Assembly: GCF_030409835.1 (NCBI RefSeq)
Contig: NZ_JAUFQO010000002.1
Span: 62,001-126,000 of the forward strand
Source of the DNA: Lutimonas halocynthiae
GTDB lineage: Bacteria > Bacteroidota > Bacteroidia > Flavobacteriales > Flavobacteriaceae
DNA length: 64,000 bases
Direction of reading: 5' to 3'
Part shown: one piece after another, positions 1-64,000 of the stretch
Numbering within the stretch: the first letter of the stretch is position 1
How the letters are laid out: each line of letters starts with the position of its first letter
Position numbers and translations under genes: made by a program
The notes under the pieces: generated by a model
What the model was told of the DNA's origin: nothing
Database searches by the model: none
What the model saw: only the letters and a program-made list of their open reading frames with translations

Positions 1-244
1 CTGTAAGATATTGGAAATGCTGGTCTTCACCACCTGGTTGCAATTTCCAAAGATCCCATCCGATAATATCTCCATTCTTAACTCTTTGTTCATGAATTTT
101 TGCCCAGAACTCTTCGGTTTCTCCATAAGCCGCTTCCTGCTTATTATCTACTTTCATAAACTCGAATACCAGATAAAGTTTTTCCTGTGCAGCCAGTTGA
201 AATGTCATGAGCATTACAACCGCAATCATCAATAATTTTTTCAT
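1..244 (-). CDS. secreted protein of unknown function (C-terminal part outside window)
   Basis: Reading from an ATG at 244 gives a typical signal peptide (MKKLLMIAVVMLMTFQLAAQ) and then a soluble stretch rich in charged and aromatic residues, including EKLYLVFEFMKVDNKQ and IHEQRVKNGDIIGWDLW. The frame is open to the window edge, so only about 81 residues are visible. The mature part looks like a small alpha/beta periplasmic or secreted protein, but I do not recognise the family with confidence. It is transcribed away from the TPR gene at 405. No exact TAnnTTTG element was found in the 160-base divergent gap. Confidence 0.7.
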   Translation of the reverse strand, partial: MKKLLMIAVVMLMTFQLAAQEKLYLVFEFMKVDNKQEAAYGETEEFWAKIHEQRVKNGDIIGWDLWKLQPGGEDQHFQYLT

Positions 245-404
245 AATAGTTTGGTTTTAATTAGTACTGTTTTGCTTAAGTTACTAAATAATATTCGCAA
301 CCAGATAGAAAATTTTGTATATTTAGCTGATATTCAACGACAAAGGTATTTTTAATTGAAAAACTTCAATAATTTTAAAGGGCCTTTATTCTAATTTTTT
401 ACAA

Positions 405-2102
405 ATGAAAACCAAACTGAGCCTATTTATTTTTGTATTATCGAGTTGTGTATTACTCGTCTTTTTATTCAAATCCGGAGCCATAAATGAGGTGCAAGCC
501 AAAACAAAGGTGGGGATGAAGCCTATTAAATGTACATCGACTAATTTTCTATTAGATGAGATTGATTCAACAAAACAAGTTTCACCACTCTTTAAAAATC
601 TTGGAGCTCATGAATTTAAAATAAATACAAGTTCATCACAAGCCCAGTTGTTTTTTAATCAAGGCTTAAACCTTGGCTTTGCATTTAACCATGCTGAATC
701 ACACCGTTCTTTTTTAGAAGCTTCAAGGCTAGACCCTGGATCGGCCATGACTTATTGGGGGCAGGCTTTGGTTTTAGGTCCTAATATTAATGACCAGACA
801 CCAACTATAGAAAGAAGACAAAAGGCCTATGAAGCGGTTCAGGAGGCTATGGATAAGAGCGTTAATACGAGTAAAAAAGAGAAGGCGCTTATCATTGCCT
901 TGTCCTCTAGATATAGTCAAGACACGCTTGCAGATTTGAGTGACTTGAATATGGCCTATATGAATGCCATGAGTTCGGTTGCAGCTGATTTCCCAGAGGA
1001 TGCAGATGTTTTAACTTTATATGCCGCTTCAATCATGAATACCGTACCATGGGATTATTGGGACGAAGATGGAAATCCTTCTCCAAATATTCCTGAAGCT
1101 AAAAAAGCCCTTGAGAAAGCAGTCACATTAAACCCTGAACATCCTGGGGCGCATCATTACTATATTCATATGGTTGAATTACCAAAACCTGATCTGGCCG
1201 TTCCAAGCGCCGAAAAATTGATGTACTTAATGCCAGGAGCAGGGCATATGGTTCATATGCCTGGTCATGTGTATATGAGGGTAGGCAGGTATAAAGAGGC
1301 AGTCGAGGTAAATCAAGCCGCTATTTTAGTCGATGAGGATTATATTTCACAATGTTATTCTCAGGGCATGTATCCTTTGGGCTATTATCCGCATAATATC
1401 CATTTTTTATGGTCAGCGGCAAGTATGCTGGGTAATGAGAAATTATCAATTGATGCTGCAAAAAAAACAGCTGAAAAGGTATCACCGAGTTTGCTCGAAG
1501 GTGACAAAGTATTTGAAAATTTGGCTTCCACTCCCTTATTAGCTTATATAAGGTTTGGTAAATGGAACGAAATTCTAACTACTCCAGATCCAGGAGATTC
1601 TTATACTTATCTCAAAATGATTTGGAATTATTCCAGAGGAATAGCTTTTATACGTAAAGGAAATTTGAAGGAAGCACAGGAAGAATTAACAGCACTCGAG
1701 AATAGAGATAAAGAATTGGGTCATGAAAATATTGCCATAGTGGCTTATGAGTCGCTAGCAGGTGAGTTTAAGGCCGCTTCTGGAGATCTCTCTGCAGGCA
1801 TCACTCATTTACAAAATGCGGTAAAGTATGAGGATGAATTACCTTATAACGAACCCGCTGAATGGTATATTCCAACCAGGCAGCAATTAGGAGTCTTATT
1901 ATTGAAAGATGGAAATTTTGTAGAAGCTGAAAAAATCTACAGAGAAGACCTTGACTATTATAGACAAAATGGATGGTCGTTAATGGGTCTTCATGAAAGT
2001 CTTATTGGTCAGCAAAAACTTGAGGAAGCTGCTCAGGTCAAGAAAGAGTTTGACATCGCCTGGCAACATGCGGATATTAAGATAAATAGTTCGGTTCTCT
2101 AG
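405..2102 (+). CDS. tetratricopeptide-repeat protein, exported or membrane-anchored
   Basis: A 565-residue protein. Residues 1-25 form a hydrophobic export or anchor segment; LSSC near residue 15 resembles a lipobox, but hydrophobic residues continue after it, so cleavage is uncertain. The rest is helical repeats: an early block with FFNQGLNLGFAFNHAE and ASRLDPGSAMTYWG is the hallmark of a family usually annotated simply as TPR protein, and further TPR-like units follow at about 240-270 (AKKALEKAVTLNPEHPGA), 285-310 and 490-540. TPR proteins are protein-interaction scaffolds, and no catalytic motif is visible. Followed by 127 bases without a gene. Function unknown beyond the fold. Confidence 0.8.
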   Translation: MKTKLSLFIFVLSSCVLLVFLFKSGAINEVQAKTKVGMKPIKCTSTNFLLDEIDSTKQVSPLFKNLGAHEFKINTSSSQAQLFFNQGLNLGFAFNHAESHRSFLEASRLDPGSAMTYWGQALVLGPNINDQTPTIERRQKAYEAVQEAMDKSVNTSKKEKALIIALSSRYSQDTLADLSDLNMAYMNAMSSVAADFPEDADVLTLYAASIMNTVPWDYWDEDGNPSPNIPEAKKALEKAVTLNPEHPGAHHYYIHMVELPKPDLAVPSAEKLMYLMPGAGHMVHMPGHVYMRVGRYKEAVEVNQAAILVDEDYISQCYSQGMYPLGYYPHNIHFLWSAASMLGNEKLSIDAAKKTAEKVSPSLLEGDKVFENLASTPLLAYIRFGKWNEILTTPDPGDSYTYLKMIWNYSRGIAFIRKGNLKEAQEELTALENRDKELGHENIAIVAYESLAGEFKAASGDLSAGITHLQNAVKYEDELPYNEPAEWYIPTRQQLGVLLLKDGNFVEAEKIYREDLDYYRQNGWSLMGLHESLIGQQKLEEAAQVKKEFDIAWQHADIKINSSVL

Positions 2103-2146
2103 TCAGCCCATCTGTTTAAAGTTTTACTTAGTATTCATTGGTTAGA

Positions 2147-2178
2147 TTTGGCCAGTTTTAACCTTATGTGTAATTTTG
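2147..2178 (+). promoter_or_regulatory. Bacteroidota promoter for the 2230 gene
   Basis: TTTG at 2147-2150, then 20 bases, then TAATTTTG at 2171-2178. This matches the Bacteroidota consensus TTTG-N(17-21)-TAnnTTTG and would start transcription about 45-50 bases before the ATG at 2230. Confidence 0.6.
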
Positions 2179-2229
2179 CATGGTCTTTTGAAACGATATT
2201 GTTTGGTTCAAAAGCTTTAATAACACTTC

Positions 2230-2436
2230 ATGCAAAGAAAGTTTCTTTTACTAGCTGTTCTATTTATATCACTTGATTCATTCGGGCAATGCGCAATGTG
2301 CCGTGCCGTGGTGGAACAAGGCGGTGAAGAGGTGGCAGAAGGTATTAATTCAGGGATAGTATACTTGATGGCCTTCCCTTATTTGTTGATTACTGTGGCC
2401 TTGTTTCTATTCTATAGGAGTTGGAAGAAATCTTGA
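2230..2436 (+). CDS. small CAMCRA-motif membrane protein
   Basis: A 68-residue protein with a cleavable-looking signal peptide (1-19, ending SFGQ), then CAMCRAVVEQGGEE, a short glycine-rich linker and one membrane helix (about 46-64), ending in a basic tail (RSWKKS). The CxxC pair just after the signal sequence is the conserved part of a small Bacteroidota family that I recognise by pattern but for which no function is established. The cysteines would sit on the periplasmic side, suggesting redox or metal binding (inference). It has its own promoter at 2147-2178 and stands 85 bases before the TolC-type gene. Confidence 0.75.
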   Translation: MQRKFLLLAVLFISLDSFGQCAMCRAVVEQGGEEVAEGINSGIVYLMAFPYLLITVALFLFYRSWKKS

Positions 2437-2521
2437 AAGAGATAATTTTTAAAAAATAGTGTAACAAATTTTTTAACACCTCGTCTTATATTCAAAATTC
2501 CATTATTGTAATTCCATATTT

Positions 2522-3970
2522 ATGAAAGCACCACTAAGCCTGATTTTGTTATTCAGTTTTATATTTTCTGTTCAGTCTCAGGAAACCAACCCAGAAATAA
2601 AAAAATGGACTTTACGCGATTGCGTAGATTATGCCATTGAAAATAATATCAGTGTAAAGCAATCTGAAAATAACATTGCACTGGCAGAGGTTGATAAAAG
2701 AGCGGCGATAGGAAATTTTATTCCTAATTTGAATCTTAATAGTTCAGCTGCCTGGAACTCAGGTTTGACAACAGATGTTACAACTGGAGTATTAATCAAC
2801 CAAACAACACAGACTACAAATGGAGGCATTTCTTCAGGGGTTGCCATTTACCGAGGTTTAAGAAATCAGAATGAGTTGCGAAGAGCTGAACTTAGCATTC
2901 TGTCTAGTCAATACCAACTGGATAAGATGAAGGATGATATTTCCTTATTTGTAATCAATGCCTATTTGGAAGTGCTTTTTGGGAAGGAAGCAGTAAATGT
3001 TGCTATTCCTCAAGTAGAGATTACCCAAGAACAGTTGGCAAGAACAAAGCAATTAGTAGAGGCAGGGACACTGCCTAGAGGAGATTTACTCGATGTTGAA
3101 GCCACTTTAGCCAGTGACGAACAGAATTTGATTCTAACTCAAAACAGGGTGCAATTAGCGTTGATATCCCTTGCTCAGTTATTACAACTAGAGGAATACG
3201 ATAACTTTGATATCGCGAATGAGGAAATCGAGACATTACCACTTGTCAATTTACCTGAATATTCGGTAGATATGATTTATGAAAAAGCCTTAGAAACAAG
3301 AAATGAGATCAAAGTAGCTCAAACGAATATTGAAATTGCAGAAAGCGATGTGAAATTGGCTAAAGGAGCACTGCAGCCTACCTTATCAGGTTTTTTCAAT
3401 TATAATTCAAGGACTTCAGATAGAAGCACAATTATCGGGTCAGAAATTGATCCAAATGATCCAACACGAGTTATTGGAGTAGTCGAAACAAGCGGGGATA
3501 ATGTTATTTCGCCAAATTTCGTACCGATTTCTGGTCCAGCTGATAGTTTTTTCGATCAATTAGACCAGAATAAAGGAAGTTCTTTTGGAGTGTCATTGCA
3601 AATCCCAGTATTTAATGGGTTTAGCGCCTCAAATAATGTGAGAAGAGCGAAGATCAACTATGAACAGCAGAAATACCAACTAGAACAAGAAGAACTAGAT
3701 CTTGAAAAAATAATCCATCAGGTATATCAAGATGCTGTTGGGGCTTTAAAATTATATGATGCGACCAAAAGATCGTTAGAAGCTCGTGAGGTTTCCTTTC
3801 AATATGCTCAAGAACGTTTTGACGTGGGTGTTTTAAACTCTTTTGATTATAGTCAAATAAAAAACAGATTGGTCACGGCAAATGCCGATTTTTTAACAGC
3901 CAAATATGATTTTATTTTTAGAGTAAAATTATTGGAGTACTATTACGGAATCCCTGTTGGTAATTTATAA
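2522..3970 (+). CDS. TolC-family outer membrane efflux protein
   Basis: A 482-residue protein with a signal peptide (about 1-19, FSVQSQ). The mature protein has the duplicated TolC (OEP) architecture: long amphipathic helices (DCVDYAIENNISVKQSENNIALAEVDKRAAIG, later TNIEIAESDVKLAKGALQP) alternating with beta-strand segments, and the family-typical phrase ALQPTLSGFFNYN. TolC proteins form trimeric outer-membrane channels for tripartite efflux or type I secretion. No membrane-fusion or inner-membrane pump gene is adjacent, so the partner is encoded elsewhere. Length is normal. Followed after 16 bases by tsaB, probably co-transcribed. Confidence 0.9.
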   Translation: MKAPLSLILLFSFIFSVQSQETNPEIKKWTLRDCVDYAIENNISVKQSENNIALAEVDKRAAIGNFIPNLNLNSSAAWNSGLTTDVTTGVLINQTTQTTNGGISSGVAIYRGLRNQNELRRAELSILSSQYQLDKMKDDISLFVINAYLEVLFGKEAVNVAIPQVEITQEQLARTKQLVEAGTLPRGDLLDVEATLASDEQNLILTQNRVQLALISLAQLLQLEEYDNFDIANEEIETLPLVNLPEYSVDMIYEKALETRNEIKVAQTNIEIAESDVKLAKGALQPTLSGFFNYNSRTSDRSTIIGSEIDPNDPTRVIGVVETSGDNVISPNFVPISGPADSFFDQLDQNKGSSFGVSLQIPVFNGFSASNNVRRAKINYEQQKYQLEQEELDLEKIIHQVYQDAVGALKLYDATKRSLEAREVSFQYAQERFDVGVLNSFDYSQIKNRLVTANADFLTAKYDFIFRVKLLEYYYGIPVGNL

Positions 3971-3986
3971 TTTTTAAATCTGAATA

Positions 3987-4670
3987 TTGAGTATTATCCT
4001 GAACATTGAGACTGCAACTAAAAACTGCTCCGTAAGCATTAGCGATAAGGGCAATTTATTAGCGATAAGTGAGATAAATGAAGGTAAGTTTTCACACGCT
4101 GAAAAGTTGCATACTTTTATTCTCGAAGTCTTAAAAGAGTCTGGAATTGCTATGAAACAGCTGGACGCCATTGCTATCAGTAAAGGCCCTGGATCATATA
4201 CAGGATTAAGAATAGGTGTCTCAGCGGCAAAAGGTCTTTGTTATGCCCTAGAGAAGCCATTAATTTCTATTTCGACTTTAGAAAGTATAGCAAGACAAGT
4301 GTCACTGGAAAAAGGAGCTCTTGTAGTGCCTATGTTAGATGCGCGAAGAATGGAAGTTTACAGTGCTATTTTTGATAATGAATACCAGCAGATCAGAGAG
4401 ACGAAGGCTGAAATTATTGACGAAAATTCATTTCAGGATTTATTAAGGTCTGGAATCGTATATTTTGCAGGTGATGGAGTCGAAAAATGCAGTAATCTTA
4501 TCAAACATGATAATGCAAGATTTTTAACTGATATCTATCCTTCTGCCAAAGAAATGGCAATGATGTCTGCACAAAAGTACACGGTATCAGAATTTGAAGA
4601 CGTTGCCTATTTTGAGCCTTTCTATCTCAAGGATTTTGTAGCTGGAAAACCTAAAAAATATTTCCAGTAA
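3987..4670 (+). CDS. tsaB: tRNA threonylcarbamoyladenosine biosynthesis protein TsaB
   Basis: A 227-residue ASKHA-fold protein. The N-terminus ILNIETATKNCSVSISD and the motif ISKGPGSYTGLRIGVSAAKGL (about 66-86) are diagnostic for TsaB, the non-catalytic partner that dimerises with TsaD (with TsaE) to make t6A at position 37 of ANN-decoding tRNAs in the cytoplasm. The start is TTG at 3987: the conserved N-terminal strand begins at once and no upstream ATG is in frame. Length matches the family. Its last 20 bases overlap the 3' end of the convergent DUF1304 gene. Confidence 0.93.
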   Translation: MSIILNIETATKNCSVSISDKGNLLAISEINEGKFSHAEKLHTFILEVLKESGIAMKQLDAIAISKGPGSYTGLRIGVSAAKGLCYALEKPLISISTLESIARQVSLEKGALVVPMLDARRMEVYSAIFDNEYQQIRETKAEIIDENSFQDLLRSGIVYFAGDGVEKCSNLIKHDNARFLTDIYPSAKEMAMMSAQKYTVSEFEDVAYFEPFYLKDFVAGKPKKYFQ

Positions 4671-5016
4671 GCCCTATCAATACCAGTGCTATCAGTGCAG
4701 GAACAGCCTGAACATAAAATAGTTTTATCTTCTTTGTTGAATAAGCCCCGTATATTCCGGCTATTACAACGCATATCAGAAAAAAAATGATGACATGGTT
4801 AAGTTGGGCGACTGCGCCCCAGATCAGACCGGCAGCTAAAAAACCATTATAAAGGCCTTGATTAGCAGCTAAAACTTTTGAACTTTCGGCTTGTTCTAGC
4901 TTCATTCCAAAGGCTTTTAATCCTTTAGGTTTTGTCCAGAAGAACATTTCTAAAATCATAAAATAGATGTGTTCAAAGGCAACTAAATAAACTAAAAAAA
5001 GGATCAGGTATTTCAT
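4651..5016 (-). CDS. DUF1304 family four-helix membrane protein
   Basis: A 121-residue protein with four predicted membrane helices: about 1-20, 55-70, 72-90 and 98-118. The pattern of an N-terminal helix, FGMKLEQAESSKVLAANQGLYNGFLAAGLIWG and a C-terminal pair of helices is typical of DUF1304, a small integral membrane family with no assigned biochemical role. It lies 11 bases downstream of the DUF255 lipoprotein gene on the same strand, so the two are probably co-transcribed from the promoter at 7166-7173. Its stop overlaps the tsaB stop tail to tail. Confidence 0.85.
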   Translation of the reverse strand: MKYLILFLVYLVAFEHIYFMILEMFFWTKPKGLKAFGMKLEQAESSKVLAANQGLYNGFLAAGLIWGAVAQLNHVIIFFLICVVIAGIYGAYSTKKIKLFYVQAVPALIALVLIGLTGNIF

Positions 5017-5027
5017 AATACTAAAGG

Positions 5028-7151
5028 CTAATAAGAACTACTCAATTGCTTAAGTGCTTTTTCGGTTTCGGTTACGGGTAATTTACATGCCCCGTCTATA
5101 CAAACATAGATAGTCGTTTCATTTTCATTGTATTTATAGGCCAATAACGGAAGGCTGCTTTCGGTTGTGCTGCCAACTATTAATTTATTAGGAATATAAA
5201 TTTTATTTAACTCTTCTAATTTTTGTTTGGCGTCTGGTCCTGCAATGGCAACCTCATAATACTCTCCAAGATAGTTACTATAAAGGTTCAGCCAATTTGA
5301 AGCACCTGAGCCATAGCTAATCGCATTTTCTTTTACATTATTCAGCATGGCTTTGGCATTATCAGCATAATGCTTGTTTGAATAGTAATGTCCTAGTTTA
5401 AAGAGATTATTCGCCATTATAGAATTGGATGAAGGGATTACATTATCATCCGTTTCTACTTTTCTTGAAATCAGCCCGGTTTGGTTATTTGAAGTAAAAA
5501 AGAACATCTTACTCTCTTCATCGTAAAAATGATCAAAAGCATAATCTGTAAATTGTTTTGCATTTTTCAACCATTTTTCATCTAAAGTAACTTCATATAA
5601 AGAGATGAATGCATCTGACACGGCGGCATAGTCTTCTAAATAGGCTTCAATATTACTTTTACCATTCTTAAAATTGCGGAATAAGCCACCGTCCTCTTTT
5701 GTCATGTTATTCATAATGAACTGCGCATTCTTCAGAGCAACTTCCAGAAACTTTTGATCATTAAAAACGCGGTAGGCATCTACATACCCTTTTAGCATTA
5801 ATGCGTTCCAGGAGGTGAGGGTCTTATCGTCAAGTCTGGGTCGATCCCTTTTGTTTCTTTCATCGAGTAATAAGGCCTGCCATTTTTCTATTTTTGAGTT
5901 CAGGTCTTCCTCAGATACGTTATTTTCTTTGCAGAATTCAGCTTTGGAAACAGATCGAATCAAGTGGTATTTATCTTCCTCCCATTTACCATAACCATTT
6001 ACATTATAATAGTTGGCAAAAAGTGTAAAGTCATCTCCAATAAGCGCTGACAGTTGTTCTTTATTCCAAACATAATAGGCTCCTTCTTCTAATTCCCCTG
6101 CTTCATTTTCACTGTCTGCATCAAGTGAAGAATAAAAAGCACCAATATCTTCATATAGCTCAGCTTCAACAAATTTGATCGTTTCATAAACAACTTCTTT
6201 ATAAAGTGGGTCTTTTGTCACTAAAAAAGCATTTGAATATAAAGAAACCATTTGGGCATTGTCATATAACATTTTCTCGAAATGAGGTACATGCCAATGG
6301 TCGTCAACAGAATATCTGGCAAATCCACCACCCACATGATCAAAAATTCCTCCATAGGCAATTTGAGTTAAGGATGTATTGACATAGTCCATCATTTCTT
6401 CGTTCTGACTTTGAACCGCATAACGAAGTAAAAATTGCAGATTTCCTGGCATCGGAAATTTTGGAGCTCCTTTTCTGCCTCCATTTTTAAGATCCATAGT
6501 GGGTAGCCACGCATCAAGTGCACTTTGAAGTTCTTCTTTGTCAAAAACTGCTTCGTCTTCGTTCAAGGTAATTAAGCCACTTTGTTGTATTCCTTCAGTA
6601 AGTTTAGCAGCATACTCTTCGGCCTTTTCTGGCTCGTTTTTGTAAAGATCAGCTAATTGAGTTAGTGCATTGGTCCAATTGTCTTTAGGGAAGTAGGTTC
6701 CTCCCCAAATAGGTCTACCATCAGGTAAAGCTACACAGTTTAATGGCCATCCTCCGCTACCTGTTAGCAGCTGAACGGCATTCATATAAACTTGATCTAC
6801 GTCTGGTCTTTCTTCTCGGTCAACTTTAACGTTGATGAAATTTTTATTCATTATCGCTGCAACAGCTGAATCTTCAAAGCTTTCATGTTCCATAACATGG
6901 CACCAATGACAAGCGGCATATCCCACAGAAATCAAGAGTAGTTTATTTTCTTTTTTTGCAAGCTCTAGGGTCTCATCATTCCAAGCATGCCAATCTACCG
7001 GGTTATGCGCATGTTGTAAAAGGTAAGGACTTGTTTCGTTGATAAGCTTATTGGTAAATCGATGTTTATTTTCCATTGATTCGTTTTTATTTTTTTTGCA
7101 GCTTGTCAACAGTACTATTACTGATAGCAGCAGAAAGGTAATCCTATACAT
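5028..7151 (-). CDS. DUF255 (SSP411/YyaL-type) thioredoxin-fold lipoprotein
   Basis: A 707-residue protein with an N-terminal thioredoxin-like DUF255 domain (conserved [44 protein letters not shown]) followed by an (alpha/alpha)6-type domain with [12 protein letters not shown]-like signatures ([12 protein letters not shown]). Family members are often annotated as thioredoxin-domain or spermatogenesis-associated-20-like proteins; the biochemical role is not settled. Unlike many relatives it begins with a lipoprotein signal ([18 protein letters not shown]), so it is probably exported and lipid-anchored. I start at ATG 7151 rather than the GTG at 7166, because 7166 lies inside the promoter -7 element. 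Confidence 0.9.
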
Positions 7152-7165
7152 AGAGCAAATTTTCA

Positions 7166-7173
7166 CAAATATA
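7166..7173 (-). promoter_or_regulatory. -7 promoter element for DUF255 gene
   Basis: TATATTTG on the minus strand, an exact TAnnTTTG. Transcription would start near 7162, which fits translation from the ATG at 7151. Confidence 0.55.
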
Positions 7174-7320
7174 ACACCATTTATGGGATTTCATTTGTTA
7201 AAATTAGCCCTGAGCCGTGAAGGAAAGCCGGTAGAATTATCTTTATTGAATTCATTCTTCGTTTAAAGAACGGCAAGAAGTAAACGCTTAAGTAATGCAT
7301 GCAAAGAGGTAAAATTTAAG

Positions 7321-7369
7321 TTAAGTAAATGTTACTCAAATTTTAAAAAAGGTAACATTAACTTAACAT
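7321..7369 (+). promoter_or_regulatory. Pho-box-like operator of the phosphate transporter
   Basis: TAACAT occurs at 7353-7358 and 7364-7369, exactly 11 bp apart. That is the spacing of PhoB/OmpR-type direct repeats, and TTAACA-like half-sites are known for PhoP of Bacillus. The right block (7352-7366) is also an inverted repeat of 7321-7335, with 14 of 15 positions matching. The direct repeat ends 19 bases before the -7 element at 7389, where an activator of this family would contact polymerase. The identity of the regulator is inferred from the neighbouring gene. Confidence 0.5.
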
Positions 7370-7388
7370 ACAAACCTGATTTGTATTA

Positions 7389-7396
7389 TAGCTTTG
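7389..7396 (+). promoter_or_regulatory. -7 promoter element of the PiT gene
   Basis: TAGCTTTG, an exact TAnnTTTG, 24 bases before the ATG at 7421. No good TTTG at -33; that region is occupied by the Pho-box-like repeats, as expected for an activator-dependent promoter. Confidence 0.6.
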
Positions 7397-7420
7397 CCAC
7401 AAATTATTAAGCTTTAAATC

Positions 7421-9685
7421 ATGGAGAATATCTATATTTTAATGTTGATTGCATTGGTGGCTTTAGCCGCTATTGACTTGGTTGTTGGCGTGAGTAATGA
7501 TGCCGTTAACTTTCTTAATTCGGCCATTGGATCTAAGGTGGTTTCTATGCGAACGATAATGATCGTGGCGAGTTTAGGAATTGGAGTAGGAGCCATTTTT
7601 TCAAGCGGAATGATGGAGGTTGCAAGAAAAGGAATCTTTAACCCCGGCGAATTCTATTTTAATGAGATCATGATCATTTTTATGGCCGTGATGATTACTG
7701 ACGTTTTGCTACTTGACTTCTTTAATACTTTAGGGATGCCTACCTCAACTACGGTATCTATTGTATTTGAATTACTTGGAGCTGCCGTAGCAATGGCTTT
7801 AATAAAAATTGCAGTGTCTGATACAGAAACAGTTGCTAATTTGTCACAATATATCAATACTGAAAAAGCGGTATTAATTATTTCCGGGATATTTCTCTCG
7901 GTCATAGTAGCCTTTTCCATAGGGGCGATAGTCCAGTATTTATCCAGATTATTTTTGACTTTTAATTTTGAGCAAAAACCTACAATATATGGAGCGCTGT
8001 TTAGCGGAATTGCTTTGACCTCTATTACCTATTTTATTTTTATGAAGGGTTTGAAAGGAACAGCATATTATAAGGATATAAAGGGCGTGTTAGAAGGGAA
8101 TGAGTTAATGATTATTGTTATAGCCTTCTTCACCTGGACAGCCTTATCTTTTATCCTTACTAAGTTTTTGAAATTTAACTTATATAAAATTATCATAACC
8201 GTTGGTACTTTTGCCTTGGCGCTTGCTTTTGCCGGAAATGATCTGGTTAATTTTATTGGAGTGCCCATGGCTGCTTGGAACTCATATGAAGCATGGAGTG
8301 TTTCTGGAGTGCCTGCCGATGAGTTTAGTATGGGTGTCTTGGCAGGAAAAGTGCCAACACCACAAATATTTCTTTTTGTTGCCGGTATGATTATGGTGGT
8401 TACGCTTTGGTTCTCATCTAAGGCCAAAAAGGTTGCAGCTACCGAAGTGAATCTGGCAAGACAAAGTGAAGGACATGAAAGGTTTCAACCTAATTCATTA
8501 TCCAGAGTTGTTGTAAGATCTACTATAGGGATGATTAATGGTATCAATTATGTGTTGCCTAAAAGTATGCAGCAAAGTATTGGCAAAAGGTTCGAAAAGC
8601 CGGTCGTAAATCTTCCTAAAAATAAGGTGTATGAATTGCCTGCTTTTGATGCGATAAGAGCCTCTACGAATCTAATGGTAGCCGGTGTTTTAATTTCTAT
8701 AGCAACGTCGTATAAATTGCCATTATCAACAACCTATGTTACTTTTATGGTAGCCATGGGTACTTCTTTGGCTGATAGAGCCTGGGATAGAGAAAGTGCC
8801 GTATATAGAGTAGCAGGTGTTTTAAATGTAATCGGAGGATGGTTCTTCACAGCCTTTATTGCCTTTGTAACAGCTGGTATTTTTACTTATCTAATTCATT
8901 TAGGAAGTATTACTGCGGTTAGTTTATTGTTATTACTTGTTCTTTTTCTACTTGTTAGAAATTTTATCAAGCATAAAAAAGAAGAAAAAGAAACAGCTCA
9001 GAAAAGGGTAATTAAAAGAGCTGAGTTGATTACAGCTAAAGAAGTTATTGATGAGACTTCAGATCATATTTCTGAAGTAATCACAAGAGTAGATAAATTA
9101 TATACCAATGTGGTAAATAATCTTTCTGTTCAGGATTTAAGCAAATTGAAAAAGATCGATAAGCATGTAGTGAAGTTAAATGCTGAAGTTGATACTTTAA
9201 AGGACGAAGCTTTTTATTTTATAAAATCTCTGGATGATTCTTCGGTAGAGGCCAGTAGATTCTATTTGATGGTTCTTGGGTATTTACAAGATATCTCACA
9301 GTCAATTAGCTATATTTCAAAAGCGAGTTATAAGCATGTCAACAATAATCATAAGCACTTAAAGAAAGGGCAAATAAAGGATCTTAAGATTATAGATAAC
9401 CAATTATCAGGGATGTTAAAGGAAATTGCTGTAATTTTTCACAATAGAAAATTTTCTGATATCTCGAAAATTGTAGACGAAAAGCAAGAGCTGTTTGATC
9501 ATGTTTCTAAGTCAATTGAAAAGCAAATTACCAGGATAAGATCTGAAGAATCAAGCGCCAAGAATACGACCTTGTATTTTGGAAATTTACTTGAAACAAA
9601 AGATTTGATCTCTGCGATAATGAACCTCTTGGAATTGTATCAGGAGTTTCATTTCAACATGAAAAAAGCAAATATTAAGATATAA
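7421..9685 (+). CDS. PiT-family inorganic phosphate transporter with C-terminal PhoU-like domain
   Basis: A 754-residue inner-membrane protein. Both PiT signature repeats are present: the first in GVSNDAVNFLNSAIGSK with GMPTSTTVSIVFELLGAA, the second in AFAGNDLVNFIGVPMAAW with KLPLSTTYVTFMVAMGTSLADRAW. About twelve membrane helices cover residues 1-515. The last 230 residues are soluble, helical and charged (HISEVITRVDKLYTNVVNN..., KSIEKQITRIRSEESS) and resemble PhoU/DUF47 helical bundles, which in many organisms are a separate partner protein. The family imports phosphate with H+ or Na+. It has its own promoter with Pho-box-like repeats and an intrinsic terminator. Confidence 0.92.
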   Translation: MENIYILMLIALVALAAIDLVVGVSNDAVNFLNSAIGSKVVSMRTIMIVASLGIGVGAIFSSGMMEVARKGIFNPGEFYFNEIMIIFMAVMITDVLLLDFFNTLGMPTSTTVSIVFELLGAAVAMALIKIAVSDTETVANLSQYINTEKAVLIISGIFLSVIVAFSIGAIVQYLSRLFLTFNFEQKPTIYGALFSGIALTSITYFIFMKGLKGTAYYKDIKGVLEGNELMIIVIAFFTWTALSFILTKFLKFNLYKIIITVGTFALALAFAGNDLVNFIGVPMAAWNSYEAWSVSGVPADEFSMGVLAGKVPTPQIFLFVAGMIMVVTLWFSSKAKKVAATEVNLARQSEGHERFQPNSLSRVVVRSTIGMINGINYVLPKSMQQSIGKRFEKPVVNLPKNKVYELPAFDAIRASTNLMVAGVLISIATSYKLPLSTTYVTFMVAMGTSLADRAWDRESAVYRVAGVLNVIGGWFFTAFIAFVTAGIFTYLIHLGSITAVSLLLLLVLFLLVRNFIKHKKEEKETAQKRVIKRAELITAKEVIDETSDHISEVITRVDKLYTNVVNNLSVQDLSKLKKIDKHVVKLNAEVDTLKDEAFYFIKSLDDSSVEASRFYLMVLGYLQDISQSISYISKASYKHVNNNHKHLKKGQIKDLKIIDNQLSGMLKEIAVIFHNRKFSDISKIVDEKQELFDHVSKSIEKQITRIRSEESSAKNTTLYFGNLLETKDLISAIMNLLELYQEFHFNMKKANIKI

Positions 9686-9691
9686 TGTTTT

Positions 9692-9724
9692 AAAAAAATC
9701 CGGTCAAATGATCGGATTTTTTTT
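9692..9724 (+). terminator. intrinsic terminator of the PiT gene
   Basis: A hairpin with arms AATCCG (9697-9702) and CGGATT (9713-9718), preceded by an A run and followed by a T run. It begins 7 bases after the PiT stop codon. Confidence 0.8.
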
Positions 9725-9908
9725 ATTCGGCAATTGACGAACAGGCCTGACTTTTATTCAAAAGGGCATTGCTATTCATCTTCTAATTTACTGTAACATA
9801 AGTAACCGACATAATGTCAAATTATACGTCACTTTGTACCTAGATTTAAATTGGTATATTATTTGCCATTAAATTGAAAAACAAGATATAACGTAAATTT
9901 TATTAATT

Positions 9909-10268
9909 ATGACGGAGTTGTTAACCAAAGAAACGTTTTTAAAGAAAGTCTTTAATTTCGCTGATAATAAAGAATGGAAATTTGAAGGGGATAAGCCTTG
10001 CATCATTGACTTTTATGCCGATTGGTGTGGGCCTTGTAAAATGGTAGCTCCCATTTTAGAAGAGTTATCTGAAGAGTATAAAGGTAAAATAGATATTTAT
10101 AAAGTCGATACAGAAGTTGAAACAGAATTAGCTGCAGCTTTTGGGATCAGAAGTATTCCATCTATGCTTTTCTGCCCTGAAGGAGAGCAGCCTCAAATGG
10201 CTCAGGGAGCCTTGCCAAAGCACAATCTAGAGGAGGTTATTAAGGATGTATTAAAAGTTGAAAAATAA
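9909..10268 (+). CDS. trxA: thioredoxin
   Basis: A 119-residue protein with the thioredoxin fold and the active site W39-C40-G41-P42-C43 (DFYADWCGPCKMVAPIL). The cis-proline follows in GIRSIPSMLF. Thioredoxin reduces disulfides in cytoplasmic proteins and is recycled by thioredoxin reductase. The protein is about ten residues longer than E. coli TrxA at the N-terminus, has no signal peptide and carries the typical charged surface of a cytoplasmic member. It is monocistronic: a terminator precedes it (9692-9724) and a bidirectional one follows (10285-10322). Confidence 0.93.
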   Translation: MTELLTKETFLKKVFNFADNKEWKFEGDKPCIIDFYADWCGPCKMVAPILEELSEEYKGKIDIYKVDTEVETELAAAFGIRSIPSMLFCPEGEQPQMAQGALPKHNLEEVIKDVLKVEK

Positions 10269-10284
10269 ACCATAAAAGGTCCAT

Positions 10285-10322
10285 AAAAAAAGCTGTTTTC
10301 GTAAGAAAACAGCTTTTTTTTA
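10285..10322. terminator. bidirectional intrinsic terminator between trxA and asd
   Basis: A perfect 10-bp stem, AGCTGTTTTC (10291-10300) and GAAAACAGCT (10305-10314), with loop GTAA, A run on the left and T run on the right. It can stop transcription from both convergent genes. Confidence 0.92.
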
Positions 10323-10338
10323 TTCTTTAATAAAAGTA

Positions 10339-11328
10339 TTATACCAATTCTTTGGCGATAAGGTACTCAGCGATTTGAATGGTATTGGTAGCCGCCCCTT
10401 TTCGAAGGTTATCACTTACTACCCACATATTTAAGCTGTTCTTTTGAGATTCATCTCTTCTGATCCTACCAACAAAAACATCATCTTTTCCTTCAGCATA
10501 TATTGGCATAGGATAGGTATTGGTTTCTAAATTATCCTTAACCACAACACCATCGGTATCATGAAGTAATTTTCTTAATTCATTTACATCAAAATCATTG
10601 TCGAATTCTATATTGATACTTTCAGAATGACCTCCTGCTACGGGGATTCTTACAGCCGTTGCAGTTACAGCGATACTATCATCGTTCAATATTTTTCTAG
10701 TTTCATTAACCAATTTCATTTCTTCCTTAGTGTAGCCATTCTCTTCAAATACATCACAATGAGGTAGTGCATTTCTGTGTATAGGATAAGGATAGGCCAT
10801 TTCACCTTTAATACCTTTGTATTCATTCTCGAGCTGCTGAACGGCTTTTACACCTGTTCCCGAAATTGACTGATAAGTCGAAATGACAAGCCTTTTTATT
10901 CCGTATTTTTTATGAAGAGGAGCCAGTGCCACAACCATCTGAATGGTAGAACAGTTTGGATTGGCAATTATTTTATCATCTGTTGTGAGTTCTCCTGCAT
11001 TGATTTCTGGTACAACAAGTTTTTTTGTTGGATCCATTCTCCAGGCCGATGAATTATCAACAACAGTCGTTCCTGCTGCTGCAAATTTTGGTGCCCATTC
11101 TGTTGAGGTTGCACCTCCGGCAGAAAATAAAGCGATATCTGGCTTCTGATCAATCGCGTCTTGAAGCCCTATAACGGTATACTCCGTTCCATTATAAGCA
11201 ATTTTCTTTCCTACTGATCTTTCAGAGGCAACCAATAATAATTCTGTCACCGGGAAATTTCTTTCCGCAAGTACTTCTAACATGACATTTCCTACCATTC
11301 CGGTAGCTCCTACTACTGCAATTTTCAT
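10339..11328 (-). CDS. asd: aspartate-semialdehyde dehydrogenase
   Basis: A 329-residue protein that reduces aspartyl phosphate with NADPH to aspartate semialdehyde, the branch point to lysine, threonine and methionine. The N-terminal Rossmann motif is KIAVVGATGMVGN. The catalytic cysteine is Cys126 in ANPNCSTIQ, and SGTG and HRNALPHCD carry other conserved active-site residues. The frame extends to 11364, but that upstream TTG overlaps a near-consensus promoter element (CATATTTG, minus strand), and the fold starts exactly at the ATG at 11328. Convergent with trxA and sharing its terminator. Confidence 0.96.
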   Translation of the reverse strand: MKIAVVGATGMVGNVMLEVLAERNFPVTELLLVASERSVGKKIAYNGTEYTVIGLQDAIDQKPDIALFSAGGATSTEWAPKFAAAGTTVVDNSSAWRMDPTKKLVVPEINAGELTTDDKIIANPNCSTIQMVVALAPLHKKYGIKRLVISTYQSISGTGVKAVQQLENEYKGIKGEMAYPYPIHRNALPHCDVFEENGYTKEEMKLVNETRKILNDDSIAVTATAVRIPVAGGHSESINIEFDNDFDVNELRKLLHDTDGVVVKDNLETNTYPMPIYAEGKDDVFVGRIRRDESQKNSLNMWVVSDNLRKGAATNTIQIAEYLIAKELV

Positions 11329-11491
11329 ATTATCAAATTTAAATTCTTCATTTTGAAGCTGCAAATATGCTAAATTATTACCTATGTTATGGGCTAGATG
11401 TTTAGTAAAATAGCAATTTGTTTAATTTATATCAAATTTAAGGACAAGCACTTAATTTTTAACAGATAATTATTGATTAAATAATAAATCG

Positions 11492-11499
11492 TAATTTTG
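11492..11499 (+). promoter_or_regulatory. -7 promoter element of the U32 gene
   Basis: TAATTTTG, an exact TAnnTTTG, 29 bases before the ATG at 11528. The -33 element is weak. Confidence 0.5.
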
Positions 11500-11527
11500 C
11501 GGCTCTTAAAAATTTAAGATAGACGAT

Positions 11528-12796
11528 ATGGTATTGAATGGAAAGAATAAAATTGAGTTGATGGCACCCGCCGGGAATTTTGAATCTCTGCAGGCTGCTT
11601 TGGATAATGGAGCGGATTCTGTTTATTTTGGTGTGGAACAATTAAATATGCGGGCGAGAGCTTCCATTAATTTTACGCTTGATGATCTTCCTGAGATTTC
11701 GATGAGGTGTAAGGCTATGAATGTAAGAAGCTACCTTACCTTAAATACCATCATTTATGACCATGATCTGACTATTGTTAAGACTTTATTGAAGCAGGCA
11801 AAAGCAGCTGATATTACAGCTGTCATTGCTATGGATCAAGCTGTAATTTCTATGGCCAGACAAGCTGATATGGAGGTTCATATCTCAACACAAATCAATA
11901 TCACTAACATTGAAACGGCTAAATTTTATGCCATGTTCGCTGATACAGTTGTTTTGAGTCGTGAATTAAGTTTACGTCAGGTGAAGAAGATCACTGAACA
12001 AATTGAAAAAGAAGAGATCAAAGGTCCTGCCGGAAGACTCCTTGAAGTAGAGATATTTGGTCATGGCGCACTTTGTATGGCCGTATCTGGAAAGTGTTAT
12101 ATGAGTCTGCATTCTCATAATTCTTCGGCGAATAGAGGTGCGTGTAAGCAAAATTGCAGAAAGAAATATACGGTTATTGATCAGGAAACCGGATTCGAGA
12201 TGGAATTGGATAATGAATATATCATGTCACCAAAAGATCTTTGTACTATAGACTTTTTAGATCAGGTGGCAGATGCCGGAATCAAAGTGCTAAAGATTGA
12301 AGGTAGGGGTAGAGCACCTGAATATGTTGCAAGTGTGATCAAATCTTACAGACAGGCTATTGACGCATTGGCAGAAGGTACTTATGATAAGGAAAAGGTT
12401 ATCGGTTGGATGCTCGAGCTTGAAAAGGTGTATAATAGAGGATTCTGGAACGGTTATTATTTAGGGCAAAAACTTGGCGAATGGAGCAAGGGATCTGGTT
12501 CACATGCCACCCAGAAAAAAGTTTATGTAGGAAAAGGCACTCACTTTTTCCCTAAAGCAAATATTGGTGAATTTAAATTAGAGGCATTTGATCTTAAATT
12601 AGGTGATAAAATTTTGATCACAGGGCCAACTACTGGAGCTAAAGAGCTCGTTATTAATGAAATGTTCGTCAATGATGAAAAAGGTGAAATTGCCACAAAA
12701 GGTGATAGCATTACCTTGCCTTTGGAATTCAGAATTAGACCCAGCGATAAGTTGTACAAAATTGTTGTAGTAGAGAAACCTGTGGAAACAGCCTAG
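11528..12796 (+). CDS. U32 peptidase-family protein, probable tRNA hydroxylation protein
   Basis: A 422-residue protein with the peptidase U32 signature (LMAPAGNFESLQAALDNGADSVYFG at the N-terminus). The cysteine-rich core GALCMAVSGKCYMSLHSH, ANRGACKQNCRKKY corresponds to the four-cysteine iron-sulfur site of this family. Despite the peptidase name, E. coli members TrhP (YegQ) and RlhA act in hydroxylation of tRNA U34 and 23S rRNA C2501, and the Bacillus TrhP2-type protein has about the same length. I favour a TrhP-like role but cannot decide between TrhP and RlhA here. Cytoplasmic; no accessory gene is adjacent. Confidence 0.85.
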   Translation: MVLNGKNKIELMAPAGNFESLQAALDNGADSVYFGVEQLNMRARASINFTLDDLPEISMRCKAMNVRSYLTLNTIIYDHDLTIVKTLLKQAKAADITAVIAMDQAVISMARQADMEVHISTQINITNIETAKFYAMFADTVVLSRELSLRQVKKITEQIEKEEIKGPAGRLLEVEIFGHGALCMAVSGKCYMSLHSHNSSANRGACKQNCRKKYTVIDQETGFEMELDNEYIMSPKDLCTIDFLDQVADAGIKVLKIEGRGRAPEYVASVIKSYRQAIDALAEGTYDKEKVIGWMLELEKVYNRGFWNGYYLGQKLGEWSKGSGSHATQKKVYVGKGTHFFPKANIGEFKLEAFDLKLGDKILITGPTTGAKELVINEMFVNDEKGEIATKGDSITLPLEFRIRPSDKLYKIVVVEKPVETA

Positions 12797-12828
12797 TTCA
12801 GTTCTTTATTATAAGGAGTTACAATAAT

Positions 12829-13014
12829 TTAATGTAGCCAAAAAGTTAAGGTTGCAAAAAGCAAAATGGCTAGAAATATGCCCAGACCTACTACCCAGAC
12901 GTTATTATAATAGAGTTTGTGAAGCTTTATGTCTTTTCTATAGCTCCAAATCATGAGCATAATAAAAACAAAAGCAAAAATTGCTCCGAAAATAAGTTGA
13001 CCTCTACTAAACAT
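12829..13014 (-). CDS. small two-helix membrane protein
   Basis: A 61-residue protein starting MFSRGQLIFGAIFAFVFI, with two membrane helices (about 7-22 and 41-58) separated by a basic loop (SYRKDIKLHKLYYNN). It resembles a short uncharacterised protein found next to SDR genes in flavobacteria; no function is known. A longer frame extends to 13083, but ATG 13014 is supported by the exact minus-strand -7 element at 13035-13042, which lies inside the extension. Divergent from the SDR gene with 35 bases between start codons. Confidence 0.75.
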   Translation of the reverse strand: MFSRGQLIFGAIFAFVFIMLMIWSYRKDIKLHKLYYNNVWVVGLGIFLAILLFATLTFWLH

Positions 13015-13034
13015 TTTAGTTATATTTAAGGCTG

Positions 13035-13042
13035 CAAAGGTA
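13035..13042 (-). promoter_or_regulatory. -7 promoter element of the small membrane protein gene
   Basis: TACCTTTG on the minus strand, an exact TAnnTTTG, 20 bases before the ATG at 13014. On the other strand TATATTTA at 13021-13028 could serve the SDR gene with one mismatch. Confidence 0.5.
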
Positions 13043-13049
13043 AGATAAT

Positions 13050-13772
13050 ATGAGTAAAAAAGCCATCGTTTTTGGGGCAACATCGGGAATAGGAAGAGAG
13101 CTGGCCAGGCTACTTGTCAAGGATGGTTATGAAGTTATGATTACTGGCAGACGTAAGGAAAGATTAGACGAGCTCCAGACTGAGAACCCAGGGAAGTATA
13201 TTGTTAGACGGCATGATATTACAGACCTAGCAGATAGTGAAACACTTTTCAAAGAGCTTCCTTCCAAAATGCAGCAAGTTGACCTCATTATTCATAACTC
13301 TGGAATTGGAGAGAATAATTTTTCTTTAGAATGGGAGAAAGACTTACCGACTATTGAGACCAATGTTTTGGGAGCAACAAAAATTTACCAATTATCATAT
13401 AATTATTTCAAGAATCAGGGCTTCGGTCAGCTTGTAGGTGTCACTTCTATAGCCTCATTGGTAGGCAACAGAAACGTAGCGGCCTATCATGCTTCAAAAG
13501 CCTATCAGTCTAATTATCTTGAATCTTTATGGATGAAGGCCAGAAAAACAAAAAAGGCCGATATCAGTATCACCAATATTTTGCCAGGCTATGTTGACAC
13601 AGATATTATTACAGGGCCAACCTTTTGGATGGCGCCTCTTGATAAGGCTGTCAAACAAATTTATGGCGCAATAAGAAAGAAAAAGAGAAAGGCATATATA
13701 ACCAAGAGGTGGCGCTTAGTGGCCATTATGATGAGAATTCTTCCACCTCAGATTTTAGTTAAATTTTTTTAG
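13050..13772 (+). CDS. short-chain dehydrogenase/reductase
   Basis: A 240-residue classical SDR. The cofactor motif is GATSGIG (residues 9-15), followed by GRRKERL, which suggests NADP preference. HNSG (82-85) corresponds to the NNAG motif, and the catalytic set is Ser133 (VTSIAS), Tyr146 and Lys150 (YHASK). The C-terminal region is basic (AIRKKKRKAYITKRWRL) and ends hydrophobic, suggesting membrane association. Substrate unknown. The NTP pyrophosphohydrolase gene follows after 9 bases and is probably co-transcribed. Confidence 0.88.
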   Translation: MSKKAIVFGATSGIGRELARLLVKDGYEVMITGRRKERLDELQTENPGKYIVRRHDITDLADSETLFKELPSKMQQVDLIIHNSGIGENNFSLEWEKDLPTIETNVLGATKIYQLSYNYFKNQGFGQLVGVTSIASLVGNRNVAAYHASKAYQSNYLESLWMKARKTKKADISITNILPGYVDTDIITGPTFWMAPLDKAVKQIYGAIRKKKRKAYITKRWRLVAIMMRILPPQILVKFF

Positions 13773-13781
13773 AAAACAATA

Positions 13782-14183
13782 ATGAAGAATAAAATAAAAG
13801 CAGTTCAGGAATTTCATGAAGCATTCGGACTTGGGGTTCAACAAAGTCCGGTGGCAAATCTATCTGTACAAAAGTTAAAGCTTAGATTTGACCTCATGGA
13901 CGAGGAGAATCAAGAGTATCTGGAAGCAGCTGAGAACAATGATTTGGTTGAAGTAGCAGATGCGCTGGGAGATATGCTTTATATTTTATGTGGTACTATC
14001 TTAGAACACGGAATGCAACATAAAATAGAAGAAGTATTCAATGAAATTCAAAGAAGTAACATGAGTAAGCTTGGTGCCGATGGCAAGCCTATTTACCGAG
14101 AGGATGGAAAGGTTATGAAAGGTCCAAATTATTTTAAACCCAATATTGAAAGTATTTTAAATTCAGGGCCAGATTTGACATAA
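13782..14183 (+). CDS. MazG-like nucleoside triphosphate pyrophosphohydrolase
   Basis: A 133-residue all-alpha NTP-PPase protein. Metal-binding acidic residues are seen in EENQE (Glu41, Glu42, Glu45) and EVADALGD (Glu57, Asp60, Asp64), the EExxE plus ExxD pattern of MazG/HisE-type hydrolases. These enzymes cleave (d)NTPs or related nucleotides to monophosphate and pyrophosphate; many act as house-cleaning enzymes. The C-terminal stretch NMSKLGADGKPIYREDGKVMKGPNY is typical of the HisE-like subgroup often annotated as NTP-PPase family protein. The true substrate is not readable. Convergent with ilvE, 14 bases apart. Confidence 0.85.
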   Translation: MKNKIKAVQEFHEAFGLGVQQSPVANLSVQKLKLRFDLMDEENQEYLEAAENNDLVEVADALGDMLYILCGTILEHGMQHKIEEVFNEIQRSNMSKLGADGKPIYREDGKVMKGPNYFKPNIESILNSGPDLT

Positions 14184-14197
14184 GGCCCTGAGATATT

Positions 14198-15268
14198 TTA
14201 TTTTACAGCATGTCTCCAACCAAACTTGTCGTCTGCTCGGTTGTATTGAATGTCTGTTATCTGTTTTTTCAATTTCAAAGCAATTGGGCTTTCTAATTCA
14301 GGCAACATAAAGTCCTTTTCTTTATAACCAAATCCAGCGATAGGTGAAATTACAGCTGCAGTTCCTGCTCCAAACATTTCCTTAAGACTTCCGTTTTCAG
14401 ATGCCTCAACAATCTCGTGTACTGAAATATTCCTGATTTCAACTGCAATGCCTTGATCTCTGGCAATTTCAATTATACTCTTTCTGGTAATACCATCAAG
14501 AATTCGATCACTTGTTGGTGCGGTGATCAATGTATCATCAATTCTGATGAATATGTTCATCGCTCCTGCTTCTTCGATAAATTCGTGACTTGTATCATCG
14601 GTCCAGATAACTTGTTGGTATCCTTTTTCAATGGCAAGATTTGTCGGGTAAAATTGACCTGCATAATTACCACCTGCTTTAGCAAATCCTACTCCACCGT
14701 TGGCCGATCTGGAATACTGTTGTTCGATCAAAACCTTGAGCTTTCCTCCAAAATAAGGGCCCGATGGAGAACATGCAATGATGAACTTATACTTATCTGC
14801 GGGAGAGGCATGAAAACCATTACCTGTGGCAAAAATAAATGGTCTAATGTAAAGTGAACTGTCTTTAGTAGTAGGGATCCAATCTTTCTCCAACAATAGC
14901 AACGCTTCTAATCCATCCATGAAATAAGATTCAGGAAGTTCAGGCATAGCAAGTCTTTTGGCCGAGATATTTAGTCTTTTTTGATTATCTCGTGGTCTGA
15001 AAAGCCAGATGGCATCCGATTCATCTTTATAAGCCTTCATACCTTCAAATATAGATTGACCATAATGAAAGATTTTAGCAGACGGATCAAGACTAATATT
15101 TTGATAAGGAATGATTTTTGGCGCTTGCCATTTGCCATTCTCATAGTCGCATACTAGCATATGATCTGAATAAACTTGTCCAAATGGAAGATTGTTAAAA
15201 TCAACCTGGCCTATTTTTGAAATTTTTGATTTTTCAATGGTGATCTTTTGACTTACTTCTAAACTCAT
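14198..15268 (-). CDS. ilvE: branched-chain amino acid aminotransferase
   Basis: A 356-residue class IV PLP-dependent aminotransferase that interconverts leucine, isoleucine and valine with their 2-oxoacids. Visible features are FHYGQSIFEGMKAY (67-80), SLYIRPF (138-144), the likely PLP lysine Lys198 in GFAKAGGNYAGQ, and EEAGAMNIF. The FAKAGGNYAG form and the length are those of the longer (eukaryote-like, BCAT) class common in Bacteroidota. An exact -7 element lies at 15286-15293, giving a very short leader. Confidence 0.95.
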   Translation of the reverse strand: MSLEVSQKITIEKSKISKIGQVDFNNLPFGQVYSDHMLVCDYENGKWQAPKIIPYQNISLDPSAKIFHYGQSIFEGMKAYKDESDAIWLFRPRDNQKRLNISAKRLAMPELPESYFMDGLEALLLLEKDWIPTTKDSSLYIRPFIFATGNGFHASPADKYKFIIACSPSGPYFGGKLKVLIEQQYSRSANGGVGFAKAGGNYAGQFYPTNLAIEKGYQQVIWTDDTSHEFIEEAGAMNIFIRIDDTLITAPTSDRILDGITRKSIIEIARDQGIAVEIRNISVHEIVEASENGSLKEMFGAGTAAVISPIAGFGYKEKDFMLPELESPIALKLKKQITDIQYNRADDKFGWRHAVK

Positions 15269-15285
15269 TACGCTGATATTTTTAG

Positions 15286-15293
15286 CAAAAATA
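15286..15293 (-). promoter_or_regulatory. -7 promoter element of ilvE
   Basis: TATTTTTG on the minus strand, an exact TAnnTTTG, 17 bases before the ilvE ATG. No good TTTG at -33. Confidence 0.5.
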
Positions 15294-15437
15294 CTTAATA
15301 TCGTTTAGAAAAAAATAAAATCATCGTTTTTTATACGCTGCAAACCCAAATTCAATGGCGAATAAGTGTCAAAGAAATTTTTTTGAAATGAGCTTTAAAT
15401 TAATGGTTTGTCGATAGGTAAATCTCTGAAGCTGGAT

Positions 15438-15467
15438 TTTGAAAATATTTTATTTCGGTTACCTTTG
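15438..15467 (+). promoter_or_regulatory. Bacteroidota promoter of mnmD
   Basis: TTTG at 15438-15441, an 18-base spacer, then TACCTTTG at 15460-15467. A full consensus match that places the transcript start near 15471, just downstream of the alternative TTG start. Confidence 0.7.
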
Positions 15468-15484
15468 TCTTGATTTCAACTATA

Positions 15485-16156
15485 ATGGAAAAAAAAATAA
15501 TCAAGACGTCGGATGGTTCATCTAGTGTTTATATCCCGGAGTGGGATGAAAATTACCACTCAAAACACGGTGCTATTCAAGAAGCTTATCATGTTTTTAT
15601 AAAAAGTGGATTGGATCTGTTTGAGGATGGGAGTAAAGTTAATATCCTTGAAATGGGTCTGGGTACCGGTCTCAATTGTATCATTAGTTATTTGGAAGGT
15701 AAAAACCGAGAATTACGAATTGAATACCTTGGTCTCGAAGGATATCCTTTGGATGTAAAAATGATACTTGAGCTAAATCATTTACAACAATTACATGCAG
15801 AGAATGAATCGACAGTGTACCAAAAGATGTTGAATTCAGATTGGAATTCAAAACAGAAAATCACCGATGATTTTTACTTGACCAAAAAGCAAGTTATGTT
15901 TGAAGACTTTGATCAACGCAATTTCGCTGACCTTATATATTTCGATGCCTTTGGTGCAAGAGTACAACCTGAGCTTTGGACCGAAGTTATTTTTAAAAAG
16001 ATGTACGAGGCATTGAACGAGAATGGTGTCATCGTAACATACGCAGCTAAAGGTAGCGTTAGAAGAGCAATGCAGGCCGTTGGCCTTGAAGTTGAAAGAT
16101 TACCTGGTCCTCCAGGTAAAAGAGAAATGTTGAGAGGCAGGAAACCGATTTCTTAA
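15485..16156 (+). CDS. mnmD: tRNA (mnm5s2U34) methyltransferase MnmD
   Basis: A 223-residue SAM-dependent methyltransferase of the stand-alone MnmC1/MnmD type, which methylates 5-aminomethyl-2-thiouridine at the wobble position of tRNAs. The SAM motif is NILEMGLGTGLNC. The family-typical opening with HSKHGAIQEAYHVFI, the DAFGARVQPELWT motif and the C-terminal PGPPGKREMLRGRK are all present. It lacks the FAD oxidoreductase half found in E. coli MnmC. The TTG at 15470 would fall at or before the predicted transcript start, so I use ATG 15485. Confidence 0.92.
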   Translation: MEKKIIKTSDGSSSVYIPEWDENYHSKHGAIQEAYHVFIKSGLDLFEDGSKVNILEMGLGTGLNCIISYLEGKNRELRIEYLGLEGYPLDVKMILELNHLQQLHAENESTVYQKMLNSDWNSKQKITDDFYLTKKQVMFEDFDQRNFADLIYFDAFGARVQPELWTEVIFKKMYEALNENGVIVTYAAKGSVRRAMQAVGLEVERLPGPPGKREMLRGRKPIS

Positions 16157-16319
16157 GAAGATTTGGAAAATTTAAAAGTTTCAAATACTGCTATGTAGGC
16201 CTTTTTTGAACAGACAAAACAGTTAATAAATTTCCTAAAAAGATCAAGAAAATCGATTGAATATGGTTTTGTTTATTTGCTTCAGAGCTATAAAAAAGCT
16301 AAATTAGAGGGTGATTTAA

Positions 16320-16472
16320 ATGAATAGTCTGATGACAGATGCAAAATTTGTTAAACGTAAAAAACCAAATTATACAAGAGCTATTATTCTTTTGGTAGTA
16401 TTGATTCTCATCATATTCTTGTTTTACAACATTGAAACCATACTTTCTGGTTTTTTTGAAATTCAAGAATAG
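16320..16472 (+). CDS. small single-helix membrane protein
   Basis: A 50-residue frame starting MNSLMTDAKFVKRKKPNY, with one strongly hydrophobic helix (about 21-38, ALL-type residues ILLVVLILIIFLFY) and a short tail ending FFEIQE. The basic stretch before the helix suggests the N-terminus is cytoplasmic. It fills a 384-base gap between mnmD and obgE that otherwise holds nothing obvious. The composition and topology look like a real small membrane protein of flavobacteria, but there is no clear promoter and I cannot name a family. Confidence 0.5.
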   Translation: MNSLMTDAKFVKRKKPNYTRAIILLVVLILIIFLFYNIETILSGFFEIQE

Positions 16473-16506
16473 TCGATAAGCAGTGCCTGAATAAAAGGGA
16501 ACTGTC

Positions 16507-16531
16507 AAAAAAAAGAGGAATAGAACTCCTT
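16507..16531 (-). terminator. possible weak terminator after obgE
   Basis: On the minus strand a short AGGA/TCCT stem with AA/TT pairing beyond a bulged base, followed by a run of eight T. Located 10 bases after the obgE stop. Confidence 0.4.
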
Positions 16532-16540
16532 TACAATTGC

Positions 16541-17542
16541 CTAATGAATAGTCTCATTTAGCATATTCCACAATTGGTCCTTTAGTTCAGTTAAGCCTGT
16601 TTGGTCTAATGATGATATGAAAATATGTGGTAAATCCTTTGGTATTTCGTCAGCTAACGCTGTCTTGAGTTCCTCATCTAGCATGTCAGATTTTGAAATA
16701 GCAAGAAGTCTGTCTTTGTCAAGTAGTTCAGGGTTGTGTTTTTTTAGCTCATTTAAAAGAATGTCATATTCTTTTTGAATGTTATCACTATCTGCAGGAA
16801 TAAGAAACAGCAAACTTGAATTACGTTCAATATGACGTAAAAAACGATGTCCCAAGCCTTTTCCTTCAGCGGCACCTTCAATAATACCCGGAATATCTGC
16901 CATTACAAAACTTTTGAAATCTCGATACTCAACAATACCTAGATTCGGCTTTAAAGTAGTGAATTCATAATCTGCTATTTTTGGTTTTGCAGAGGTAATA
17001 ACTGATAGCAATGTTGATTTGCCAGCATTTGGAAAGCCAACCAGCCCTACATCAGCTAAAAGCTTTAATTCTAGTTGGTACCAACCTTCAATCCCGTCAA
17101 CACCTGGTTGCGCATATCTAGGAGTTTGATTTGTTGAAGACCTAAAATGCCAGTTTCCTCTTCCCCCCATTCCTCCTTCACAGAGTACAGTTTCTTCTCC
17201 GTTTTCAGTAATTTCAAAAAGCACTTCCTGAGTTTCCCCATCTCTGACAATAGTGCCTAACGGCACGTTCACTACGATATCGTCTCCATCCTTACCTGTA
17301 CTTCGGTTTTTACTTCCTGCACCACCATGTTCGGCTTTAAAGTGCTTTTTAAATTTAAGATGAAACAAGGTCCACATGTTCTTATCTCCTTTTAGGATCA
17401 CATGTCCACCTCGACCACCATCGCCACCGTCAGGTCCACCTTTTGTGATGTATTTCTCCCTGTGCAAATGCACAGAGCCTTTGCCTCCCTTACCTGAGGC
17501 AGCAAAGACTTTAATATAATCAACAAAATTCCCTTCGGTCAT
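16541..17542 (-). CDS. obgE: Obg-family GTPase
   Basis: A 333-residue essential GTPase involved in large ribosomal subunit assembly and stress control. The N-terminal Obg domain is glycine-rich ([29 protein letters not shown]), followed by a G domain with G1 [10 protein letters not shown]3 [17 protein letters not shown]4 SKSD and G5-like ISS. The C-terminal OCT domain of Bacillus Obg is absent, as in many Gram-negatives. First of the 3' part of an hpt-adk-obgE transcription unit: adk ends 43 bases upstream. Confidence 0.96.
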
Positions 17543-17584
17543 AGTAGTTTAAATATAATTCATAAAAGCACACGGATTAAACCG

Positions 17585-18157
17585 TTAAAGTGTATCTATT
17601 ACCTCTTCTAATTTTGAAGTAATCTCATCTATCGATCCAACTCCATCAACACCAAAGTATTTATTTTGCTTTTGATAATAGTCTTTTAAAATGGCAGTTT
17701 TCGTTTCGTATTCATTGAAACGGTTTCTGATCTTACTTTCGTCCTGATCATCTGAACGACCACTTGTTTTACCTCGATTAAGCAGTCTTTCTACAAGTAG
17801 GTTCTCTGGCACCTCTAAGGCCACCATTCCGCTAATACCTGAATTTTTTTCTTGTAAAAATGTATCTAAAGAGGCAGCTTGAGATTCTGTTCTTGGAAAT
17901 CCATCAAATATAAAGCCATTAGCTTCAGGATTATTGTTTACTTCCGCTTTCAACATGTCAATTGTCACCTGATCTGGAACCAAATCACCGTGGTCCATAT
18001 ATGATTTGGCCAACTTGCCTAATTCAGTTTCATTCTTGATATTATATCTAAAAACGTCACCAGTTGATATATGGATCAAATCGTATTTAACTTTTAACAT
18101 TTCGGCTTGTGTACCTTTTCCTGCTCCCGGAGGTCCGAACAATACTATGTTTTTCAT
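17585..18157 (-). CDS. adk: adenylate kinase
   Basis: A 190-residue enzyme catalysing ATP + AMP to 2 ADP in the cytoplasm. The P-loop is GPPGAGKGT (residues 8-16), followed by HISTGDVFRYNI, the AMP-binding GFIFDGFPRTESQA and the lid region LNRGKTSGRSDDQDES. The lid is the short form without zinc-binding cysteines, which explains the length below the 214 residues of E. coli Adk. It sits 41 bases after hpt and 42 before obgE, on the same strand. Confidence 0.96.
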   Translation of the reverse strand: MKNIVLFGPPGAGKGTQAEMLKVKYDLIHISTGDVFRYNIKNETELGKLAKSYMDHGDLVPDQVTIDMLKAEVNNNPEANGFIFDGFPRTESQAASLDTFLQEKNSGISGMVALEVPENLLVERLLNRGKTSGRSDDQDESKIRNRFNEYETKTAILKDYYQKQNKYFGVDGVGSIDEITSKLEEVIDTL

Positions 18158-18198
18158 AATACTAATTTATATCTGGGTTAAATTATATGCTTGGTTTC

Positions 18199-18738
18199 TT
18201 ATACTTTTAATTGATAAATATCTGATAGGTTACGGCCAAGACCATCATAGTCTAAACCATATCCTACAATAAATTTATCCTCAATTGATTTTCCAATATA
18301 ATCAATAGGTAATTCTTTTCTAAATACATCTGGTTTAAAAAACAAGGTAGCTATTTTGAGCTGCTTTACTTTTTTATCTCTGAAGATTTCATAGATTTCA
18401 GCAAGTGTATTGCCTGTATCAATTATGTCTTCGAGGATGACAACAGTGCGGCCTTCAAGATCCTCATTTATACCTACTAAATGCTTTATTTTCCCTGTTG
18501 AATTGACGCCCTCGTAAGAAGCCATTTTGACAAAAGTGATATGACACTCATGTGGGTATTTTCTCACGAAATCTGCCGCAAACATAAAAGATCCGTTAAG
18601 GATACCAATAAAAATTGGAACCTCATTAGGACCAAGGTCTTGTGCGATTTGTTTAGCTATGAATTCAACATAACGTTCAATCTTATCTCGATTGATAAAA
18701 GGAACGAAATGTTTATCATGAATCTGAATGGTTTCCAT
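18199..18738 (-). CDS. hpt: hypoxanthine phosphoribosyltransferase
   Basis: A 179-residue type I phosphoribosyltransferase that salvages hypoxanthine (and usually guanine) with PRPP. The PRPP loop is VVILEDIIDTGNTLAEI, and the C-terminal base-binding region is FIVGYGLDYDGLGRNL, both typical of the HPRT family. First gene of the likely hpt-adk-obgE operon; the minus-strand -7 element at 18803-18810 is the likely promoter, separated from secDF by a strong terminator. Confidence 0.95.
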   Translation of the reverse strand: METIQIHDKHFVPFINRDKIERYVEFIAKQIAQDLGPNEVPIFIGILNGSFMFAADFVRKYPHECHITFVKMASYEGVNSTGKIKHLVGINEDLEGRTVVILEDIIDTGNTLAEIYEIFRDKKVKQLKIATLFFKPDVFRKELPIDYIGKSIEDKFIVGYGLDYDGLGRNLSDIYQLKV

Positions 18739-18802
18739 TGTTAACTTACTGATTTTAATCGAATAAAATTGAGCTGCTTCAATCTTTATTCATAAGAAAG
18801 TG

Positions 18803-18810
18803 CAAAAATA
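18803..18810 (-). promoter_or_regulatory. -7 promoter element of hpt-adk-obgE
   Basis: TATTTTTG on the minus strand, an exact TAnnTTTG, located just after the secDF terminator and 64 bases before hpt. Confidence 0.55.
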
Positions 18811-18819
18811 CTAAAAAGT

Positions 18820-18856
18820 AAAAACCTTTTAGGAGATATTTCCTAAAAGGTTTTTA
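18820..18856 (-). terminator. intrinsic terminator of secDF
   Basis: A perfect 14-bp inverted repeat, 18821-18834 and 18841-18854, with a six-base loop and flanking A and T runs. It lies 34 bases after the secDF stop. Confidence 0.93.
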
Positions 18857-18889
18857 ATATGGTTTTAATCCCAAAAATGAGATTGAATA

Positions 18890-21862
18890 CTAGTCTTTTT
18901 TATCCTTATCTAATTTCTTAGTCGTATCGTACATGATAGGAGAAGCAATGAATAAAGATGAATAGGTACCTACAATTACCCCAATGATTAAGGCAAACAT
19001 AAATCCTTTAATCGAGTCCCCACCAAATAAAAATATGGCGAGTAACACTATTAATGTAGTCAAAGAAGTATTTACTGTTCTTCCTAAAGTACTGCTAAGC
19101 GCTGTATTGACAGTTCTTGAATACTTCCACATAGGATGCTTGTTATCAAATTCACGTATACGGTCAAATATAACCACAGTATCATTCAATGAGTATCCAA
19201 CTACAGTAAGGATGGCAGCTATAAAAGATTGCCCTATTTCCATATCAAATGGTAAGATCTTATAGAATAATGAGAAAATTGATAATACGATCAATACATC
19301 ATGGAAAACCGCAGCAACAGCACCTAAACTGTATTGCCATTTTCTAAATCGAAGCAGGATGTATAAAAACACTACGATCAAAGATCCAATGATAGCCCAA
19401 AATGCTGCTTGCTTGATATCATCTGCAATGGTGGGTCCAACCATATAGAATTCCATAATACCTACGTTCTGCTCATTTTCTGCACCTTTGAATTGTGCAT
19501 AGCTGAGTCCTTCAGGTAAATAAGGAGTTACACCATTAAATAACAAATTTTGAATTTCATCTTCTACCTCAACACCATAGTCATCTATCTTATATTTGGT
19601 AGTGATTTTTAATTGATTTGCAGACCCAAATGTTTTTACTTCAGGAGAGCTTTCAAAAGCATCTTTTAATGCATTGGCAATTTCAGGTGGACTTACATTA
19701 TCAGCAAACCTTACAGTATATGTTCTACCTCCTTTAAAATCAACACCATAATTTAATCCGTTGGTGAAAAGTGAGCCGATACCAATAACCAAAATGATTC
19801 CTGAGATCAGGTAAGACATTTTTCTTTTCTTAAGAAAATCAATGTTGATGTCTTTGAACCAGTTTTTAGTAATGTTTGTGTTAAAGGTTAATTTCTTTTC
19901 ATTATTTACATACCATTCGATCAGTAATCTTGTAATAAAAATGGCTGAAAATAATGACGTTACAATACCAATCATTAAAGTAGTCGCAAATCCTTTAACT
20001 GGTCCTGTACCAAATATATAAAGTATAATACCTGTAAGCAGTGTTGTTATGTTGGCGTCAAGAATAGAAGAAAGTGCTCCTCCAAAACCATCATTAATAG
20101 CTTCTTTAAGGCCTTTGCCTTTATTCAGTTCTTCTTTTATTCTTTCATAGATCAGCACGTTCGCATCTACTGACATACCAATGGTCAGAACGATACCTGC
20201 AATACCAGGAAGCGTTAATACAGCTCCAAAAGAAGTCAGAACACCAAAAATAAACAGTATGTTTAATGCTAAGGCTATATCCGAAAAGATCCCAGCCTTA
20301 CCATAATAGAATACCATCCATAATAACACGATGATCAGCGCTATAATAAAAGAGTATGTACCACTGTCAATAGCTTCCTGACCAAGAGATGGCCCTACTA
20401 CGTCAGATTGGATTATTCTTGCTGCAGCCGGCAATTTACCAGATTTAAGCGCATTGGCTAAATCTTGTGCTTCTTCAATTGAAAATTGTCCTGAAATTGA
20501 AGTTCTTCCTGTGGTGATTGCATCATTAACTCTTGGTGCAGAGTATACGTAGTCATCAAGAACAACGGCAACAAATTTACCAACATTTGCAGTGGTCATT
20601 TTTGCCCATTGCTTTGTTCCTTTACTATTCATGGTCATGCTCACTTCAGGATTTGCACCCATCTGGTCAAATACCTGTTGCGCGTCAGAAATCACATCTC
20701 CTTGGATAGGAGCAGCGTCGTTTCTGTTTGATTTTAAAGCATAAAGATTGATGAAATCGTTATTGGCCTTATTTTCCCAAGCGAATTTTGCGTATTTCAA
20801 TTCGTTTGGAAGCAGCGTTCTTACCTCTTTCATTGCAAGGTATTCATTGATAGACGCTGTGTCTTTTACATTCGCAGTAGCCAAAATTGAACTAATGTCA
20901 TTTTGTGACTGTGGAAAACGAACAAACAATTTGCTGAACAACGGATTGGTAGATTCAAAATCTACTGAATCTTTTACTTCTCCTAACAGATCATCAATTT
21001 CATCATCCTTAACTATAGAAGTATCTTTTTCTACTTCAGTCTTCTCGACTACTAATATTTCAGCAAGTTTGTTGTTTGCTGATAAAAAGAACTGAGATAG
21101 ATCCTGGTTTGTATACACTTCCCAAAATTGCAATTCTGCAGTACTTTGTAATAGTTTTCTAACACGATCAATATCTCTTGCACCTGGAAGTTCAATTAAG
21201 ATTCTTCCTGATTCACCAACTCTTTGGATGTTTGGTTGTGTAACACCAAAGCGGTCAATTCTACTTCTTAAAACTTCAAAAGCTGTATTGATTGAACCTT
21301 TTACTTCTTCTTGCAAGATAGGAGTTACGTCCTCATCTGACATTTTGAAGTTAATTTTGTCCTTCAGAGATTTATTCCCAAAAATACTAGGATCACTTAG
21401 CTTAACTGTTCCTTTACTTACAGTGGCAAATGATTCGATGAACAGATCAAAATAGTCCTTATCACTATCCTTTTGCGCTTTTGTCGCAAGATTTAGTGCT
21501 TCATTGAAGGCTGGGTTTTTTGATTCGTTTGATAATCCGTAAAGAATATCTCTTACAGATACCTCTAAAATGGCATTGATCCCTCCTTTAAGGTCAAGAC
21601 CTAAGTTGATTTCTTTTTCTTTTACTTCATCATATGTAAATTCGGTAAAACCTAAATTTACAACCGGTGTACCCGAAACAGAATCCAAATAATCTTGTTG
21701 CATTCTGCCTAACGCTTCCGCGTCAGAGGCATCAGCCTTTGATTCCGCGTAGATAACAGCATCATTCTCCACATTTTTTGCAAACCACGTAAATGAAAGT
21801 TGGTATAAACATACCAAACTTAAAATGATCGCAAATAACTTAATAAGTCCCTTGTTTTGCAT
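18890..21862 (-). CDS. secDF: fused protein-export subunit SecDF
   Basis: A 990-residue inner-membrane protein combining SecD and SecF, which uses the proton gradient to complete Sec-dependent export. The SecD half has an N-terminal helix, GLDLKGGINAILEV, the periplasmic P1 region (RIDRFGVTQPNIQRVGESGRILIELPGA), and GIAGIVLTIGMSVDANVLIYERIKEEL. The SecF half begins near residue 665 (NYGVDFKGGRTYTVRF) and has GYSLNDTVVIFDRIRE. Twelve membrane helices are expected. Fusion is the usual arrangement in Bacteroidota. Transcribed alone from the -7 element at 21907-21914. Confidence 0.96.
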   Translation of the reverse strand: MQNKGLIKLFAIILSLVCLYQLSFTWFAKNVENDAVIYAESKADASDAEALGRMQQDYLDSVSGTPVVNLGFTEFTYDEVKEKEINLGLDLKGGINAILEVSVRDILYGLSNESKNPAFNEALNLATKAQKDSDKDYFDLFIESFATVSKGTVKLSDPSIFGNKSLKDKINFKMSDEDVTPILQEEVKGSINTAFEVLRSRIDRFGVTQPNIQRVGESGRILIELPGARDIDRVRKLLQSTAELQFWEVYTNQDLSQFFLSANNKLAEILVVEKTEVEKDTSIVKDDEIDDLLGEVKDSVDFESTNPLFSKLFVRFPQSQNDISSILATANVKDTASINEYLAMKEVRTLLPNELKYAKFAWENKANNDFINLYALKSNRNDAAPIQGDVISDAQQVFDQMGANPEVSMTMNSKGTKQWAKMTTANVGKFVAVVLDDYVYSAPRVNDAITTGRTSISGQFSIEEAQDLANALKSGKLPAAARIIQSDVVGPSLGQEAIDSGTYSFIIALIIVLLWMVFYYGKAGIFSDIALALNILFIFGVLTSFGAVLTLPGIAGIVLTIGMSVDANVLIYERIKEELNKGKGLKEAINDGFGGALSSILDANITTLLTGIILYIFGTGPVKGFATTLMIGIVTSLFSAIFITRLLIEWYVNNEKKLTFNTNITKNWFKDINIDFLKKRKMSYLISGIILVIGIGSLFTNGLNYGVDFKGGRTYTVRFADNVSPPEIANALKDAFESSPEVKTFGSANQLKITTKYKIDDYGVEVEDEIQNLLFNGVTPYLPEGLSYAQFKGAENEQNVGIMEFYMVGPTIADDIKQAAFWAIIGSLIVVFLYILLRFRKWQYSLGAVAAVFHDVLIVLSIFSLFYKILPFDMEIGQSFIAAILTVVGYSLNDTVVIFDRIREFDNKHPMWKYSRTVNTALSSTLGRTVNTSLTTLIVLLAIFLFGGDSIKGFMFALIIGVIVGTYSSLFIASPIMYDTTKKLDKDKKD

Positions 21863-21906
21863 TGCTTATCTAAATTTAAAAAATCTTAGTTTTTGATATA
21901 ATCGGG

Positions 21907-21914
21907 CAAATATA
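21907..21914 (-). promoter_or_regulatory. -7 promoter element of secDF
   Basis: TATATTTG on the minus strand, an exact TAnnTTTG, 44 bases before the ATG, with TTTC (three of four bases of TTTG) 18 bases upstream. Confidence 0.55.
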
Positions 21915-22022
21915 CTCAAAAGATTTAGCTTTGAAAGAAATAAGACTTAAATTTTGGGGCAATTGAGGTATTCAATTTAGTCGTTATTTTTAGTACTTTA
22001 GTAAAGTAAAACCTACAAGAAA

Positions 22023-23696
22023 ATGGAACATCTCACTGATATTGACATTGCTCAAAACACAACACTTATTCATATTAAAGAAATCGCTTCAAAATTAAAA
22101 ATTGAAGAAGATGATCTTGAACTTTATGGAAAGTTTAAAGCAAAATTGCCCCTTGATTTAATAGATGAAAAAGAGGTGGCAAAAAACAACCTAATTTTGG
22201 TTACTGCGATAACGCCTACTCCGGCAGGGGAAGGTAAGACAACCGTATCTATCGGCCTGACAGAAGGATTGAATAAAATTGGCGAGCAAGCCACAGTAGT
22301 CTTGAGAGAACCTTCTTTAGGACCTGTTTTTGGTATTAAAGGTGGTGCTGCGGGAGGTGGTTATTCTCAAGTGGTTCCAATGGAAGATATAAACTTGCAC
22401 TTTACCGGTGATTTTAACGCCGTTGAAAAAGCCAATAATTTACTCTCAGCATTGGTTGATAATAATTTACAGGCAGCCAAGAATTTGAACCTTGATCCAA
22501 GGACCATATTTTGGAAAAGGGTCATTGATATGAATGACAGGTCGTTGAGAAATATAACTATTGGTCTTGGTGGAACGGCCAATGGAGTTCCGAGAGAAGA
22601 TGGATTTAACATAACGCCGGCTTCTGAAGTGATGGCTATTTTATGTATGGCATCAGGTTTCGCGGATTTGAAAAAACGTCTTGGAGATATTTTTATAGGT
22701 TTCACTTTTGACAAAAAACCAGTTTTTGCCAGAGATCTTAAAGCAGAAAATGCCATGGCAATTTTGTTAAAGGATGCGATAAAACCGAATTTGGTTCAGA
22801 CGCTGGAGAGGAATCCTGCCATCATTCATGGTGGCCCTTTTGCCAACATAGCGCAGGGTACCAATACCATCTTAGCAACTAAAATGGGCTTATCATTGTC
22901 TAAGTATGTTGTGACAGAGGCCGGGTTTGGAGCTGATCTTGGAGCAGAAAAATTCTTGAATATTAAATGTGCAGCCTCAGGATTGAGCCCCAAAGCAGTA
23001 GTTTTAGTGGCTACGATAAGGGCTTTGAGACATCATGGTGGCGCTGTAAAAGAAGCAGTGAATGAGCCCAGCACAAAATTTGTGGCAGCAGGAATGGCCA
23101 ACCTTGAAAAGCATATTGAGAATATTAGAAAATTTAATATTGAACCTGTAGTTGCCATCAATTCTTTTACAAATGATACGCCTGAAGAATTTGATCTTGT
23201 TGTCGATGCCTGTAAAAAACTAGGTGTTGAGGCAGTGATCTCGGATGGATGGGCCAATGGCGGCAACGGGACTATAGAACTTGCCAACGCTGTTAAAAGA
23301 ATAGTCGAACAAGGGCAATCTAATTTCAAACCTTTGTATGATTGGAAATCTCCGGTAAAAGAAAAAATAGAGATCATAGCTCGTGAAATTTATGGTGCCG
23401 TTTCGGTAGATTATGATAAAAAGGCGAAATTAAATTTGAGAAGAATAGATCGTCTGGGGTTTAGCGATTTTGCAATTTGTATGGCGAAAACACAGAAGTC
23501 ATTTTCTGATAATGAAACTTTGGTTGGTCGTCCTGAAGATTTTGTCGTAACCGTAAGGGAGATAGAAATTGCGGCCGGAGCCGGATTTATCATTCCGATT
23601 TTAGGCAAGATGATGAGAATGCCAGGATTGCCAGCACATCCTGCATCAGAGAATATGAGTATTGATGACGATGGTGTTATTTCTGGATTATCTTGA
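22023..23696 (+). CDS. fhs: formate--tetrahydrofolate ligase
   Basis: A 557-residue cytoplasmic enzyme joining formate to tetrahydrofolate with ATP, giving 10-formyl-THF for one-carbon metabolism. Visible motifs are the P-loop-like TPTPAGEGKTTVSIGL, REPSLGPVFGIKGGAAGGGYSQVVPMEDINLHFTGDF, DMNDRSLRNI and the C-terminal GAGFIIPILGKMMRMPGLPAHPAS, all characteristic. Length is normal. Divergent from secDF across 160 bases. Confidence 0.97.
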   Translation: MEHLTDIDIAQNTTLIHIKEIASKLKIEEDDLELYGKFKAKLPLDLIDEKEVAKNNLILVTAITPTPAGEGKTTVSIGLTEGLNKIGEQATVVLREPSLGPVFGIKGGAAGGGYSQVVPMEDINLHFTGDFNAVEKANNLLSALVDNNLQAAKNLNLDPRTIFWKRVIDMNDRSLRNITIGLGGTANGVPREDGFNITPASEVMAILCMASGFADLKKRLGDIFIGFTFDKKPVFARDLKAENAMAILLKDAIKPNLVQTLERNPAIIHGGPFANIAQGTNTILATKMGLSLSKYVVTEAGFGADLGAEKFLNIKCAASGLSPKAVVLVATIRALRHHGGAVKEAVNEPSTKFVAAGMANLEKHIENIRKFNIEPVVAINSFTNDTPEEFDLVVDACKKLGVEAVISDGWANGGNGTIELANAVKRIVEQGQSNFKPLYDWKSPVKEKIEIIAREIYGAVSVDYDKKAKLNLRRIDRLGFSDFAICMAKTQKSFSDNETLVGRPEDFVVTVREIEIAAGAGFIIPILGKMMRMPGLPAHPASENMSIDDDGVISGLS

Positions 23697-23788
23697 TCAT
23701 TAAATTTCTTTTAACATTTTTTTAAGGATATATTTCGTAGCAAAAATTGATTTTTGGGGACTTATTTAAAGTACAAAAAACAATATTT

Positions 23789-25672
23789 ATGAAACATATT
23801 TTACTTTATAGTTTATTTCTGGGATTACTCTTAGCAAGTTGTGGAACGACTAAGAATACTGCTAAAGATCTTGCTGCTGCAAATCCAATTGAAAGCAATA
23901 TTGATATTACAAAAGTGGATAAAGATAAAATCCCGGTTCAAGTTGATCCGGGAAGGTTTTCAAAAGACACTATCGTTTTTAGGTTGCCAAGAGTAGTTCA
24001 GGGAACCTATGCTGTGAGTGATTTCGGAAGTTTTATCGATGATTTCAAAGCTTTAGATTATGAAGGCAATGAATTGCGGTTTGAAAAGAAAGATGTCAAT
24101 ACCTGGATCATTTATGAAGCCAAAAAACTCGATAAGATAACTTACTGGGTTAATGACACTTTTGATATTGAGGGAGGAGATCAGCCTACACCTTTTTCAC
24201 CTTCAGGCACTAATATCGAAAGTGATAATTATGTTTTGAATCTGCACGGCTTTGTTGGTTATTTCGATTCACTTAAAGCAAATTCATATGTCATTAACGT
24301 CACAGCTCCTATTGAATTTGATAGGACTTCCGCTTTGTTGATGGTAGAAGAGAATATAAGTGATGATGGTAAATATGTGACTACAAGGTATAAAGCAGAA
24401 AGATATTTTGATGTTACTGACAATCCAATGATGTATGGTAAACTGGATGTTGAAGAGTTTCAAGTAGGTGATATCAAGATTGTTTTAAGTGTCTATTCTC
24501 CGAACAATGAACACAGCGTAAAGACCTTAAAGGAAACCATCTTCAAAATGATGCAGGCGCAGAAGGCTTATTTAGGAGAGACCAATAGCACCAAGCGCTA
24601 TGATATTTATGTTTATTTAGCAGGACATTCTAATGGTTCACCAAAAGGTTTTGGTGCTTTGGAACATCATACTTCGACGGTTGTCGTTATGCCAGAATCA
24701 ATGTCTCAGGAAAGTCTTGAAAGTAGTTTAATTGATATCGTTTCTCATGAATTCTTTCATATTTTAACACCATTATCAGTTCATTCAGAGGATGTCCATT
24801 ATTTTGATTACGACCAACCAACTTTTTCAGAACACTTATGGATGTACGAGGGTTTGACTGAGTATTTTGCAACCCTGTTTCAGGTGAATCAAGGTCTTGT
24901 TTCTGAGGATCAGTTCTATACCAAGCTGCTGGAGAAAATCAATACAGCTTCAACCCTGGATGACACCATGAGTTTTACAGAAATGAGTAAAAATATATTG
25001 GATAAACCTTATGCCGACAATTACTTCAATGTATATCAAAAGGGGGCTTTAATAGGGATGTGCTTGGATATTATCATCAGAGAAGAGAGTCAAGGTCAGA
25101 GAGGAATTCTTTCTGTGATGAAAGAGTTAGCTGTTAAATATGGTGTTGACAAACCTTTTGAGGATGAGATGATAATCGACGAAATCGTCAAAATGACCTA
25201 TCCATCAGTGGCCACCTTCTTTAAAGACCACGTTGTTGGTGGTACTCCGATTGACTATAATTTGTATTTCGCAAAAGTGGGACTTGGAATGAATGATGGA
25301 AAAGTTGAGACAAATTATGTTCAGAATGCTGGAAAAATGATTATTCGGGGAGACAGACAAACTGGTTCGATCATGTTTAATGATGAGGTTATCGACAATA
25401 GTTTTTGGAAGGAATCTGGAGCTCAAGCAAATGACAAGATTAAAGAAATTAACGGTGTGACCTTATCTCGAGAAAATGCAAATTCAGTTTTTGGAGAAGT
25501 ATTTGGTTGGAAGCCTGGAACAGAAATCAATGTGTTATTAGAAAGGGGAGGGGAAGATATTCGTATAGAGAAGATTTTGACTCCAACATATACTACAGGG
25601 AAAAAGCTAAGTTTAAATCCAGATGCTACAACTGATCAGAAATCCTTATTAAATGCCTGGTTGAAGGGTTAG
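23789..25672 (+). CDS. M61-family metallopeptidase lipoprotein with C-terminal PDZ-like domain
   Basis: A 627-residue protein. The start at ATG 23789 gives a clear lipoprotein signal (LFLGLLLASCGTT), while the longer frame from TTG 23747 buries it. An N-terminal beta domain precedes a gluzincin catalytic domain with zinc motif HEFFH (His320 to His324) and downstream glutamate Glu354 in MYEGLTEYFA. The tail (ANDKIKEINGVTLS...NVLLERGGED) reads as a PDZ-like domain. This is the glycyl-aminopeptidase-like M61 architecture. Expected in the periplasm or anchored in the envelope. Ends at a strong shared terminator. Confidence 0.9.
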   Translation: MKHILLYSLFLGLLLASCGTTKNTAKDLAAANPIESNIDITKVDKDKIPVQVDPGRFSKDTIVFRLPRVVQGTYAVSDFGSFIDDFKALDYEGNELRFEKKDVNTWIIYEAKKLDKITYWVNDTFDIEGGDQPTPFSPSGTNIESDNYVLNLHGFVGYFDSLKANSYVINVTAPIEFDRTSALLMVEENISDDGKYVTTRYKAERYFDVTDNPMMYGKLDVEEFQVGDIKIVLSVYSPNNEHSVKTLKETIFKMMQAQKAYLGETNSTKRYDIYVYLAGHSNGSPKGFGALEHHTSTVVVMPESMSQESLESSLIDIVSHEFFHILTPLSVHSEDVHYFDYDQPTFSEHLWMYEGLTEYFATLFQVNQGLVSEDQFYTKLLEKINTASTLDDTMSFTEMSKNILDKPYADNYFNVYQKGALIGMCLDIIIREESQGQRGILSVMKELAVKYGVDKPFEDEMIIDEIVKMTYPSVATFFKDHVVGGTPIDYNLYFAKVGLGMNDGKVETNYVQNAGKMIIRGDRQTGSIMFNDEVIDNSFWKESGAQANDKIKEINGVTLSRENANSVFGEVFGWKPGTEINVLLERGGEDIRIEKILTPTYTTGKKLSLNPDATTDQKSLLNAWLKG

Positions 25673-25693
25673 TGATTAAGAATTAATAGTATA

Positions 25694-25731
25694 AAAAAAG
25701 CCATGTATTAGCTTTAATACATGGCTTTTTA
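25694..25731. terminator. bidirectional terminator between M61 peptidase and mdh
   Basis: A 15-bp stem, GCCATGTATTA-type left arm (25696-25710) and its complement (25715-25729), with a four-base loop and A/T runs on both sides. It can serve both convergent genes. Confidence 0.92.
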
Positions 25732-25749
25732 TTTTTAAAGAAAACGCTC

Positions 25750-26685
25750 TTAGCTAACAGTTTCTTCTAGTAAACCATTTGTTTTTCTAACAGCTTCAGC
25801 GCTTGTTTGCAACTTTTCTGTTTCGGCTGCATTTAGATCGAGTTCAACGATTGACTCAATACCATTTTTCCCAATAATACAAGGAACGCCAATTGAAATG
25901 TCATTAAGACCGTATTCACCATCTAATAGTGCTGAACATGGGAACAATTTTTTATGATCACAAGCGATAGCTTGAACCATAGCTGACACAGCTGCTCCTG
26001 GAGCATACCAGGCACTTGTGCCTAACATTTTAGTCAAAGTTGCTCCACCAACCTTAGTTGCTTCAGCAACTTCGTTGATTTTATCTTCAGATAAGAATTT
26101 GCTTACAGGAACACTGTTTCTGGCAGCAAGACGCGTTAATGGAATCATTCCTGTATCACTATGACCACCAATTACGATTCCTTGAACGTCAGATGCAGGG
26201 CAACCTAAAGCTTCTGAAAGACGGTATTTAAATCTAGCACTATCAAGAGCACCACCCATACCGATAATACGGTTTCTAGGCAATCCAAGCGCTTTATGAG
26301 TAAGGTATGCCATGGTGTCCATTGGGTTACTTACTACTATAAAGATCACATTTGGAGAATGTTCCAATATGCTTCCTGCAACAGATTTAACGATTCCTGC
26401 ATTAATGCCGATAAGCTCTTCTCTTGTCATTCCGGGCTTACGTGGAATTCCACTTGTGATAACAGCAACATCACTATTGGCAGTTTTTGAATAATCATTT
26501 GTACTTCCTGTAATTAAAGTGTCAAAACCGTTTAAGGAAGCTGTTTGCATAAGGTCCATAGCTTTTCCTTCGGCATAACTTTCTTTAATGTCAACAATGA
26601 CAACCTCTGAGGCGAAATCTTTGATTGCGATGTATTCGGCACAACTGGCTCCTACCGCTCCTGCACCTACTATAGTTACTTTCAT
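25750..26685 (-). CDS. mdh: malate dehydrogenase
   Basis: A 311-residue NAD-dependent enzyme of the TCA cycle, of the LDH-like class. The Rossmann motif is VTIVGAGAVGAS, with Asp32 region VIVDIKE selecting NAD. Substrate and catalytic residues are Arg82 and Arg88 (GIPRKPGMTREEL), Asp148 and Arg151 (GGALDSARF) and His175 (GGHSDTGM). Arginine at the position after the GIPRKPGM motif favours oxaloacetate/malate over pyruvate/lactate. Monocistronic by its surrounding terminators. Confidence 0.95.
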   Translation of the reverse strand: MKVTIVGAGAVGASCAEYIAIKDFASEVVIVDIKESYAEGKAMDLMQTASLNGFDTLITGSTNDYSKTANSDVAVITSGIPRKPGMTREELIGINAGIVKSVAGSILEHSPNVIFIVVSNPMDTMAYLTHKALGLPRNRIIGMGGALDSARFKYRLSEALGCPASDVQGIVIGGHSDTGMIPLTRLAARNSVPVSKFLSEDKINEVAEATKVGGATLTKMLGTSAWYAPGAAVSAMVQAIACDHKKLFPCSALLDGEYGLNDISIGVPCIIGKNGIESIVELDLNAAETEKLQTSAEAVRKTNGLLEETVS

Positions 26686-26730
26686 TTTACTAAAATTTTA
26701 TAATTAATTAAATATGTTTGTTCTAATTGT

Positions 26731-26765
26731 AAAGACCCAAGGTCTTTTCAGAATCTTGGGTCTTT
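26731..26765 (-). terminator. hairpin terminator after gyrB
   Basis: A perfect 11-bp stem, AAAGACCCAAG (26731-26741) and CTTGGGTCTTT (26755-26765), 8 bases after the gyrB stop. The T run on the minus strand is short, so efficiency is uncertain. Confidence 0.7.
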
Positions 26766-26773
26766 ATAAATGT

Positions 26774-28771
<1,998 letters not shown>

Positions 28772-28871
28772 TTATAGGTGTTTTTTTTACATTTTTAAAG
28801 CGTAGAAGTTATCAACATTATTAGAGGTGTGAACCTTTAGATTCTTTGATCTATTCAATGGTTTTTGGGCA

Positions 28872-29082
28872 TAAAAAAAACCTGTTCAGATTAACTCTAA
28901 ACAGGTTTTTTTTGTTCTGCAAATTAAAATAGCTTAATATTTGTATTATTTGCATTGTTGATCACATTCGAGATACTATTCCCCTCAGTCCAATATTCTT
29001 ATGTTGATCAACTTTTATGATAAACTAAAAGTTTACTTTTTTACTAAGACCTAAACCCAAGACATGCTTGCAATTTAAATCT
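28872..29082 (-). ncRNA. candidate small RNA A (first of a tandem pair)
   Basis: Predicted transcript of about 210 bases on the minus strand, from just after the exact -7 element TACATTTG (29094-29087) to the intrinsic terminator at 28874-28912. Within it are a hairpin TAAACT/AGTTTA (29021-29035), a second hairpin GTTGATCA/TGATCAAC (28957-28964 with 29005-29012) whose loop carries GAGGGGAAT (28986-28978), a small ATTAA-GCTATT-TTAAT hairpin near 28922-28938, and the terminator. No convincing reading frame is present. The copy at 29148-29367 has the same layout with different stem sequences. Not a family I can name; it is not obviously 6S RNA. Confidence 0.6.
28874..28912 (-). terminator. intrinsic terminator of candidate sRNA A
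   Basis: Stem CCTGTT (28881-28886) with AACAGG (28900-28905), extended by A/T runs of eight bases on either side. On the minus strand it ends in eight T. No protein gene ends here, which is what pointed to a noncoding transcript. Confidence 0.85.
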
Positions 29083-29086
29083 GTGA

Positions 29087-29132
29087 CAAATGTAATTGCT
29101 AATTCTGAAGAAAATCTGAAGTTTTGTTCAGA
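29087..29132 (-). promoter_or_regulatory. promoter and OmpR-type operator of sRNA A
   Basis: Read on the minus strand: TCTGAA (29132-29127), 6 bases, TTCAGA (29120-29115), 5 bases, TTCAGA (29109-29104), 9 bases, TACATTTG (29094-29087). The two TTCAGA boxes are 11 bp apart and sit where a -33 element would be, which is absent. The same geometry recurs at sRNA B. Confidence 0.6.
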
Positions 29133-29147
29133 ATTAGATTTTTTTTT

Positions 29148-29186
29148 AAAAAAGCCTGTAAAAATATAATCTTTACAGGCTCTTTA
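29148..29186 (-). terminator. intrinsic terminator of candidate sRNA B
   Basis: A perfect 10-bp stem, AGCCTGTAAA (29153-29162) and TTTACAGGCT (29172-29181), followed on the minus strand by a T run. Confidence 0.85.
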
Positions 29187-29367
29187 TTCAATTAAAACAG
29201 CTTAATGCTTCAAATGATTTGCCTGATTCTATTTGTTAGGTTCCATTCCCCTCAAAACTTTGCCGTTTAAATAGAATGAGCTTGTATCTTCTTTGTTATT
29301 TCAGTATTCATAGCATGAATTTTTGAACGTTCTGAAATAGTCATTTAAATAAATAACAATCAGATAA
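29148..29367 (-). ncRNA. candidate small RNA B (second of a tandem pair)
   Basis: Predicted transcript of about 220 bases on the minus strand, from just after TACATTTG (29380-29373) to the terminator at 29148-29186. It has a hairpin with arms TATTTCAG/CTGAAATA (29297-29304 with 29332-29339) capped by ATTCAT/ATGAAT, a second hairpin ATTCTATTT/AAATAGAAT (29226-29234 with 29269-29277) with GAGGGGAAT in its loop (29253-29245), the conserved ATTAA-GCTGTT-TTAAT element (29190-29206) and the terminator. Promoters of copies A and B are 286 bases apart. It lies 60-70 bases downstream of the histidine kinase stop codon. Confidence 0.6.
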
Positions 29368-29372
29368 CGGGA

Positions 29373-29418
29373 CAAATGTAAGTGGCATTTCTAAAGGAAA
29401 TCTGAAGAAAAATTCAGA
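29373..29418 (-). promoter_or_regulatory. promoter and OmpR-type operator of sRNA B
   Basis: Read on the minus strand: TCTGAA (29418-29413), 6 bases, TTCAGA (29406-29401), 5 bases, TTTAGA (29395-29390), 9 bases, TACATTTG (29380-29373). Every spacing equals that of the sRNA A promoter, although the spacer bases differ. Confidence 0.6.
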
Positions 29419-29439
29419 TTTTGTTAAAGTTTATTTTTT

Positions 29440-30687
29440 TTAAAAATAGATAGAGATATTGTGCTGATCCTCAGCATATGAGTGTGTTATTTTCCATTTA
29501 TTGTTGTCACATATCTTTTTCACAATCGCCAAACCTAGTCCAAAAGAGTTACTTGCAGTACTTTCTTTTTTGAATCTTTCAAATAGGGCTTCAGATTCTA
29601 TTTTAGGTGGAATGCCAGAATTCGAAACACTAACAAATAGGTTGGTGGTTAGAATTTCAATATGCCCGCCATCTACGTTGTGTTTAATGGCATTGCTGAT
29701 AAGATTAGATATGATCATGTCAAACAGAAGTGGGTTCGCTTTCAATTCAACTTCCAGCGTTGACTTCATTTCTACTTTCAAATTTTTATTTTCAATAAAA
29801 TCTTCAAAAATTTCTAAATGTCTTTCAATAACCTGGTTTACTTGGATCAATTCTACATCTTTAAACTGTCTGTTCTCTATTTTAGAGAGGAGTAGCAGGG
29901 TTTTATTAAGCTTAGAAAGTCTTTGTACAGATTGGTATATAACTCTTATTTGTGAAACCTGCCCCTCGTCTAAATTGTCTGACTGAAGCAAAAGCTCCGA
30001 TTTAGATTGCATGATCGCCAATGGGGTCTGCATTTCATGTGATGCATTTTCAGTAAATTCTTTTAAATTATTGAAATCAGAATTGATCTTAGAGGTGAGT
30101 TTTGATAAAGAGTTATTTAGCTCCTGAAATTCATCAATGTCTGATTCACTTAATTGAATAGGGCGATTGTTTTCAACAGAAAAATTCTTTAATGTTTCCA
30201 GGTTACGATAAAATGGAAGCCAGACTTTTCTCATTACAAAGGAGTTCACAAAATAAACAGTGAGAATCATGATGAAAATGATGATCCCAACAGACAGTGT
30301 TACCCCTAAAATAAAATCTTGATTTCGCATAATCGAACTCCGCGTGATTATGCGATAGGTTTTTCCTTGCAAAGTTTCTACCGAGGTTAGTTGTCGATAG
30401 AGTTCATAGTTCTCAACATTATTGACAACCTGATACATTAACGTATCCTTGTAATATAAGGTGTCCTTTATAGGTGTTTTAGATTTAAAATCTTCAACGT
30501 CGAAAATAGGGAGGGGGTATTCATATTTGATCTTCCTGGCAATAAGTTCTTTATCCCATAACAGTTTTTCATCCTGTTTCTCACTTACGATATTCTTTAG
30601 TGTGAAATAAACTATAGAACCGGAAAGTATAAAAATAATAACCGAGTAAGTAATGTGTGTTTTACGTGTTTTTTCAAATAATTTCAC
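29440..30687 (-). CDS. two-component sensor histidine kinase
   Basis: A 415-residue membrane kinase. Helix 1 is at about 13-33, a roughly 100-residue periplasmic sensor follows, and helix 2 is at about 133-158. The phosphoacceptor is His217 in ASHEMQTPLAIM, an H-box variant common in Bacteroidota. The ATPase domain has the N-box ISNLISNAIKHN and the G-box FGLGLAIVKKI; the usual DxGxG G1 box is reduced to VSNSGIPP. It is downstream of the response regulator gene (72-base gap) and is its obvious partner. The signal is unknown. The two candidate sRNA genes lie directly downstream on the same strand. Confidence 0.92.
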   Translation of the reverse strand: MKLFEKTRKTHITYSVIIFILSGSIVYFTLKNIVSEKQDEKLLWDKELIARKIKYEYPLPIFDVEDFKSKTPIKDTLYYKDTLMYQVVNNVENYELYRQLTSVETLQGKTYRIITRSSIMRNQDFILGVTLSVGIIIFIMILTVYFVNSFVMRKVWLPFYRNLETLKNFSVENNRPIQLSESDIDEFQELNNSLSKLTSKINSDFNNLKEFTENASHEMQTPLAIMQSKSELLLQSDNLDEGQVSQIRVIYQSVQRLSKLNKTLLLLSKIENRQFKDVELIQVNQVIERHLEIFEDFIENKNLKVEMKSTLEVELKANPLLFDMIISNLISNAIKHNVDGGHIEILTTNLFVSVSNSGIPPKIESEALFERFKKESTASNSFGLGLAIVKKICDNNKWKITHSYAEDQHNISIYF

Positions 30688-30759
30688 AAATAGAACGAAT
30701 TGATCAGGTTGTATTAATTAATCTTTCAAAGGTTGTAGTGTGTTATATCTTTAGCTATT

Positions 30760-31434
30760 TTATTCGCCAAATTTATATCCCAGACCATAGATGGTTTGAA
30801 GATAGTCATTTGCACCACTTTTTTTGAGTTTTTTTCTCAGGTTTCTCATATGGGTGTAGATGAAATCAAAATTATCCACCATATCTATATTGTCTCCCCA
30901 CAAATGTTCCGCAATAGCCTCTTTAGTTAAAACCCTATTTTTATTGGTAATAAAATAAAGCAAGAGAAAATATTCCTTTTTAGTCAGGTCAAGTTTAACC
31001 CCATTTGCGACGGTTGTTTTTGCAACGGGATCAATTTCGATCTCCTGGTAAACAATATTGTTATTTCCTTCATATTTTCTTCTTCTGAGTAAAGAATTAA
31101 CCCTGGAATTAAGCTCAGCTAAATGAAAGGGTTTTGTGATATAATCATCAGCTCCTAAATCCAGACCTTTCAATCTGTCGTCTAAAGAATCTTTCGCCGA
31201 AACAATTAGAACACCTGTTTCAGGACTCTTCTGCTTTATAAACTTTAATAAATCCAGGCCATTGCCATCAGGTAAGTTGATGTCAAGAATAACCACATCG
31301 TAATTATAGGAAATCAGTTTGTCCTCAGCCTCAAAAAAATTTGGAGCAGATTCGCAAACGAAATCTTCTTTTTCCAAATACCCACATGTTGCATTTAGCA
31401 ACTCAATCTCATCCTCTACTATCAATAGTTTCAT
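30760..31434 (-). CDS. OmpR-family response regulator
   Basis: A 224-residue regulator. The receiver domain has acidic pocket VEDE, phosphoacceptor Asp51 (VVILDINLPDG), the conserved Ser/Thr region VSAKD and Lys in DDYITKPFHLAEL. The winged-helix output domain (about 128-222) includes LTKKEYFLLLYFITNKNRVLTKEAIAEHLWG and ends TIYGLGYKFGE. I start at ATG 31434 because the receiver strand begins there; the frame to 31458 reaches the promoter element. OmpR-type outputs bind 11-bp-phased direct repeats like those in front of the two sRNA genes. Confidence 0.94.
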   Translation of the reverse strand: MKLLIVEDEIELLNATCGYLEKEDFVCESAPNFFEAEDKLISYNYDVVILDINLPDGNGLDLLKFIKQKSPETGVLIVSAKDSLDDRLKGLDLGADDYITKPFHLAELNSRVNSLLRRRKYEGNNNIVYQEIEIDPVAKTTVANGVKLDLTKKEYFLLLYFITNKNRVLTKEAIAEHLWGDNIDMVDNFDFIYTHMRNLRKKLKKSGANDYLQTIYGLGYKFGE

Positions 31435-31455
31435 TTCTAATAATTTAAGGTTGTA

Positions 31456-31483
31456 CAAAAATAGTATATAATTGATATACTAT
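31456..31483 (-). promoter_or_regulatory. promoter with overlapping palindrome of the two-component operon
   Basis: TATTTTTG on the minus strand (31463-31456), an exact TAnnTTTG, overlaps a palindrome with arms ATAGTATA (31461-31468) and TATACTAT (31476-31483). A protein bound there would cover the -7 region and would be expected to repress (inference). Confidence 0.5.
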
Positions 31484-31496
31484 CTCATTTAAATCC

Positions 31497-31569
31497 GTTT
31501 TAACAGATAATTGACAATCTACCATGTTATAAATTGTCAGTTTTGATTTAACCTTATTTCTGTTAAAAC
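31497..31569. repeat. 11-bp inverted repeat in the divergent regulatory region
   Basis: GTTTTAACAGA at 31497-31507 and its exact reverse complement at 31559-31569. Between them is a second, shorter inverted pair, TTGACAAT (31511-31518) with ATTGTCA (31533-31539). Located between the response regulator and the first DUF2911 gene; likely regulatory, binding protein unknown. Confidence 0.55.
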
Positions 31570-31643
31570 TAGTCGGGATAAAATATAATTAGAAATTCAC
31601 CGTTATTATTCATCGAATGATTACTCAATAATTGTTTGTTGCT

Positions 31644-32204
31644 ATGAATAAGAAAATAATTACCACAATGCTTTTGTGTGCGTTGTTGTCAAGTGTTACG
31701 AGTTATGCTCAAAAATTTGACAATCTTGATAATGCACCCGTCGATATTAGTTATCTGACAACAAGAAAAATTCCAAAACCCCTTGTAAAGGTGGTTTATG
31801 GAAGACCTCAAAAAGAATCCAATAATGTTTTTGGTGATCAGGTGCCCTATGGGGAAATCTGGAGAACCGGTGCTAATGAAGCGACAGAAGTCAAGTTTTA
31901 CACTGACATGTCGTTTGGCAGAAAACTTGTTAAGGCCGGAACGTATGTTTTACATACAATTCCAGGAGAACAAGAATGGACTATTATCCTAAATAGTAAG
32001 ACAGATACTTGGGGTTCAAATTTTTATGATGAAACCAAAGATGTTGTTCGAATAAAAATTCCGGCAAGGCAAGATGCAGTGCTAGATGTTTTTTCAATCG
32101 GCTTTAAAGAAGACTTCAAAAGCACCTTTATGGTATTGGCATGGGATTCTACAAGAATTGATATTCCATTGGCTACACAAGATGCGATTTTAGCTAAAAT
32201 TTAA
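31644..32204 (+). CDS. secreted DUF2911 protein, copy 1
   Basis: A 186-residue protein with a signal peptide ending SSVTSYAQ. The mature part carries DUF2911 motifs: VKVVYGRPQKESNNVFG, VPYGEIWRTGANEATEVKFY, AGTYVLHTIPGEQEWTIILN and the C-terminal MVLAWDSTRIDIPL. DUF2911 is a Bacteroidota-enriched secreted beta-sandwich family with no known function. I use ATG 31644 instead of the TTG at 31632. The stop codon overlaps the ATG of the next copy by one base (TAATG), so the two are translationally coupled. Confidence 0.9.
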   Translation: MNKKIITTMLLCALLSSVTSYAQKFDNLDNAPVDISYLTTRKIPKPLVKVVYGRPQKESNNVFGDQVPYGEIWRTGANEATEVKFYTDMSFGRKLVKAGTYVLHTIPGEQEWTIILNSKTDTWGSNFYDETKDVVRIKIPARQDAVLDVFSIGFKEDFKSTFMVLAWDSTRIDIPLATQDAILAKI

Positions 32205-32758
32205 TGACTATGAAAAGAATAAATATAACCTTAGGAATAGCTTGTATTAGCGCCTTCCTTAGTATGACGAACATGAATGCTCAGGATTTCAGGGACCTTG
32301 ATGCCAGTCCGCATGATATTGTTTATTTTAGAACGAATAAAATTTCACCACCGAAAATAAAGGTACTGTATGGCAGGCCAAAAAAGAATGGTAGAGAGAT
32401 CTTTGGGAATGTAATTCCTTTTGGAAGAATATGGAGAGTTGGCGCCAATGAGGCAACTGAAGTAGTGTTTTACAATGACGTAGTCTTTGGGGAAGACGAA
32501 GTTAAAGCAGGAACTTATGTTCTTTATGCAATTCCTGGTCAGAATGAATGGACCTTAATATTAAGTTCAAATACTGATGTCTGGGGAACTTATGAATACG
32601 AAGCAAAATACGATGTCGCCAGAACCAAAGGGAAAGTGTCAAAAGCAGAATTTCTTGAAGCATTCTCAATAGGGTTCAAAGACAAAGGAAAGCATGTTAA
32701 TATGGTGCTCGCCTGGGACACCACTAGGGTTACAGCACCGATTAAAATTCTTTTATAG
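32204..32758 (+). CDS. secreted DUF2911 protein, copy 2
   Basis: A 184-residue paralogue of the preceding gene with its own signal peptide (ending SMTNMNAQ) and the same motif order: IKVLYGRPKKNGREIFG, IPFGRIWRVGANEATEVVFY, AGTYVLYAIPGQNEWTLILS, MVLAWDTTRVTAP. Clearly a tandem duplication, well diverged. ATG at 32204 overlaps the previous stop; an alternative ATG is at 32210. Both proteins are expected in the periplasm or outside the cell, perhaps as a heteromer (inference). It ends two bases before the convergent amidohydrolase gene. Confidence 0.9.
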   Translation: MTMKRINITLGIACISAFLSMTNMNAQDFRDLDASPHDIVYFRTNKISPPKIKVLYGRPKKNGREIFGNVIPFGRIWRVGANEATEVVFYNDVVFGEDEVKAGTYVLYAIPGQNEWTLILSSNTDVWGTYEYEAKYDVARTKGKVSKAEFLEAFSIGFKDKGKHVNMVLAWDTTRVTAPIKILL

Positions 32759-32759
32759 A

Positions 32760-34382
32760 TTAATATACTTTCTCCCCGTTAATATAAGTTCCATTTATCT
32801 TGATATTTGGAACTTCTTTTATTGGTATGGTCATGATGTCTTGATCTAAAATAACAAAATCAGCAAATTTGTTGACCTCAAGAGAACCTTTTTCTTTTTC
32901 CTCAAAATTAGAATAAGCTGCCCATATTGTCATTCCTTTAAGCGTTTCTTCTCTGCTCAATCCATTTTTTATTTGAAACCCATCTTCTGGATATCCTGAA
33001 AGGTCTTTTCTGGCAACCGCAGCATAGAAAGTTAACATAGGGTTTACTTTTTCTACAGGGAAATCAGTACCTAATGCAATTCTTCCGTTTATTTCTAACA
33101 AAGTTTTATAGGCATAGGCTCCATTAATTCTTTCCGGCCCTAATCGATCTTCTGCCCAATACATATCACTTGTGGCATGAGTGGGTTGAACAGAGGGAAT
33201 AATCTCGGTGAAATAATCGAATTCGTCAGGGTCAATAATTTGAGCATGTTCCATTCTCCATCTACGATTGGTTTGACTTTTAAGCTCCTTGGCATATGTT
33301 TTTAATACATAGGAATTAGCAGAATCTCCAATGGCATGTGTGTTCATTTGAAACTTAGATTTTGCCAGCCTCTTTGCGATCATTGATAAATCGTCAAGGC
33401 TTGTTACCATGGCCCCATAATGGCCTTCTCTATCCGAATAAGGTTTTTTTAAAGTGGCGCCTCTTGATCCCAATGCTCCGTCTGCATAAACTTTAAAAGA
33501 CCTTACATTGAGTCGATCTGTTTTTGAAATCCCTTTTTCTAAATAATAATCAAGATTTTCAGGACTCATACTAACCATTGCATATACCTTGATCTTAAGT
33601 TCTTCATTTTGCTGAAGGCTGTCAATCAATTCTATTGTTTTTCTGTCAAGACCCGCATCAGTTAAAGTTGTTAAACCTAATTCTAGACAATAGGACTCAG
33701 CATCCTTCAAAGCCTGAACTCTTTTTGAAAGACTCATTTCAGGAATGGTTTTTCTAACAAGATTCATGGCATTATCTACTAAAACGCCTGTTATTCTTCC
33801 ATTTTTTTTGAAAATTTCCCCACCAGAAACAGCTGTCTTATTGTTGATGCCAGCAAGATCTAAGGCGGCTTGATTCACTAAAAGAGCATGCCCATCAATC
33901 CTCGTTAAGGCCACAGGAATTTTAGGATACAGTGCATCGAGTTCTTTTTTGGTAGGATATTCCTTTATCTCCCAATCATTTTGATCCCAGCCTCTTCCAA
34001 TAATGAATTCTGCATTTTTATCTTTTTGAAAAGCAACAACTCTTTCAATCACTTCTTCAAAACTTGTTGTTCCGGAGAGATCTACAGTCTGCATGAAAAA
34101 AGCAAGATTCCGAAAATGACAATGCGCATCGATCAGGCCAGGCAGGATCGTTTTACCTTCTGCATCTAGAATGTTTTGCGATTGAAATTGCTCATTGATT
34201 TCTTTAGAAGTTCCAATTCCGATAATCAGATTGTCTTTTACAGCAAATGATTCTGCTTTTGGGGCCTTTTCATTGACCGTATAAATATTTGCATTGGTAA
34301 TGATGAGGTCTGCAACTTGTTGTTCCAGTTTGCAGGAAATAAGCACAAAAGCGCTTATCAAGTATATGAGGGGCTTATACAT
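32760..34382 (-). CDS. amidohydrolase (YtcJ-type) lipoprotein
   Basis: A 540-residue metal-dependent hydrolase of the amidohydrolase superfamily, YtcJ-like branch. It starts with a lipoprotein signal (ISAFVLISC), then the small beta domain (ADLIITNANIYTVNE), the metal motif GLIDAHCHF, NTHAIGDSA, ALGTDFPVEKVNP near the C-terminal metal aspartate, and a closing beta domain (KFADFVILDQDI). Family members hydrolyse cyclic or linear amides; substrate cannot be predicted. The lipoprotein signal puts it in the envelope. No neighbour points to a pathway. Confidence 0.88.
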   Translation of the reverse strand: MYKPLIYLISAFVLISCKLEQQVADLIITNANIYTVNEKAPKAESFAVKDNLIIGIGTSKEINEQFQSQNILDAEGKTILPGLIDAHCHFRNLAFFMQTVDLSGTTSFEEVIERVVAFQKDKNAEFIIGRGWDQNDWEIKEYPTKKELDALYPKIPVALTRIDGHALLVNQAALDLAGINNKTAVSGGEIFKKNGRITGVLVDNAMNLVRKTIPEMSLSKRVQALKDAESYCLELGLTTLTDAGLDRKTIELIDSLQQNEELKIKVYAMVSMSPENLDYYLEKGISKTDRLNVRSFKVYADGALGSRGATLKKPYSDREGHYGAMVTSLDDLSMIAKRLAKSKFQMNTHAIGDSANSYVLKTYAKELKSQTNRRWRMEHAQIIDPDEFDYFTEIIPSVQPTHATSDMYWAEDRLGPERINGAYAYKTLLEINGRIALGTDFPVEKVNPMLTFYAAVARKDLSGYPEDGFQIKNGLSREETLKGMTIWAAYSNFEEKEKGSLEVNKFADFVILDQDIMTIPIKEVPNIKINGTYINGEKVY

Positions 34383-34443
34383 GAAATAGTTTTAAGTGTA
34401 AAATAAAAACGTAAAGATATAAAAATTAAGATATAACAAGTGC

Positions 34444-34474
34444 TTTGCACTTTCCTTCTTTAAGTGTAACTTTG
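34444..34474 (+). promoter_or_regulatory. consensus promoter of leuS
   Basis: TTTG at 34444-34447, a 19-base spacer and TAACTTTG at 34467-34474. This is a full match to the Bacteroidota consensus and implies a leader of about 135 bases before leuS. Confidence 0.7.
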
Positions 34475-34478
34475 CCCA

Positions 34479-34544
34479 CCTGAAAATAATTGATAAAAAA
34501 CGCCTTGTCATATGATCTTAAGGATTTTGTTTTCAGGCGTTTGA
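34479..34544 (+). promoter_or_regulatory. structured leader of leuS with competing hairpins and a short open frame
   Basis: CCTGAAAA (34479-34486) can pair with TTTTCAGG (34530-34537), and AAACGCCT (34498-34505) can pair with AGGCGTTT (34535-34542). The two 8-bp pairings share 34535-34537, so only one can form. A ten-codon frame (MILRILFSGV, 34512-34544) with two Leu and two Ile codons covers the shared arm. No terminator follows, so any control would act on translation or stability. This is a hypothesis from pattern only. Confidence 0.35.
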
Positions 34545-34614
34545 AAGTTAAAAATCAATTGTGATAAATTGAGTTTTATGAATAGTAAAAGAGACTGATT
34601 TTAGAATATAAATA

Positions 34615-37431
34615 ATGAAATATTACTTTAACGAGATAGAAGCCAAATGGCAGCAATATTGGAACGATAACCAAACATTTAGAGCTGAAAATACCAGTGA
34701 TAAAGAAAAGTTCTATGTTCTTGATATGTTTCCCTACCCGAGTGGAGCGGGATTGCATGTAGGACACCCTTTAGGATATATTGCCTCAGATATTTACGCC
34801 AGATTTAAAAGACATAAAGGGTTTAATGTTCTTCACCCGCAGGGTTATGATTCTTTTGGATTACCAGCCGAACAATATGCCATTCAAACTGGGCAGCATC
34901 CTGCAAAGACCACGAAAGAAAATATTAAAACATACAGAAGGCAATTAGATCAAATTGGTTTTAGTTTTGATTGGAGTAGGGAGGTGAGAACGTCAGATCC
35001 GTCTTATTATAAATGGACCCAATGGATCTTTATACAGTTATTTGAATCTTATTATTGTCTTGATGATCATAAAGCAAAAGATATTTCTGTTTTAGAATCT
35101 ATTTTTGAAAAGGAGGGAAATGCAGAGGTTAAAGCGGCTTGTGATGATGATATTGACATATTTTCTGCTGAAGAATGGAATTCTATGGGTGATGCAGCTA
35201 AAGAAGAGCTGCTTTCTAAGTACAGATTAACCTATCTCTCTGAAACGGAGGTGAACTGGTGCCCTGAATTGGGAACCGTATTGGCAAACGATGAGATTGT
35301 TAACGGTGTTTCTGAGCGCGGAGGATTTCCGGTTGTAAGAAAGAAGATGAAACAGTGGTCAATGAGGATTACGGCCTATGCGCAACGTTTGCTTGATGGT
35401 TTGAATACTATAGATTGGCCCCAACCTTTAAAAGATTCTCAAAAAAATTGGATTGGAAGGTCTGAAGGAGCAATGGTTAGTTTTCAAATTGATGGGCATA
35501 ATGAGTCTTTTCAAGTATTTACTACAAGACCTGACACCATTTTCGGCGTGTCATTTATGACACTGGCTCCAGAACATGAACTTGTTGCTAAAATTTGTAC
35601 TTCAGAACAAAAAGAAAAGGTTGAAGCCTATATTTTGGCCACTTCGAAAAGAAGTGAAAGAGACAGAATGGCCGATGTAAAATCAATTACGGGAGTATTT
35701 ACTGGAGCTTATGCAATACATCCTTTTACTGGTAAGAACATTCCTATTTGGATAGGAGATTATGTCTTGGCCGGTTATGGAACCGGAGCAGTTATGGCAG
35801 TTCCTTGCGGAGATCAAAGAGACTATGATTTTGCCAAACACTTCAATTTAGAAATTCCGAATATATTTGATCAGCAAGACCTTTCTGAAGGAGCATGTGA
35901 AGATAAGAATGTGGTGATTGCTAATTCTGATTTTATCTCAGGAATGAAAGTGGGTAAGGCCATTAAAATGGTTATTTCAGAGTTAGAAAAAAGAAGAATT
36001 GGACTAGGTAAAATTAATTATAGATTAAGAGATGCTGTCTTTTCGAGACAACGATATTGGGGGGAGCCATTCCCGGTTTATTATGTGAAAGGATTACCTA
36101 AAATGATAGACAAGGAGCATTTACCAATAACCTTACCCGAAGTAGAGAAATACCTACCTACAGCTGATGGAAAACCGCCATTGGGTAATGCAACGGTTTG
36201 GGCCTGGAATACAAAAACAAATACTATTGTATCGAATGATTTGATTGATGAAAAATCAGTTTTCCCATTAGAATTAAACACAATGCCAGGCTGGGCCGGA
36301 AGTTCCTGGTATTTTAACAGGTATATGGACGCTTCCAATGAAAATGAATTCTGTGGTAAGGATGCACTGAATTATTGGAAAGATGTAGACTTATATATCG
36401 GGGGTAGTGAGCATGCTACAGGGCACTTGCTTTATTCAAGATTTTGGCAGAAATTTCTATTTGACAAAGGATTAGTGCCTGTAGACGAATATGCAAAAAA
36501 ATTGATCAACCAAGGAATGATCCTTGGAACTTCAGCCTTTATTTATAGGAAGGAAGGAGAAAACACTTATGTGTCACATGGATTGATTGGCAATGAAAAG
36601 GTCCAACCTATTCACGTTGATGTATCTCTTGTCAATTCATCAAATGAACTGGATATCGAAGGGTTTAAAAATCATGCCTTCAACAAGGATTATGCACAGG
36701 CTTCATTTATTTTAGAGGAGGGTAAGTATATCGTTGGTCGCGAGGTTGAAAAAATGTCTAAATCAAAATACAATGTTGTCAATCCGGATGATATTTGCAA
36801 GGATTATGGGGCAGATACTCTAAGAATGTACGAAATGTTTTTAGGTCCTTTGGAACAGGCAAAGCCATGGAATACTGCGGGAATTTCTGGTGTTCATGGC
36901 TTCCTAAAAAGACTTTGGAAGTTGTTTTATGTCGATGGAAATTTTGTGGTTAGTGATGAAGTTGCCAGTCCGGAAGAATTGAAAATACTGCATAAAACCA
37001 TAAAGAAGGTAGACGATGATATAGCCAATTTCTCTTTCAATACTTCAGTCAGTTCATTTATGATTGCCGTTAATGAATTAACTGCGCTTAAAACTTCTAA
37101 ACGAAGTATTTTGGAACCATTGGTTGTTCTTATTTCTCCCTATGCGCCGCATATTGCGGAAGAGTTGTGGGAGAGACTAGGTCACAGCGGTTCAATATCG
37201 ACTGTAGAGTTTCCTGTTTTTAATCCAAAGTTTTTAGTTGAGAGTACTAAAACTTATCCGATTTCATTTAATGGAAAAATGAGATTTACAAAAGAACTTT
37301 CCTTGGATCTGGATAAGGCTGCTGTTGAAAAAGCTGTTATGGATGATGAGAGAACAATAAAACAATTGGCAGGAAGAAGCCCTAAAAAAGTAATTGTTGT
37401 ACCAGGTAAAATTGTCAATATTGTTGGTTAA
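34615..37431 (+). CDS. leuS: leucyl-tRNA synthetase
   Basis: A 938-residue class Ia synthetase. HIGH-type motif HVGH lies in PYPSGAGLHVGHPLGY; KMSKS is present as EKMSKSKYNVVNP. The editing (CP1) domain is recognisable by TTRPDTIFGVSFMTLAPEH and GYGTGAVMAVPCGDQRDYDF. Residues about 152-205 (HKAKDISVLESIFEKEGN to SKYRLTY) are an acidic insertion in the region between Rossmann halves that is common in Bacteroidota LeuRS. Anticodon-binding and C-terminal domains are complete. Its stop overlaps the SemiSWEET start by one base. Confidence 0.97.
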   Translation: MKYYFNEIEAKWQQYWNDNQTFRAENTSDKEKFYVLDMFPYPSGAGLHVGHPLGYIASDIYARFKRHKGFNVLHPQGYDSFGLPAEQYAIQTGQHPAKTTKENIKTYRRQLDQIGFSFDWSREVRTSDPSYYKWTQWIFIQLFESYYCLDDHKAKDISVLESIFEKEGNAEVKAACDDDIDIFSAEEWNSMGDAAKEELLSKYRLTYLSETEVNWCPELGTVLANDEIVNGVSERGGFPVVRKKMKQWSMRITAYAQRLLDGLNTIDWPQPLKDSQKNWIGRSEGAMVSFQIDGHNESFQVFTTRPDTIFGVSFMTLAPEHELVAKICTSEQKEKVEAYILATSKRSERDRMADVKSITGVFTGAYAIHPFTGKNIPIWIGDYVLAGYGTGAVMAVPCGDQRDYDFAKHFNLEIPNIFDQQDLSEGACEDKNVVIANSDFISGMKVGKAIKMVISELEKRRIGLGKINYRLRDAVFSRQRYWGEPFPVYYVKGLPKMIDKEHLPITLPEVEKYLPTADGKPPLGNATVWAWNTKTNTIVSNDLIDEKSVFPLELNTMPGWAGSSWYFNRYMDASNENEFCGKDALNYWKDVDLYIGGSEHATGHLLYSRFWQKFLFDKGLVPVDEYAKKLINQGMILGTSAFIYRKEGENTYVSHGLIGNEKVQPIHVDVSLVNSSNELDIEGFKNHAFNKDYAQASFILEEGKYIVGREVEKMSKSKYNVVNPDDICKDYGADTLRMYEMFLGPLEQAKPWNTAGISGVHGFLKRLWKLFYVDGNFVVSDEVASPEELKILHKTIKKVDDDIANFSFNTSVSSFMIAVNELTALKTSKRSILEPLVVLISPYAPHIAEELWERLGHSGSISTVEFPVFNPKFLVESTKTYPISFNGKMRFTKELSLDLDKAAVEKAVMDDERTIKQLAGRSPKKVIVVPGKIVNIVG

Positions 37432-37700
37432 TGGAAAATAATATCGAATATATAGGCATTGTGGCAGCTATTTTAACAACCGCTGGATTTGCGCCTCAGG
37501 TGTATAAAAGCTTAAAGACAAAAGCTGTTGAAGGGGTTTCTCTTTTAATGTATTTAGTTCTTTTTATAGGTATGCTGTTTTGGCTTTATTATGGAGTAAG
37601 AATGAATAGTATTTCCATTATCATGGCAAATATTGTTTCTGGCTTATTGGTATTGATTCAAATTGTAGCTAAAATTATCTACTCCAATACTAAATCATAA
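37431..37700 (+). CDS. SemiSWEET sugar transporter
   Basis: An 89-residue protein with three membrane helices (about 6-24, 37-57 and 62-84) forming one triple-helix bundle of the MtN3/SWEET/PQ-loop family. The PQ motif is FAPQVYKSLKTKAVEGVS in helix 1, followed by FWLYYG in helix 2 and IIMANIVSG in helix 3, matching bacterial SemiSWEETs that dimerise to carry sugars such as glucose or sucrose by facilitated diffusion. It is translationally coupled to leuS (TAATG overlap). Substrate not known. Confidence 0.88.
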   Translation: MENNIEYIGIVAAILTTAGFAPQVYKSLKTKAVEGVSLLMYLVLFIGMLFWLYYGVRMNSISIIMANIVSGLLVLIQIVAKIIYSNTKS

Positions 37701-37764
37701 TAAATACGGGAAACCGGAAGGTAAATAAATTTATTTTTAATAATTTTGGCATAAACTGAAGTGT

Positions 37765-38718
37765 ATGAAGACAACATTACGTTATTTAACTTTTTTCCGG
37801 AACACTGTAATTGTATTGATACTGGTTTTATCAAGTGTAGAGCTGTATTCTCAAGAATTATATGTGGGTCCAAATGCAGAATTTTTCCTTTCAGATGCTA
37901 CGGTGTTTACGACGAGTAATACTGTGGTTCAGGTTGATGACAATGGTCTTTTTTCTATAGAATCTGGCAGCAGTTGGGGTTCAGATCAAGAATTTATTGA
38001 TGGTCAGGTTAAGGCTTATGGAACCGGAAATACTTTATTTCCGACAGGCAACAAGGGTGTGTATGCACCTGTTGAGATGGAACATAGTGCAGATGCGCAA
38101 GCAAAATATGTAAATGAAGCTCCTGCAAATGGAAGTAACGGAACAGATGTTGATGCCGTGGGAACTGTTGAATATTGGGAGTTGTCAGGTAATGCGGTGG
38201 TAACGCTTCCCTGGAATGAAAATAGTGATATCACTAATTTGGTAAATAATAATGGCGGTGCCTTAAGTTCTGTCGCTATCGTTGGATTAAATAGTGGCGT
38301 ATGGGATCTGATAAGTGCTTCCCATACGTATACAGTTACTGGGGATTTGTTGAATGGAGATGTTACCAGTGACCAAAATATTCCTGTGAACTTAGACGGA
38401 TATGGCCAGTTTACATTTGGTATTGATCGCCAGGTGGTTTTATCCGTGGATGATCTTTTTCAAAATACTGGAATTAATTTATTATCAAATCCGGTTAAAT
38501 CCTATGAAAATGAAATTAGGTTCATGGCATCTGATGAAATGTTGGGCGTTAAGGTCTCAATCTATGATATCAATGGGAGAATGGTAAAATCGTATGAGAA
38601 TGTTGACCTATCCCAGGGAGAAGGAAATCTTCCAAAATCTAATTTAAAAAGCGGCTTGTATTTTCTCAAATTTGAACACGAAGGAAAACAAGGTGTTAAA
38701 AAACTATTAATCGAATAA
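37765..38718 (+). CDS. type IX secretion cargo protein
   Basis: A 317-residue surface or secreted protein. A long signal peptide (about 1-30, ending LYSQ) is followed by a beta-rich region without recognisable catalytic motif (GNTLFPTGNKGVYAPVEMEH...). The C-terminal 75 residues are a type A sorting domain: NLLSNPVK, VSIYDINGRMVKS, LPKSNLKSGLYFLKFEHEGKQGVKKLLIE. Such domains direct passage through the T9SS outer-membrane channel and attachment or release. Function of the cargo is unknown. It begins 64 bases after the SemiSWEET gene and is followed by another surface protein gene after 13 bases. Confidence 0.85.
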   Translation: MKTTLRYLTFFRNTVIVLILVLSSVELYSQELYVGPNAEFFLSDATVFTTSNTVVQVDDNGLFSIESGSSWGSDQEFIDGQVKAYGTGNTLFPTGNKGVYAPVEMEHSADAQAKYVNEAPANGSNGTDVDAVGTVEYWELSGNAVVTLPWNENSDITNLVNNNGGALSSVAIVGLNSGVWDLISASHTYTVTGDLLNGDVTSDQNIPVNLDGYGQFTFGIDRQVVLSVDDLFQNTGINLLSNPVKSYENEIRFMASDEMLGVKVSIYDINGRMVKSYENVDLSQGEGNLPKSNLKSGLYFLKFEHEGKQGVKKLLIE

Positions 38719-38731
38719 TACTCAATATATC

Positions 38732-39820
38732 ATGAATAAATTTATTTCAAACTTAATACTCGTATTGTTATTTTCAACTTCGTTAACTGCTCAAGTGGGA
38801 ATAGGAACGACTTCCCCTGATGCTTCATCAGCTTTAGAGGTAGCATCGACAGATAAAGGATTTTTAATGCCGAGAATGACAACAGTTCAAAGAGAAGCTA
38901 TTGCTACTCCGGCAAATGGTTTAATGGTATTTGATACAGATACAAATTCTCAGTGGACCTATATAGGAGGAGCCTGGGGTGAGACTAAAGCAGGTGTAGG
39001 AAAATTTATTGATGGAGCCGCTGCAGACATTGCTTATTATGAAGGTAGGGTTGGAATTGGAAGATCTAGTTTTGTAGATTATCACAAATTATACGTTGAA
39101 AATAAAAGGGATGAAGATGGACAATTCTCAACAGGAGTATTTGAAGGTATTTTTGAAGGAACCGGGAACTCTGCATTTTCCTATGGCGTCGTATCAACAG
39201 TCAATAATACAAATACAGGCACCTCAGCTTATGGAATCGGTAGCCAAGGGATAATTAGAAATTCAAATGCGGGAGCATCATTTACTACAGCGGTTGGAAT
39301 GTACCCTCAAATATATAATGACGGTACGATCAATTATGGATCAGGTATGATATCAGAAGTATATAGTAATGCTGGGACTATGAATACTGCACGTGGTATG
39401 GATGTAGGAGTGGTTAATGCTTCTGGAGCTACTTTAGGCACAACGTCTTTAGCGTCAATGTTTGCTACAAATAACGGATCTGTTACAACCGATGCCTATG
39501 GATTATTTATTGGAGGAACTGGGACTGGAACAGTTGGAGGCAATGCTTATGGCTTATATCTGTCAACTCCATATGCCAATGTTTCAGGAATTTCTTATGG
39601 ATTATATGCTGATAATCCAGGGGTATCTTATATCGAAGGTAATTTAGGAGTCGGAACAAATGATCCACAGCAAAAAGTGCACGTTAGTGGTGTATTGAGG
39701 CTAGAACCGCAGGCAACGCCACCAACCAATGGAGGTGCCGGAGACCTTTATGCAGGGACAGACAATAAATTGTATTTCCATGATGGTACTTCCTGGAAGG
39801 AAATACAGCTGGTGCCATAA
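38732..39820 (+). CDS. exported beta-structured surface protein, tail-fibre-like
   Basis: A 362-residue protein with signal peptide (1-20, SLTAQ) and the opening VGIGTTSPDASSALEVASTDKGFLMPRMT, a module that Bacteroidota share with phage tail fibres. The body is glycine-, serine- and threonine-rich with recurring AYGL/SYGLY turns (about 175, 250, 270 and 290), suggesting a beta-helix or trimeric fibre. A second GVGTNDPQQKVHVSG copy of the opening module occurs near residue 305, and the end has LYAGTDNKLYFHDGTSWKEI. No T9SS sorting domain is present. Probably co-transcribed with the T9SS cargo gene. Confidence 0.75.
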   Translation: MNKFISNLILVLLFSTSLTAQVGIGTTSPDASSALEVASTDKGFLMPRMTTVQREAIATPANGLMVFDTDTNSQWTYIGGAWGETKAGVGKFIDGAAADIAYYEGRVGIGRSSFVDYHKLYVENKRDEDGQFSTGVFEGIFEGTGNSAFSYGVVSTVNNTNTGTSAYGIGSQGIIRNSNAGASFTTAVGMYPQIYNDGTINYGSGMISEVYSNAGTMNTARGMDVGVVNASGATLGTTSLASMFATNNGSVTTDAYGLFIGGTGTGTVGGNAYGLYLSTPYANVSGISYGLYADNPGVSYIEGNLGVGTNDPQQKVHVSGVLRLEPQATPPTNGGAGDLYAGTDNKLYFHDGTSWKEIQLVP

Positions 39821-39885
39821 TTAACAGCGTATTTTAAGTAGTGCATACTGTTCATGATATGGACAGGGTGAATAAAATATAAATC

Positions 39886-39915
39886 AAGCTTGTCTTTAAG
39901 ACAAGCTTTTTTTTA
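39886..39915 (+). terminator. intrinsic terminator of the surface protein pair
   Basis: Arms AAGCTTGTCTT (39886-39896) and AAGACAAGCTT (39898-39908) followed by a T run; 66 bases after the stop codon. Confidence 0.85.
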
Positions 39916-40043
39916 TCAAATAAGTTGGGATATCAATTTTTATGAATACTTCTCTGCCGGCTTCTAACAGAATTTCCCTATTGAATTTAAATGGAATTTA
40001 CCTGACAAATGAATGAATTATGCCGAAGAAATTCATAGTAAGA

Positions 40044-40051
40044 TAATTTTG
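40044..40051 (+). promoter_or_regulatory. -7 promoter element of ald
   Basis: TAATTTTG, an exact TAnnTTTG, about 100 bases before the ald ATG. A second near-match (TACATTTA, 40128-40135) lies closer. The remaining 332-base gap holds only the terminator at 39886. Confidence 0.45.
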
Positions 40052-40152
40052 CACAGGAAAGAGTTAAGATCATATAGTCTTGAAATTATTTATATCAATA
40101 TGTTTTATATTAAAACCCTTTTGACCTACATTTAGAGATAAAAAAATGAATT

Positions 40153-41241
40153 ATGAAAATTGGTCTTCCAAAAGAAATTAAGAATAACGAGAGTAGGGTG
40201 GCGCTGACACCAGCTGGTGCAATGGAATTAATCCGTAATAACCATATTGTATATGTGCAAAAAAACGCTGGATCCAACAGTGGATATGACGATGAAGAAT
40301 ACCAAAATGTAGGTGCGGTAATTTTACCTGATATTTATGAAGTTTACGAAAAAGCAGAGATGATTGTAAAGGTAAAAGAACCAATCGAACTTGAGTATGA
40401 CTTGATCAAAGAAGGTCAGATCGTTTTTACTTATTTTCATTTTGCCTCATCAGAAAAACTAACACATGCCATGATTAATAATAAGTCGGTATGTATAGCA
40501 TATGAAACAGTTGAGGATGTCAATGGTAATTTACCTTTGCTAACTCCGATGTCAGAGGTTGCCGGAAGAATGGCTGTCCAGCAAGGAGCAAAATATTTAG
40601 AAAAACCTGAAAAAGGAAAAGGTGTCTTGTTAGGAGGAGTTCCCGGAGTTCCACCCGGAAGAGTTTTAGTTTTAGGAGGAGGTATTGTTGGTATCCAGGC
40701 AGCAAAAATGGCAGCAGGTTTAGGAGCGATTGTTACCATACTCGATGTAAATATGGATCGCTTGCGTCATATAAACGATGTGATGCCAAACCATGTTATT
40801 ACAGAATTTTCAAATGAATATAATATTAGGAAACATATCAAAACACATGATTTGATTATCGGAGGTGTTTTGTTAAAAGGTGCAAAGGCACCAAAATTAA
40901 TAACTAGGGATATGTTAAAAGATATGCATGCCGGAACAGTAATTGTTGACGTAGCTGTTGATCAGGGAGGCTGCGTAGAAACTACAAGACCGACTACCCA
41001 TGAAGACCCGGTTTTTATTATTGATGATATAGTGCATTACTGCGTTGCGAATATGCCTGGTGCTGTTCCCTATACTTCAACAAAAGCACTGACGAATGTA
41101 ACTTTGCCATTCGTTCTTGAAATTGCTAACAAGGGATGGGAAAGAGCATGTGAAGAGAACAAATGCCTACATAAGGGTCTAAATATTGTCAAGGGTACTG
41201 TGGTATATGATGAAATAATTGAAACATTTGACCTTGTTTAG
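40153..41241 (+). CDS. ald: alanine dehydrogenase
   Basis: A 362-residue NAD-dependent enzyme converting L-alanine to pyruvate and ammonia. The N-terminal catalytic domain starts MKIGLPKEIKNNESRVALTPAG, the classic family opening, with the substrate lysine in EMIVKVKEP and the catalytic histidine in YFHFASS. The Rossmann domain has VLVLGGGIVGIQAAKMAAGLGA followed by TILDVN, and the conserved VDVAVDQGGCVETTRPTTHEDP comes later. Length matches AlaDH rather than transhydrogenase. It precedes the trp leader by 130 bases and is a separate transcription unit. Confidence 0.94.
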   Translation: MKIGLPKEIKNNESRVALTPAGAMELIRNNHIVYVQKNAGSNSGYDDEEYQNVGAVILPDIYEVYEKAEMIVKVKEPIELEYDLIKEGQIVFTYFHFASSEKLTHAMINNKSVCIAYETVEDVNGNLPLLTPMSEVAGRMAVQQGAKYLEKPEKGKGVLLGGVPGVPPGRVLVLGGGIVGIQAAKMAAGLGAIVTILDVNMDRLRHINDVMPNHVITEFSNEYNIRKHIKTHDLIIGGVLLKGAKAPKLITRDMLKDMHAGTVIVDVAVDQGGCVETTRPTTHEDPVFIIDDIVHYCVANMPGAVPYTSTKALTNVTLPFVLEIANKGWERACEENKCLHKGLNIVKGTVVYDEIIETFDLV

Positions 41242-41330
41242 AAATGATGAATTTTTATTAGTCATCGGCAATACTTATTTAGCATAAATGTAGAGATGTG
41301 AATCAATTTTTATAAATAACACATATTTAC

Positions 41331-41360
41331 TTTGATATTTAAAAAAAGTTTATAAATTTG
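41331..41360 (+). promoter_or_regulatory. consensus promoter of the trp operon
   Basis: TTTG (41331-41334), 18 bases, TAAATTTG (41353-41360). Full consensus; the transcript would begin about 6 bases before the leader peptide ATG. Confidence 0.75.
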
Positions 41361-41370
41361 TCAGTTCAAA

Positions 41371-41433
41371 ATGAGAAATAATACAATTCATACATGGTGG
41401 TGGTCTTTACAAAGCGAAAAACTTGTGAAGTAA
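41371..41433 (+). CDS. trpL: trp operon leader peptide
   Basis: A 20-codon frame, MRNNTIHTWWWSLQSEKLVK, with three consecutive Trp codons at 41395-41403 in a codon run that is otherwise extremely improbable. It sits between the trp promoter and the attenuator hairpin, directly upstream of trpE, exactly as leader peptides of classical attenuation do. Its stop codon (41431-41433) abuts RNA segment 2 (41423-41430), so a ribosome finishing translation masks that segment. Too short for routine gene calling. Confidence 0.88.
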   Translation: MRNNTIHTWWWSLQSEKLVK

Positions 41434-41489
41434 TAATCTGTATGTAAAAATATCAATTAGGCTTGTCTTCACGACAAGCCTTTTTTTTT
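41405..41489 (+). promoter_or_regulatory. trp attenuator (segments 1-4)
   Basis: Segment 1 CTTTACAA (41405-41412) pairs with segment 2 TTGTGAAG (41423-41430), eight pairs including one G-U. Segment 2 (from 41422) can instead pair with CTTCA plus CAAG at 41467-41478, skipping three bases. The terminator is GGCTTGTC (41460-41467) with GACAAGCC (41473-41480) and nine T. The 2:3 pairing consumes the loop and right arm of the terminator. Stalling at the Trp codons masks segment 1 and allows antitermination; fast translation to the stop masks segment 2 and allows termination. Confidence 0.85.
41460..41489 (+). terminator. attenuator terminator before trpE
   Basis: A perfect 8-bp stem with loop TTCAC and a run of nine T, ending 12 bases before the trpE ATG. 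An intrinsic terminator in this position only makes sense as an attenuator. Confidence 0.92.
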
Positions 41490-41501
41490 AAACTATTTTT
41501 A

Positions 41502-42899
41502 ATGAAATATCATTTAAGCACACATTATAAGAAAATTCTAGCCGACACCATTACACCGGTTAGTATCTATCTTAAAATCAGGGATAAATTTCCAAACAGT
41601 ATTCTGTTGGAGAGTTCAGATTATCATGGAAATGAAAATAGTTTTTCTTATGTCTGTTGTAACCCAATTGCCAGTATCACTGTAAAGGATAACCAGGTGA
41701 CTGAATCTTTTCCTGATGGAAGTGCTTCAAATTGTCTTTGTGATACCCCAAGTGAGATTCCTAAAATGATCCATGCTTTTAGCCAGAAATTTGAAACTGA
41801 AAACCAAAAATTCAAATTTATTAATAATGGACTTTTTGGTTATATCGGGTATGACGCTGTAAAGTATTTTGAAGATATTGAGATAGAGAAGAAAGATGGA
41901 GATCTTGATATTCCAGATATTTATTACGCTGTTTATCAGAATATTATTGCTATTAATCATTTTAAGAATGAGGCCTATATATTTTGTCATTCAAATGATA
42001 ATTCAAATAATACGGAGGAAATACATCAATTGATAGGAAACAGAAATTTCGCGTCTTATACTTTTCAAAACCTCAATGATGAAGCTTCTAATTTATCCGA
42101 TGATGAATTTAAAGAGCATGTTGAATTAGCTAAAAAGCATTGTTTTCGAGGAGACGTGTTTCAATTGGTGCTCTCAAGGCGCTTTTCTCAAGGATTTAAA
42201 GGAGATGAATTCAACGTATATAGAGCCCTGAGATCAGTCAATCCTTCTCCTTATTTGTTTTATTTTGACTATGGAAATTTCAAAATATTTGGATCTTCAC
42301 CAGAAGCCCAACTGGTGGTAAACGATGGAAAAGCTGAGATACACCCAATAGCCGGGACCTTTAAAAGGACAGGTGATGATGAGAAAGATTTACAGGCAGC
42401 GAAGTCACTCTCTAAGGATGAAAAAGAGAATGCTGAACATGTGATGCTGGTAGATCTTGCCAGAAATGATTTGAGCAGAAATGGTGAAGAGGTCAAGGTT
42501 GAAAAGTATAAGGAAATTCAATTTTTTTCTCATGTGATTCATTTGGTTTCGAAGGTTATAGGTAAAAAATTTAAGGATGCCATCACATTTCAAGTTGTGG
42601 CTGACACATTCCCTGCAGGTACTTTATCAGGAGCTCCAAAGCACAAAGCCATGCAGTTAATAGAGAAGTATGAAAAACAGAACCGGACGTTTTATGGAGG
42701 TGCCATAGGTTTCATGGACTTTGAAGGAAACTTTAACCATGCCATAATTATCAGGTCTTTTTTGAGTAAAAATCATCGTTTGCATTATCAGGCTGGAGCG
42801 GGAATCGTTTCGAAATCATCTGCTGAAGATGAACTGCAAGAAGTTTATCATAAATTAGGCGCCTTAAAAAAAGCAATGGAAGTTGCTGAAAACATATAA
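41502..42899 (+). CDS. trpE: anthranilate synthase component I
   Basis: A 465-residue chorismate-using subunit that makes anthranilate with ammonia from TrpG. The N-terminal LLESSD carries the serine of the Trp feedback-inhibition site. The catalytic domain shows GDVFQLVLSRRFSQ, PSPYLFYFDYGNFKIFGSSPEAQL, HPIAGTFKRTGDD, HVMLVDLARNDLSR, FPAGTLSGAPKHKAMQLI and the C-terminal QAGAGIVSKSSAEDE. I start at ATG 41502; the longer frame from 41463 begins inside the terminator hairpin. First structural gene of trpEGDCFBA. Confidence 0.96.
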   Translation: MKYHLSTHYKKILADTITPVSIYLKIRDKFPNSILLESSDYHGNENSFSYVCCNPIASITVKDNQVTESFPDGSASNCLCDTPSEIPKMIHAFSQKFETENQKFKFINNGLFGYIGYDAVKYFEDIEIEKKDGDLDIPDIYYAVYQNIIAINHFKNEAYIFCHSNDNSNNTEEIHQLIGNRNFASYTFQNLNDEASNLSDDEFKEHVELAKKHCFRGDVFQLVLSRRFSQGFKGDEFNVYRALRSVNPSPYLFYFDYGNFKIFGSSPEAQLVVNDGKAEIHPIAGTFKRTGDDEKDLQAAKSLSKDEKENAEHVMLVDLARNDLSRNGEEVKVEKYKEIQFFSHVIHLVSKVIGKKFKDAITFQVVADTFPAGTLSGAPKHKAMQLIEKYEKQNRTFYGGAIGFMDFEGNFNHAIIIRSFLSKNHRLHYQAGAGIVSKSSAEDELQEVYHKLGALKKAMEVAENI

Positions 42900-42902
42900 G
42901 AA

Positions 42903-43469
42903 ATGAAGCACGTTTTAGTAATAGATAATTATGATTCATTCACCTATAACCTTGTACATTATTTACAAGACTTAGGCTGCGATGTGACCGTCAAGCGTAA
43001 TGATAAATTGACCTTGGAGGAAGCGGGTAAATTTGATAAGATTCTTTTGTCGCCAGGCCCTGGAATTCCGGATGAAGCCGGTTTGCTAAAATCGATCATC
43101 AAGGAATATGGTAGTAGTAAAAGCATACTCGGAATATGTTTAGGTCAACAGGCGATTGCAGAAGTATACGGAGGAAGTATTGAAAATTTAAACAAGGTTT
43201 ATCACGGAGTTTCCACCTCAATTAAACGGATTAATGAAGATGATGTTTTATACAAGGATATACCAACCGAATTGGAAGTAGGCAGGTATCATTCTTGGGT
43301 GGTTTCAAAGGAGTTACCAAAAGTACTTATCAGTACTTCAATAGATGAAAATGGAGAAATTATGTCTCTAAGACATATCGAACATGACGTGCGTGCTGTT
43401 CAATACCACCCTGAGTCTATCTTGACACCAGAGGGAAAAAAAATGTTAAAGAATTGGGTTGAAGCTTAA
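42903..43469 (+). CDS. trpG: anthranilate synthase component II (glutamine amidotransferase)
   Basis: A 188-residue class I glutamine amidotransferase that supplies ammonia to TrpE. The nucleophile is Cys79 in LGICLGQQA; the triad is completed by the His and Glu of QYHPESIL. DNYDSFTYNLV at the N-terminus and SPGPGIPDEAG are characteristic. Some relatives serve folate synthesis (PabA), but the position between trpE and trpD, with only 3 bases after trpE, argues for TrpG; it may serve both. Confidence 0.95.
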   Translation: MKHVLVIDNYDSFTYNLVHYLQDLGCDVTVKRNDKLTLEEAGKFDKILLSPGPGIPDEAGLLKSIIKEYGSSKSILGICLGQQAIAEVYGGSIENLNKVYHGVSTSIKRINEDDVLYKDIPTELEVGRYHSWVVSKELPKVLISTSIDENGEIMSLRHIEHDVRAVQYHPESILTPEGKKMLKNWVEA

Positions 43470-43493
43470 TCGCTTTTAAAAATAATAGTGAAT

Positions 43494-44486
43494 ATGAAAG
43501 AAATACTAAATCGCCTGATCAATCAAGAAACGATTTCCAAAGAGGAAGCGAAAAAAGTGTTGGTTAATATTTCAAAAGGTGTTTATAATACCAGCCAAAT
43601 TGCTTCTTTTTTAACGGTATATATGATGAGAAGTATTTCAGTTGAAGAACTGGATGGGTTCCGTGAAGCCTTACTTGATCTGTGTCTGGCTATTGATCTT
43701 TCAGATTTTAATGCAGTTGATCTTTGCGGTACAGGCGGTGATGGCAAGGATACTTTTAATATTTCAACACTGGCTTCTTTTGTGACAGCAGGAGCGGGAG
43801 TTAAAGTAGCAAAACACGGTAATTACGGGGTATCATCCTCTTGTGGGTCTTCCAATGTTTTAGAACACCTCGGAATTACATTTTCTAATGATGAGTCATT
43901 TTTACAGCGATCAATTGATAAGGCAGGTATCTGTGTTTTACATGCACCGTTGTTTCATCCAGCAATGAAGAATGTCGCTCCGATTAGAAAAGAGTTAGGT
44001 GTCAAGACTTTTTTTAATATGCTTGGCCCTATGGTAAACCCGTCCTTTCCAAAAAATCAGATGGTGGGTGTATTTAATTTGGAATTGGCCCGGATGTATG
44101 GGTATTTATATCAAACTACAGATAAGAATTATGCCATTTTACACGACCTAGCTGGTTATGATGAAATTTCGCTGACAGATAGAACCAAAATGATCACAAA
44201 TCAGGAAGATAAAATGATACTTCCATCTGATTTAGGAATTCAAAGAATTAAGCAAAGCGATATATACGGCGGAAAATCAGTAAAAGAAAGTGCTGACATA
44301 TTCTTAAAAGTTTTACAAGGAGAAGGAACCGAAGCACAGACCAATGTGGTTTGTGCAAACGCAGGGTTGGCTATTTCAGTAGTTAATCAAAAAAGTCATC
44401 AGGAGGGGTTTGAACTCGCAAGAGAATCACTACTTGGGAAAAAGGCATTAAATGCTTTTATAAAATTACGTGAATTCAGTAACTAA
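43494..44486 (+). CDS. trpD: anthranilate phosphoribosyltransferase
   Basis: A 330-residue enzyme transferring phosphoribose from PRPP to anthranilate. PRPP-binding DLCGTGGDGKDTFNIST and KHGNYGVSSSCGSSNVLEHLG are present, as are FNMLGPMVNP and the acidic pair in DEISLTD. GTG 43488 is possible, but ATG 43494 gives the usual start (MKEILNRLINQE). Twenty-four bases after trpG. Confidence 0.96.
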   Translation: MKEILNRLINQETISKEEAKKVLVNISKGVYNTSQIASFLTVYMMRSISVEELDGFREALLDLCLAIDLSDFNAVDLCGTGGDGKDTFNISTLASFVTAGAGVKVAKHGNYGVSSSCGSSNVLEHLGITFSNDESFLQRSIDKAGICVLHAPLFHPAMKNVAPIRKELGVKTFFNMLGPMVNPSFPKNQMVGVFNLELARMYGYLYQTTDKNYAILHDLAGYDEISLTDRTKMITNQEDKMILPSDLGIQRIKQSDIYGGKSVKESADIFLKVLQGEGTEAQTNVVCANAGLAISVVNQKSHQEGFELARESLLGKKALNAFIKLREFSN

Positions 44487-44498
44487 AATTATAGAAAG

Positions 44499-45287
44499 TT
44501 GAATATTTTAGATAGAATAGTTAAGGATAAGAAGCATGAAGTTGCCGCAAAAAAAGAAGGGTTGCCACTATCATTTCTGAAGCAATCACCTTTGTTTGAG
44601 CGAACGTGTTTTTCGATGTCTAAAAGTATACTTGAAGGCAGTGGAATTATAGCAGAATTTAAAAGAAGAAGCCCGTCTAAACAAGTAATCAATCATAAAG
44701 ACAGTGTAATTGAAGTTGTTAAGGCCTATGAAAAAGCCGGAGCTTCTGCCATATCAGTTCTTACCGATACTAAGTATTTTGGCGGATCATTAGATGATCT
44801 TATTCAGGCTAGACAGCACCTTAGTATTCCGTTGCTCAGAAAAGAATTCATTATTGATTCTTACCAAATATATGAGGCCAAGGCGTTTGGGGCAGATGCA
44901 ATTTTATTAATAGCTGCGATACTTGACCCAAAGGAGTTGACATCTTTTTCAGTTTTGGCACATAAACTCGGATTGGAAGTATTGCTTGAAGTTCATAATG
45001 AAGACGAGTTAAAAGCATCGAATCTTGATCATATAGACATGCTGGGAGTGAATAATAGAAATTTGAAAACCTTCGAAGTTAGTCTGGATATAAGTAAACA
45101 GCTAGCACCAATGATAGCAAAAGACAAGGTGAAAATATCCGAAAGCGGAATCAGTAATATTGAAGCTATTCACAGCTTAAAAGAATATGGCTATAAAGGT
45201 TTTCTAATTGGTGAAAATTTTATGAAGACAGAAGAACCCGGAGCTGCTGCAGTACAGTTTATAAATTCTCTAGGAGATGAAGATTAA
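44499..45287 (+). CDS. trpC: indole-3-glycerol-phosphate synthase
   Basis: A 262-residue TIM barrel that closes the ring of carboxyphenylaminodeoxyribulose phosphate. Catalytic motifs are IAEFKRRSPSK, AISVLTDTKYFGGS, LLRKEFIIDSYQIYEA, LLEVHNEDEL, GVNNRNLKTFEV and ISESGI. The start is TTG at 44499, since MNILDRIVKDKK aligns with the normal family start and no ATG is available upstream. TrpC and TrpF are separate genes here, not fused as in E. coli; their frames overlap by 11 bases. Confidence 0.95.
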   Translation: MNILDRIVKDKKHEVAAKKEGLPLSFLKQSPLFERTCFSMSKSILEGSGIIAEFKRRSPSKQVINHKDSVIEVVKAYEKAGASAISVLTDTKYFGGSLDDLIQARQHLSIPLLRKEFIIDSYQIYEAKAFGADAILLIAAILDPKELTSFSVLAHKLGLEVLLEVHNEDELKASNLDHIDMLGVNNRNLKTFEVSLDISKQLAPMIAKDKVKISESGISNIEAIHSLKEYGYKGFLIGENFMKTEEPGAAAVQFINSLGDED

Positions 45288-45912
45288 GGTATGTGGCATG
45301 AAATATGAGGAGAATATAAAATCCGTCGCGGTTCTTGAGCCGGATTATCTTGGTTTTATTTTTTATGATAAATCAAAAAGGAATTTTGAAGGTCAAATTC
45401 CGGAAATAGCAGCTGATATTAAAAAAGCAGGTGTTTTTGTCAATGCATCGGAATCATTCATCAATGCAATGATAAAAGAACATAGTCTTGATATGGTGCA
45501 ATTACATGGAGATGAAACGAACACATACTGTCTTAAACTAAGAGAAGCTAATCGACCAGACCTTGATATTATGAAAGCCTTTTCAATGTCAAAAGAGTTT
45601 GACTTTAAGATATTGGAGGATTACATGACCGCCTGTGATTATTTTTTGTTCGATACAAAGGGTAAAGAAAGAGGAGGTAACGGAACATTATTTGATTGGA
45701 AATTACTTAAGGACTATAAGCTTGATAAACCATTTTTTTTAAGTGGAGGAATAGGCCCGGATGAATTAGATCAAGTTGCTGCGTTTTTGAAAACGCCAAT
45801 GGCGAAATATTGTTATGCCTTAGACGTAAACAGTAAGTTTGAAACTGAGCCAGGGATGAAAAAGGTGTTAGAGTTAAAGAAGTTTATTGAATTAAATGCA
45901 AAAGAAGAGTAA
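45277..45912 (+). CDS. trpF: phosphoribosylanthranilate isomerase
   Basis: A 211-residue TIM barrel catalysing the Amadori rearrangement of phosphoribosylanthranilate. The catalytic cysteine is in KVCGMK at the N-terminus; GFIFYDKSKR, VGVFVN-like AGVFVNAS, DMVQLHGDET, FDTKGKERGGNGTLFDW and FLSGGIGPDE with the late catalytic Asp (ALDVNSKFETEPGMK) are all visible. Start ATG 45277 lies inside the end of trpC. The next gene, trpB, begins directly after its stop. Confidence 0.95.
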   Translation: MKIKVCGMKYEENIKSVAVLEPDYLGFIFYDKSKRNFEGQIPEIAADIKKAGVFVNASESFINAMIKEHSLDMVQLHGDETNTYCLKLREANRPDLDIMKAFSMSKEFDFKILEDYMTACDYFLFDTKGKERGGNGTLFDWKLLKDYKLDKPFFLSGGIGPDELDQVAAFLKTPMAKYCYALDVNSKFETEPGMKKVLELKKFIELNAKEE

Positions 45913-47100
45913 ATGAAAAAATCGTATCACGCAGACGAAAAGGGTTATTATGGAGCTTTTGGAGGATCATTTGTTCCTGAAATGCTGCATCCGAATATGG
46001 AAATTTTACAAAACTCTTATTTGAAGATCATGAACGAACCTTCATTCAAGAAGGAGTTCGATTCGCTTTTAAAGGACTATGTCGGAAGACCTTCTCCCTT
46101 ATACTTGGCGAAAAGGTTGTCAGAAAAATATGGAGCGAAAATTTATTTAAAAAGAGAGGACCTTAACCATACGGGTGCCCATAAAATCAATAATACCATA
46201 GGCCAGATTTTATTGGCTAAAAGACTAGGTAAGAAAAGAATTATTGCAGAAACAGGGGCAGGTCAACATGGAGTTGCTACAGCAACTGTATGTGCACTAG
46301 CAGGTCTGGAATGCACGGTTTACATGGGAGAAATTGATATAGCGAGGCAAGCGCCGAATGTTGCCAGAATGAAGATGTTAGGAGCAACTGTTGTGCCCGC
46401 TATTTCTGGGAGTAAAACCTTAAAAGACGCTACCAATGAGGCTATCAGAGCATGGATCAACGACCCGGTTGAAATACATTATATCATCGGATCAGTGGTG
46501 GGATTTCACCCTTATCCCGATATGGTAGCCAGATTTCAATCTGTGATTTCAGAAGAAATGAAATGGCAGTTAAAGGAAAAAGAAAATACGGATTCCCCTG
46601 ATTATATTGTTGCCTGTGTGGGTGGTGGTAGTAATGCCGCAGGAGCATTCTATCACTATCTTGATCAGGAAGAAGTAAAATTAATTGCTGTTGAAGCTTC
46701 AGGTAAAGGAATTGATTCAGGCGAATCAGCCGCGACCAGTGTTTTGGGTAAAGAGGGAATTATTCATGGAAGTAAGACCTTGTTAATGCAAACAAAAGAT
46801 GGTCAAATCATTGAGCCCTACTCGATTTCAGCAGGCTTAGATTACCCAGGTGTTGGCCCTCAGCATGCGCATTTATTCACTTCAGGAAGGGCTGAGTTTC
46901 TCGATGCGACCGATGATGAAGCCATGCAGGCGGGATTAGAGTTGTGTAAATTGGAAGGAATTATTCCTGCGATTGAAACCTCCCATGCTTTAGCCGCTTT
47001 GGCCAAAATTGACTTTAAAAAAGAAGATATAGTTATCGTGAATCTTTCAGGTAGAGGAGATAAAGATCTTGATACCTATATAAAATATTTCGATTTGTAA
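45913..47100 (+). CDS. trpB: tryptophan synthase beta chain
   Basis: A 395-residue PLP enzyme joining indole and serine. The PLP lysine is Lys91 in [11 protein letters not shown]; the phosphate loop is [10 protein letters not shown]; the monovalent-cation and COMM regions follow ([16 protein letters not shown]). The gene begins immediately after the trpF stop codon (no spacer), indicating translational coupling. Of the TrpB1 type that pairs with TrpA. Confidence 0.97.
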
Positions 47101-47116
47101 TATTTAAAATGACGAA

Positions 47117-47902
47117 ATGAACAGAATTGAACAGACTTTAGAGGCGCATAAGCCAAGTGGAAGTACACCAAAAAAATTACTTTCTATATATTTTACTGCA
47201 GGTTATCCAGACTTGGAAGATACCAGCAAGGTAATTAAGCAATTAGAGAATTCTGGTGTTGACATGATAGAGATTGGTTTGCCCTTCTCAGACCCATTGG
47301 CTGATGGTCCAACCATTCAGGAAAGCAGTACCCAGGCTTTAAAGAATGGGATGACAACCGAAAAGCTTTTTGATCAATTAGCAGGAATTCGAGAGGATGT
47401 AAACATTCCTTTATTGATTATGGGCTATTTTAATCCAATGCTTCAATACGGGATCGAGGCATTTTGTAAAAAGTGTTCAGAGATTGGTATTGATGGCTTA
47501 ATTATACCTGACCTTCCTGTTGATGTTTTTCAGAATGAATATTTGGCCACATTTGAAAAATACGGCATATTTAATGTGTTCTTGATTACTCCACAAACTT
47601 CTAATGAAAGGATAGCCTATATTGACAAAATATCTAAAGGTTTTATCTATATGGTCAGTTCTGCCAGCACTACCGGAGCAAAAAACAGCTTTGATGAGGT
47701 GCAATTGAATTATTTTCAGCGCATCAATGATTTGAATCTTACTACGCCCAGAGTCATTGGATTCGGTATTTCAAATAATGAAACTTTAGTGCAAGCTACA
47801 GATTATGCAAGTGGAGCGATAATTGGGTCTGCTTTTGTAAAATTTTTGGACCAGAATTCAATTGATCAAATTCCCGAATTCATAGAAAATATCCAAAGTT
47901 AA
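47117..47902 (+). CDS. trpA: tryptophan synthase alpha chain
   Basis: A 261-residue TIM barrel that cleaves indole-3-glycerol phosphate to indole, which is channelled to TrpB. The catalytic residues are Glu52 (MIEIGLPFSDPLADGP) and Asp63. YMVSSASTTGAK and VIGFGISN are phosphate-binding loops. Last gene of the trp operon. No clear intrinsic terminator follows; an imperfect TTAGAT/ATCTAA hairpin lies in the next 110 bases. Confidence 0.96.
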   Translation: MNRIEQTLEAHKPSGSTPKKLLSIYFTAGYPDLEDTSKVIKQLENSGVDMIEIGLPFSDPLADGPTIQESSTQALKNGMTTEKLFDQLAGIREDVNIPLLIMGYFNPMLQYGIEAFCKKCSEIGIDGLIIPDLPVDVFQNEYLATFEKYGIFNVFLITPQTSNERIAYIDKISKGFIYMVSSASTTGAKNSFDEVQLNYFQRINDLNLTTPRVIGFGISNNETLVQATDYASGAIIGSAFVKFLDQNSIDQIPEFIENIQS

Positions 47903-48013
47903 CAACGTTAACATTTAGATAATACATATTTAATTTTTCTTTAATCTAAATCGTTTTTTACAAAGGATAAATGCTACTAATTTCGCCAATGCTTTATTGA
48001 AAATATTGGGAGT

Positions 48014-49786
48014 TTGGTTTTATTAGGAAAATTGGAATATCGCAAGAAGATATTCATTTATTTGTCATCCATATTTATTGTTTTTACGATTCTCGTATTA
48101 TTATTTCAATATAAACGAGAGAAGGATTTTAAGCGTGATCAAATTGAAATCAGCCTAAATAATATAGCAGAATTAACGTATAACTATATTGAAAGGAAAG
48201 GGCTTGACAAAGAAAAGGATCTCAGTTCTTTGGATTCCCTCTATCTTTATATTCCTGATGACAATATAAGGGTTACCGTTCTTGACAAATTAGGTAAAGT
48301 ACTTTATGACTCAGAAGTGAAGCAGGTCATAAAAATGGAAAACCATTTGCATCGACCTGAAATTCAAAAAGCCATTAAAAACGGTCAAGGTTCAAACATA
48401 AGAGAATCTACAACCACCGGATTTGAATATTATTATTATGCTAAAAATTATTCCGATCTGTTCATAAGAACTGCAGCCCATTATAATTTAGAGGTAAAGA
48501 ATTTTTTAGTGGTTGAGAAATTATTCTTGTTTTACCTGATCACCTTATTCCTTGTTACCTGGTTGTTTATCAGTTTAATTACCAAGAACCTATCAAGCGC
48601 TTTATTCAAGCTTAAGGATTTTGCAACGCGATTAAGTCATGGAGAAGAGGTTACAGAGAAAGTAGATTTCCCAAAAGGAGAATTTGGAGAAATCAGTAAG
48701 CAAATCGCCGATATTTACGACAAACTTACACTGGCAAAAAGCAAGATTGAAATTGAAAAAAATAAGCTATTCTCACATTTACATGCCTTAAATGAAGGAA
48801 TTGCATTTTTTACACCTGATAAAAAAAAGATTCTTAGGAACAATCATTTTATACAGTATTTAAATATCATTTCAGACGAAACTAATATTTCTGAAGAGCA
48901 GATTTTTATCGTAAAGGAATTTGAAAATATCAATAAGTTTTTGGAAAAGCATTTAGGAAATGAGGGGGTTATGAAGCAGCATGAACTGCCCCATATGGAG
49001 GAGATTGTTTACAAGGACAAAAGAGCATTTAACATTCATGCCATTATTTTTGCTGATAGAAGTTTTGAAATTGTAATTAGGGACATAACTCAATTTGAGA
49101 GACAAAAGAAAATTAAAGAGGAAATAACTTCAAATATAGCGCATGAATTAAAAACGCCTATCATGATTATATTAGGTTACTTAGAACTCTTAAAAGAGAA
49201 TAGTATCGACAAGAATGTTCAGACAAAATATATAGCAAATGCATATACACAATCAGAAAGACTTTCTGATCTGATTCAAGATATTTCAATACTTCACAAG
49301 ATGTCAGAGGCTAGAGACAGATTTAAATTTGAGTTACTAAGCTTGAATGAGTTGATATATGAGGTAAAGGATTCTCTAAATCTGAGTTTAGAGGATAAGG
49401 GGATAAAAGTGAATATACGATTAGCGAAACCTGTTTTTGTTAAGGCAAACAAATCATTACTCATTTCTGTTTTTTATAATCTGTTTGACAATGCGATCAA
49501 ATATGGTGGCGAAGGCATAGAAATCAGCCTTAACAATTATTTAGAGGATACTAATTTTTATTATTTTTCTTTTTCAAATACAGGGAATAGCATTGATAAA
49601 AATCATTTTCTACGGATATTTGAAAGGTTTTACAGAGTAGATGAAGACAGGTCAAGGCCAAAAGGGGGAACGGGTTTGGGTCTGTCAATCGTTAAAAATG
49701 CCATTCAATTACACGGAGGGGAAATAACTGTAGGTAATTTAAAAGAAGGAGGTGTTGAGTTTCTTTTCACAGTTTCTAAATCTTAA
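48014..49786 (+). CDS. sensor histidine kinase, PhoR-like
   Basis: A 590-residue membrane kinase with helices at about 12-31 and 166-190, a periplasmic sensor between them, a HAMP-like linker (FATRLSHGEEVTEKVDFPKGEF), a PAS-like region (about 235-365), the phosphoacceptor His377 in NIAHELKTPIMII, N-box LFDNAIKYG and G-boxes FSNTGN and GGTGLGLSIVK. The start is TTG 48014; TTG 48032 is possible, and no ATG precedes helix 1. No response regulator gene is adjacent, so it is an orphan here. Confidence 0.88.
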   Translation: MVLLGKLEYRKKIFIYLSSIFIVFTILVLLFQYKREKDFKRDQIEISLNNIAELTYNYIERKGLDKEKDLSSLDSLYLYIPDDNIRVTVLDKLGKVLYDSEVKQVIKMENHLHRPEIQKAIKNGQGSNIRESTTTGFEYYYYAKNYSDLFIRTAAHYNLEVKNFLVVEKLFLFYLITLFLVTWLFISLITKNLSSALFKLKDFATRLSHGEEVTEKVDFPKGEFGEISKQIADIYDKLTLAKSKIEIEKNKLFSHLHALNEGIAFFTPDKKKILRNNHFIQYLNIISDETNISEEQIFIVKEFENINKFLEKHLGNEGVMKQHELPHMEEIVYKDKRAFNIHAIIFADRSFEIVIRDITQFERQKKIKEEITSNIAHELKTPIMIILGYLELLKENSIDKNVQTKYIANAYTQSERLSDLIQDISILHKMSEARDRFKFELLSLNELIYEVKDSLNLSLEDKGIKVNIRLAKPVFVKANKSLLISVFYNLFDNAIKYGGEGIEISLNNYLEDTNFYYFSFSNTGNSIDKNHFLRIFERFYRVDEDRSRPKGGTGLGLSIVKNAIQLHGGEITVGNLKEGGVEFLFTVSKS

Positions 49787-49839
49787 TACTTTAGCCCTCT
49801 AAATGCTTTTTTGAATTTACTATCTTTACCAAAAACGGC

Positions 49840-51300
49840 ATGACAACAATTAATAAATTTTCGCTGCGAACCCGCATCTTTATAGCAATGATATTCATTG
49901 TTGTTATCGCTTCTATCCTGATCGCTGCAGTTACGATTTATCAATTTAATGAACAGGCTGAAGAATATCATAACAGACGACTTGAAAGGAAGGAAGAAGC
50001 CATAAAATCTGCTATTACTTATGAGTTAGAGCGCGATACAATCAATGAGTTTGAAACGGTTTCATTGCCTATTATCCTTGATCAAAAGCTCAATGAAATT
50101 TCGGATATACACAACCTTGATATCAATATATATGATTTAAAGGGCGAGCTACTTGCAAGTTCTTTTGTTGATCATGAGACAGATACTACTGATGCGAATT
50201 TGTCAAAAAATATCATTCAACACCTGATTATTAATCCAGACCACCGACTTGTCTTGGGAAAATCTTCAAATGACGGGGCGAAATTTAAGTCATCTTATTC
50301 CTATTTAATAGGAACCTATGGATCAGCTGTTGGCATTATAGGAGTCCCTTATTTACAGGATAACACTTTTCAAGACAAAGAATTAAGGGAGTTTTTAGAG
50401 CGATTGTCTGTTGTTTATTTGTTGATACTTTTTATTGCCATTACGATGGCTTATTTCCTTTCAAAGTATATCACCAAATCTCTTGAGAATGTAAGTAGGA
50501 GAATGCGGCAAACTACTGTTGAAAGGACCAATGAGAAAATTGTACTTAATGATGCCAGTCAGGAAATCATCAACCTGGTAGATTCATATAATAGCATGAT
50601 CGATCAGATCGAGGATTCAGCTGTTAAACTTGCTCAGAGTGAAAGAAAACATGCCTGGAGAGAAATGGCGCGTCAGGTTGCACATGAAATAAAGAACCCG
50701 CTGACGCCTATGCGATTGACTGTGCAGAGTTTAGATCATGAATTTGACCCTAAAGATCCTGACATAAAAGAGAAGATGCATGAATTTTGTGAATCAATGA
50801 TACAGCAAATTGATATCATGAGTTCAATTGCATCGGCATTTTCGAATTTTGCTCAAATGCCTAATACCAATAAGGTAAAATTAAATATTGTTGAGGAAGT
50901 GAAAAAGTCACTTGATATTTTTCATGAGTCTTATATTAGCTACCATCCTCAGAAATCAGAGATCATCACTAAAATCGATAAAATTCAATTAACAAGAATT
51001 GTAACCAATTTAGTCACTAACGCGATTCATGCATTACAAAATACGGAGGACCCTTATATCAAGGTGGGTATTACTGAAAAAGGAAGAGAAGTTTTGATTA
51101 AAGTCGAAGATAATGGTATGGGAATTGAAAAAGCAGATGCCTCAAGAATATTTGAACCTAAATTCACTACAAAATCGAGTGGAATGGGCCTAGGACTGCC
51201 AATGGTAAAAAATATAGTTGAAGCCTATAACGGCAGTATTACCTTTGTGTCAACTGTCAATGAGAAGACCGTTTTTTCAGTATCTTTACCTAAAGAATAA
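49840..51300 (+). CDS. sensor histidine kinase, NtrY-like
   Basis: A 486-residue membrane kinase with helices at about 12-33 and 190-209, an extracytoplasmic sensor, a HAMP domain (ITKSLENVSRRMRQTT), and the phosphoacceptor His282 in HAWREMARQVAHEIKNPLTPM, the long H-box typical of NtrY/NtrB-like kinases. ATPase motifs are LVTNAIHAL, VEDNGMGIEK and GMGLGLPMVKNIV. The usual partner of NtrY is an NtrX-type sigma-54 activator, but none is nearby. It follows the previous kinase after 53 bases, and the next gene starts 19 bases after it. Confidence 0.9.
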   Translation: MTTINKFSLRTRIFIAMIFIVVIASILIAAVTIYQFNEQAEEYHNRRLERKEEAIKSAITYELERDTINEFETVSLPIILDQKLNEISDIHNLDINIYDLKGELLASSFVDHETDTTDANLSKNIIQHLIINPDHRLVLGKSSNDGAKFKSSYSYLIGTYGSAVGIIGVPYLQDNTFQDKELREFLERLSVVYLLILFIAITMAYFLSKYITKSLENVSRRMRQTTVERTNEKIVLNDASQEIINLVDSYNSMIDQIEDSAVKLAQSERKHAWREMARQVAHEIKNPLTPMRLTVQSLDHEFDPKDPDIKEKMHEFCESMIQQIDIMSSIASAFSNFAQMPNTNKVKLNIVEEVKKSLDIFHESYISYHPQKSEIITKIDKIQLTRIVTNLVTNAIHALQNTEDPYIKVGITEKGREVLIKVEDNGMGIEKADASRIFEPKFTTKSSGMGLGLPMVKNIVEAYNGSITFVSTVNEKTVFSVSLPKE

Positions 51301-51319
51301 CCGCGCTAAATTTAATTTT

Positions 51320-52093
51320 ATGTCTTACCAGAATATTGTTACAGAGTATGCTGATCATTTGGGTTTTATAACCATAGATCGTCCGAAAAAACTAAATGCT
51401 TTGAACAAAGCAACAATTAAGGAACTCCATGATGCATTTAAGGAGATGGATCTAGAAGAGCAGGTAAGGGTAATTATAATCACAGGAAGCGGTGAGAAGG
51501 CATTTGTGGCAGGGGCTGATATTTCTGAATTTGCAGATTTTGACAAATCACAAGGGAAGGAACTGGCAAGAAAAGGCCAGAAGAAACTTTTTGATTATGT
51601 TGCTACATTATCTACACCAGTAATTGCCGCAGTTAATGGTTTTGCTTTAGGAGGAGGTTTAGAATTGGCTATGGCCTGTCATATCAGAGTTGCCAGTGAC
51701 AATGCCAGAATGGGATTACCCGAAGTGTCTTTAGGATTGATTCCTGGATATGGTGGTACACAAAGGCTTCCTCAATTAGTGGGTAAAGGCAAGGCTTTAG
51801 AGATGATTACAACAGGAGGGATGATAGGAGCTGATGATGCATTCTCACATGGATTGGTGAATCACGTTGTGGCTCAAGAAGAACTTATTTCATTCTGTGA
51901 AGCGATGGGTGATAAAATAGCAAGAAATTCCCCTTTAGCAATAGCTTCAGCGATTAAGGCAGTGAATGCGAATTTTGAAGATTCTGTAAATGGATTTGAA
52001 ATCGAAATTGACGCCTTTGGTAAATGTTTTGGAACTGACGATTTTAATGAAGGGACCGCTGCGTTTTTAGAAAAGAGAAAGCCTAATTTTTAA
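51320..52093 (+). CDS. enoyl-CoA hydratase/isomerase family protein
   Basis: A 257-residue crotonase-fold protein. The oxyanion-hole motifs are AFVAGADISEFADF and FALGGGLELAMAC; the catalytic glutamates are expected in GGGLELAMAC and GLPEVSLGLIPGYGGTQRLPQLVG. Both are conserved, so hydratase activity on short-chain enoyl-CoA is likely. I start at ATG 51320, because the longer frame runs back into the kinase gene. It may be co-transcribed with the kinases; the pairing with signalling genes is probably incidental. Confidence 0.92.
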   Translation: MSYQNIVTEYADHLGFITIDRPKKLNALNKATIKELHDAFKEMDLEEQVRVIIITGSGEKAFVAGADISEFADFDKSQGKELARKGQKKLFDYVATLSTPVIAAVNGFALGGGLELAMACHIRVASDNARMGLPEVSLGLIPGYGGTQRLPQLVGKGKALEMITTGGMIGADDAFSHGLVNHVVAQEELISFCEAMGDKIARNSPLAIASAIKAVNANFEDSVNGFEIEIDAFGKCFGTDDFNEGTAAFLEKRKPNF

Positions 52094-52756
52094 TCAGGCT
52101 TTTCCGTTCCATTCATTATAGAATTGATCTAAATACTGTTCCATAAAAAGATGCCTTTTTTCCGCAATTTTCAGAGCGGTTTCAGTATTCATTTTATCTT
52201 TTAAAAGCAATAGTTTTTCGTAAAAGTGATTAATAGTAGGAGCCTTACTGTTCTTATAAGTCTCTTTATCTTGATTGACTAAGGGAGCAATATCAGGATC
52301 GTATAGCGTTCTGTTTTTGAAGCCACCATAATTAAAAGTCCTGGCGATACCGATTGCACCGATGGCATCTAATCTGTCTGCATCCTGAATCACTTTAAGT
52401 TCGTTGGAATTGAATGTGCCGTTTTTATCAGTATCTAGACTTGATTTAAATGAAACATATCGAATTATGTTCTCAATATGAAGGATAACAGTCTCATCCA
52501 CATCCATACTCCTTAAAAAATCAGCTGCTTTTTTGGGCCCTATGGATTCATCACCTTCATAAAATTTTGCATCGGCAATGTCATGCAGTAGCGAGCCTAA
52601 TTCGACAATAAATAAGTCAACTTCTTCACCTTCGGCTATGAGCTTGGCATTTTTATAAACACGTTCAATATGAAACCAATCATGACCGCCCTCTGCGCCT
52701 TTAAGCGTTTTTTTTACAAAATCAATAGTAGACTTGACAACCTCTTTTTTATCCAT
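52094..52756 (-). CDS. HD-domain phosphohydrolase
   Basis: A 220-residue protein with the HD motif: HDWFHIERVYKNA, the HD pair in GSLLHDIADAKF, a middle histidine (VILHIENIIRYVS) and the late aspartate in IQDADRLDAIGAIG. It resembles the YedJ-like group of HD hydrolases with unknown substrate. Its stop codon directly abuts that of the convergent enoyl-CoA hydratase gene. Transcribed alone: a terminator lies between it and the upstream gene on the same strand. Confidence 0.88.
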   Translation of the reverse strand: MDKKEVVKSTIDFVKKTLKGAEGGHDWFHIERVYKNAKLIAEGEEVDLFIVELGSLLHDIADAKFYEGDESIGPKKAADFLRSMDVDETVILHIENIIRYVSFKSSLDTDKNGTFNSNELKVIQDADRLDAIGAIGIARTFNYGGFKNRTLYDPDIAPLVNQDKETYKNSKAPTINHFYEKLLLLKDKMNTETALKIAEKRHLFMEQYLDQFYNEWNGKA

Positions 52757-52767
52757 ATTGCAAAATA

Positions 52768-52797
52768 AAAAAACCTCTTAATTAAAAGAGGTTTTTA
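52768..52797 (-). terminator. intrinsic terminator of the 52821 gene
   Basis: Stem CCTCTT (52774-52779) with AAGAGG (52786-52791), extended by A/T runs on both sides; lies between two minus-strand genes. Confidence 0.85.
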
Positions 52798-52820
52798 GTT
52801 GAATTTTTATTTCGATTTGC

Positions 52821-53201
52821 TTACTGAAAAGTTCCCACACATTTTCCATCTATGCATTCCAAAGTGCTTGGGGGCATTGCCATATAGCAATCAGACTGTA
52901 TCATGTGTTTTTCATTATAGGTTTTTTCTAACTCATTAAGTGTTTCAATTTTCGCTAGAAAGCTCACTATATCAATGGAGTCTGAATAGGTTATATATTC
53001 CCAGAACCCACCACAAGGTTTTGATCCAATACCAACATAAAAGCATTTATTTTCATCAGAACAAACAGAAGTATCTGCTAAATTCTTGATTTCAATTTTA
53101 AGGTTGTCAATTACAACTTTCTCAGCTTCTTGCGTCATAATATCAACAGAATCATCACAATAATTGACTAGAAAGATTAATGTAAATAAAAACATTTTCA
53201 T
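52821..53201 (-). CDS. exported cysteine-containing protein of unknown function
   Basis: A 126-residue protein with an N-terminal hydrophobic stretch (MKMFLFTLIFLVNYC) that resembles a lipoprotein signal but lacks a standard lipobox (VNYC). Six further cysteines occur in CSDENKCFYVGIGSKPCGGFWEY, SDCYMAM and LECIDGKCVG, suggesting three disulfides outside the cytoplasm. I recall a Bacteroidota group with the SKPCGG-W-Y pattern but no function. It is 9 bases downstream of the bacilliredoxin gene and probably co-transcribed with it, which is suggestive for a thiol-rich protein, though the two should be in different compartments. Confidence 0.7.
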   Translation of the reverse strand: MKMFLFTLIFLVNYCDDSVDIMTQEAEKVVIDNLKIEIKNLADTSVCSDENKCFYVGIGSKPCGGFWEYITYSDSIDIVSFLAKIETLNELEKTYNEKHMIQSDCYMAMPPSTLECIDGKCVGTFQ

Positions 53202-53210
53202 AATTCAAGC

Positions 53211-53621
53211 TTAGCAAAATTCGTCATAGGCACCAGCCAAATTAGCTGCAATCATGTCAGCTGACCTACCTTCAATGTGATGTCTTTCAAGCATGTGAAC
53301 CAATTGACCATCTTTAAACAAGGCTATCGATGGTGATGAAGGAGGAAAAGGGATCATCATTTCTCTTGCCTTATTAGTTGAATCAACATCAACACCTGCA
53401 AATACAGTAGTTAAATGATCAGGGCTTTTGTCTAGTTGCAAGGAAGCGATGGCGCCTGGTCTTGCTGTTCCTGCTGCACAACCACAAACAGAATTCACCA
53501 TAACCAAGGTTGTTCCTTTTTGATCCAATGCATCTTGAACATCTTTTGCCGTATATAATTCTTCGAAACCTGCGCTAACTAATTCCTGACGCATAGGTTT
53601 TACCAATTCTTCTGGATACAT
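53211..53621 (-). CDS. bacilliredoxin (BrxA/BrxB family)
   Basis: A 136-residue thioredoxin-fold protein with the CGC active site (Cys46-Gly47-Cys48 in VNSVCGCAAGTARPGA), the hallmark of BrxA/BrxB (YphP/YqiW). In Firmicutes these proteins remove bacillithiol from oxidised proteins; many Bacteroidota also make bacillithiol. Conserved PFPPSSPSIALFKDGQLVHMLERHHIEG is present. Exact -7 element at 53655-53662. Confidence 0.92.
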   Translation of the reverse strand: MYPEELVKPMRQELVSAGFEELYTAKDVQDALDQKGTTLVMVNSVCGCAAGTARPGAIASLQLDKSPDHLTTVFAGVDVDSTNKAREMMIPFPPSSPSIALFKDGQLVHMLERHHIEGRSADMIAANLAGAYDEFC

Positions 53622-53654
53622 AATTTATTTTTTTTAGTTAAATAATTGAGTCTG

Positions 53655-53662
53655 CAAAGATA
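53655..53662 (-). promoter_or_regulatory. -7 promoter element of the bacilliredoxin gene
   Basis: TATCTTTG on the minus strand, an exact TAnnTTTG, 33 bases before the ATG. Confidence 0.5.
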
Positions 53663-53889
53663 AGCAATGAAAAGATATTAATCAATGCAGTGTTGACAAT
53701 AGTAAAATCCTGGCAATAGAATCATACTTAGAAAGATTGATTATATGCAGACACCAATGAAAATCAAATATTTAATTCAAACTAAACGTATTAACATTGA
53801 GGATAATTAAAATAGTCAGATCAGATGTGCTTGTGCCCATTTTCACAAAATATTAAGGCTTCAATGAAGTTAAAATCTACCTATAACTG

Positions 53890-53897
53890 TATATTTG
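53890..53897 (+). promoter_or_regulatory. -7 promoter element of the J-domain protein gene
   Basis: TATATTTG, an exact TAnnTTTG, 18 bases before the ATG at 53916. The rest of the 294-base divergent gap shows nothing else that I can support. Confidence 0.5.
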
Positions 53898-53915
53898 TGC
53901 TTCTAAAATTGAAAT

Positions 53916-54656
53916 ATGGCAAATTTTTCGAAATGGCTTGGAGCCGGACTGGGTTGGACCTTTGCAGGACCGATTGGTGGTATTCTGGGTTTTGTTGTTG
54001 GTAGTTTTGTTGATGGCTTTTCTGAGACAGAACTCATGGATTTTAACAATAAAACGAATGATAAGAAATCAACTCAATCTGGAGATTTCGAGATTAGTTT
54101 GTTGGTATTGGCTGCGATAGTGATCAAATCTGATGGCAATGTTGATAAACGTGAGCTGGATTTTGTAAGATCTTCCTTTGTAAGCATGTATGGCCAGGAA
54201 CGAGCCAATCACGCATTTAAATTATTCAAGGGAATCATTCAAAACAACAAAATTTCTACAAGACAGGTCTGTTTACAGATCAACAGGCATATGAATCATG
54301 CATCCAGATTACAATTACTTCATTTTTTATTCGGTGTGGCTAAATCTGATGGAATAGTAACTGAGAAAGAGCTTCATAAGATCAATACTATTGCAGGCTA
54401 TATGAACATTAATCCGAATGATTTTAGTTCGATTAAGGCTATGTTCTATAACCAAGTAGACAGTTCCTATAAAATTTTAGAGATTGACAAGTCTGCTTCA
54501 GATACAGAATTGAAAAATGCCTATAGAAAAATGGTAAAAAAATACCACCCTGATAAATTAAGAAATTTAGGGCCTGAGCATGTAGCAGGTGCAGAAGATA
54601 AATTTAGGCAAGTGCAAAGCGCCTATGAGCATATTCAGAAAGAAAGAGGGCTTTAA
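53916..54656 (+). CDS. TerB-like and J-domain protein (DjlA-like co-chaperone)
   Basis: A 246-residue protein with a glycine-rich hydrophobic N-terminus (about 5-32, WLGAGLGWTFAGPIGGILGF) that may anchor it in the membrane, a TerB-like helical domain (about 55-170) with two acidic loops (KSDGNVDKREL, KSDGIVTEKEL), and a C-terminal J domain with HPD in KKYHPDKLRN. This is the DjlA architecture. J domains stimulate DnaK ATPase, so it is probably a membrane-associated DnaK co-chaperone; the client is unknown. Confidence 0.88.
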   Translation: MANFSKWLGAGLGWTFAGPIGGILGFVVGSFVDGFSETELMDFNNKTNDKKSTQSGDFEISLLVLAAIVIKSDGNVDKRELDFVRSSFVSMYGQERANHAFKLFKGIIQNNKISTRQVCLQINRHMNHASRLQLLHFLFGVAKSDGIVTEKELHKINTIAGYMNINPNDFSSIKAMFYNQVDSSYKILEIDKSASDTELKNAYRKMVKKYHPDKLRNLGPEHVAGAEDKFRQVQSAYEHIQKERGL

Positions 54657-54664
54657 ATACTCCA

Positions 54665-55558
54665 TTACCATTTATAGTAGGTAGTTTCAATCGTTCGATT
54701 TAAAAACAATGCAAGTAAGGATATTTTTGTCCAATAAGTAGATTCCCAAATTGAATTTTCAGGGTTTAAAAGGAGGTGGTAGTTTTTCCCAAAGCTATTA
54801 CGAGTAATTGACGTCTGCACAATTGCCTTTGTGGTTTGGTCTTGAAATACCCAATATTTCTGTTTTCTCATATTTGTAACGACCTTGAAATCTACACCGT
54901 ATAACTTACCAATAATTGCAAAATCATTACTTGTCGGATGGCCTATGTTTTGAGATGCTGTGCCTTCATCGAGATTTTTCTTTTTGAGTTCATCCAAAAA
55001 TTCGATAGGACCTTTAGAGGATCCTTCAGTTTTTTTGGGATATTTTATTAGTACAAATTCTCCAATCTGTGCCTTATCCTTCAAAATTTTTCCAGTGGCA
55101 CCTTGATCCCAATCAACATAAGCAAAATGATCAACGGATAAAGAAACACCGCCTTCGTCAGTTCTGTAACGGTCGATCTCTTTTCCAATGTCACCTTTAC
55201 AATATAAATCAAGTTCCCAGCCTGATTTACTTTCTTTAGATTCGATCTTGGCATCGAATCTTAAGTCTTCATTGTCTTTCGTATTCTCCAGGCCAAATCC
55301 TGATATCAAGGTGAGCATTCCCTGGCCTACGTCTCCTAAAATATGTTTGGTTTTTATTTTTGATTTCTTTGGATGAGAAAGTGGGAAGCTCACTTCTTTC
55401 AATAGAGAATCATTCAATTTAAACTTTAATATTTTATGATCGAAGCTTTCAACTGATATACTGTCAAATAAAACCTCATTGTTTTGTGCAGCTATGTTGC
55501 CTGCAAATAGAGAAACGAAGAGGAAGGAAAAAACGCTATATCTCGAACTTCTCCACAT
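54665..55558 (-). CDS. secreted protein of unknown function
   Basis: A 297-residue protein with a signal peptide (about 1-24, ending GNIAAQ). The mature protein is mixed beta/alpha and lysine-rich, without repeats, cysteine pattern or known catalytic motif (one cysteine in LYCKGDIGKE). I do not recognise the family. It starts 10 bases after the stop of the symporter-binding-protein fusion on the same strand, so the two are almost certainly co-transcribed, and a periplasmic partner role is possible (inference). Confidence 0.65.
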   Translation of the reverse strand: MWRSSRYSVFSFLFVSLFAGNIAAQNNEVLFDSISVESFDHKILKFKLNDSLLKEVSFPLSHPKKSKIKTKHILGDVGQGMLTLISGFGLENTKDNEDLRFDAKIESKESKSGWELDLYCKGDIGKEIDRYRTDEGGVSLSVDHFAYVDWDQGATGKILKDKAQIGEFVLIKYPKKTEGSSKGPIEFLDELKKKNLDEGTASQNIGHPTSNDFAIIGKLYGVDFKVVTNMRKQKYWVFQDQTTKAIVQTSITRNSFGKNYHLLLNPENSIWESTYWTKISLLALFLNRTIETTYYKW

Positions 55559-55568
55559 ATTAAAATTG

Positions 55569-57803
55569 CTAGTTTTTAAGTTTTAAAGTATCGGTTTTAT
55601 TAGTTTTTGATTTTGCCAACCTGGGTTTTATTACATTCTCCAGAACACTCCATTTTTTTTCTTTTTCCAAATGAGGATTCCCTAAAATCCATTGCTCATA
55701 AAGTTTGTCAAATGTTCCGTCCTGCTTTCTAAAATCTATCCATTTGTCAACATAGGCTCTCCATACATTGTCACGCGCTACAGGAAAGACAAGAGAATTG
55801 TTAACGTGATATGGCAGTGGGTTAACCACCTTGTAACCTGATTTGAGAACCGTTAAAGAAGCAGCTCTTTCGGCGCTGGTGAGATGCGCGTCAATTACAA
55901 TTGAATCGGTGAAAGAACTATCCTTTTCTTTTAGAATATTTTCGTTATAATCAAAGTAATCTCCGATTTCTCTGACAGGATATGAACCGCCTTCTGGGAA
56001 AAAAGACAAAAAATCTTTAGCAATTTCTTTACGATCTATATAAGAAATTGTGAAGGTGTCTAGTTTGGCTGTAATGTCAAAATTGTCAAACATTTTATTA
56101 TCCTTTCTTGTCAGTAGCGCTAAGGATACATCCAAATAGGGTTTTGATAATTCTAATTCTTCAGCGTAGCGGCCTGATAAAAAGATATCTGACATAATAA
56201 TATCATAGTGATCTTTGTTCATTTCTACTATTAAGTTACCCGGTACTATGGGCACAAATTCGAGGCTTACTTCAAGATCAGTGGCCAGTTGATGCGCTAG
56301 GTCAATACCGTAGCCTACTAGCATACTGTCTTTATTGCGAAATGAAAAAGGAGCTGCATGTTCGAAATACCCCACTCTAAGTTTACTTCTTCTTTTAATG
56401 CGACTCAATGTGTTTTCTCCTCTCCACTTAGGATTAGGGTTTCTTTTTGAGTTTTCTAAAACTATAAAATCTTGCTGAGGACTTATCAGCTTAAAATTAT
56501 TTACAATTTCAAGGTTTGTAGGGATATTCTTCATACTGGATTCTAACAACGATCGAAGGCCAATAATCGATATTACAGATGTAATGGTAATAACTATCAA
56601 AGCCTGAATAAATTTACCTTTTTTGAAATTTAAATAACCGCCACATGCGGTAATTGTTAGAAGTGTTAATGCGATTAAATGAAAAGCACCCAACACAACT
56701 CGAATACGATCAGTAATCACAGTTGACACCACAAATAATTGAAACGTTTCTTTAGGAATTTTCAATAGATCAAGACTAAAAGGAAGTCCTGTTATAGGAG
56801 CCACAAAGCTACTGAGGAAGGTGGAGCTTAAAAATATAGGGTAATCCATAAATTCCATTGCTTCTCCTGTAAACCAGGCGGCAAAAGGAACAAAAATAAA
56901 TATCATAAAAGTCCCAAGATTTGGAAATGGGTAGGCCAGTGGCATGATAATGTCTACTCTGTCTTGACTTTCCTCTGTGCTATTTTCTTCTGATTTAATA
57001 ATCTCTTTTATATTCTCAATTAATTGAGGATAGACCACAATTATTTTACCTGTAGCGAATATGGTGATCAAGGTTGACCTGGTAATCTTAAAAATAGTTT
57101 TAGATGAATAAGGCGTAAAAATTGAAATCAGATATGGCAGTACCAAAAAAGTAATGAGGATTACAGCTAATAGATATACCAGAAGATAGCCTTGCAATCT
57201 ACTTAGATCAGACCAGCTTAAGGTACTCACCACTCCTGCTGCAATGCTAAAAACACCAATAGGTGTTATTTTTACAATCATTTTGTTGACCTGATTTAAG
57301 CCATCTGTAAGCACATCCAAAGGTTTTAGCAGCGCTTCTTTGTTGGGTAATTTCATAACGCCAAGTCCTATGAAAATACTGAACAATACCACTGCGGGAA
57401 CAACATTGTCACTCATTGATTCAAAAGGATTTGCAGGAATATAAAGCTTGACAAAATCGAAGGGCACATTAGGTTGTACAAAATCAGTACTATAAAAATT
57501 ACCACTGGTCCAGGCAGGAAAACTTAAGGGGAGCACAATAAGGTATATCAAACCGATATTTAGCAGCAAGAAAAGAAAAATCAAGCCATAACGAATTATT
57601 TTCTTTCCATTATCCATAGAAAGTCTGCCGATGTTAACGATTAGAGAAAACATGATATATGGCAAAACCGTCATTTGTAATAATCCAATAAATACATCAC
57701 CTATTATGCCCATCCAGGCCACCTCTTCACCAAAAAATAGTCCTGTGAGGATACCTAAAAGAACACCGAGAAGGACTTGAGATGAAAGAGATAAGTTTTT
57801 CAT
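55569..57803 (-). CDS. DAACS symporter-like protein fused to a solute-binding domain
   Basis: A 744-residue fusion. Residues 1-395 follow the DAACS (GltP/DctA) fold: SLSSQVLLGVLLGILTGLFFG, DVFIGLLQMTVLPYIMFSLI, the NPFESMSDNVVPAVVLFSIFIGLG loop and PIGVFSIAA. However, the NMDGT motif is replaced by PNLGT (294-298), and the serine-rich HP1 tip is IFATGK. An extra membrane helix (about 398-418) follows, then a type 3 (amino-acid-type) solute-binding domain at about 473-715 (LRVGYFEHAAPFSFRN, GYGIDLAHQLATDL, YDIIMSDI, YEQWILGNP). The ninth helix would place this domain in the periplasm. Substrate unknown. Confidence 0.85.
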   Translation of the reverse strand: MKNLSLSSQVLLGVLLGILTGLFFGEEVAWMGIIGDVFIGLLQMTVLPYIMFSLIVNIGRLSMDNGKKIIRYGLIFLFLLLNIGLIYLIVLPLSFPAWTSGNFYSTDFVQPNVPFDFVKLYIPANPFESMSDNVVPAVVLFSIFIGLGVMKLPNKEALLKPLDVLTDGLNQVNKMIVKITPIGVFSIAAGVVSTLSWSDLSRLQGYLLVYLLAVILITFLVLPYLISIFTPYSSKTIFKITRSTLITIFATGKIIVVYPQLIENIKEIIKSEENSTEESQDRVDIIMPLAYPFPNLGTFMIFIFVPFAAWFTGEAMEFMDYPIFLSSTFLSSFVAPITGLPFSLDLLKIPKETFQLFVVSTVITDRIRVVLGAFHLIALTLLTITACGGYLNFKKGKFIQALIVITITSVISIIGLRSLLESSMKNIPTNLEIVNNFKLISPQQDFIVLENSKRNPNPKWRGENTLSRIKRRSKLRVGYFEHAAPFSFRNKDSMLVGYGIDLAHQLATDLEVSLEFVPIVPGNLIVEMNKDHYDIIMSDIFLSGRYAEELELSKPYLDVSLALLTRKDNKMFDNFDITAKLDTFTISYIDRKEIAKDFLSFFPEGGSYPVREIGDYFDYNENILKEKDSSFTDSIVIDAHLTSAERAASLTVLKSGYKVVNPLPYHVNNSLVFPVARDNVWRAYVDKWIDFRKQDGTFDKLYEQWILGNPHLEKEKKWSVLENVIKPRLAKSKTNKTDTLKLKN

Positions 57804-57984
57804 GAAAACAGCAATTGATTAATTTGGATCCTTATTGAGAAATTGATTCTAAATGTAGGGAATTTAAAATAATCAAAAAACAGGAATGAGGCCCTATTTT
57901 TTTACACTGCACTATATGTCTTTCTAACGAAGAATGAATAGCTAATAATGTCAAAACTTATGTAAATACTTTTTTATTATCAAT

Positions 57985-57992
57985 TATCTTTG
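57985..57992 (+). promoter_or_regulatory. -7 promoter element of thiL
   Basis: TATCTTTG, an exact TAnnTTTG, ending only four bases before the thiL ATG, which suggests a leaderless or nearly leaderless mRNA. Confidence 0.5.
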
Positions 57993-57996
57993 CAGC

Positions 57997-59040
57997 ATGA
58001 TAGAAGATAAGAACCAATCGAGAACATCCCTTTCATCCCTAGGGGAGTTTAAATTAATAGAACACCTTACTGGAGGAACAGTGATCCATCATGAAGATAC
58101 TTTTAAGGGAATTGGAGATGATTGTGCGGTGCTGGGAACAGGAGATATTCAAACCCTCGTAACTACTGATCTCTTAGTTGAAGGGGTTCATTTTGATCTT
58201 AGTTATATGCCCTTGAAGCATTTAGGGTATAAGGCGGTAATGGTAAATTTATCTGATATCTATGCGATGAATGGAATTGCCAAACAAATTACAGTGTCAT
58301 TGGCCGTTTCTAACAGATTTCCGCTTGAAGCGCTTGAAGAATTATATGCAGGGATTCATCTGGCCTGTAAGGCATATAACGTTGATCTTGTAGGAGGAGA
58401 TACAACTTCTTCAACAAAAGGATTGTTGCTTAGTATTACCGCAATTGGTGAAGCAAATAAGAATGATGTGGTTTTTAGAAACGGAGCCAAATCTAATGAC
58501 CTTTTGGTAGTGACCGGAGATCTGGGAGCAGCTTATTTAGGCCTTCAGGTATTAGAAAGAGAAAAACAAGTATTTCAGGTAGATCCTAACACAGAGCATG
58601 AGCTTGATAAATACACCTATTTGGTAGAACGTCAATTAAAACCTGAAGCCAGAAAGGATGTGGTCAAATTATTGTCTGATCTTGAAGTGAAGCCAACTTC
58701 AATGATCGATATTTCTGACGGTCTTTCATCAGAGATTCTACATTTGTGTAAACAATCAAAAACTGGTTGTCAGGTTTATGAAGAGAAGATTCCTCTGGAT
58801 CAGGAAGTCATTTCGACTTGCGAAGAATTCAATATGGATAGTACAACTATAGCATTGAGCGGAGGAGAAGATTACGAACTTCTATTTACAGTTAAACAGG
58901 AAGACTTCCCTAAAATTAAGGCCAATCCTAATTTTAGTATCATAGGCCACATGACCGAAGATGCTGGTATTGTGCAATTGGTAACAAGAGGAGGTCAAAT
59001 GGTTGATATTGAAGCCCAAGGTTGGAATGCGCTTGAATAG
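57997..59040 (+). CDS. thiL: thiamine-monophosphate kinase
   Basis: A 347-residue enzyme of the PurM/ThiL ATP-binding superfamily that phosphorylates thiamine monophosphate to the pyrophosphate cofactor. Visible motifs are LGEFKLIEHL, GIGDDCAVL, TTDLLVEGVHFDL, the metal-binding VNLSDIYAMN, DLVGGDTTSS, VTGDLGAAYLGL, SMIDISDGLSSEI and ALSGGEDYELLFTV. Length is normal. No other thiamine gene is adjacent. Its stop is one base from the convergent DUF4251 gene. Confidence 0.96.
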   Translation: MIEDKNQSRTSLSSLGEFKLIEHLTGGTVIHHEDTFKGIGDDCAVLGTGDIQTLVTTDLLVEGVHFDLSYMPLKHLGYKAVMVNLSDIYAMNGIAKQITVSLAVSNRFPLEALEELYAGIHLACKAYNVDLVGGDTTSSTKGLLLSITAIGEANKNDVVFRNGAKSNDLLVVTGDLGAAYLGLQVLEREKQVFQVDPNTEHELDKYTYLVERQLKPEARKDVVKLLSDLEVKPTSMIDISDGLSSEILHLCKQSKTGCQVYEEKIPLDQEVISTCEEFNMDSTTIALSGGEDYELLFTVKQEDFPKIKANPNFSIIGHMTEDAGIVQLVTRGGQMVDIEAQGWNALE

Positions 59041-59041
59041 T

Positions 59042-59560
59042 TTATTTTTTTGTTTTAATCTCTCTGGTGATACCATCGTATTTTATGGCTGATCTAAAAT
59101 TGCTATTGAGATTGGTTAAAGTATTTCCACCTCTGAAAATTGTCAAATAGAAATTGAACGTGTCGTTTTTTGTTGTAGCATTAAATTTTACAGATATTTT
59201 CTGCTTTTTATCATCAACCGTCATTTCATAGTTTTCAATAAGGCCAGAGAATTCTACACCTCCGTCATTAGTCATGGCGGCTACTCCAGAAGTCAAGGTT
59301 CCAAAATAAGGCAGATAAATCTGGGCACTATCATTCTTTATTCTAAGGAAATTGGAGTTAGAGATTAAATTGACCCTTCTACCACTTTGACTCGTGGCCC
59401 AGTCAGCTTCAAATTCAAAGTTTTGACTTTCTATCAACGCCGCTATTTTCTGATATTCTTTTTGCTCTTGTTCTTTTTTTAATTCTTTCTTTGATTGGGC
59501 GAAAACAATAGTATTGATCAACATACAAACAAAAACAATTAGGGTCGTTTTTTTCATCAT
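59042..59560 (-). CDS. secreted DUF4251 protein
   Basis: A 172-residue protein with a signal peptide (1-21, IVFAQS), then a charged helical segment (KKELKKEQEQKEYQKIAALIES) and a beta-sheet domain with NFEFEADWATSQSGRRVNLIS, NSNFLRIKNDSAQIYLPYFG and FSGLIENYEM. This is the DUF4251 layout, a Bacteroidota family of exported proteins without known function. The position of the first aromatic motif and the length match. It precedes no obvious partner; the next gene on this strand starts 40 bases upstream. Confidence 0.85.
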   Translation of the reverse strand: MMKKTTLIVFVCMLINTIVFAQSKKELKKEQEQKEYQKIAALIESQNFEFEADWATSQSGRRVNLISNSNFLRIKNDSAQIYLPYFGTLTSGVAAMTNDGGVEFSGLIENYEMTVDDKKQKISVKFNATTKNDTFNFYLTIFRGGNTLTNLNSNFRSAIKYDGITREIKTKK

Positions 59561-59600
59561 AAAACTCTTAAATTAAGATTCATTATTCCTTTAAAGTTAC

Positions 59601-60236
59601 TCAATATTTGGAAAAAGTAATGGTTCGATCGTTGATTTTAACATTCTTGAATCCGAAGAAATCCTGAATCCATTCAAATGTTTTTCTTTGATAAATGAAA
59701 ACGTGTGAAGGGTCATTTTTGTAATACCAGGATGCAAAATCTATTTCTTTTTCAAAAGGATGGGTCTTGCAGATAAGCCTCCCTTCAGGCTTTAGAAGGT
59801 CATATAATCTTTTGAATTCGTCGAAGGGATTGTAAAAATGTTCCACAACCTCACAAGTCACTATAAAATTATACTTAGCCTTTAAAGCAGGCTTGTCATC
59901 AAAAAATATTGGATCATATTCAACCATATTGAAGCCTTCATTGCTTAAATGTCTGGATAAAACTGGCGTATGTCCACATCCGAAATCAAGACCCAGACTA
60001 CCAATGGGGAATAAGCTAGTTACTTCATTTATAATCGGGCTGACGAATTGATAATAGCCAGTATCTTCCATGCTGCTTATATGATGGAGATACCTTTTTT
60101 TTTCTTCTGTTTTAGATAGAAACTGATCCCTGTCTCTGAATATTCCTTCACATTGATCACACACAAAAAAATGATGTAATGGGTCCTGAAAAAATGTGTT
60201 TGATTCTTGGCCACAAAGAGGGCAATTCTTATTCAT
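59601..60236 (-). CDS. SAM-dependent methyltransferase with N-terminal zinc ribbon
   Basis: A 211-residue protein. The N-terminus has two cysteine pairs, CPLCG and CDQC (residues about 5-29), forming a zinc ribbon; the rest is a class I methyltransferase with SAM motif I LGLDFGCGHTPVLSRHL, acidic motif II VEYDP and ITCEVVEH-like VTCEVVEHFYNPF. Length and layout match small zinc-ribbon methyltransferases of unknown substrate. It lies 10 bases downstream of the alpha/beta hydrolase gene; the two are probably co-transcribed. Confidence 0.85.
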   Translation of the reverse strand: MNKNCPLCGQESNTFFQDPLHHFFVCDQCEGIFRDRDQFLSKTEEKKRYLHHISSMEDTGYYQFVSPIINEVTSLFPIGSLGLDFGCGHTPVLSRHLSNEGFNMVEYDPIFFDDKPALKAKYNFIVTCEVVEHFYNPFDEFKRLYDLLKPEGRLICKTHPFEKEIDFASWYYKNDPSHVFIYQRKTFEWIQDFFGFKNVKINDRTITFSKY

Positions 60237-60246
60237 ATAATTGATT

Positions 60247-61044
60247 TCAAGGCGACACGTTTTTTAGAATAGGATACCAGTTAGACAGGGTCATTTTCAG
60301 TGCTGATATATTCTCAATATGACTCATGTGTCCATCATCAAATATAACATGATTAAGGGCATATTTATTGACCTGATCGATCAAGCTATCATAATCTAGT
60401 GCAGGGTCTTTTCTTCCGATGATCATCAATATTGGAAACTCTTTTTTACCTAATAAATGACTTTGGTCTTTTCTTACTTTCATTCCTTCAAGAGCAGCAA
60501 TAATACCTTGCTGGCTCATTTTTAGAGCGGATTGAGTGATACTTTTTATTTCACTCGTAAATACACTGCGATTCTCTTCTGAAAATAAATTAGGGATGGC
60601 CAGCCGAATAAAAATTTTATGGTTCTGTTTAACAGCATTAATACCGCGGTCTCTGTTGTGTTTTTTCTCTTCCGTATCGGCAAGAGCCGTAGAATTCATA
60701 AGGCAAATACCTTGAACCATTTCTGGGAATAACTCGGTGAAAGCTAAAGCGATATAGCCTCCCATGCTATGACCAACAATGCTGCATTGTGATATGTCGA
60801 GATGATCTAATAAAAAATGTATCAGTTGGGCTTGAGCTTCCATGGTATGGATGTAACCTAGATTCTCAGTTTTTCCATGACCGAGAAGATCAAGGCAAAT
60901 GACACGATGGGTTTGTTTAAAAGAATTGACAATATCGTCCCACATGCTAAGGTCCTCAAGAAATCCATGTAAAAGCAATAAAACGGGTCCGTTTCCTTGA
61001 TCAGAATAATGAAAGGAGGCGTTTTTATAAAGTAGATTTGGCAT
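60247..61044 (-). CDS. alpha/beta hydrolase
   Basis: A 265-residue alpha/beta-hydrolase-fold protein. The nucleophile elbow is GHSMGGY; the oxyanion region is LLLLHGFLEDLSMWDDI; the acid is probably in IGRKDPALDY and the catalytic histidine in DDGHMSHIE. It resembles the broad family containing MenH-like and esterase enzymes; substrate is unassigned. No signal peptide, so cytoplasmic. Divergent from brnQ across 50 bases. Confidence 0.88.
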   Translation of the reverse strand: MPNLLYKNASFHYSDQGNGPVLLLLHGFLEDLSMWDDIVNSFKQTHRVICLDLLGHGKTENLGYIHTMEAQAQLIHFLLDHLDISQCSIVGHSMGGYIALAFTELFPEMVQGICLMNSTALADTEEKKHNRDRGINAVKQNHKIFIRLAIPNLFSEENRSVFTSEIKSITQSALKMSQQGIIAALEGMKVRKDQSHLLGKKEFPILMIIGRKDPALDYDSLIDQVNKYALNHVIFDDGHMSHIENISALKMTLSNWYPILKNVSP

Positions 61045-61094
61045 AAAGAAGGATTTGCTTTGCTAATTTACTATATTTATCACATTCTGAATCT

Positions 61095-62378
61095 ATGAAT
61101 AGAACCAAACAAATCTTCGTATTAGGCTTTGCCATTTTTGCCTCATTTTTTGGTGCAGGCAATTTGATTCTTCCTCCACTTTTAGGTTTTAATGCTGGAT
61201 CCGATTGGTGGTTAGTGGCCATTGGTTTTCTTGTCTCAGCAACGGTTATCCCTTTACTTGCGCTTCTTGGTCATGCAAAATTACAAGGTACCATGATTGA
61301 TTTTGGCAAAAAAGTATCCAGAAATTTTGCTGTAGTATTTAGCATTTTGGTTTATATAATTGCCATTGTATTAGCCTGTCCAAGAACGGCAGCAGTGACT
61401 CATGAAATGGCAATTCAACCCTATTTTGAAATTAATTCTTTGATAACCAGTACTGTTTATTTTTCAGCAGTATTTGTTTTTGCCATTAACCGTGGAAAAG
61501 TAATGGACTTTCTCGGTAAATATTTAACACCCATTATAGTGCTTATTTTATTAGTCATTATTGGGATTGGTATTTTTGATTCTTCAGAAACTATGCTAGT
61601 CAGTCAGTATAAAACCCCTTTAATAAGTGGCTTTTTAGAAGGATACCAAACCTATGACGCAATTGCGGGTCTGTTAGTTGGCGGTATCATTGTGGTTAAC
61701 GTTAATAATTTAAATTGGGATATTGGGGTTGCTGACAAAAAAAGTATCATTATTCGTTCGAGCCTGATTGCCCTTACAGGCTTATTTATAATCTATGTCG
61801 GGTTGATTTTTCTTGGTGCAAAATACAATATGGAGTTTCCTTCAGATATTAGCAGACCGCAGCTTCTTGCTGCTTTGGCTACGATGACTTTAGGAAAATT
61901 CGGATCTGCATTCCTTGCGGTATTAGTCTCTGCTGCTTGTTTTACCACAGCGGTAAGTATCGTGGTAGGCACAGCTGATTTTTTTAAGGGCCTGTTTAAT
62001 AATTCTAAATCAAGCTACGTCATCACCGTAGGAGTTTCCTGTCTTTTTGGGATTTTAATGGGGCAGTTTGAAGTGAAATTCATTATTGATTTAGCTGTAT
62101 ATGCCTTGATGTTTATTTATCCGATGGGTATATCGTTAATAATGTTGAATTTACTTTCAGAAAAATATGCCAGCCCAGTTGTTTTCAAAACCGTAGTGAG
62201 CCTTGCAATTTTATTTAGTATTCCAGATTTTTTGAAGTTTTTGATCCCAGTCGAAAACCTGGAATTTTTATACCAAATAGTTCCCTTCTCAAGAGATGGC
62301 TTAGGTTGGATAATACCTTCTTTACTTGGGTTTGTTCTGGCAAATGTGTACTGCACAATTAAAAATAACAAAGCCTAG
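61095..62378 (+). CDS. brnQ: branched-chain amino acid transporter BrnQ
   Basis: A 427-residue inner-membrane protein with about twelve helices, of the LIVCS family that imports leucine, isoleucine and valine with Na+ or H+. The N-terminal signature FVLGFAIFASFFGAGNLILPPLLGFNAG is diagnostic. Other recognisable parts are YQTYDAIAGLLVGGIIVVNV and SAACFTTAVSIVVGTADFF. Length normal. A near-match promoter element (TATATTTA) precedes it. Monocistronic by orientation. Confidence 0.95.
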   Translation: MNRTKQIFVLGFAIFASFFGAGNLILPPLLGFNAGSDWWLVAIGFLVSATVIPLLALLGHAKLQGTMIDFGKKVSRNFAVVFSILVYIIAIVLACPRTAAVTHEMAIQPYFEINSLITSTVYFSAVFVFAINRGKVMDFLGKYLTPIIVLILLVIIGIGIFDSSETMLVSQYKTPLISGFLEGYQTYDAIAGLLVGGIIVVNVNNLNWDIGVADKKSIIIRSSLIALTGLFIIYVGLIFLGAKYNMEFPSDISRPQLLAALATMTLGKFGSAFLAVLVSAACFTTAVSIVVGTADFFKGLFNNSKSSYVITVGVSCLFGILMGQFEVKFIIDLAVYALMFIYPMGISLIMLNLLSEKYASPVVFKTVVSLAILFSIPDFLKFLIPVENLEFLYQIVPFSRDGLGWIIPSLLGFVLANVYCTIKNNKA

Positions 62379-62401
62379 TATATTTTAATCAAAAAAGCCG
62401 C

Positions 62402-63694
62402 TTATTTGGCCATCCATTTTTCAATATCCTCTATTTCAATAGGAATATTTTTCATCAAATTGATTGGCTCACCAGTTTCTTGAATCACATAATCATCTTC
62501 GAGTCGGATACCCAGGTTTTCATCCGGGATATAGATACCTGGTTCAACTGTAAAAACCATCCCGGCCACCATTGGTTCCGTCAGGATTCCATAATCATGC
62601 GTATCAAGACCCATATGATGAGACGTACCGTGCATAAAATACTTTTTATAAGCTGGCCAGTTTGGATCTTCTTTGTCCACATCTTCTTTGGTGATAAGCC
62701 CAAGCCCAATTAGCTCCTCGGTCATTAGTTTGCCAACTTCTACATGATAGTCAGCCCATATAGTACCAGGAACAAGTAGCTTAGCTGCAGCCTTTTTTAC
62801 GCTGAGGACTGCATTATAAACCTGTTTTTGTCTCTCGGAAAATTTTCCGGATACAGGCACACAACGCGTCATGTCACTGGCATAATTAGCATACTCAGCC
62901 CCTACATCCATTAAGACAACCTCACCTGCGTTACAAGCCTGGTTATTTTCTATATAATGCAGCACACAGGCGTTATAGCCGGAACCAATAATTGGTGTAT
63001 ACGCAAACCCGGCAGATCGGTTTCTTATAAATTCATGGATAAACTCGGCTTCAACTTCATATTCCATTACACCAGGTTTCATAAACCCTAAGACTCTTTT
63101 AAATCCTTTTTCTGTTATGTCACATGCTTTTTGGATCATTTCAATTTCCTGAGGCTCTTTGATAGATCTCAATCTTTGTATAATGGGTTGGCATCTTTTA
63201 TAAGTATGAGCCGGATATTTTTCTTGCAGCCATTTAATAAATCGCGCGTCTCTGGTTTCAGTCTCTATACTGGCTCTATAGTGTTCATTTGTATTGATAT
63301 AAACTACCTCGGCCTGAGTCATCAGTTCGAACAATACTTTCTGCATATCCTGAAGCCAATAGACCGTAGCAATACCAGATGTTTCAAGCGCCTTAGGTTT
63401 GTCTAGTTTTTCACCTTCCCAAACGGCAATATGTTCATTGGTTTCTTTTAGAAATAAAATTTCTCGATTTTCCTTTTTTGGACAATCAGGAAAAATGACC
63501 AAGACACTTTCTTCCTGGTCTACACCAGAGAGGTAAAATATATCTCTTTGTTGAGCAAATGGCAAAGTGGAGTCAGCGCTTATAGGATAGATATCATTCG
63601 AATTAAAAACAGCCATTGAATTGGGCACCATTTTTTCTGCGAACTTAGCTCTGTTTTGAATGAATAATTGTTTGCCTATTGGAAGATATTTCAT
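62402..63694 (-). CDS. pepP: Xaa-Pro aminopeptidase (aminopeptidase P family, M24B)
   Basis: A 430-residue cytoplasmic metallopeptidase that removes an N-terminal residue preceding proline. The N-terminal creatinase-like domain (with PFAQQRDIFYLSGVDQEES) is followed by the pita-bread catalytic domain. Dinuclear metal ligands are visible as Asp in VVLMDVGAEY and YASDMTRC, His in HGTSHHMGLDTHDYG, and Glu in FTVEPGIY and IRLEDDYVI. Length and order match PepP. Followed on the other strand by brnQ, tail to tail. Confidence 0.94.
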   Translation of the reverse strand: MKYLPIGKQLFIQNRAKFAEKMVPNSMAVFNSNDIYPISADSTLPFAQQRDIFYLSGVDQEESVLVIFPDCPKKENREILFLKETNEHIAVWEGEKLDKPKALETSGIATVYWLQDMQKVLFELMTQAEVVYINTNEHYRASIETETRDARFIKWLQEKYPAHTYKRCQPIIQRLRSIKEPQEIEMIQKACDITEKGFKRVLGFMKPGVMEYEVEAEFIHEFIRNRSAGFAYTPIIGSGYNACVLHYIENNQACNAGEVVLMDVGAEYANYASDMTRCVPVSGKFSERQKQVYNAVLSVKKAAAKLLVPGTIWADYHVEVGKLMTEELIGLGLITKEDVDKEDPNWPAYKKYFMHGTSHHMGLDTHDYGILTEPMVAGMVFTVEPGIYIPDENLGIRLEDDYVIQETGEPINLMKNIPIEIEDIEKWMAK

Positions 63695-63798
63695 GAGAAA
63701 GTGTATTTATTCTTAGTTTAACAAAACTATGAATTTTAAGCAGAATTCAAGGGTAAAAGAGAAAAATTACGAGCAGAATGTTTTAGTATATTTAAGCC

Positions 63799-64000
63799 AT
63801 GAAAAAAATTGTTCTATTGAGTATAATAATGATTGCTGTGCAATTTCAAGGCAAATGCCAACAGATCGATTCAGGGTTTTCGGCGCTGAGTAGTCCTGAA
63901 AAATGGTGGGTTGTATGGCATCCATTTAAAGCTAAAAAGGCATTAGATGTGTCAATAAAGACATTGGCGATCACCGATTCTATAAAAAAAGAAGGCTTGA
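63799..64000 (+). CDS. secreted protein, N-terminal part only
   Basis: The frame opens at ATG 63799 with a signal peptide (MKKIVLLSIIMIAVQFQG) and continues to the window edge, with 67 visible residues including FSALSSPEKWWVVWHPFKAKKAL. The phrase resembles exported flavobacterial proteins of a family I recall as DUF6973, but too little is visible to be sure. A near-match promoter (TATATTTA) lies just upstream. Confidence 0.6.
   Translation, partial: MKKIVLLSIIMIAVQFQGKCQQIDSGFSALSSPEKWWVVWHPFKAKKALDVSIKTLAITDSIKKEGL

Follow-up and report, generated by a model that had tools for sequence, protein, structure and literature searches.

In Lutimonas halocynthiae, the interval from a sensor kinase gene (29440-30687) to gyrB (26774-28735) contains two tandem minus-strand units that resemble small-RNA genes. 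With a probability that we put at roughly 0.7, they encode sibling small RNAs (sRNAs) under two-component control that repress the translation of envelope proteins by pairing a hairpin loop with start codons. Positions given without a contig refer to the window, the whole stretch of 64,000 nucleotides that was analysed (GCF_030409835.1, contig NZ_JAUFQO010000002.1, positions 62,001 to 126,000 of the forward strand). In both units, A and B, an operator of the form TTCAGA-N5-TTYAGA is followed by the TACATTTG box, by a first structured region and a hairpin whose loop contains GAGGGGAAU, and then by a ATTAAGCTRTTTTAAT element and an intrinsic terminator; the two operators are 286 bases apart. A first-pass annotation had described two minus-strand units about 286 bases apart with these elements in this order; direct inspection confirmed the layout, and the second-hairpin stems quoted for the two units are present and both perfect. 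The features of the region are as follows.

30760..31458, minus strand: OmpR/PhoB-type response regulator gene (receiver and Trans_reg_C; Pfam PF00072 and PF00486), first gene of a putative operon
29440..30687, minus strand: PorY-family sensor histidine kinase gene (NCBIfam NF052314.1 T9SS_HK_PorY; Pfam HisKA and HATPase_c)
29390..29406, minus strand: operator A, TTCAGA-N5-TTTAGA direct repeat with 11-bp pitch (sequence)
29373..29380, minus strand: putative -7 promoter element TACATTTG of unit A (26-nt spacing from operator start)
29148..29366, minus strand: sRNA A, predicted at about 219 nt (start set by the -7 box, end by the terminator)
29297..29339, minus strand: first hairpin of unit A, TATTTCAG...CTGAAATA (strong conservation in first units, by eye)
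29226..29277, minus strand: second hairpin of unit A, ATTCTATTT/AAATAGAAT, with loop GAGGGGAAT at 29245-29253 (local fold)
29191..29206, minus strand: ATTAAGCTGTTTTAAT element of unit A, of the ATTAAGCTRTTTTAAT type (sequence)
about 29148..29180, minus strand: predicted intrinsic terminator A (sequence and fold)
29104..29120, minus strand: operator B, TTCAGA-N5-TTCAGA (sequence)
29087..29094, minus strand: putative -7 promoter element TACATTTG of unit B (sequence)
28872..29080, minus strand: sRNA B, predicted at about 209 nt (sequence and fold)
28957..29012, minus strand: second hairpin of unit B, GTTGATCA/TGATCAAC, with loop GAGGGGAAT at 28978-28986, the proposed seed (fold and covariation)
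28918..28954, minus strand: third hairpin of unit B, TGCAAAT...ATTTGCA around ATTAAGCTATTTTAAT (near-invariant across 22 aligned units)
28923-28938, minus strand: ATTAAGCTRTTTTAAT element of unit B (sequence)
28872..28912, minus strand: predicted intrinsic terminator B (sequence and fold)
26774..28735, minus strand: gyrB, the far-side flank of the array, outside the circuit (Pfam; neighbour of the array at 20 of 21 loci)

According to the proposed mechanism, the adjacent PorY-family kinase and OmpR-type regulator would sense an envelope condition, and the phosphorylated regulator would bind the 11-bp direct-repeat operator and activate the own promoter of each unit. Each RNA of about 210-220 nt would expose UGAGGGGAAU within the loop of a hairpin whose stem covaries. 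The loop UGAGGGGA would pair with UCCCCUC at the starts of mRNAs for outer-membrane and secreted proteins, DUF5723 being the clearest case, and pairing over the start codons would block translation initiation. The units, their conservation, the covarying stem, the operator-promoter geometry with its link to the kinase and the complement at DUF5723 were found by computation, while expression, binding by the regulator, repression as the direction of the effect and the signal are parts of the mechanism that we infer from sequence.

No terminator is visible by eye in the 33 bases between the kinase stop codon and operator A; the kinase mRNA therefore probably continues into unit A and ends at terminator A. 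Terminator A is thus probably shared with the kinase mRNA, and the earlier statement that the two terminators serve these units alone is probably mistaken. The exact operator-plus-box pattern occurs at the two array sites only in the 3.99 Mb genome; looser boxes exist elsewhere in it. The loop sequence GAGGGGAAT alone is not improbable, with 2 matches in the window against 0.62 expected and as many in 13 of 100 shuffles. A scan with 4,227 Rfam models gave no match in the window at gathering cut-offs, a permissive scan of 28700-29600 gave sub-cut-off matches only, and ARAGORN found no tRNA or tmRNA gene.

Units of this type occur in all 22 analysed genomes of the genus Lutimonas, with Lutimonas saemankumensis as a named species among the array-carrying congeners, and also in one other genus. 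Close examination covered 21 loci, those of the own genome and 20 congeners; the remaining congener (G010, L185), kept apart from these, carries two operator-bearing units at the edge of a contig. The array was found 3' of the kinase gene in 20 of the 21 loci and 5' of gyrB in 20. GAGGGG loops number two in 11 loci, three in 9 and one in 1, for a total of 50. When counting began from the operators, a selection that makes the test of the loop non-circular, 44 of 45 operators were followed by a GAGGGG before the next operator; one operator lacked a loop, and 6 of the 50 loops had no pattern operator in front. The earlier claim of a conserved G-rich loop is therefore upheld without selection for the loop itself. 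The reading as a diverged duplicate pair of regulatory RNAs is likewise supported, except that the pair belongs to a genus-wide array rather than to a recent local event.

A DNA search of 60 genomes gave strong matches in the genus and weak ones outside it (best E 7.8e-4). The covariance-model search of Flavobacteriaceae suggested in the first-pass annotation recovered the family, with matches to model R1 in 5 of 349 genomes and 2 of 237 genera; its filters were strict enough to miss unit A of the own genome, and absence beyond the matched genera is therefore unproven. The second genus (G189, contig C34; L055 1384-1951 in array orientation) carries two adjacent units with a spacing of 284 bases that are identical at 278 of 284 bases, all six differences falling within or close to the promoter box. 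This pair is, provided the assembly is correct, a fresh tandem duplication of a whole predicted sRNA unit. Arrays of one to three units and this near-identical 284-base duplication in one relative suggest that the array is still growing and shrinking. A pattern match in a Lentisphaeria MAG (L039) was rejected, as it reads as coding sequence.

The predicted full-length RNAs fold better than all 200 shuffles, with z-scores of -6.1 for unit B and -4.3 for unit A. The loop of unit B is mostly open in the full-length fold. The quoted second-hairpin stem of unit A forms in the local fold, is replaced by another in the full-length minimum-free-energy structure, and the loop is mostly paired there as well as in the full-length ensemble. 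Across the 50 units, an analysis that left out an extra GAGGGG-like copy (GAGGGA, in L014), the lower-stem arms paired with their own partners at a mean of -10.80 kcal/mol, compared with -6.41 (sd 0.34) for permuted partners, and none of 20,000 permutations was as good. Within unit classes the corresponding numbers were 0 for first, 0 for last and 1 for middle units, each of 20,000. A lower-stem duplex of -7 or better was formed by the own arms in 44 of 50 units, and the own 3' arm ranked best among all 50 in 12. On the alignment of 22 units, 37 cells had both sides changed, compared with 19.6 for shuffles (0 of 500), but pairs carrying such two-sided changes were not exceptionally numerous (8 compared with 6.7; 106 of 500). 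The lower stem is only 62% paired on this 22-row alignment, where its arms are partly misaligned, and RNAalifold gave no shared pairs for the alignment of 50 rows. The lower stem of the second hairpin thus covaries across units, with a weaker signal on the alignment. The earlier proposal that stem structure is kept while sequence drifts was borne out by the arm permutations and more weakly by the alignment, and the comparison of relatives found neither stems that fail to covary nor an unconserved loop, the outcomes named beforehand as speaking against it. The first hairpin of first units (29297-29339) is by eye also among the best conserved parts of the array, and its loop shows no target trend; the third hairpin of last units is strongly conserved too.

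The neighbouring kinase scores 430 bits against NCBIfam NF052314.1 T9SS_HK_PorY (cut-off 350). The regulator combines a receiver with Trans_reg_C (Pfam), and its NCBIfam matches are of the OmpR/PhoB class, with none above cut-off among the 25 best. Kinase homologues (E <= 1e-40) are present in 24 of 120 family genomes, including the own genome and one congener, and each has an adjacent homologous regulator gene. No GAGGGG follows the kinase at any of 26 loci of other genera, in a stretch of up to 1.5 kb. At 26 nt from the operator start, TA..TT (places 1-2 and 5-6) stands for all 45 operators and the full TAnnTTTG for 33 of them. Operator-N9-TAnnTTTG, with at most two mismatches, gave 13 matches (12 distinct, L194 repeating L059) in 112.6 kb around the kinases of other genera, set beside a background of 2 matches in 1.2 Mb that comes from two genomes of the array genus and not from the kinases' own genera. 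Of the 12 distinct boxes, 11 are either upstream of the regulator gene or, on the kinase strand, no more than 0.7 kb past the kinase gene. The boxes fall in 9 of the 26 loci, and 17 show none at this tolerance. One box precedes an outer-membrane-receptor-like gene with a CarbopepD_reg_2 domain, and PepSY-like genes (one by Pfam, the others by eye) are frequent neighbours of these kinases. The nearest relative outside (G162) has a box with TACATTTG before a small secreted-protein frame. The own genome has a further box 5' of an OmpA-family lipoprotein, and another (L090) with the same 26-nt spacing, to TACTTTCG, 5' of a secreted protein without a Pfam match.

Because the fixed operator-box geometry recurs at homologous kinases of other genera, the direct-repeat operator is probably the box of the regulator, and the RNA array would on the same grounds occupy the output slot of the two-component system. 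The first-pass annotation was right about the two units and missed the adjacent kinase and regulator, the 11-bp repeat operator, the arrays of one to three units and the look-alike hairpins described below.

Candidate targets were sought at start codons. The own genome has 53 sites of GAGGGGAA, compared with 70 for the reversed control. The check for starts left out two array sites and a cluster on contig C1; among the 41 sites checked, 8 had a candidate start nearby on the complement strand, of which five were judged not credible by eye and three credible. These three are a DUF5723 gene (Pfam), a TTG-start Exo_endo_phos gene and a secreted protein, the last without an orthologue in the genus. 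The DUF5723 and Exo_endo_phos genes were picked for their own-genome site, and orthologues from array-carrying genera were compared; the own genome and close kin are therefore not independent in the counts that follow. In most of 18 DUF5723 orthologues, the C-rich complement of the loop lies directly at the start codon or very close to it, while the flanks diverge. Ranked by duplex energy against 1,050 background genes, 17 of the 18 starts reach the top 5% and 15 the top 1%, and a complement run of at least 6 occurs in 14 of 18 compared with 0.95% of the background. For the Exo_endo_phos gene, 11 of 20 orthologues fall in the best 5% and 9 in the best 1%. CCCCTC also stands at the start of a second gene, an Exo_endo_phos look-alike by eye, both in the own genome and in G001 (L309), where Pfam assigns the gene to Exo_endo_phos. 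Co-folding with the DUF5723 leader gains about 13 kcal/mol for unit B and about 5 for unit A.

Across ten genomes, the pattern TCCCCTCN{0,2}ATG gave 47 matches compared with 63 for the reversed control, so there is no genome-wide excess of the loop complement at starts. Twelve of the 47 matches (TCCCCTC 0-2 nt before ATG) were tagged as starts, and L272 was dropped as antisense by eye. The 11 credible starts comprise four of DUF5723 and seven others (six genes, one of them in two genomes), and all 11 have a signal peptide, a lipoprotein signal or a membrane anchor (by eye). In G011, CCCCTC is found at -14..+3 in 4 of 710 genes and other letter orders in 0-1. Five of the seven best start matches of the loop in this genome are signal-peptide-like, a number reached by none of 100 scrambled loops (background 162 of 710); the top 15 hold 8 (0 of 100 scrambles) and the top 25 hold 10 (4 of 100). 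Control windows gave 4 of 7 within the coding region (+20..+54) and 0 of 7 at -60..-26. A sample of 395 own-genome genes gave 4 of 7 (11 of 60 scrambles as good) and 8 of 15 (7 of 60), which is not significant. The genes of these samples are longest-ORF calls, and signal peptides were assigned by a crude hydrophobicity rule. The start matches suggest a trend towards signal-peptide genes, significant in one of the two genome samples only. The loops of the first and third hairpins showed no such trend in G011 (1 and 0 of the top 7). Prediction with the loop against start regions, as proposed at the outset, was thus rewarded at the DUF5723 start and not by any genome-wide excess; retention of the C-rich complement at the start codon of DUF5723 lends support to the idea of a target-pairing seed.

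Hairpins with the same loop also occur away from the arrays. The sequence TGAGGGGAAT is present in 22 of 22 genomes of the genus, and 4 of 11 noncoding sites outside arrays (L094, L142, L162 and L173) form the loop hairpin. Three of these four score in the best 1% of shuffles by duplex, compared with 1 of 49 coding sites, and two adjoin protein frames (by eye). In L094 1494-1581 (G000:C8, about 369785-369872), a GAGGGGAAT hairpin stands with a TACATTTG box, a strong terminator and a different upstream inverted repeat; five other genomes of the genus gave weak partial matches only. L142 (G009) has the same-loop hairpin and a terminator 3' of a protein frame that we take to be hemerythrin-like. 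In L162 (G007) the hairpin is 5' of another frame, and L173 (G003) is a free-standing same-loop unit with a box and, by eye, a terminator.

Other readings of these data were considered. CCCCTC at the DUF5723 start could be a cis-acting element of translation or of the mRNA, unrelated to an sRNA, and it does adjoin another conserved leader element, ATTGCTA (by eye); its rarity at starts in G011 and its exact complementarity to the loop argue against this, and we consider the explanation unlikely. The UGAGGGGAAU hairpin loop could instead be a protein recognition site, with multicopy RNAs titrating an RNA-binding protein, much as CsrB and RsmZ titrate CsrA. A single loop motif in many copies beside a two-component system would suit such a decoy, as would the look-alikes at noncoding sites outside arrays, two of them adjoining protein frames. 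CsrB/RsmZ-type decoys, however, carry many GGA hairpins in one RNA, whereas the array units carry one GAGGGG loop each, and a decoy does not predict the complement at most DUF5723 orthologue starts; this reading seems to us quite unlikely.

Little weight is given to the view that the RNAs do pair but act mainly through the first or third hairpin, or activate instead of repressing. The strong conservation of the first hairpin in first units and of the third in last units speaks for another active part, but their loops lack the signal-peptide trend in G011, and pairing across a start codon usually represses. Finally, the units might be structured 3' untranslated regions of the kinase operon with no role in trans, a reading that draws on the likely read-through from the kinase gene into unit A and on the 6 of 50 loops without a pattern operator. 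It is very improbable in view of the 44 operators with fixed promoter spacing, each before a loop, and of the conserved stem and loop. Start-codon pairing by sRNAs under two-component control remains the preferred reading.

Known systems offer several comparisons. OmrA and OmrB of Enterobacteriaceae, placed under EnvZ-OmpR, are described in PMC4211561 as tandem siblings under OmpR-family control, with a regulon rich in outer-membrane-protein mRNAs, and as Hfq-dependent. The array likewise consists of tandem siblings, and control by an OmpR-type regulator is proposed on the grounds of operator and synteny. OmrA and OmrB are 88 and 82 nt long and conserve their ends, whereas the array RNAs are predicted at about 219 and 209 nt and conserve an internal hairpin loop. 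The OmrA/OmrB model RF00079 reached 14.8 bits in the scan of 28700-29600, below its gathering cut-off of 40 and on the opposite strand. LhrC1-5 of Listeria, according to PMC4132741, are multicopy, need the two-component system LisRK, are induced by envelope stress and impede the translation of a surface protein. The array shares with them its multiple copies and, as proposed, two-component control and a block on surface-protein translation. The LhrC host is Gram-positive, unlike that of the array, and the LhrC pairing sites are CU-rich, whereas the conserved loop of the array, UGAGGGGAAU, is G-rich and would pair with C-rich starts. The nearest described RNA by host is Rfp18 of Flavobacterium psychrophilum (Flavobacteriaceae), compared here by its description. 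PMC9723704 reports a conserved structured sRNA whose stem-loop has metalloprotease and adhesin mRNAs as predicted pairing partners. Its deletion lowered two metalloprotease mRNAs, an effect opposite in sign to the repression proposed for the array RNAs. As predicted, the array RNAs would work like OmrA/OmrB or LhrC but match neither by the sequence and motif comparisons made. The array kinase also belongs to NCBI's PorY family, like that of PorXY in Porphyromonas gingivalis; its neighbour (the adjacent gene only) is an OmpR-type regulator and not PorX. A literature search found no paper on PorY together with an sRNA, and searches on Lutimonas and on sRNAs of Flavobacteriaceae and Bacteroidota gave none on the array among the matches listed.

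A wider reading is put forward tentatively, as something we would sooner doubt than accept. The PorY-family system may have been rewired from direct control of envelope genes to an RNA output, and the dispersed same-loop hairpins may form a seed-loop superfamily with the array RNAs. The kinase gene is followed in several other genera by genes of the PepSY-like, outer-membrane-receptor-like or a similar kind. In Lutimonas and one further genus, one to three sibling sRNAs would silence surface-protein mRNAs at start codons, and dispersed hairpins under other promoters would have acquired the seed; together they would make up an sRNA regulon that brakes the outer membrane in Bacteroidota. In enterics, it is textbook knowledge that sRNAs of the envelope-stress response damp the synthesis of outer-membrane proteins; to our knowledge, few sRNA regulons have been worked out in Bacteroidota. 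In the circuit proposed for the array, each component can be identified by name, from sensor and operator to the RNA family and a conserved target site. Where other genera have protein genes in the slot after the kinase, the array genomes have RNA genes, and the slot would record in readable form how a two-component system gained an RNA output. The match of the shared loop to the starts of some surface-protein genes points to an RNA-based restraint on surface proteins, in a group of bacteria whose circuits of this kind are little known.

Some further observations were made in passing. Ten GAGGGGAA sites within 12.4 kb of contig C1 were set aside as unrelated to the array, 7 of the 10 belonging to a different repeat of the CCTCCCCTCTTGAGAGGGGA type. 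This repeat cluster (L195 6399-7750 and 12861, G000:C1) has CACACCCCT-like flanks and lies beside a gene that is presumably DUF559-like. In G011 (L322, C1, about 939828-939860), a 399-codon gene has a leader with GAGGGGAAAATTTTTAAACCCCTC, which forms a hairpin of seed and complement just 5' of the start. Nested inverted repeats, TTTTAACAGA/TCTGTTAAAA and TTGACAAT/ATTGTCA, occupy window positions 31498-31568 between the regulator gene and a divergent DUF2911 gene; the TTYAGA direct repeat was not seen there. At 28809-28817, 5' of gyrB, stands TTATCAACA, which we take to be DnaA-box-like and which is kept in 20 of 21 loci, the contig of the other ending before it.
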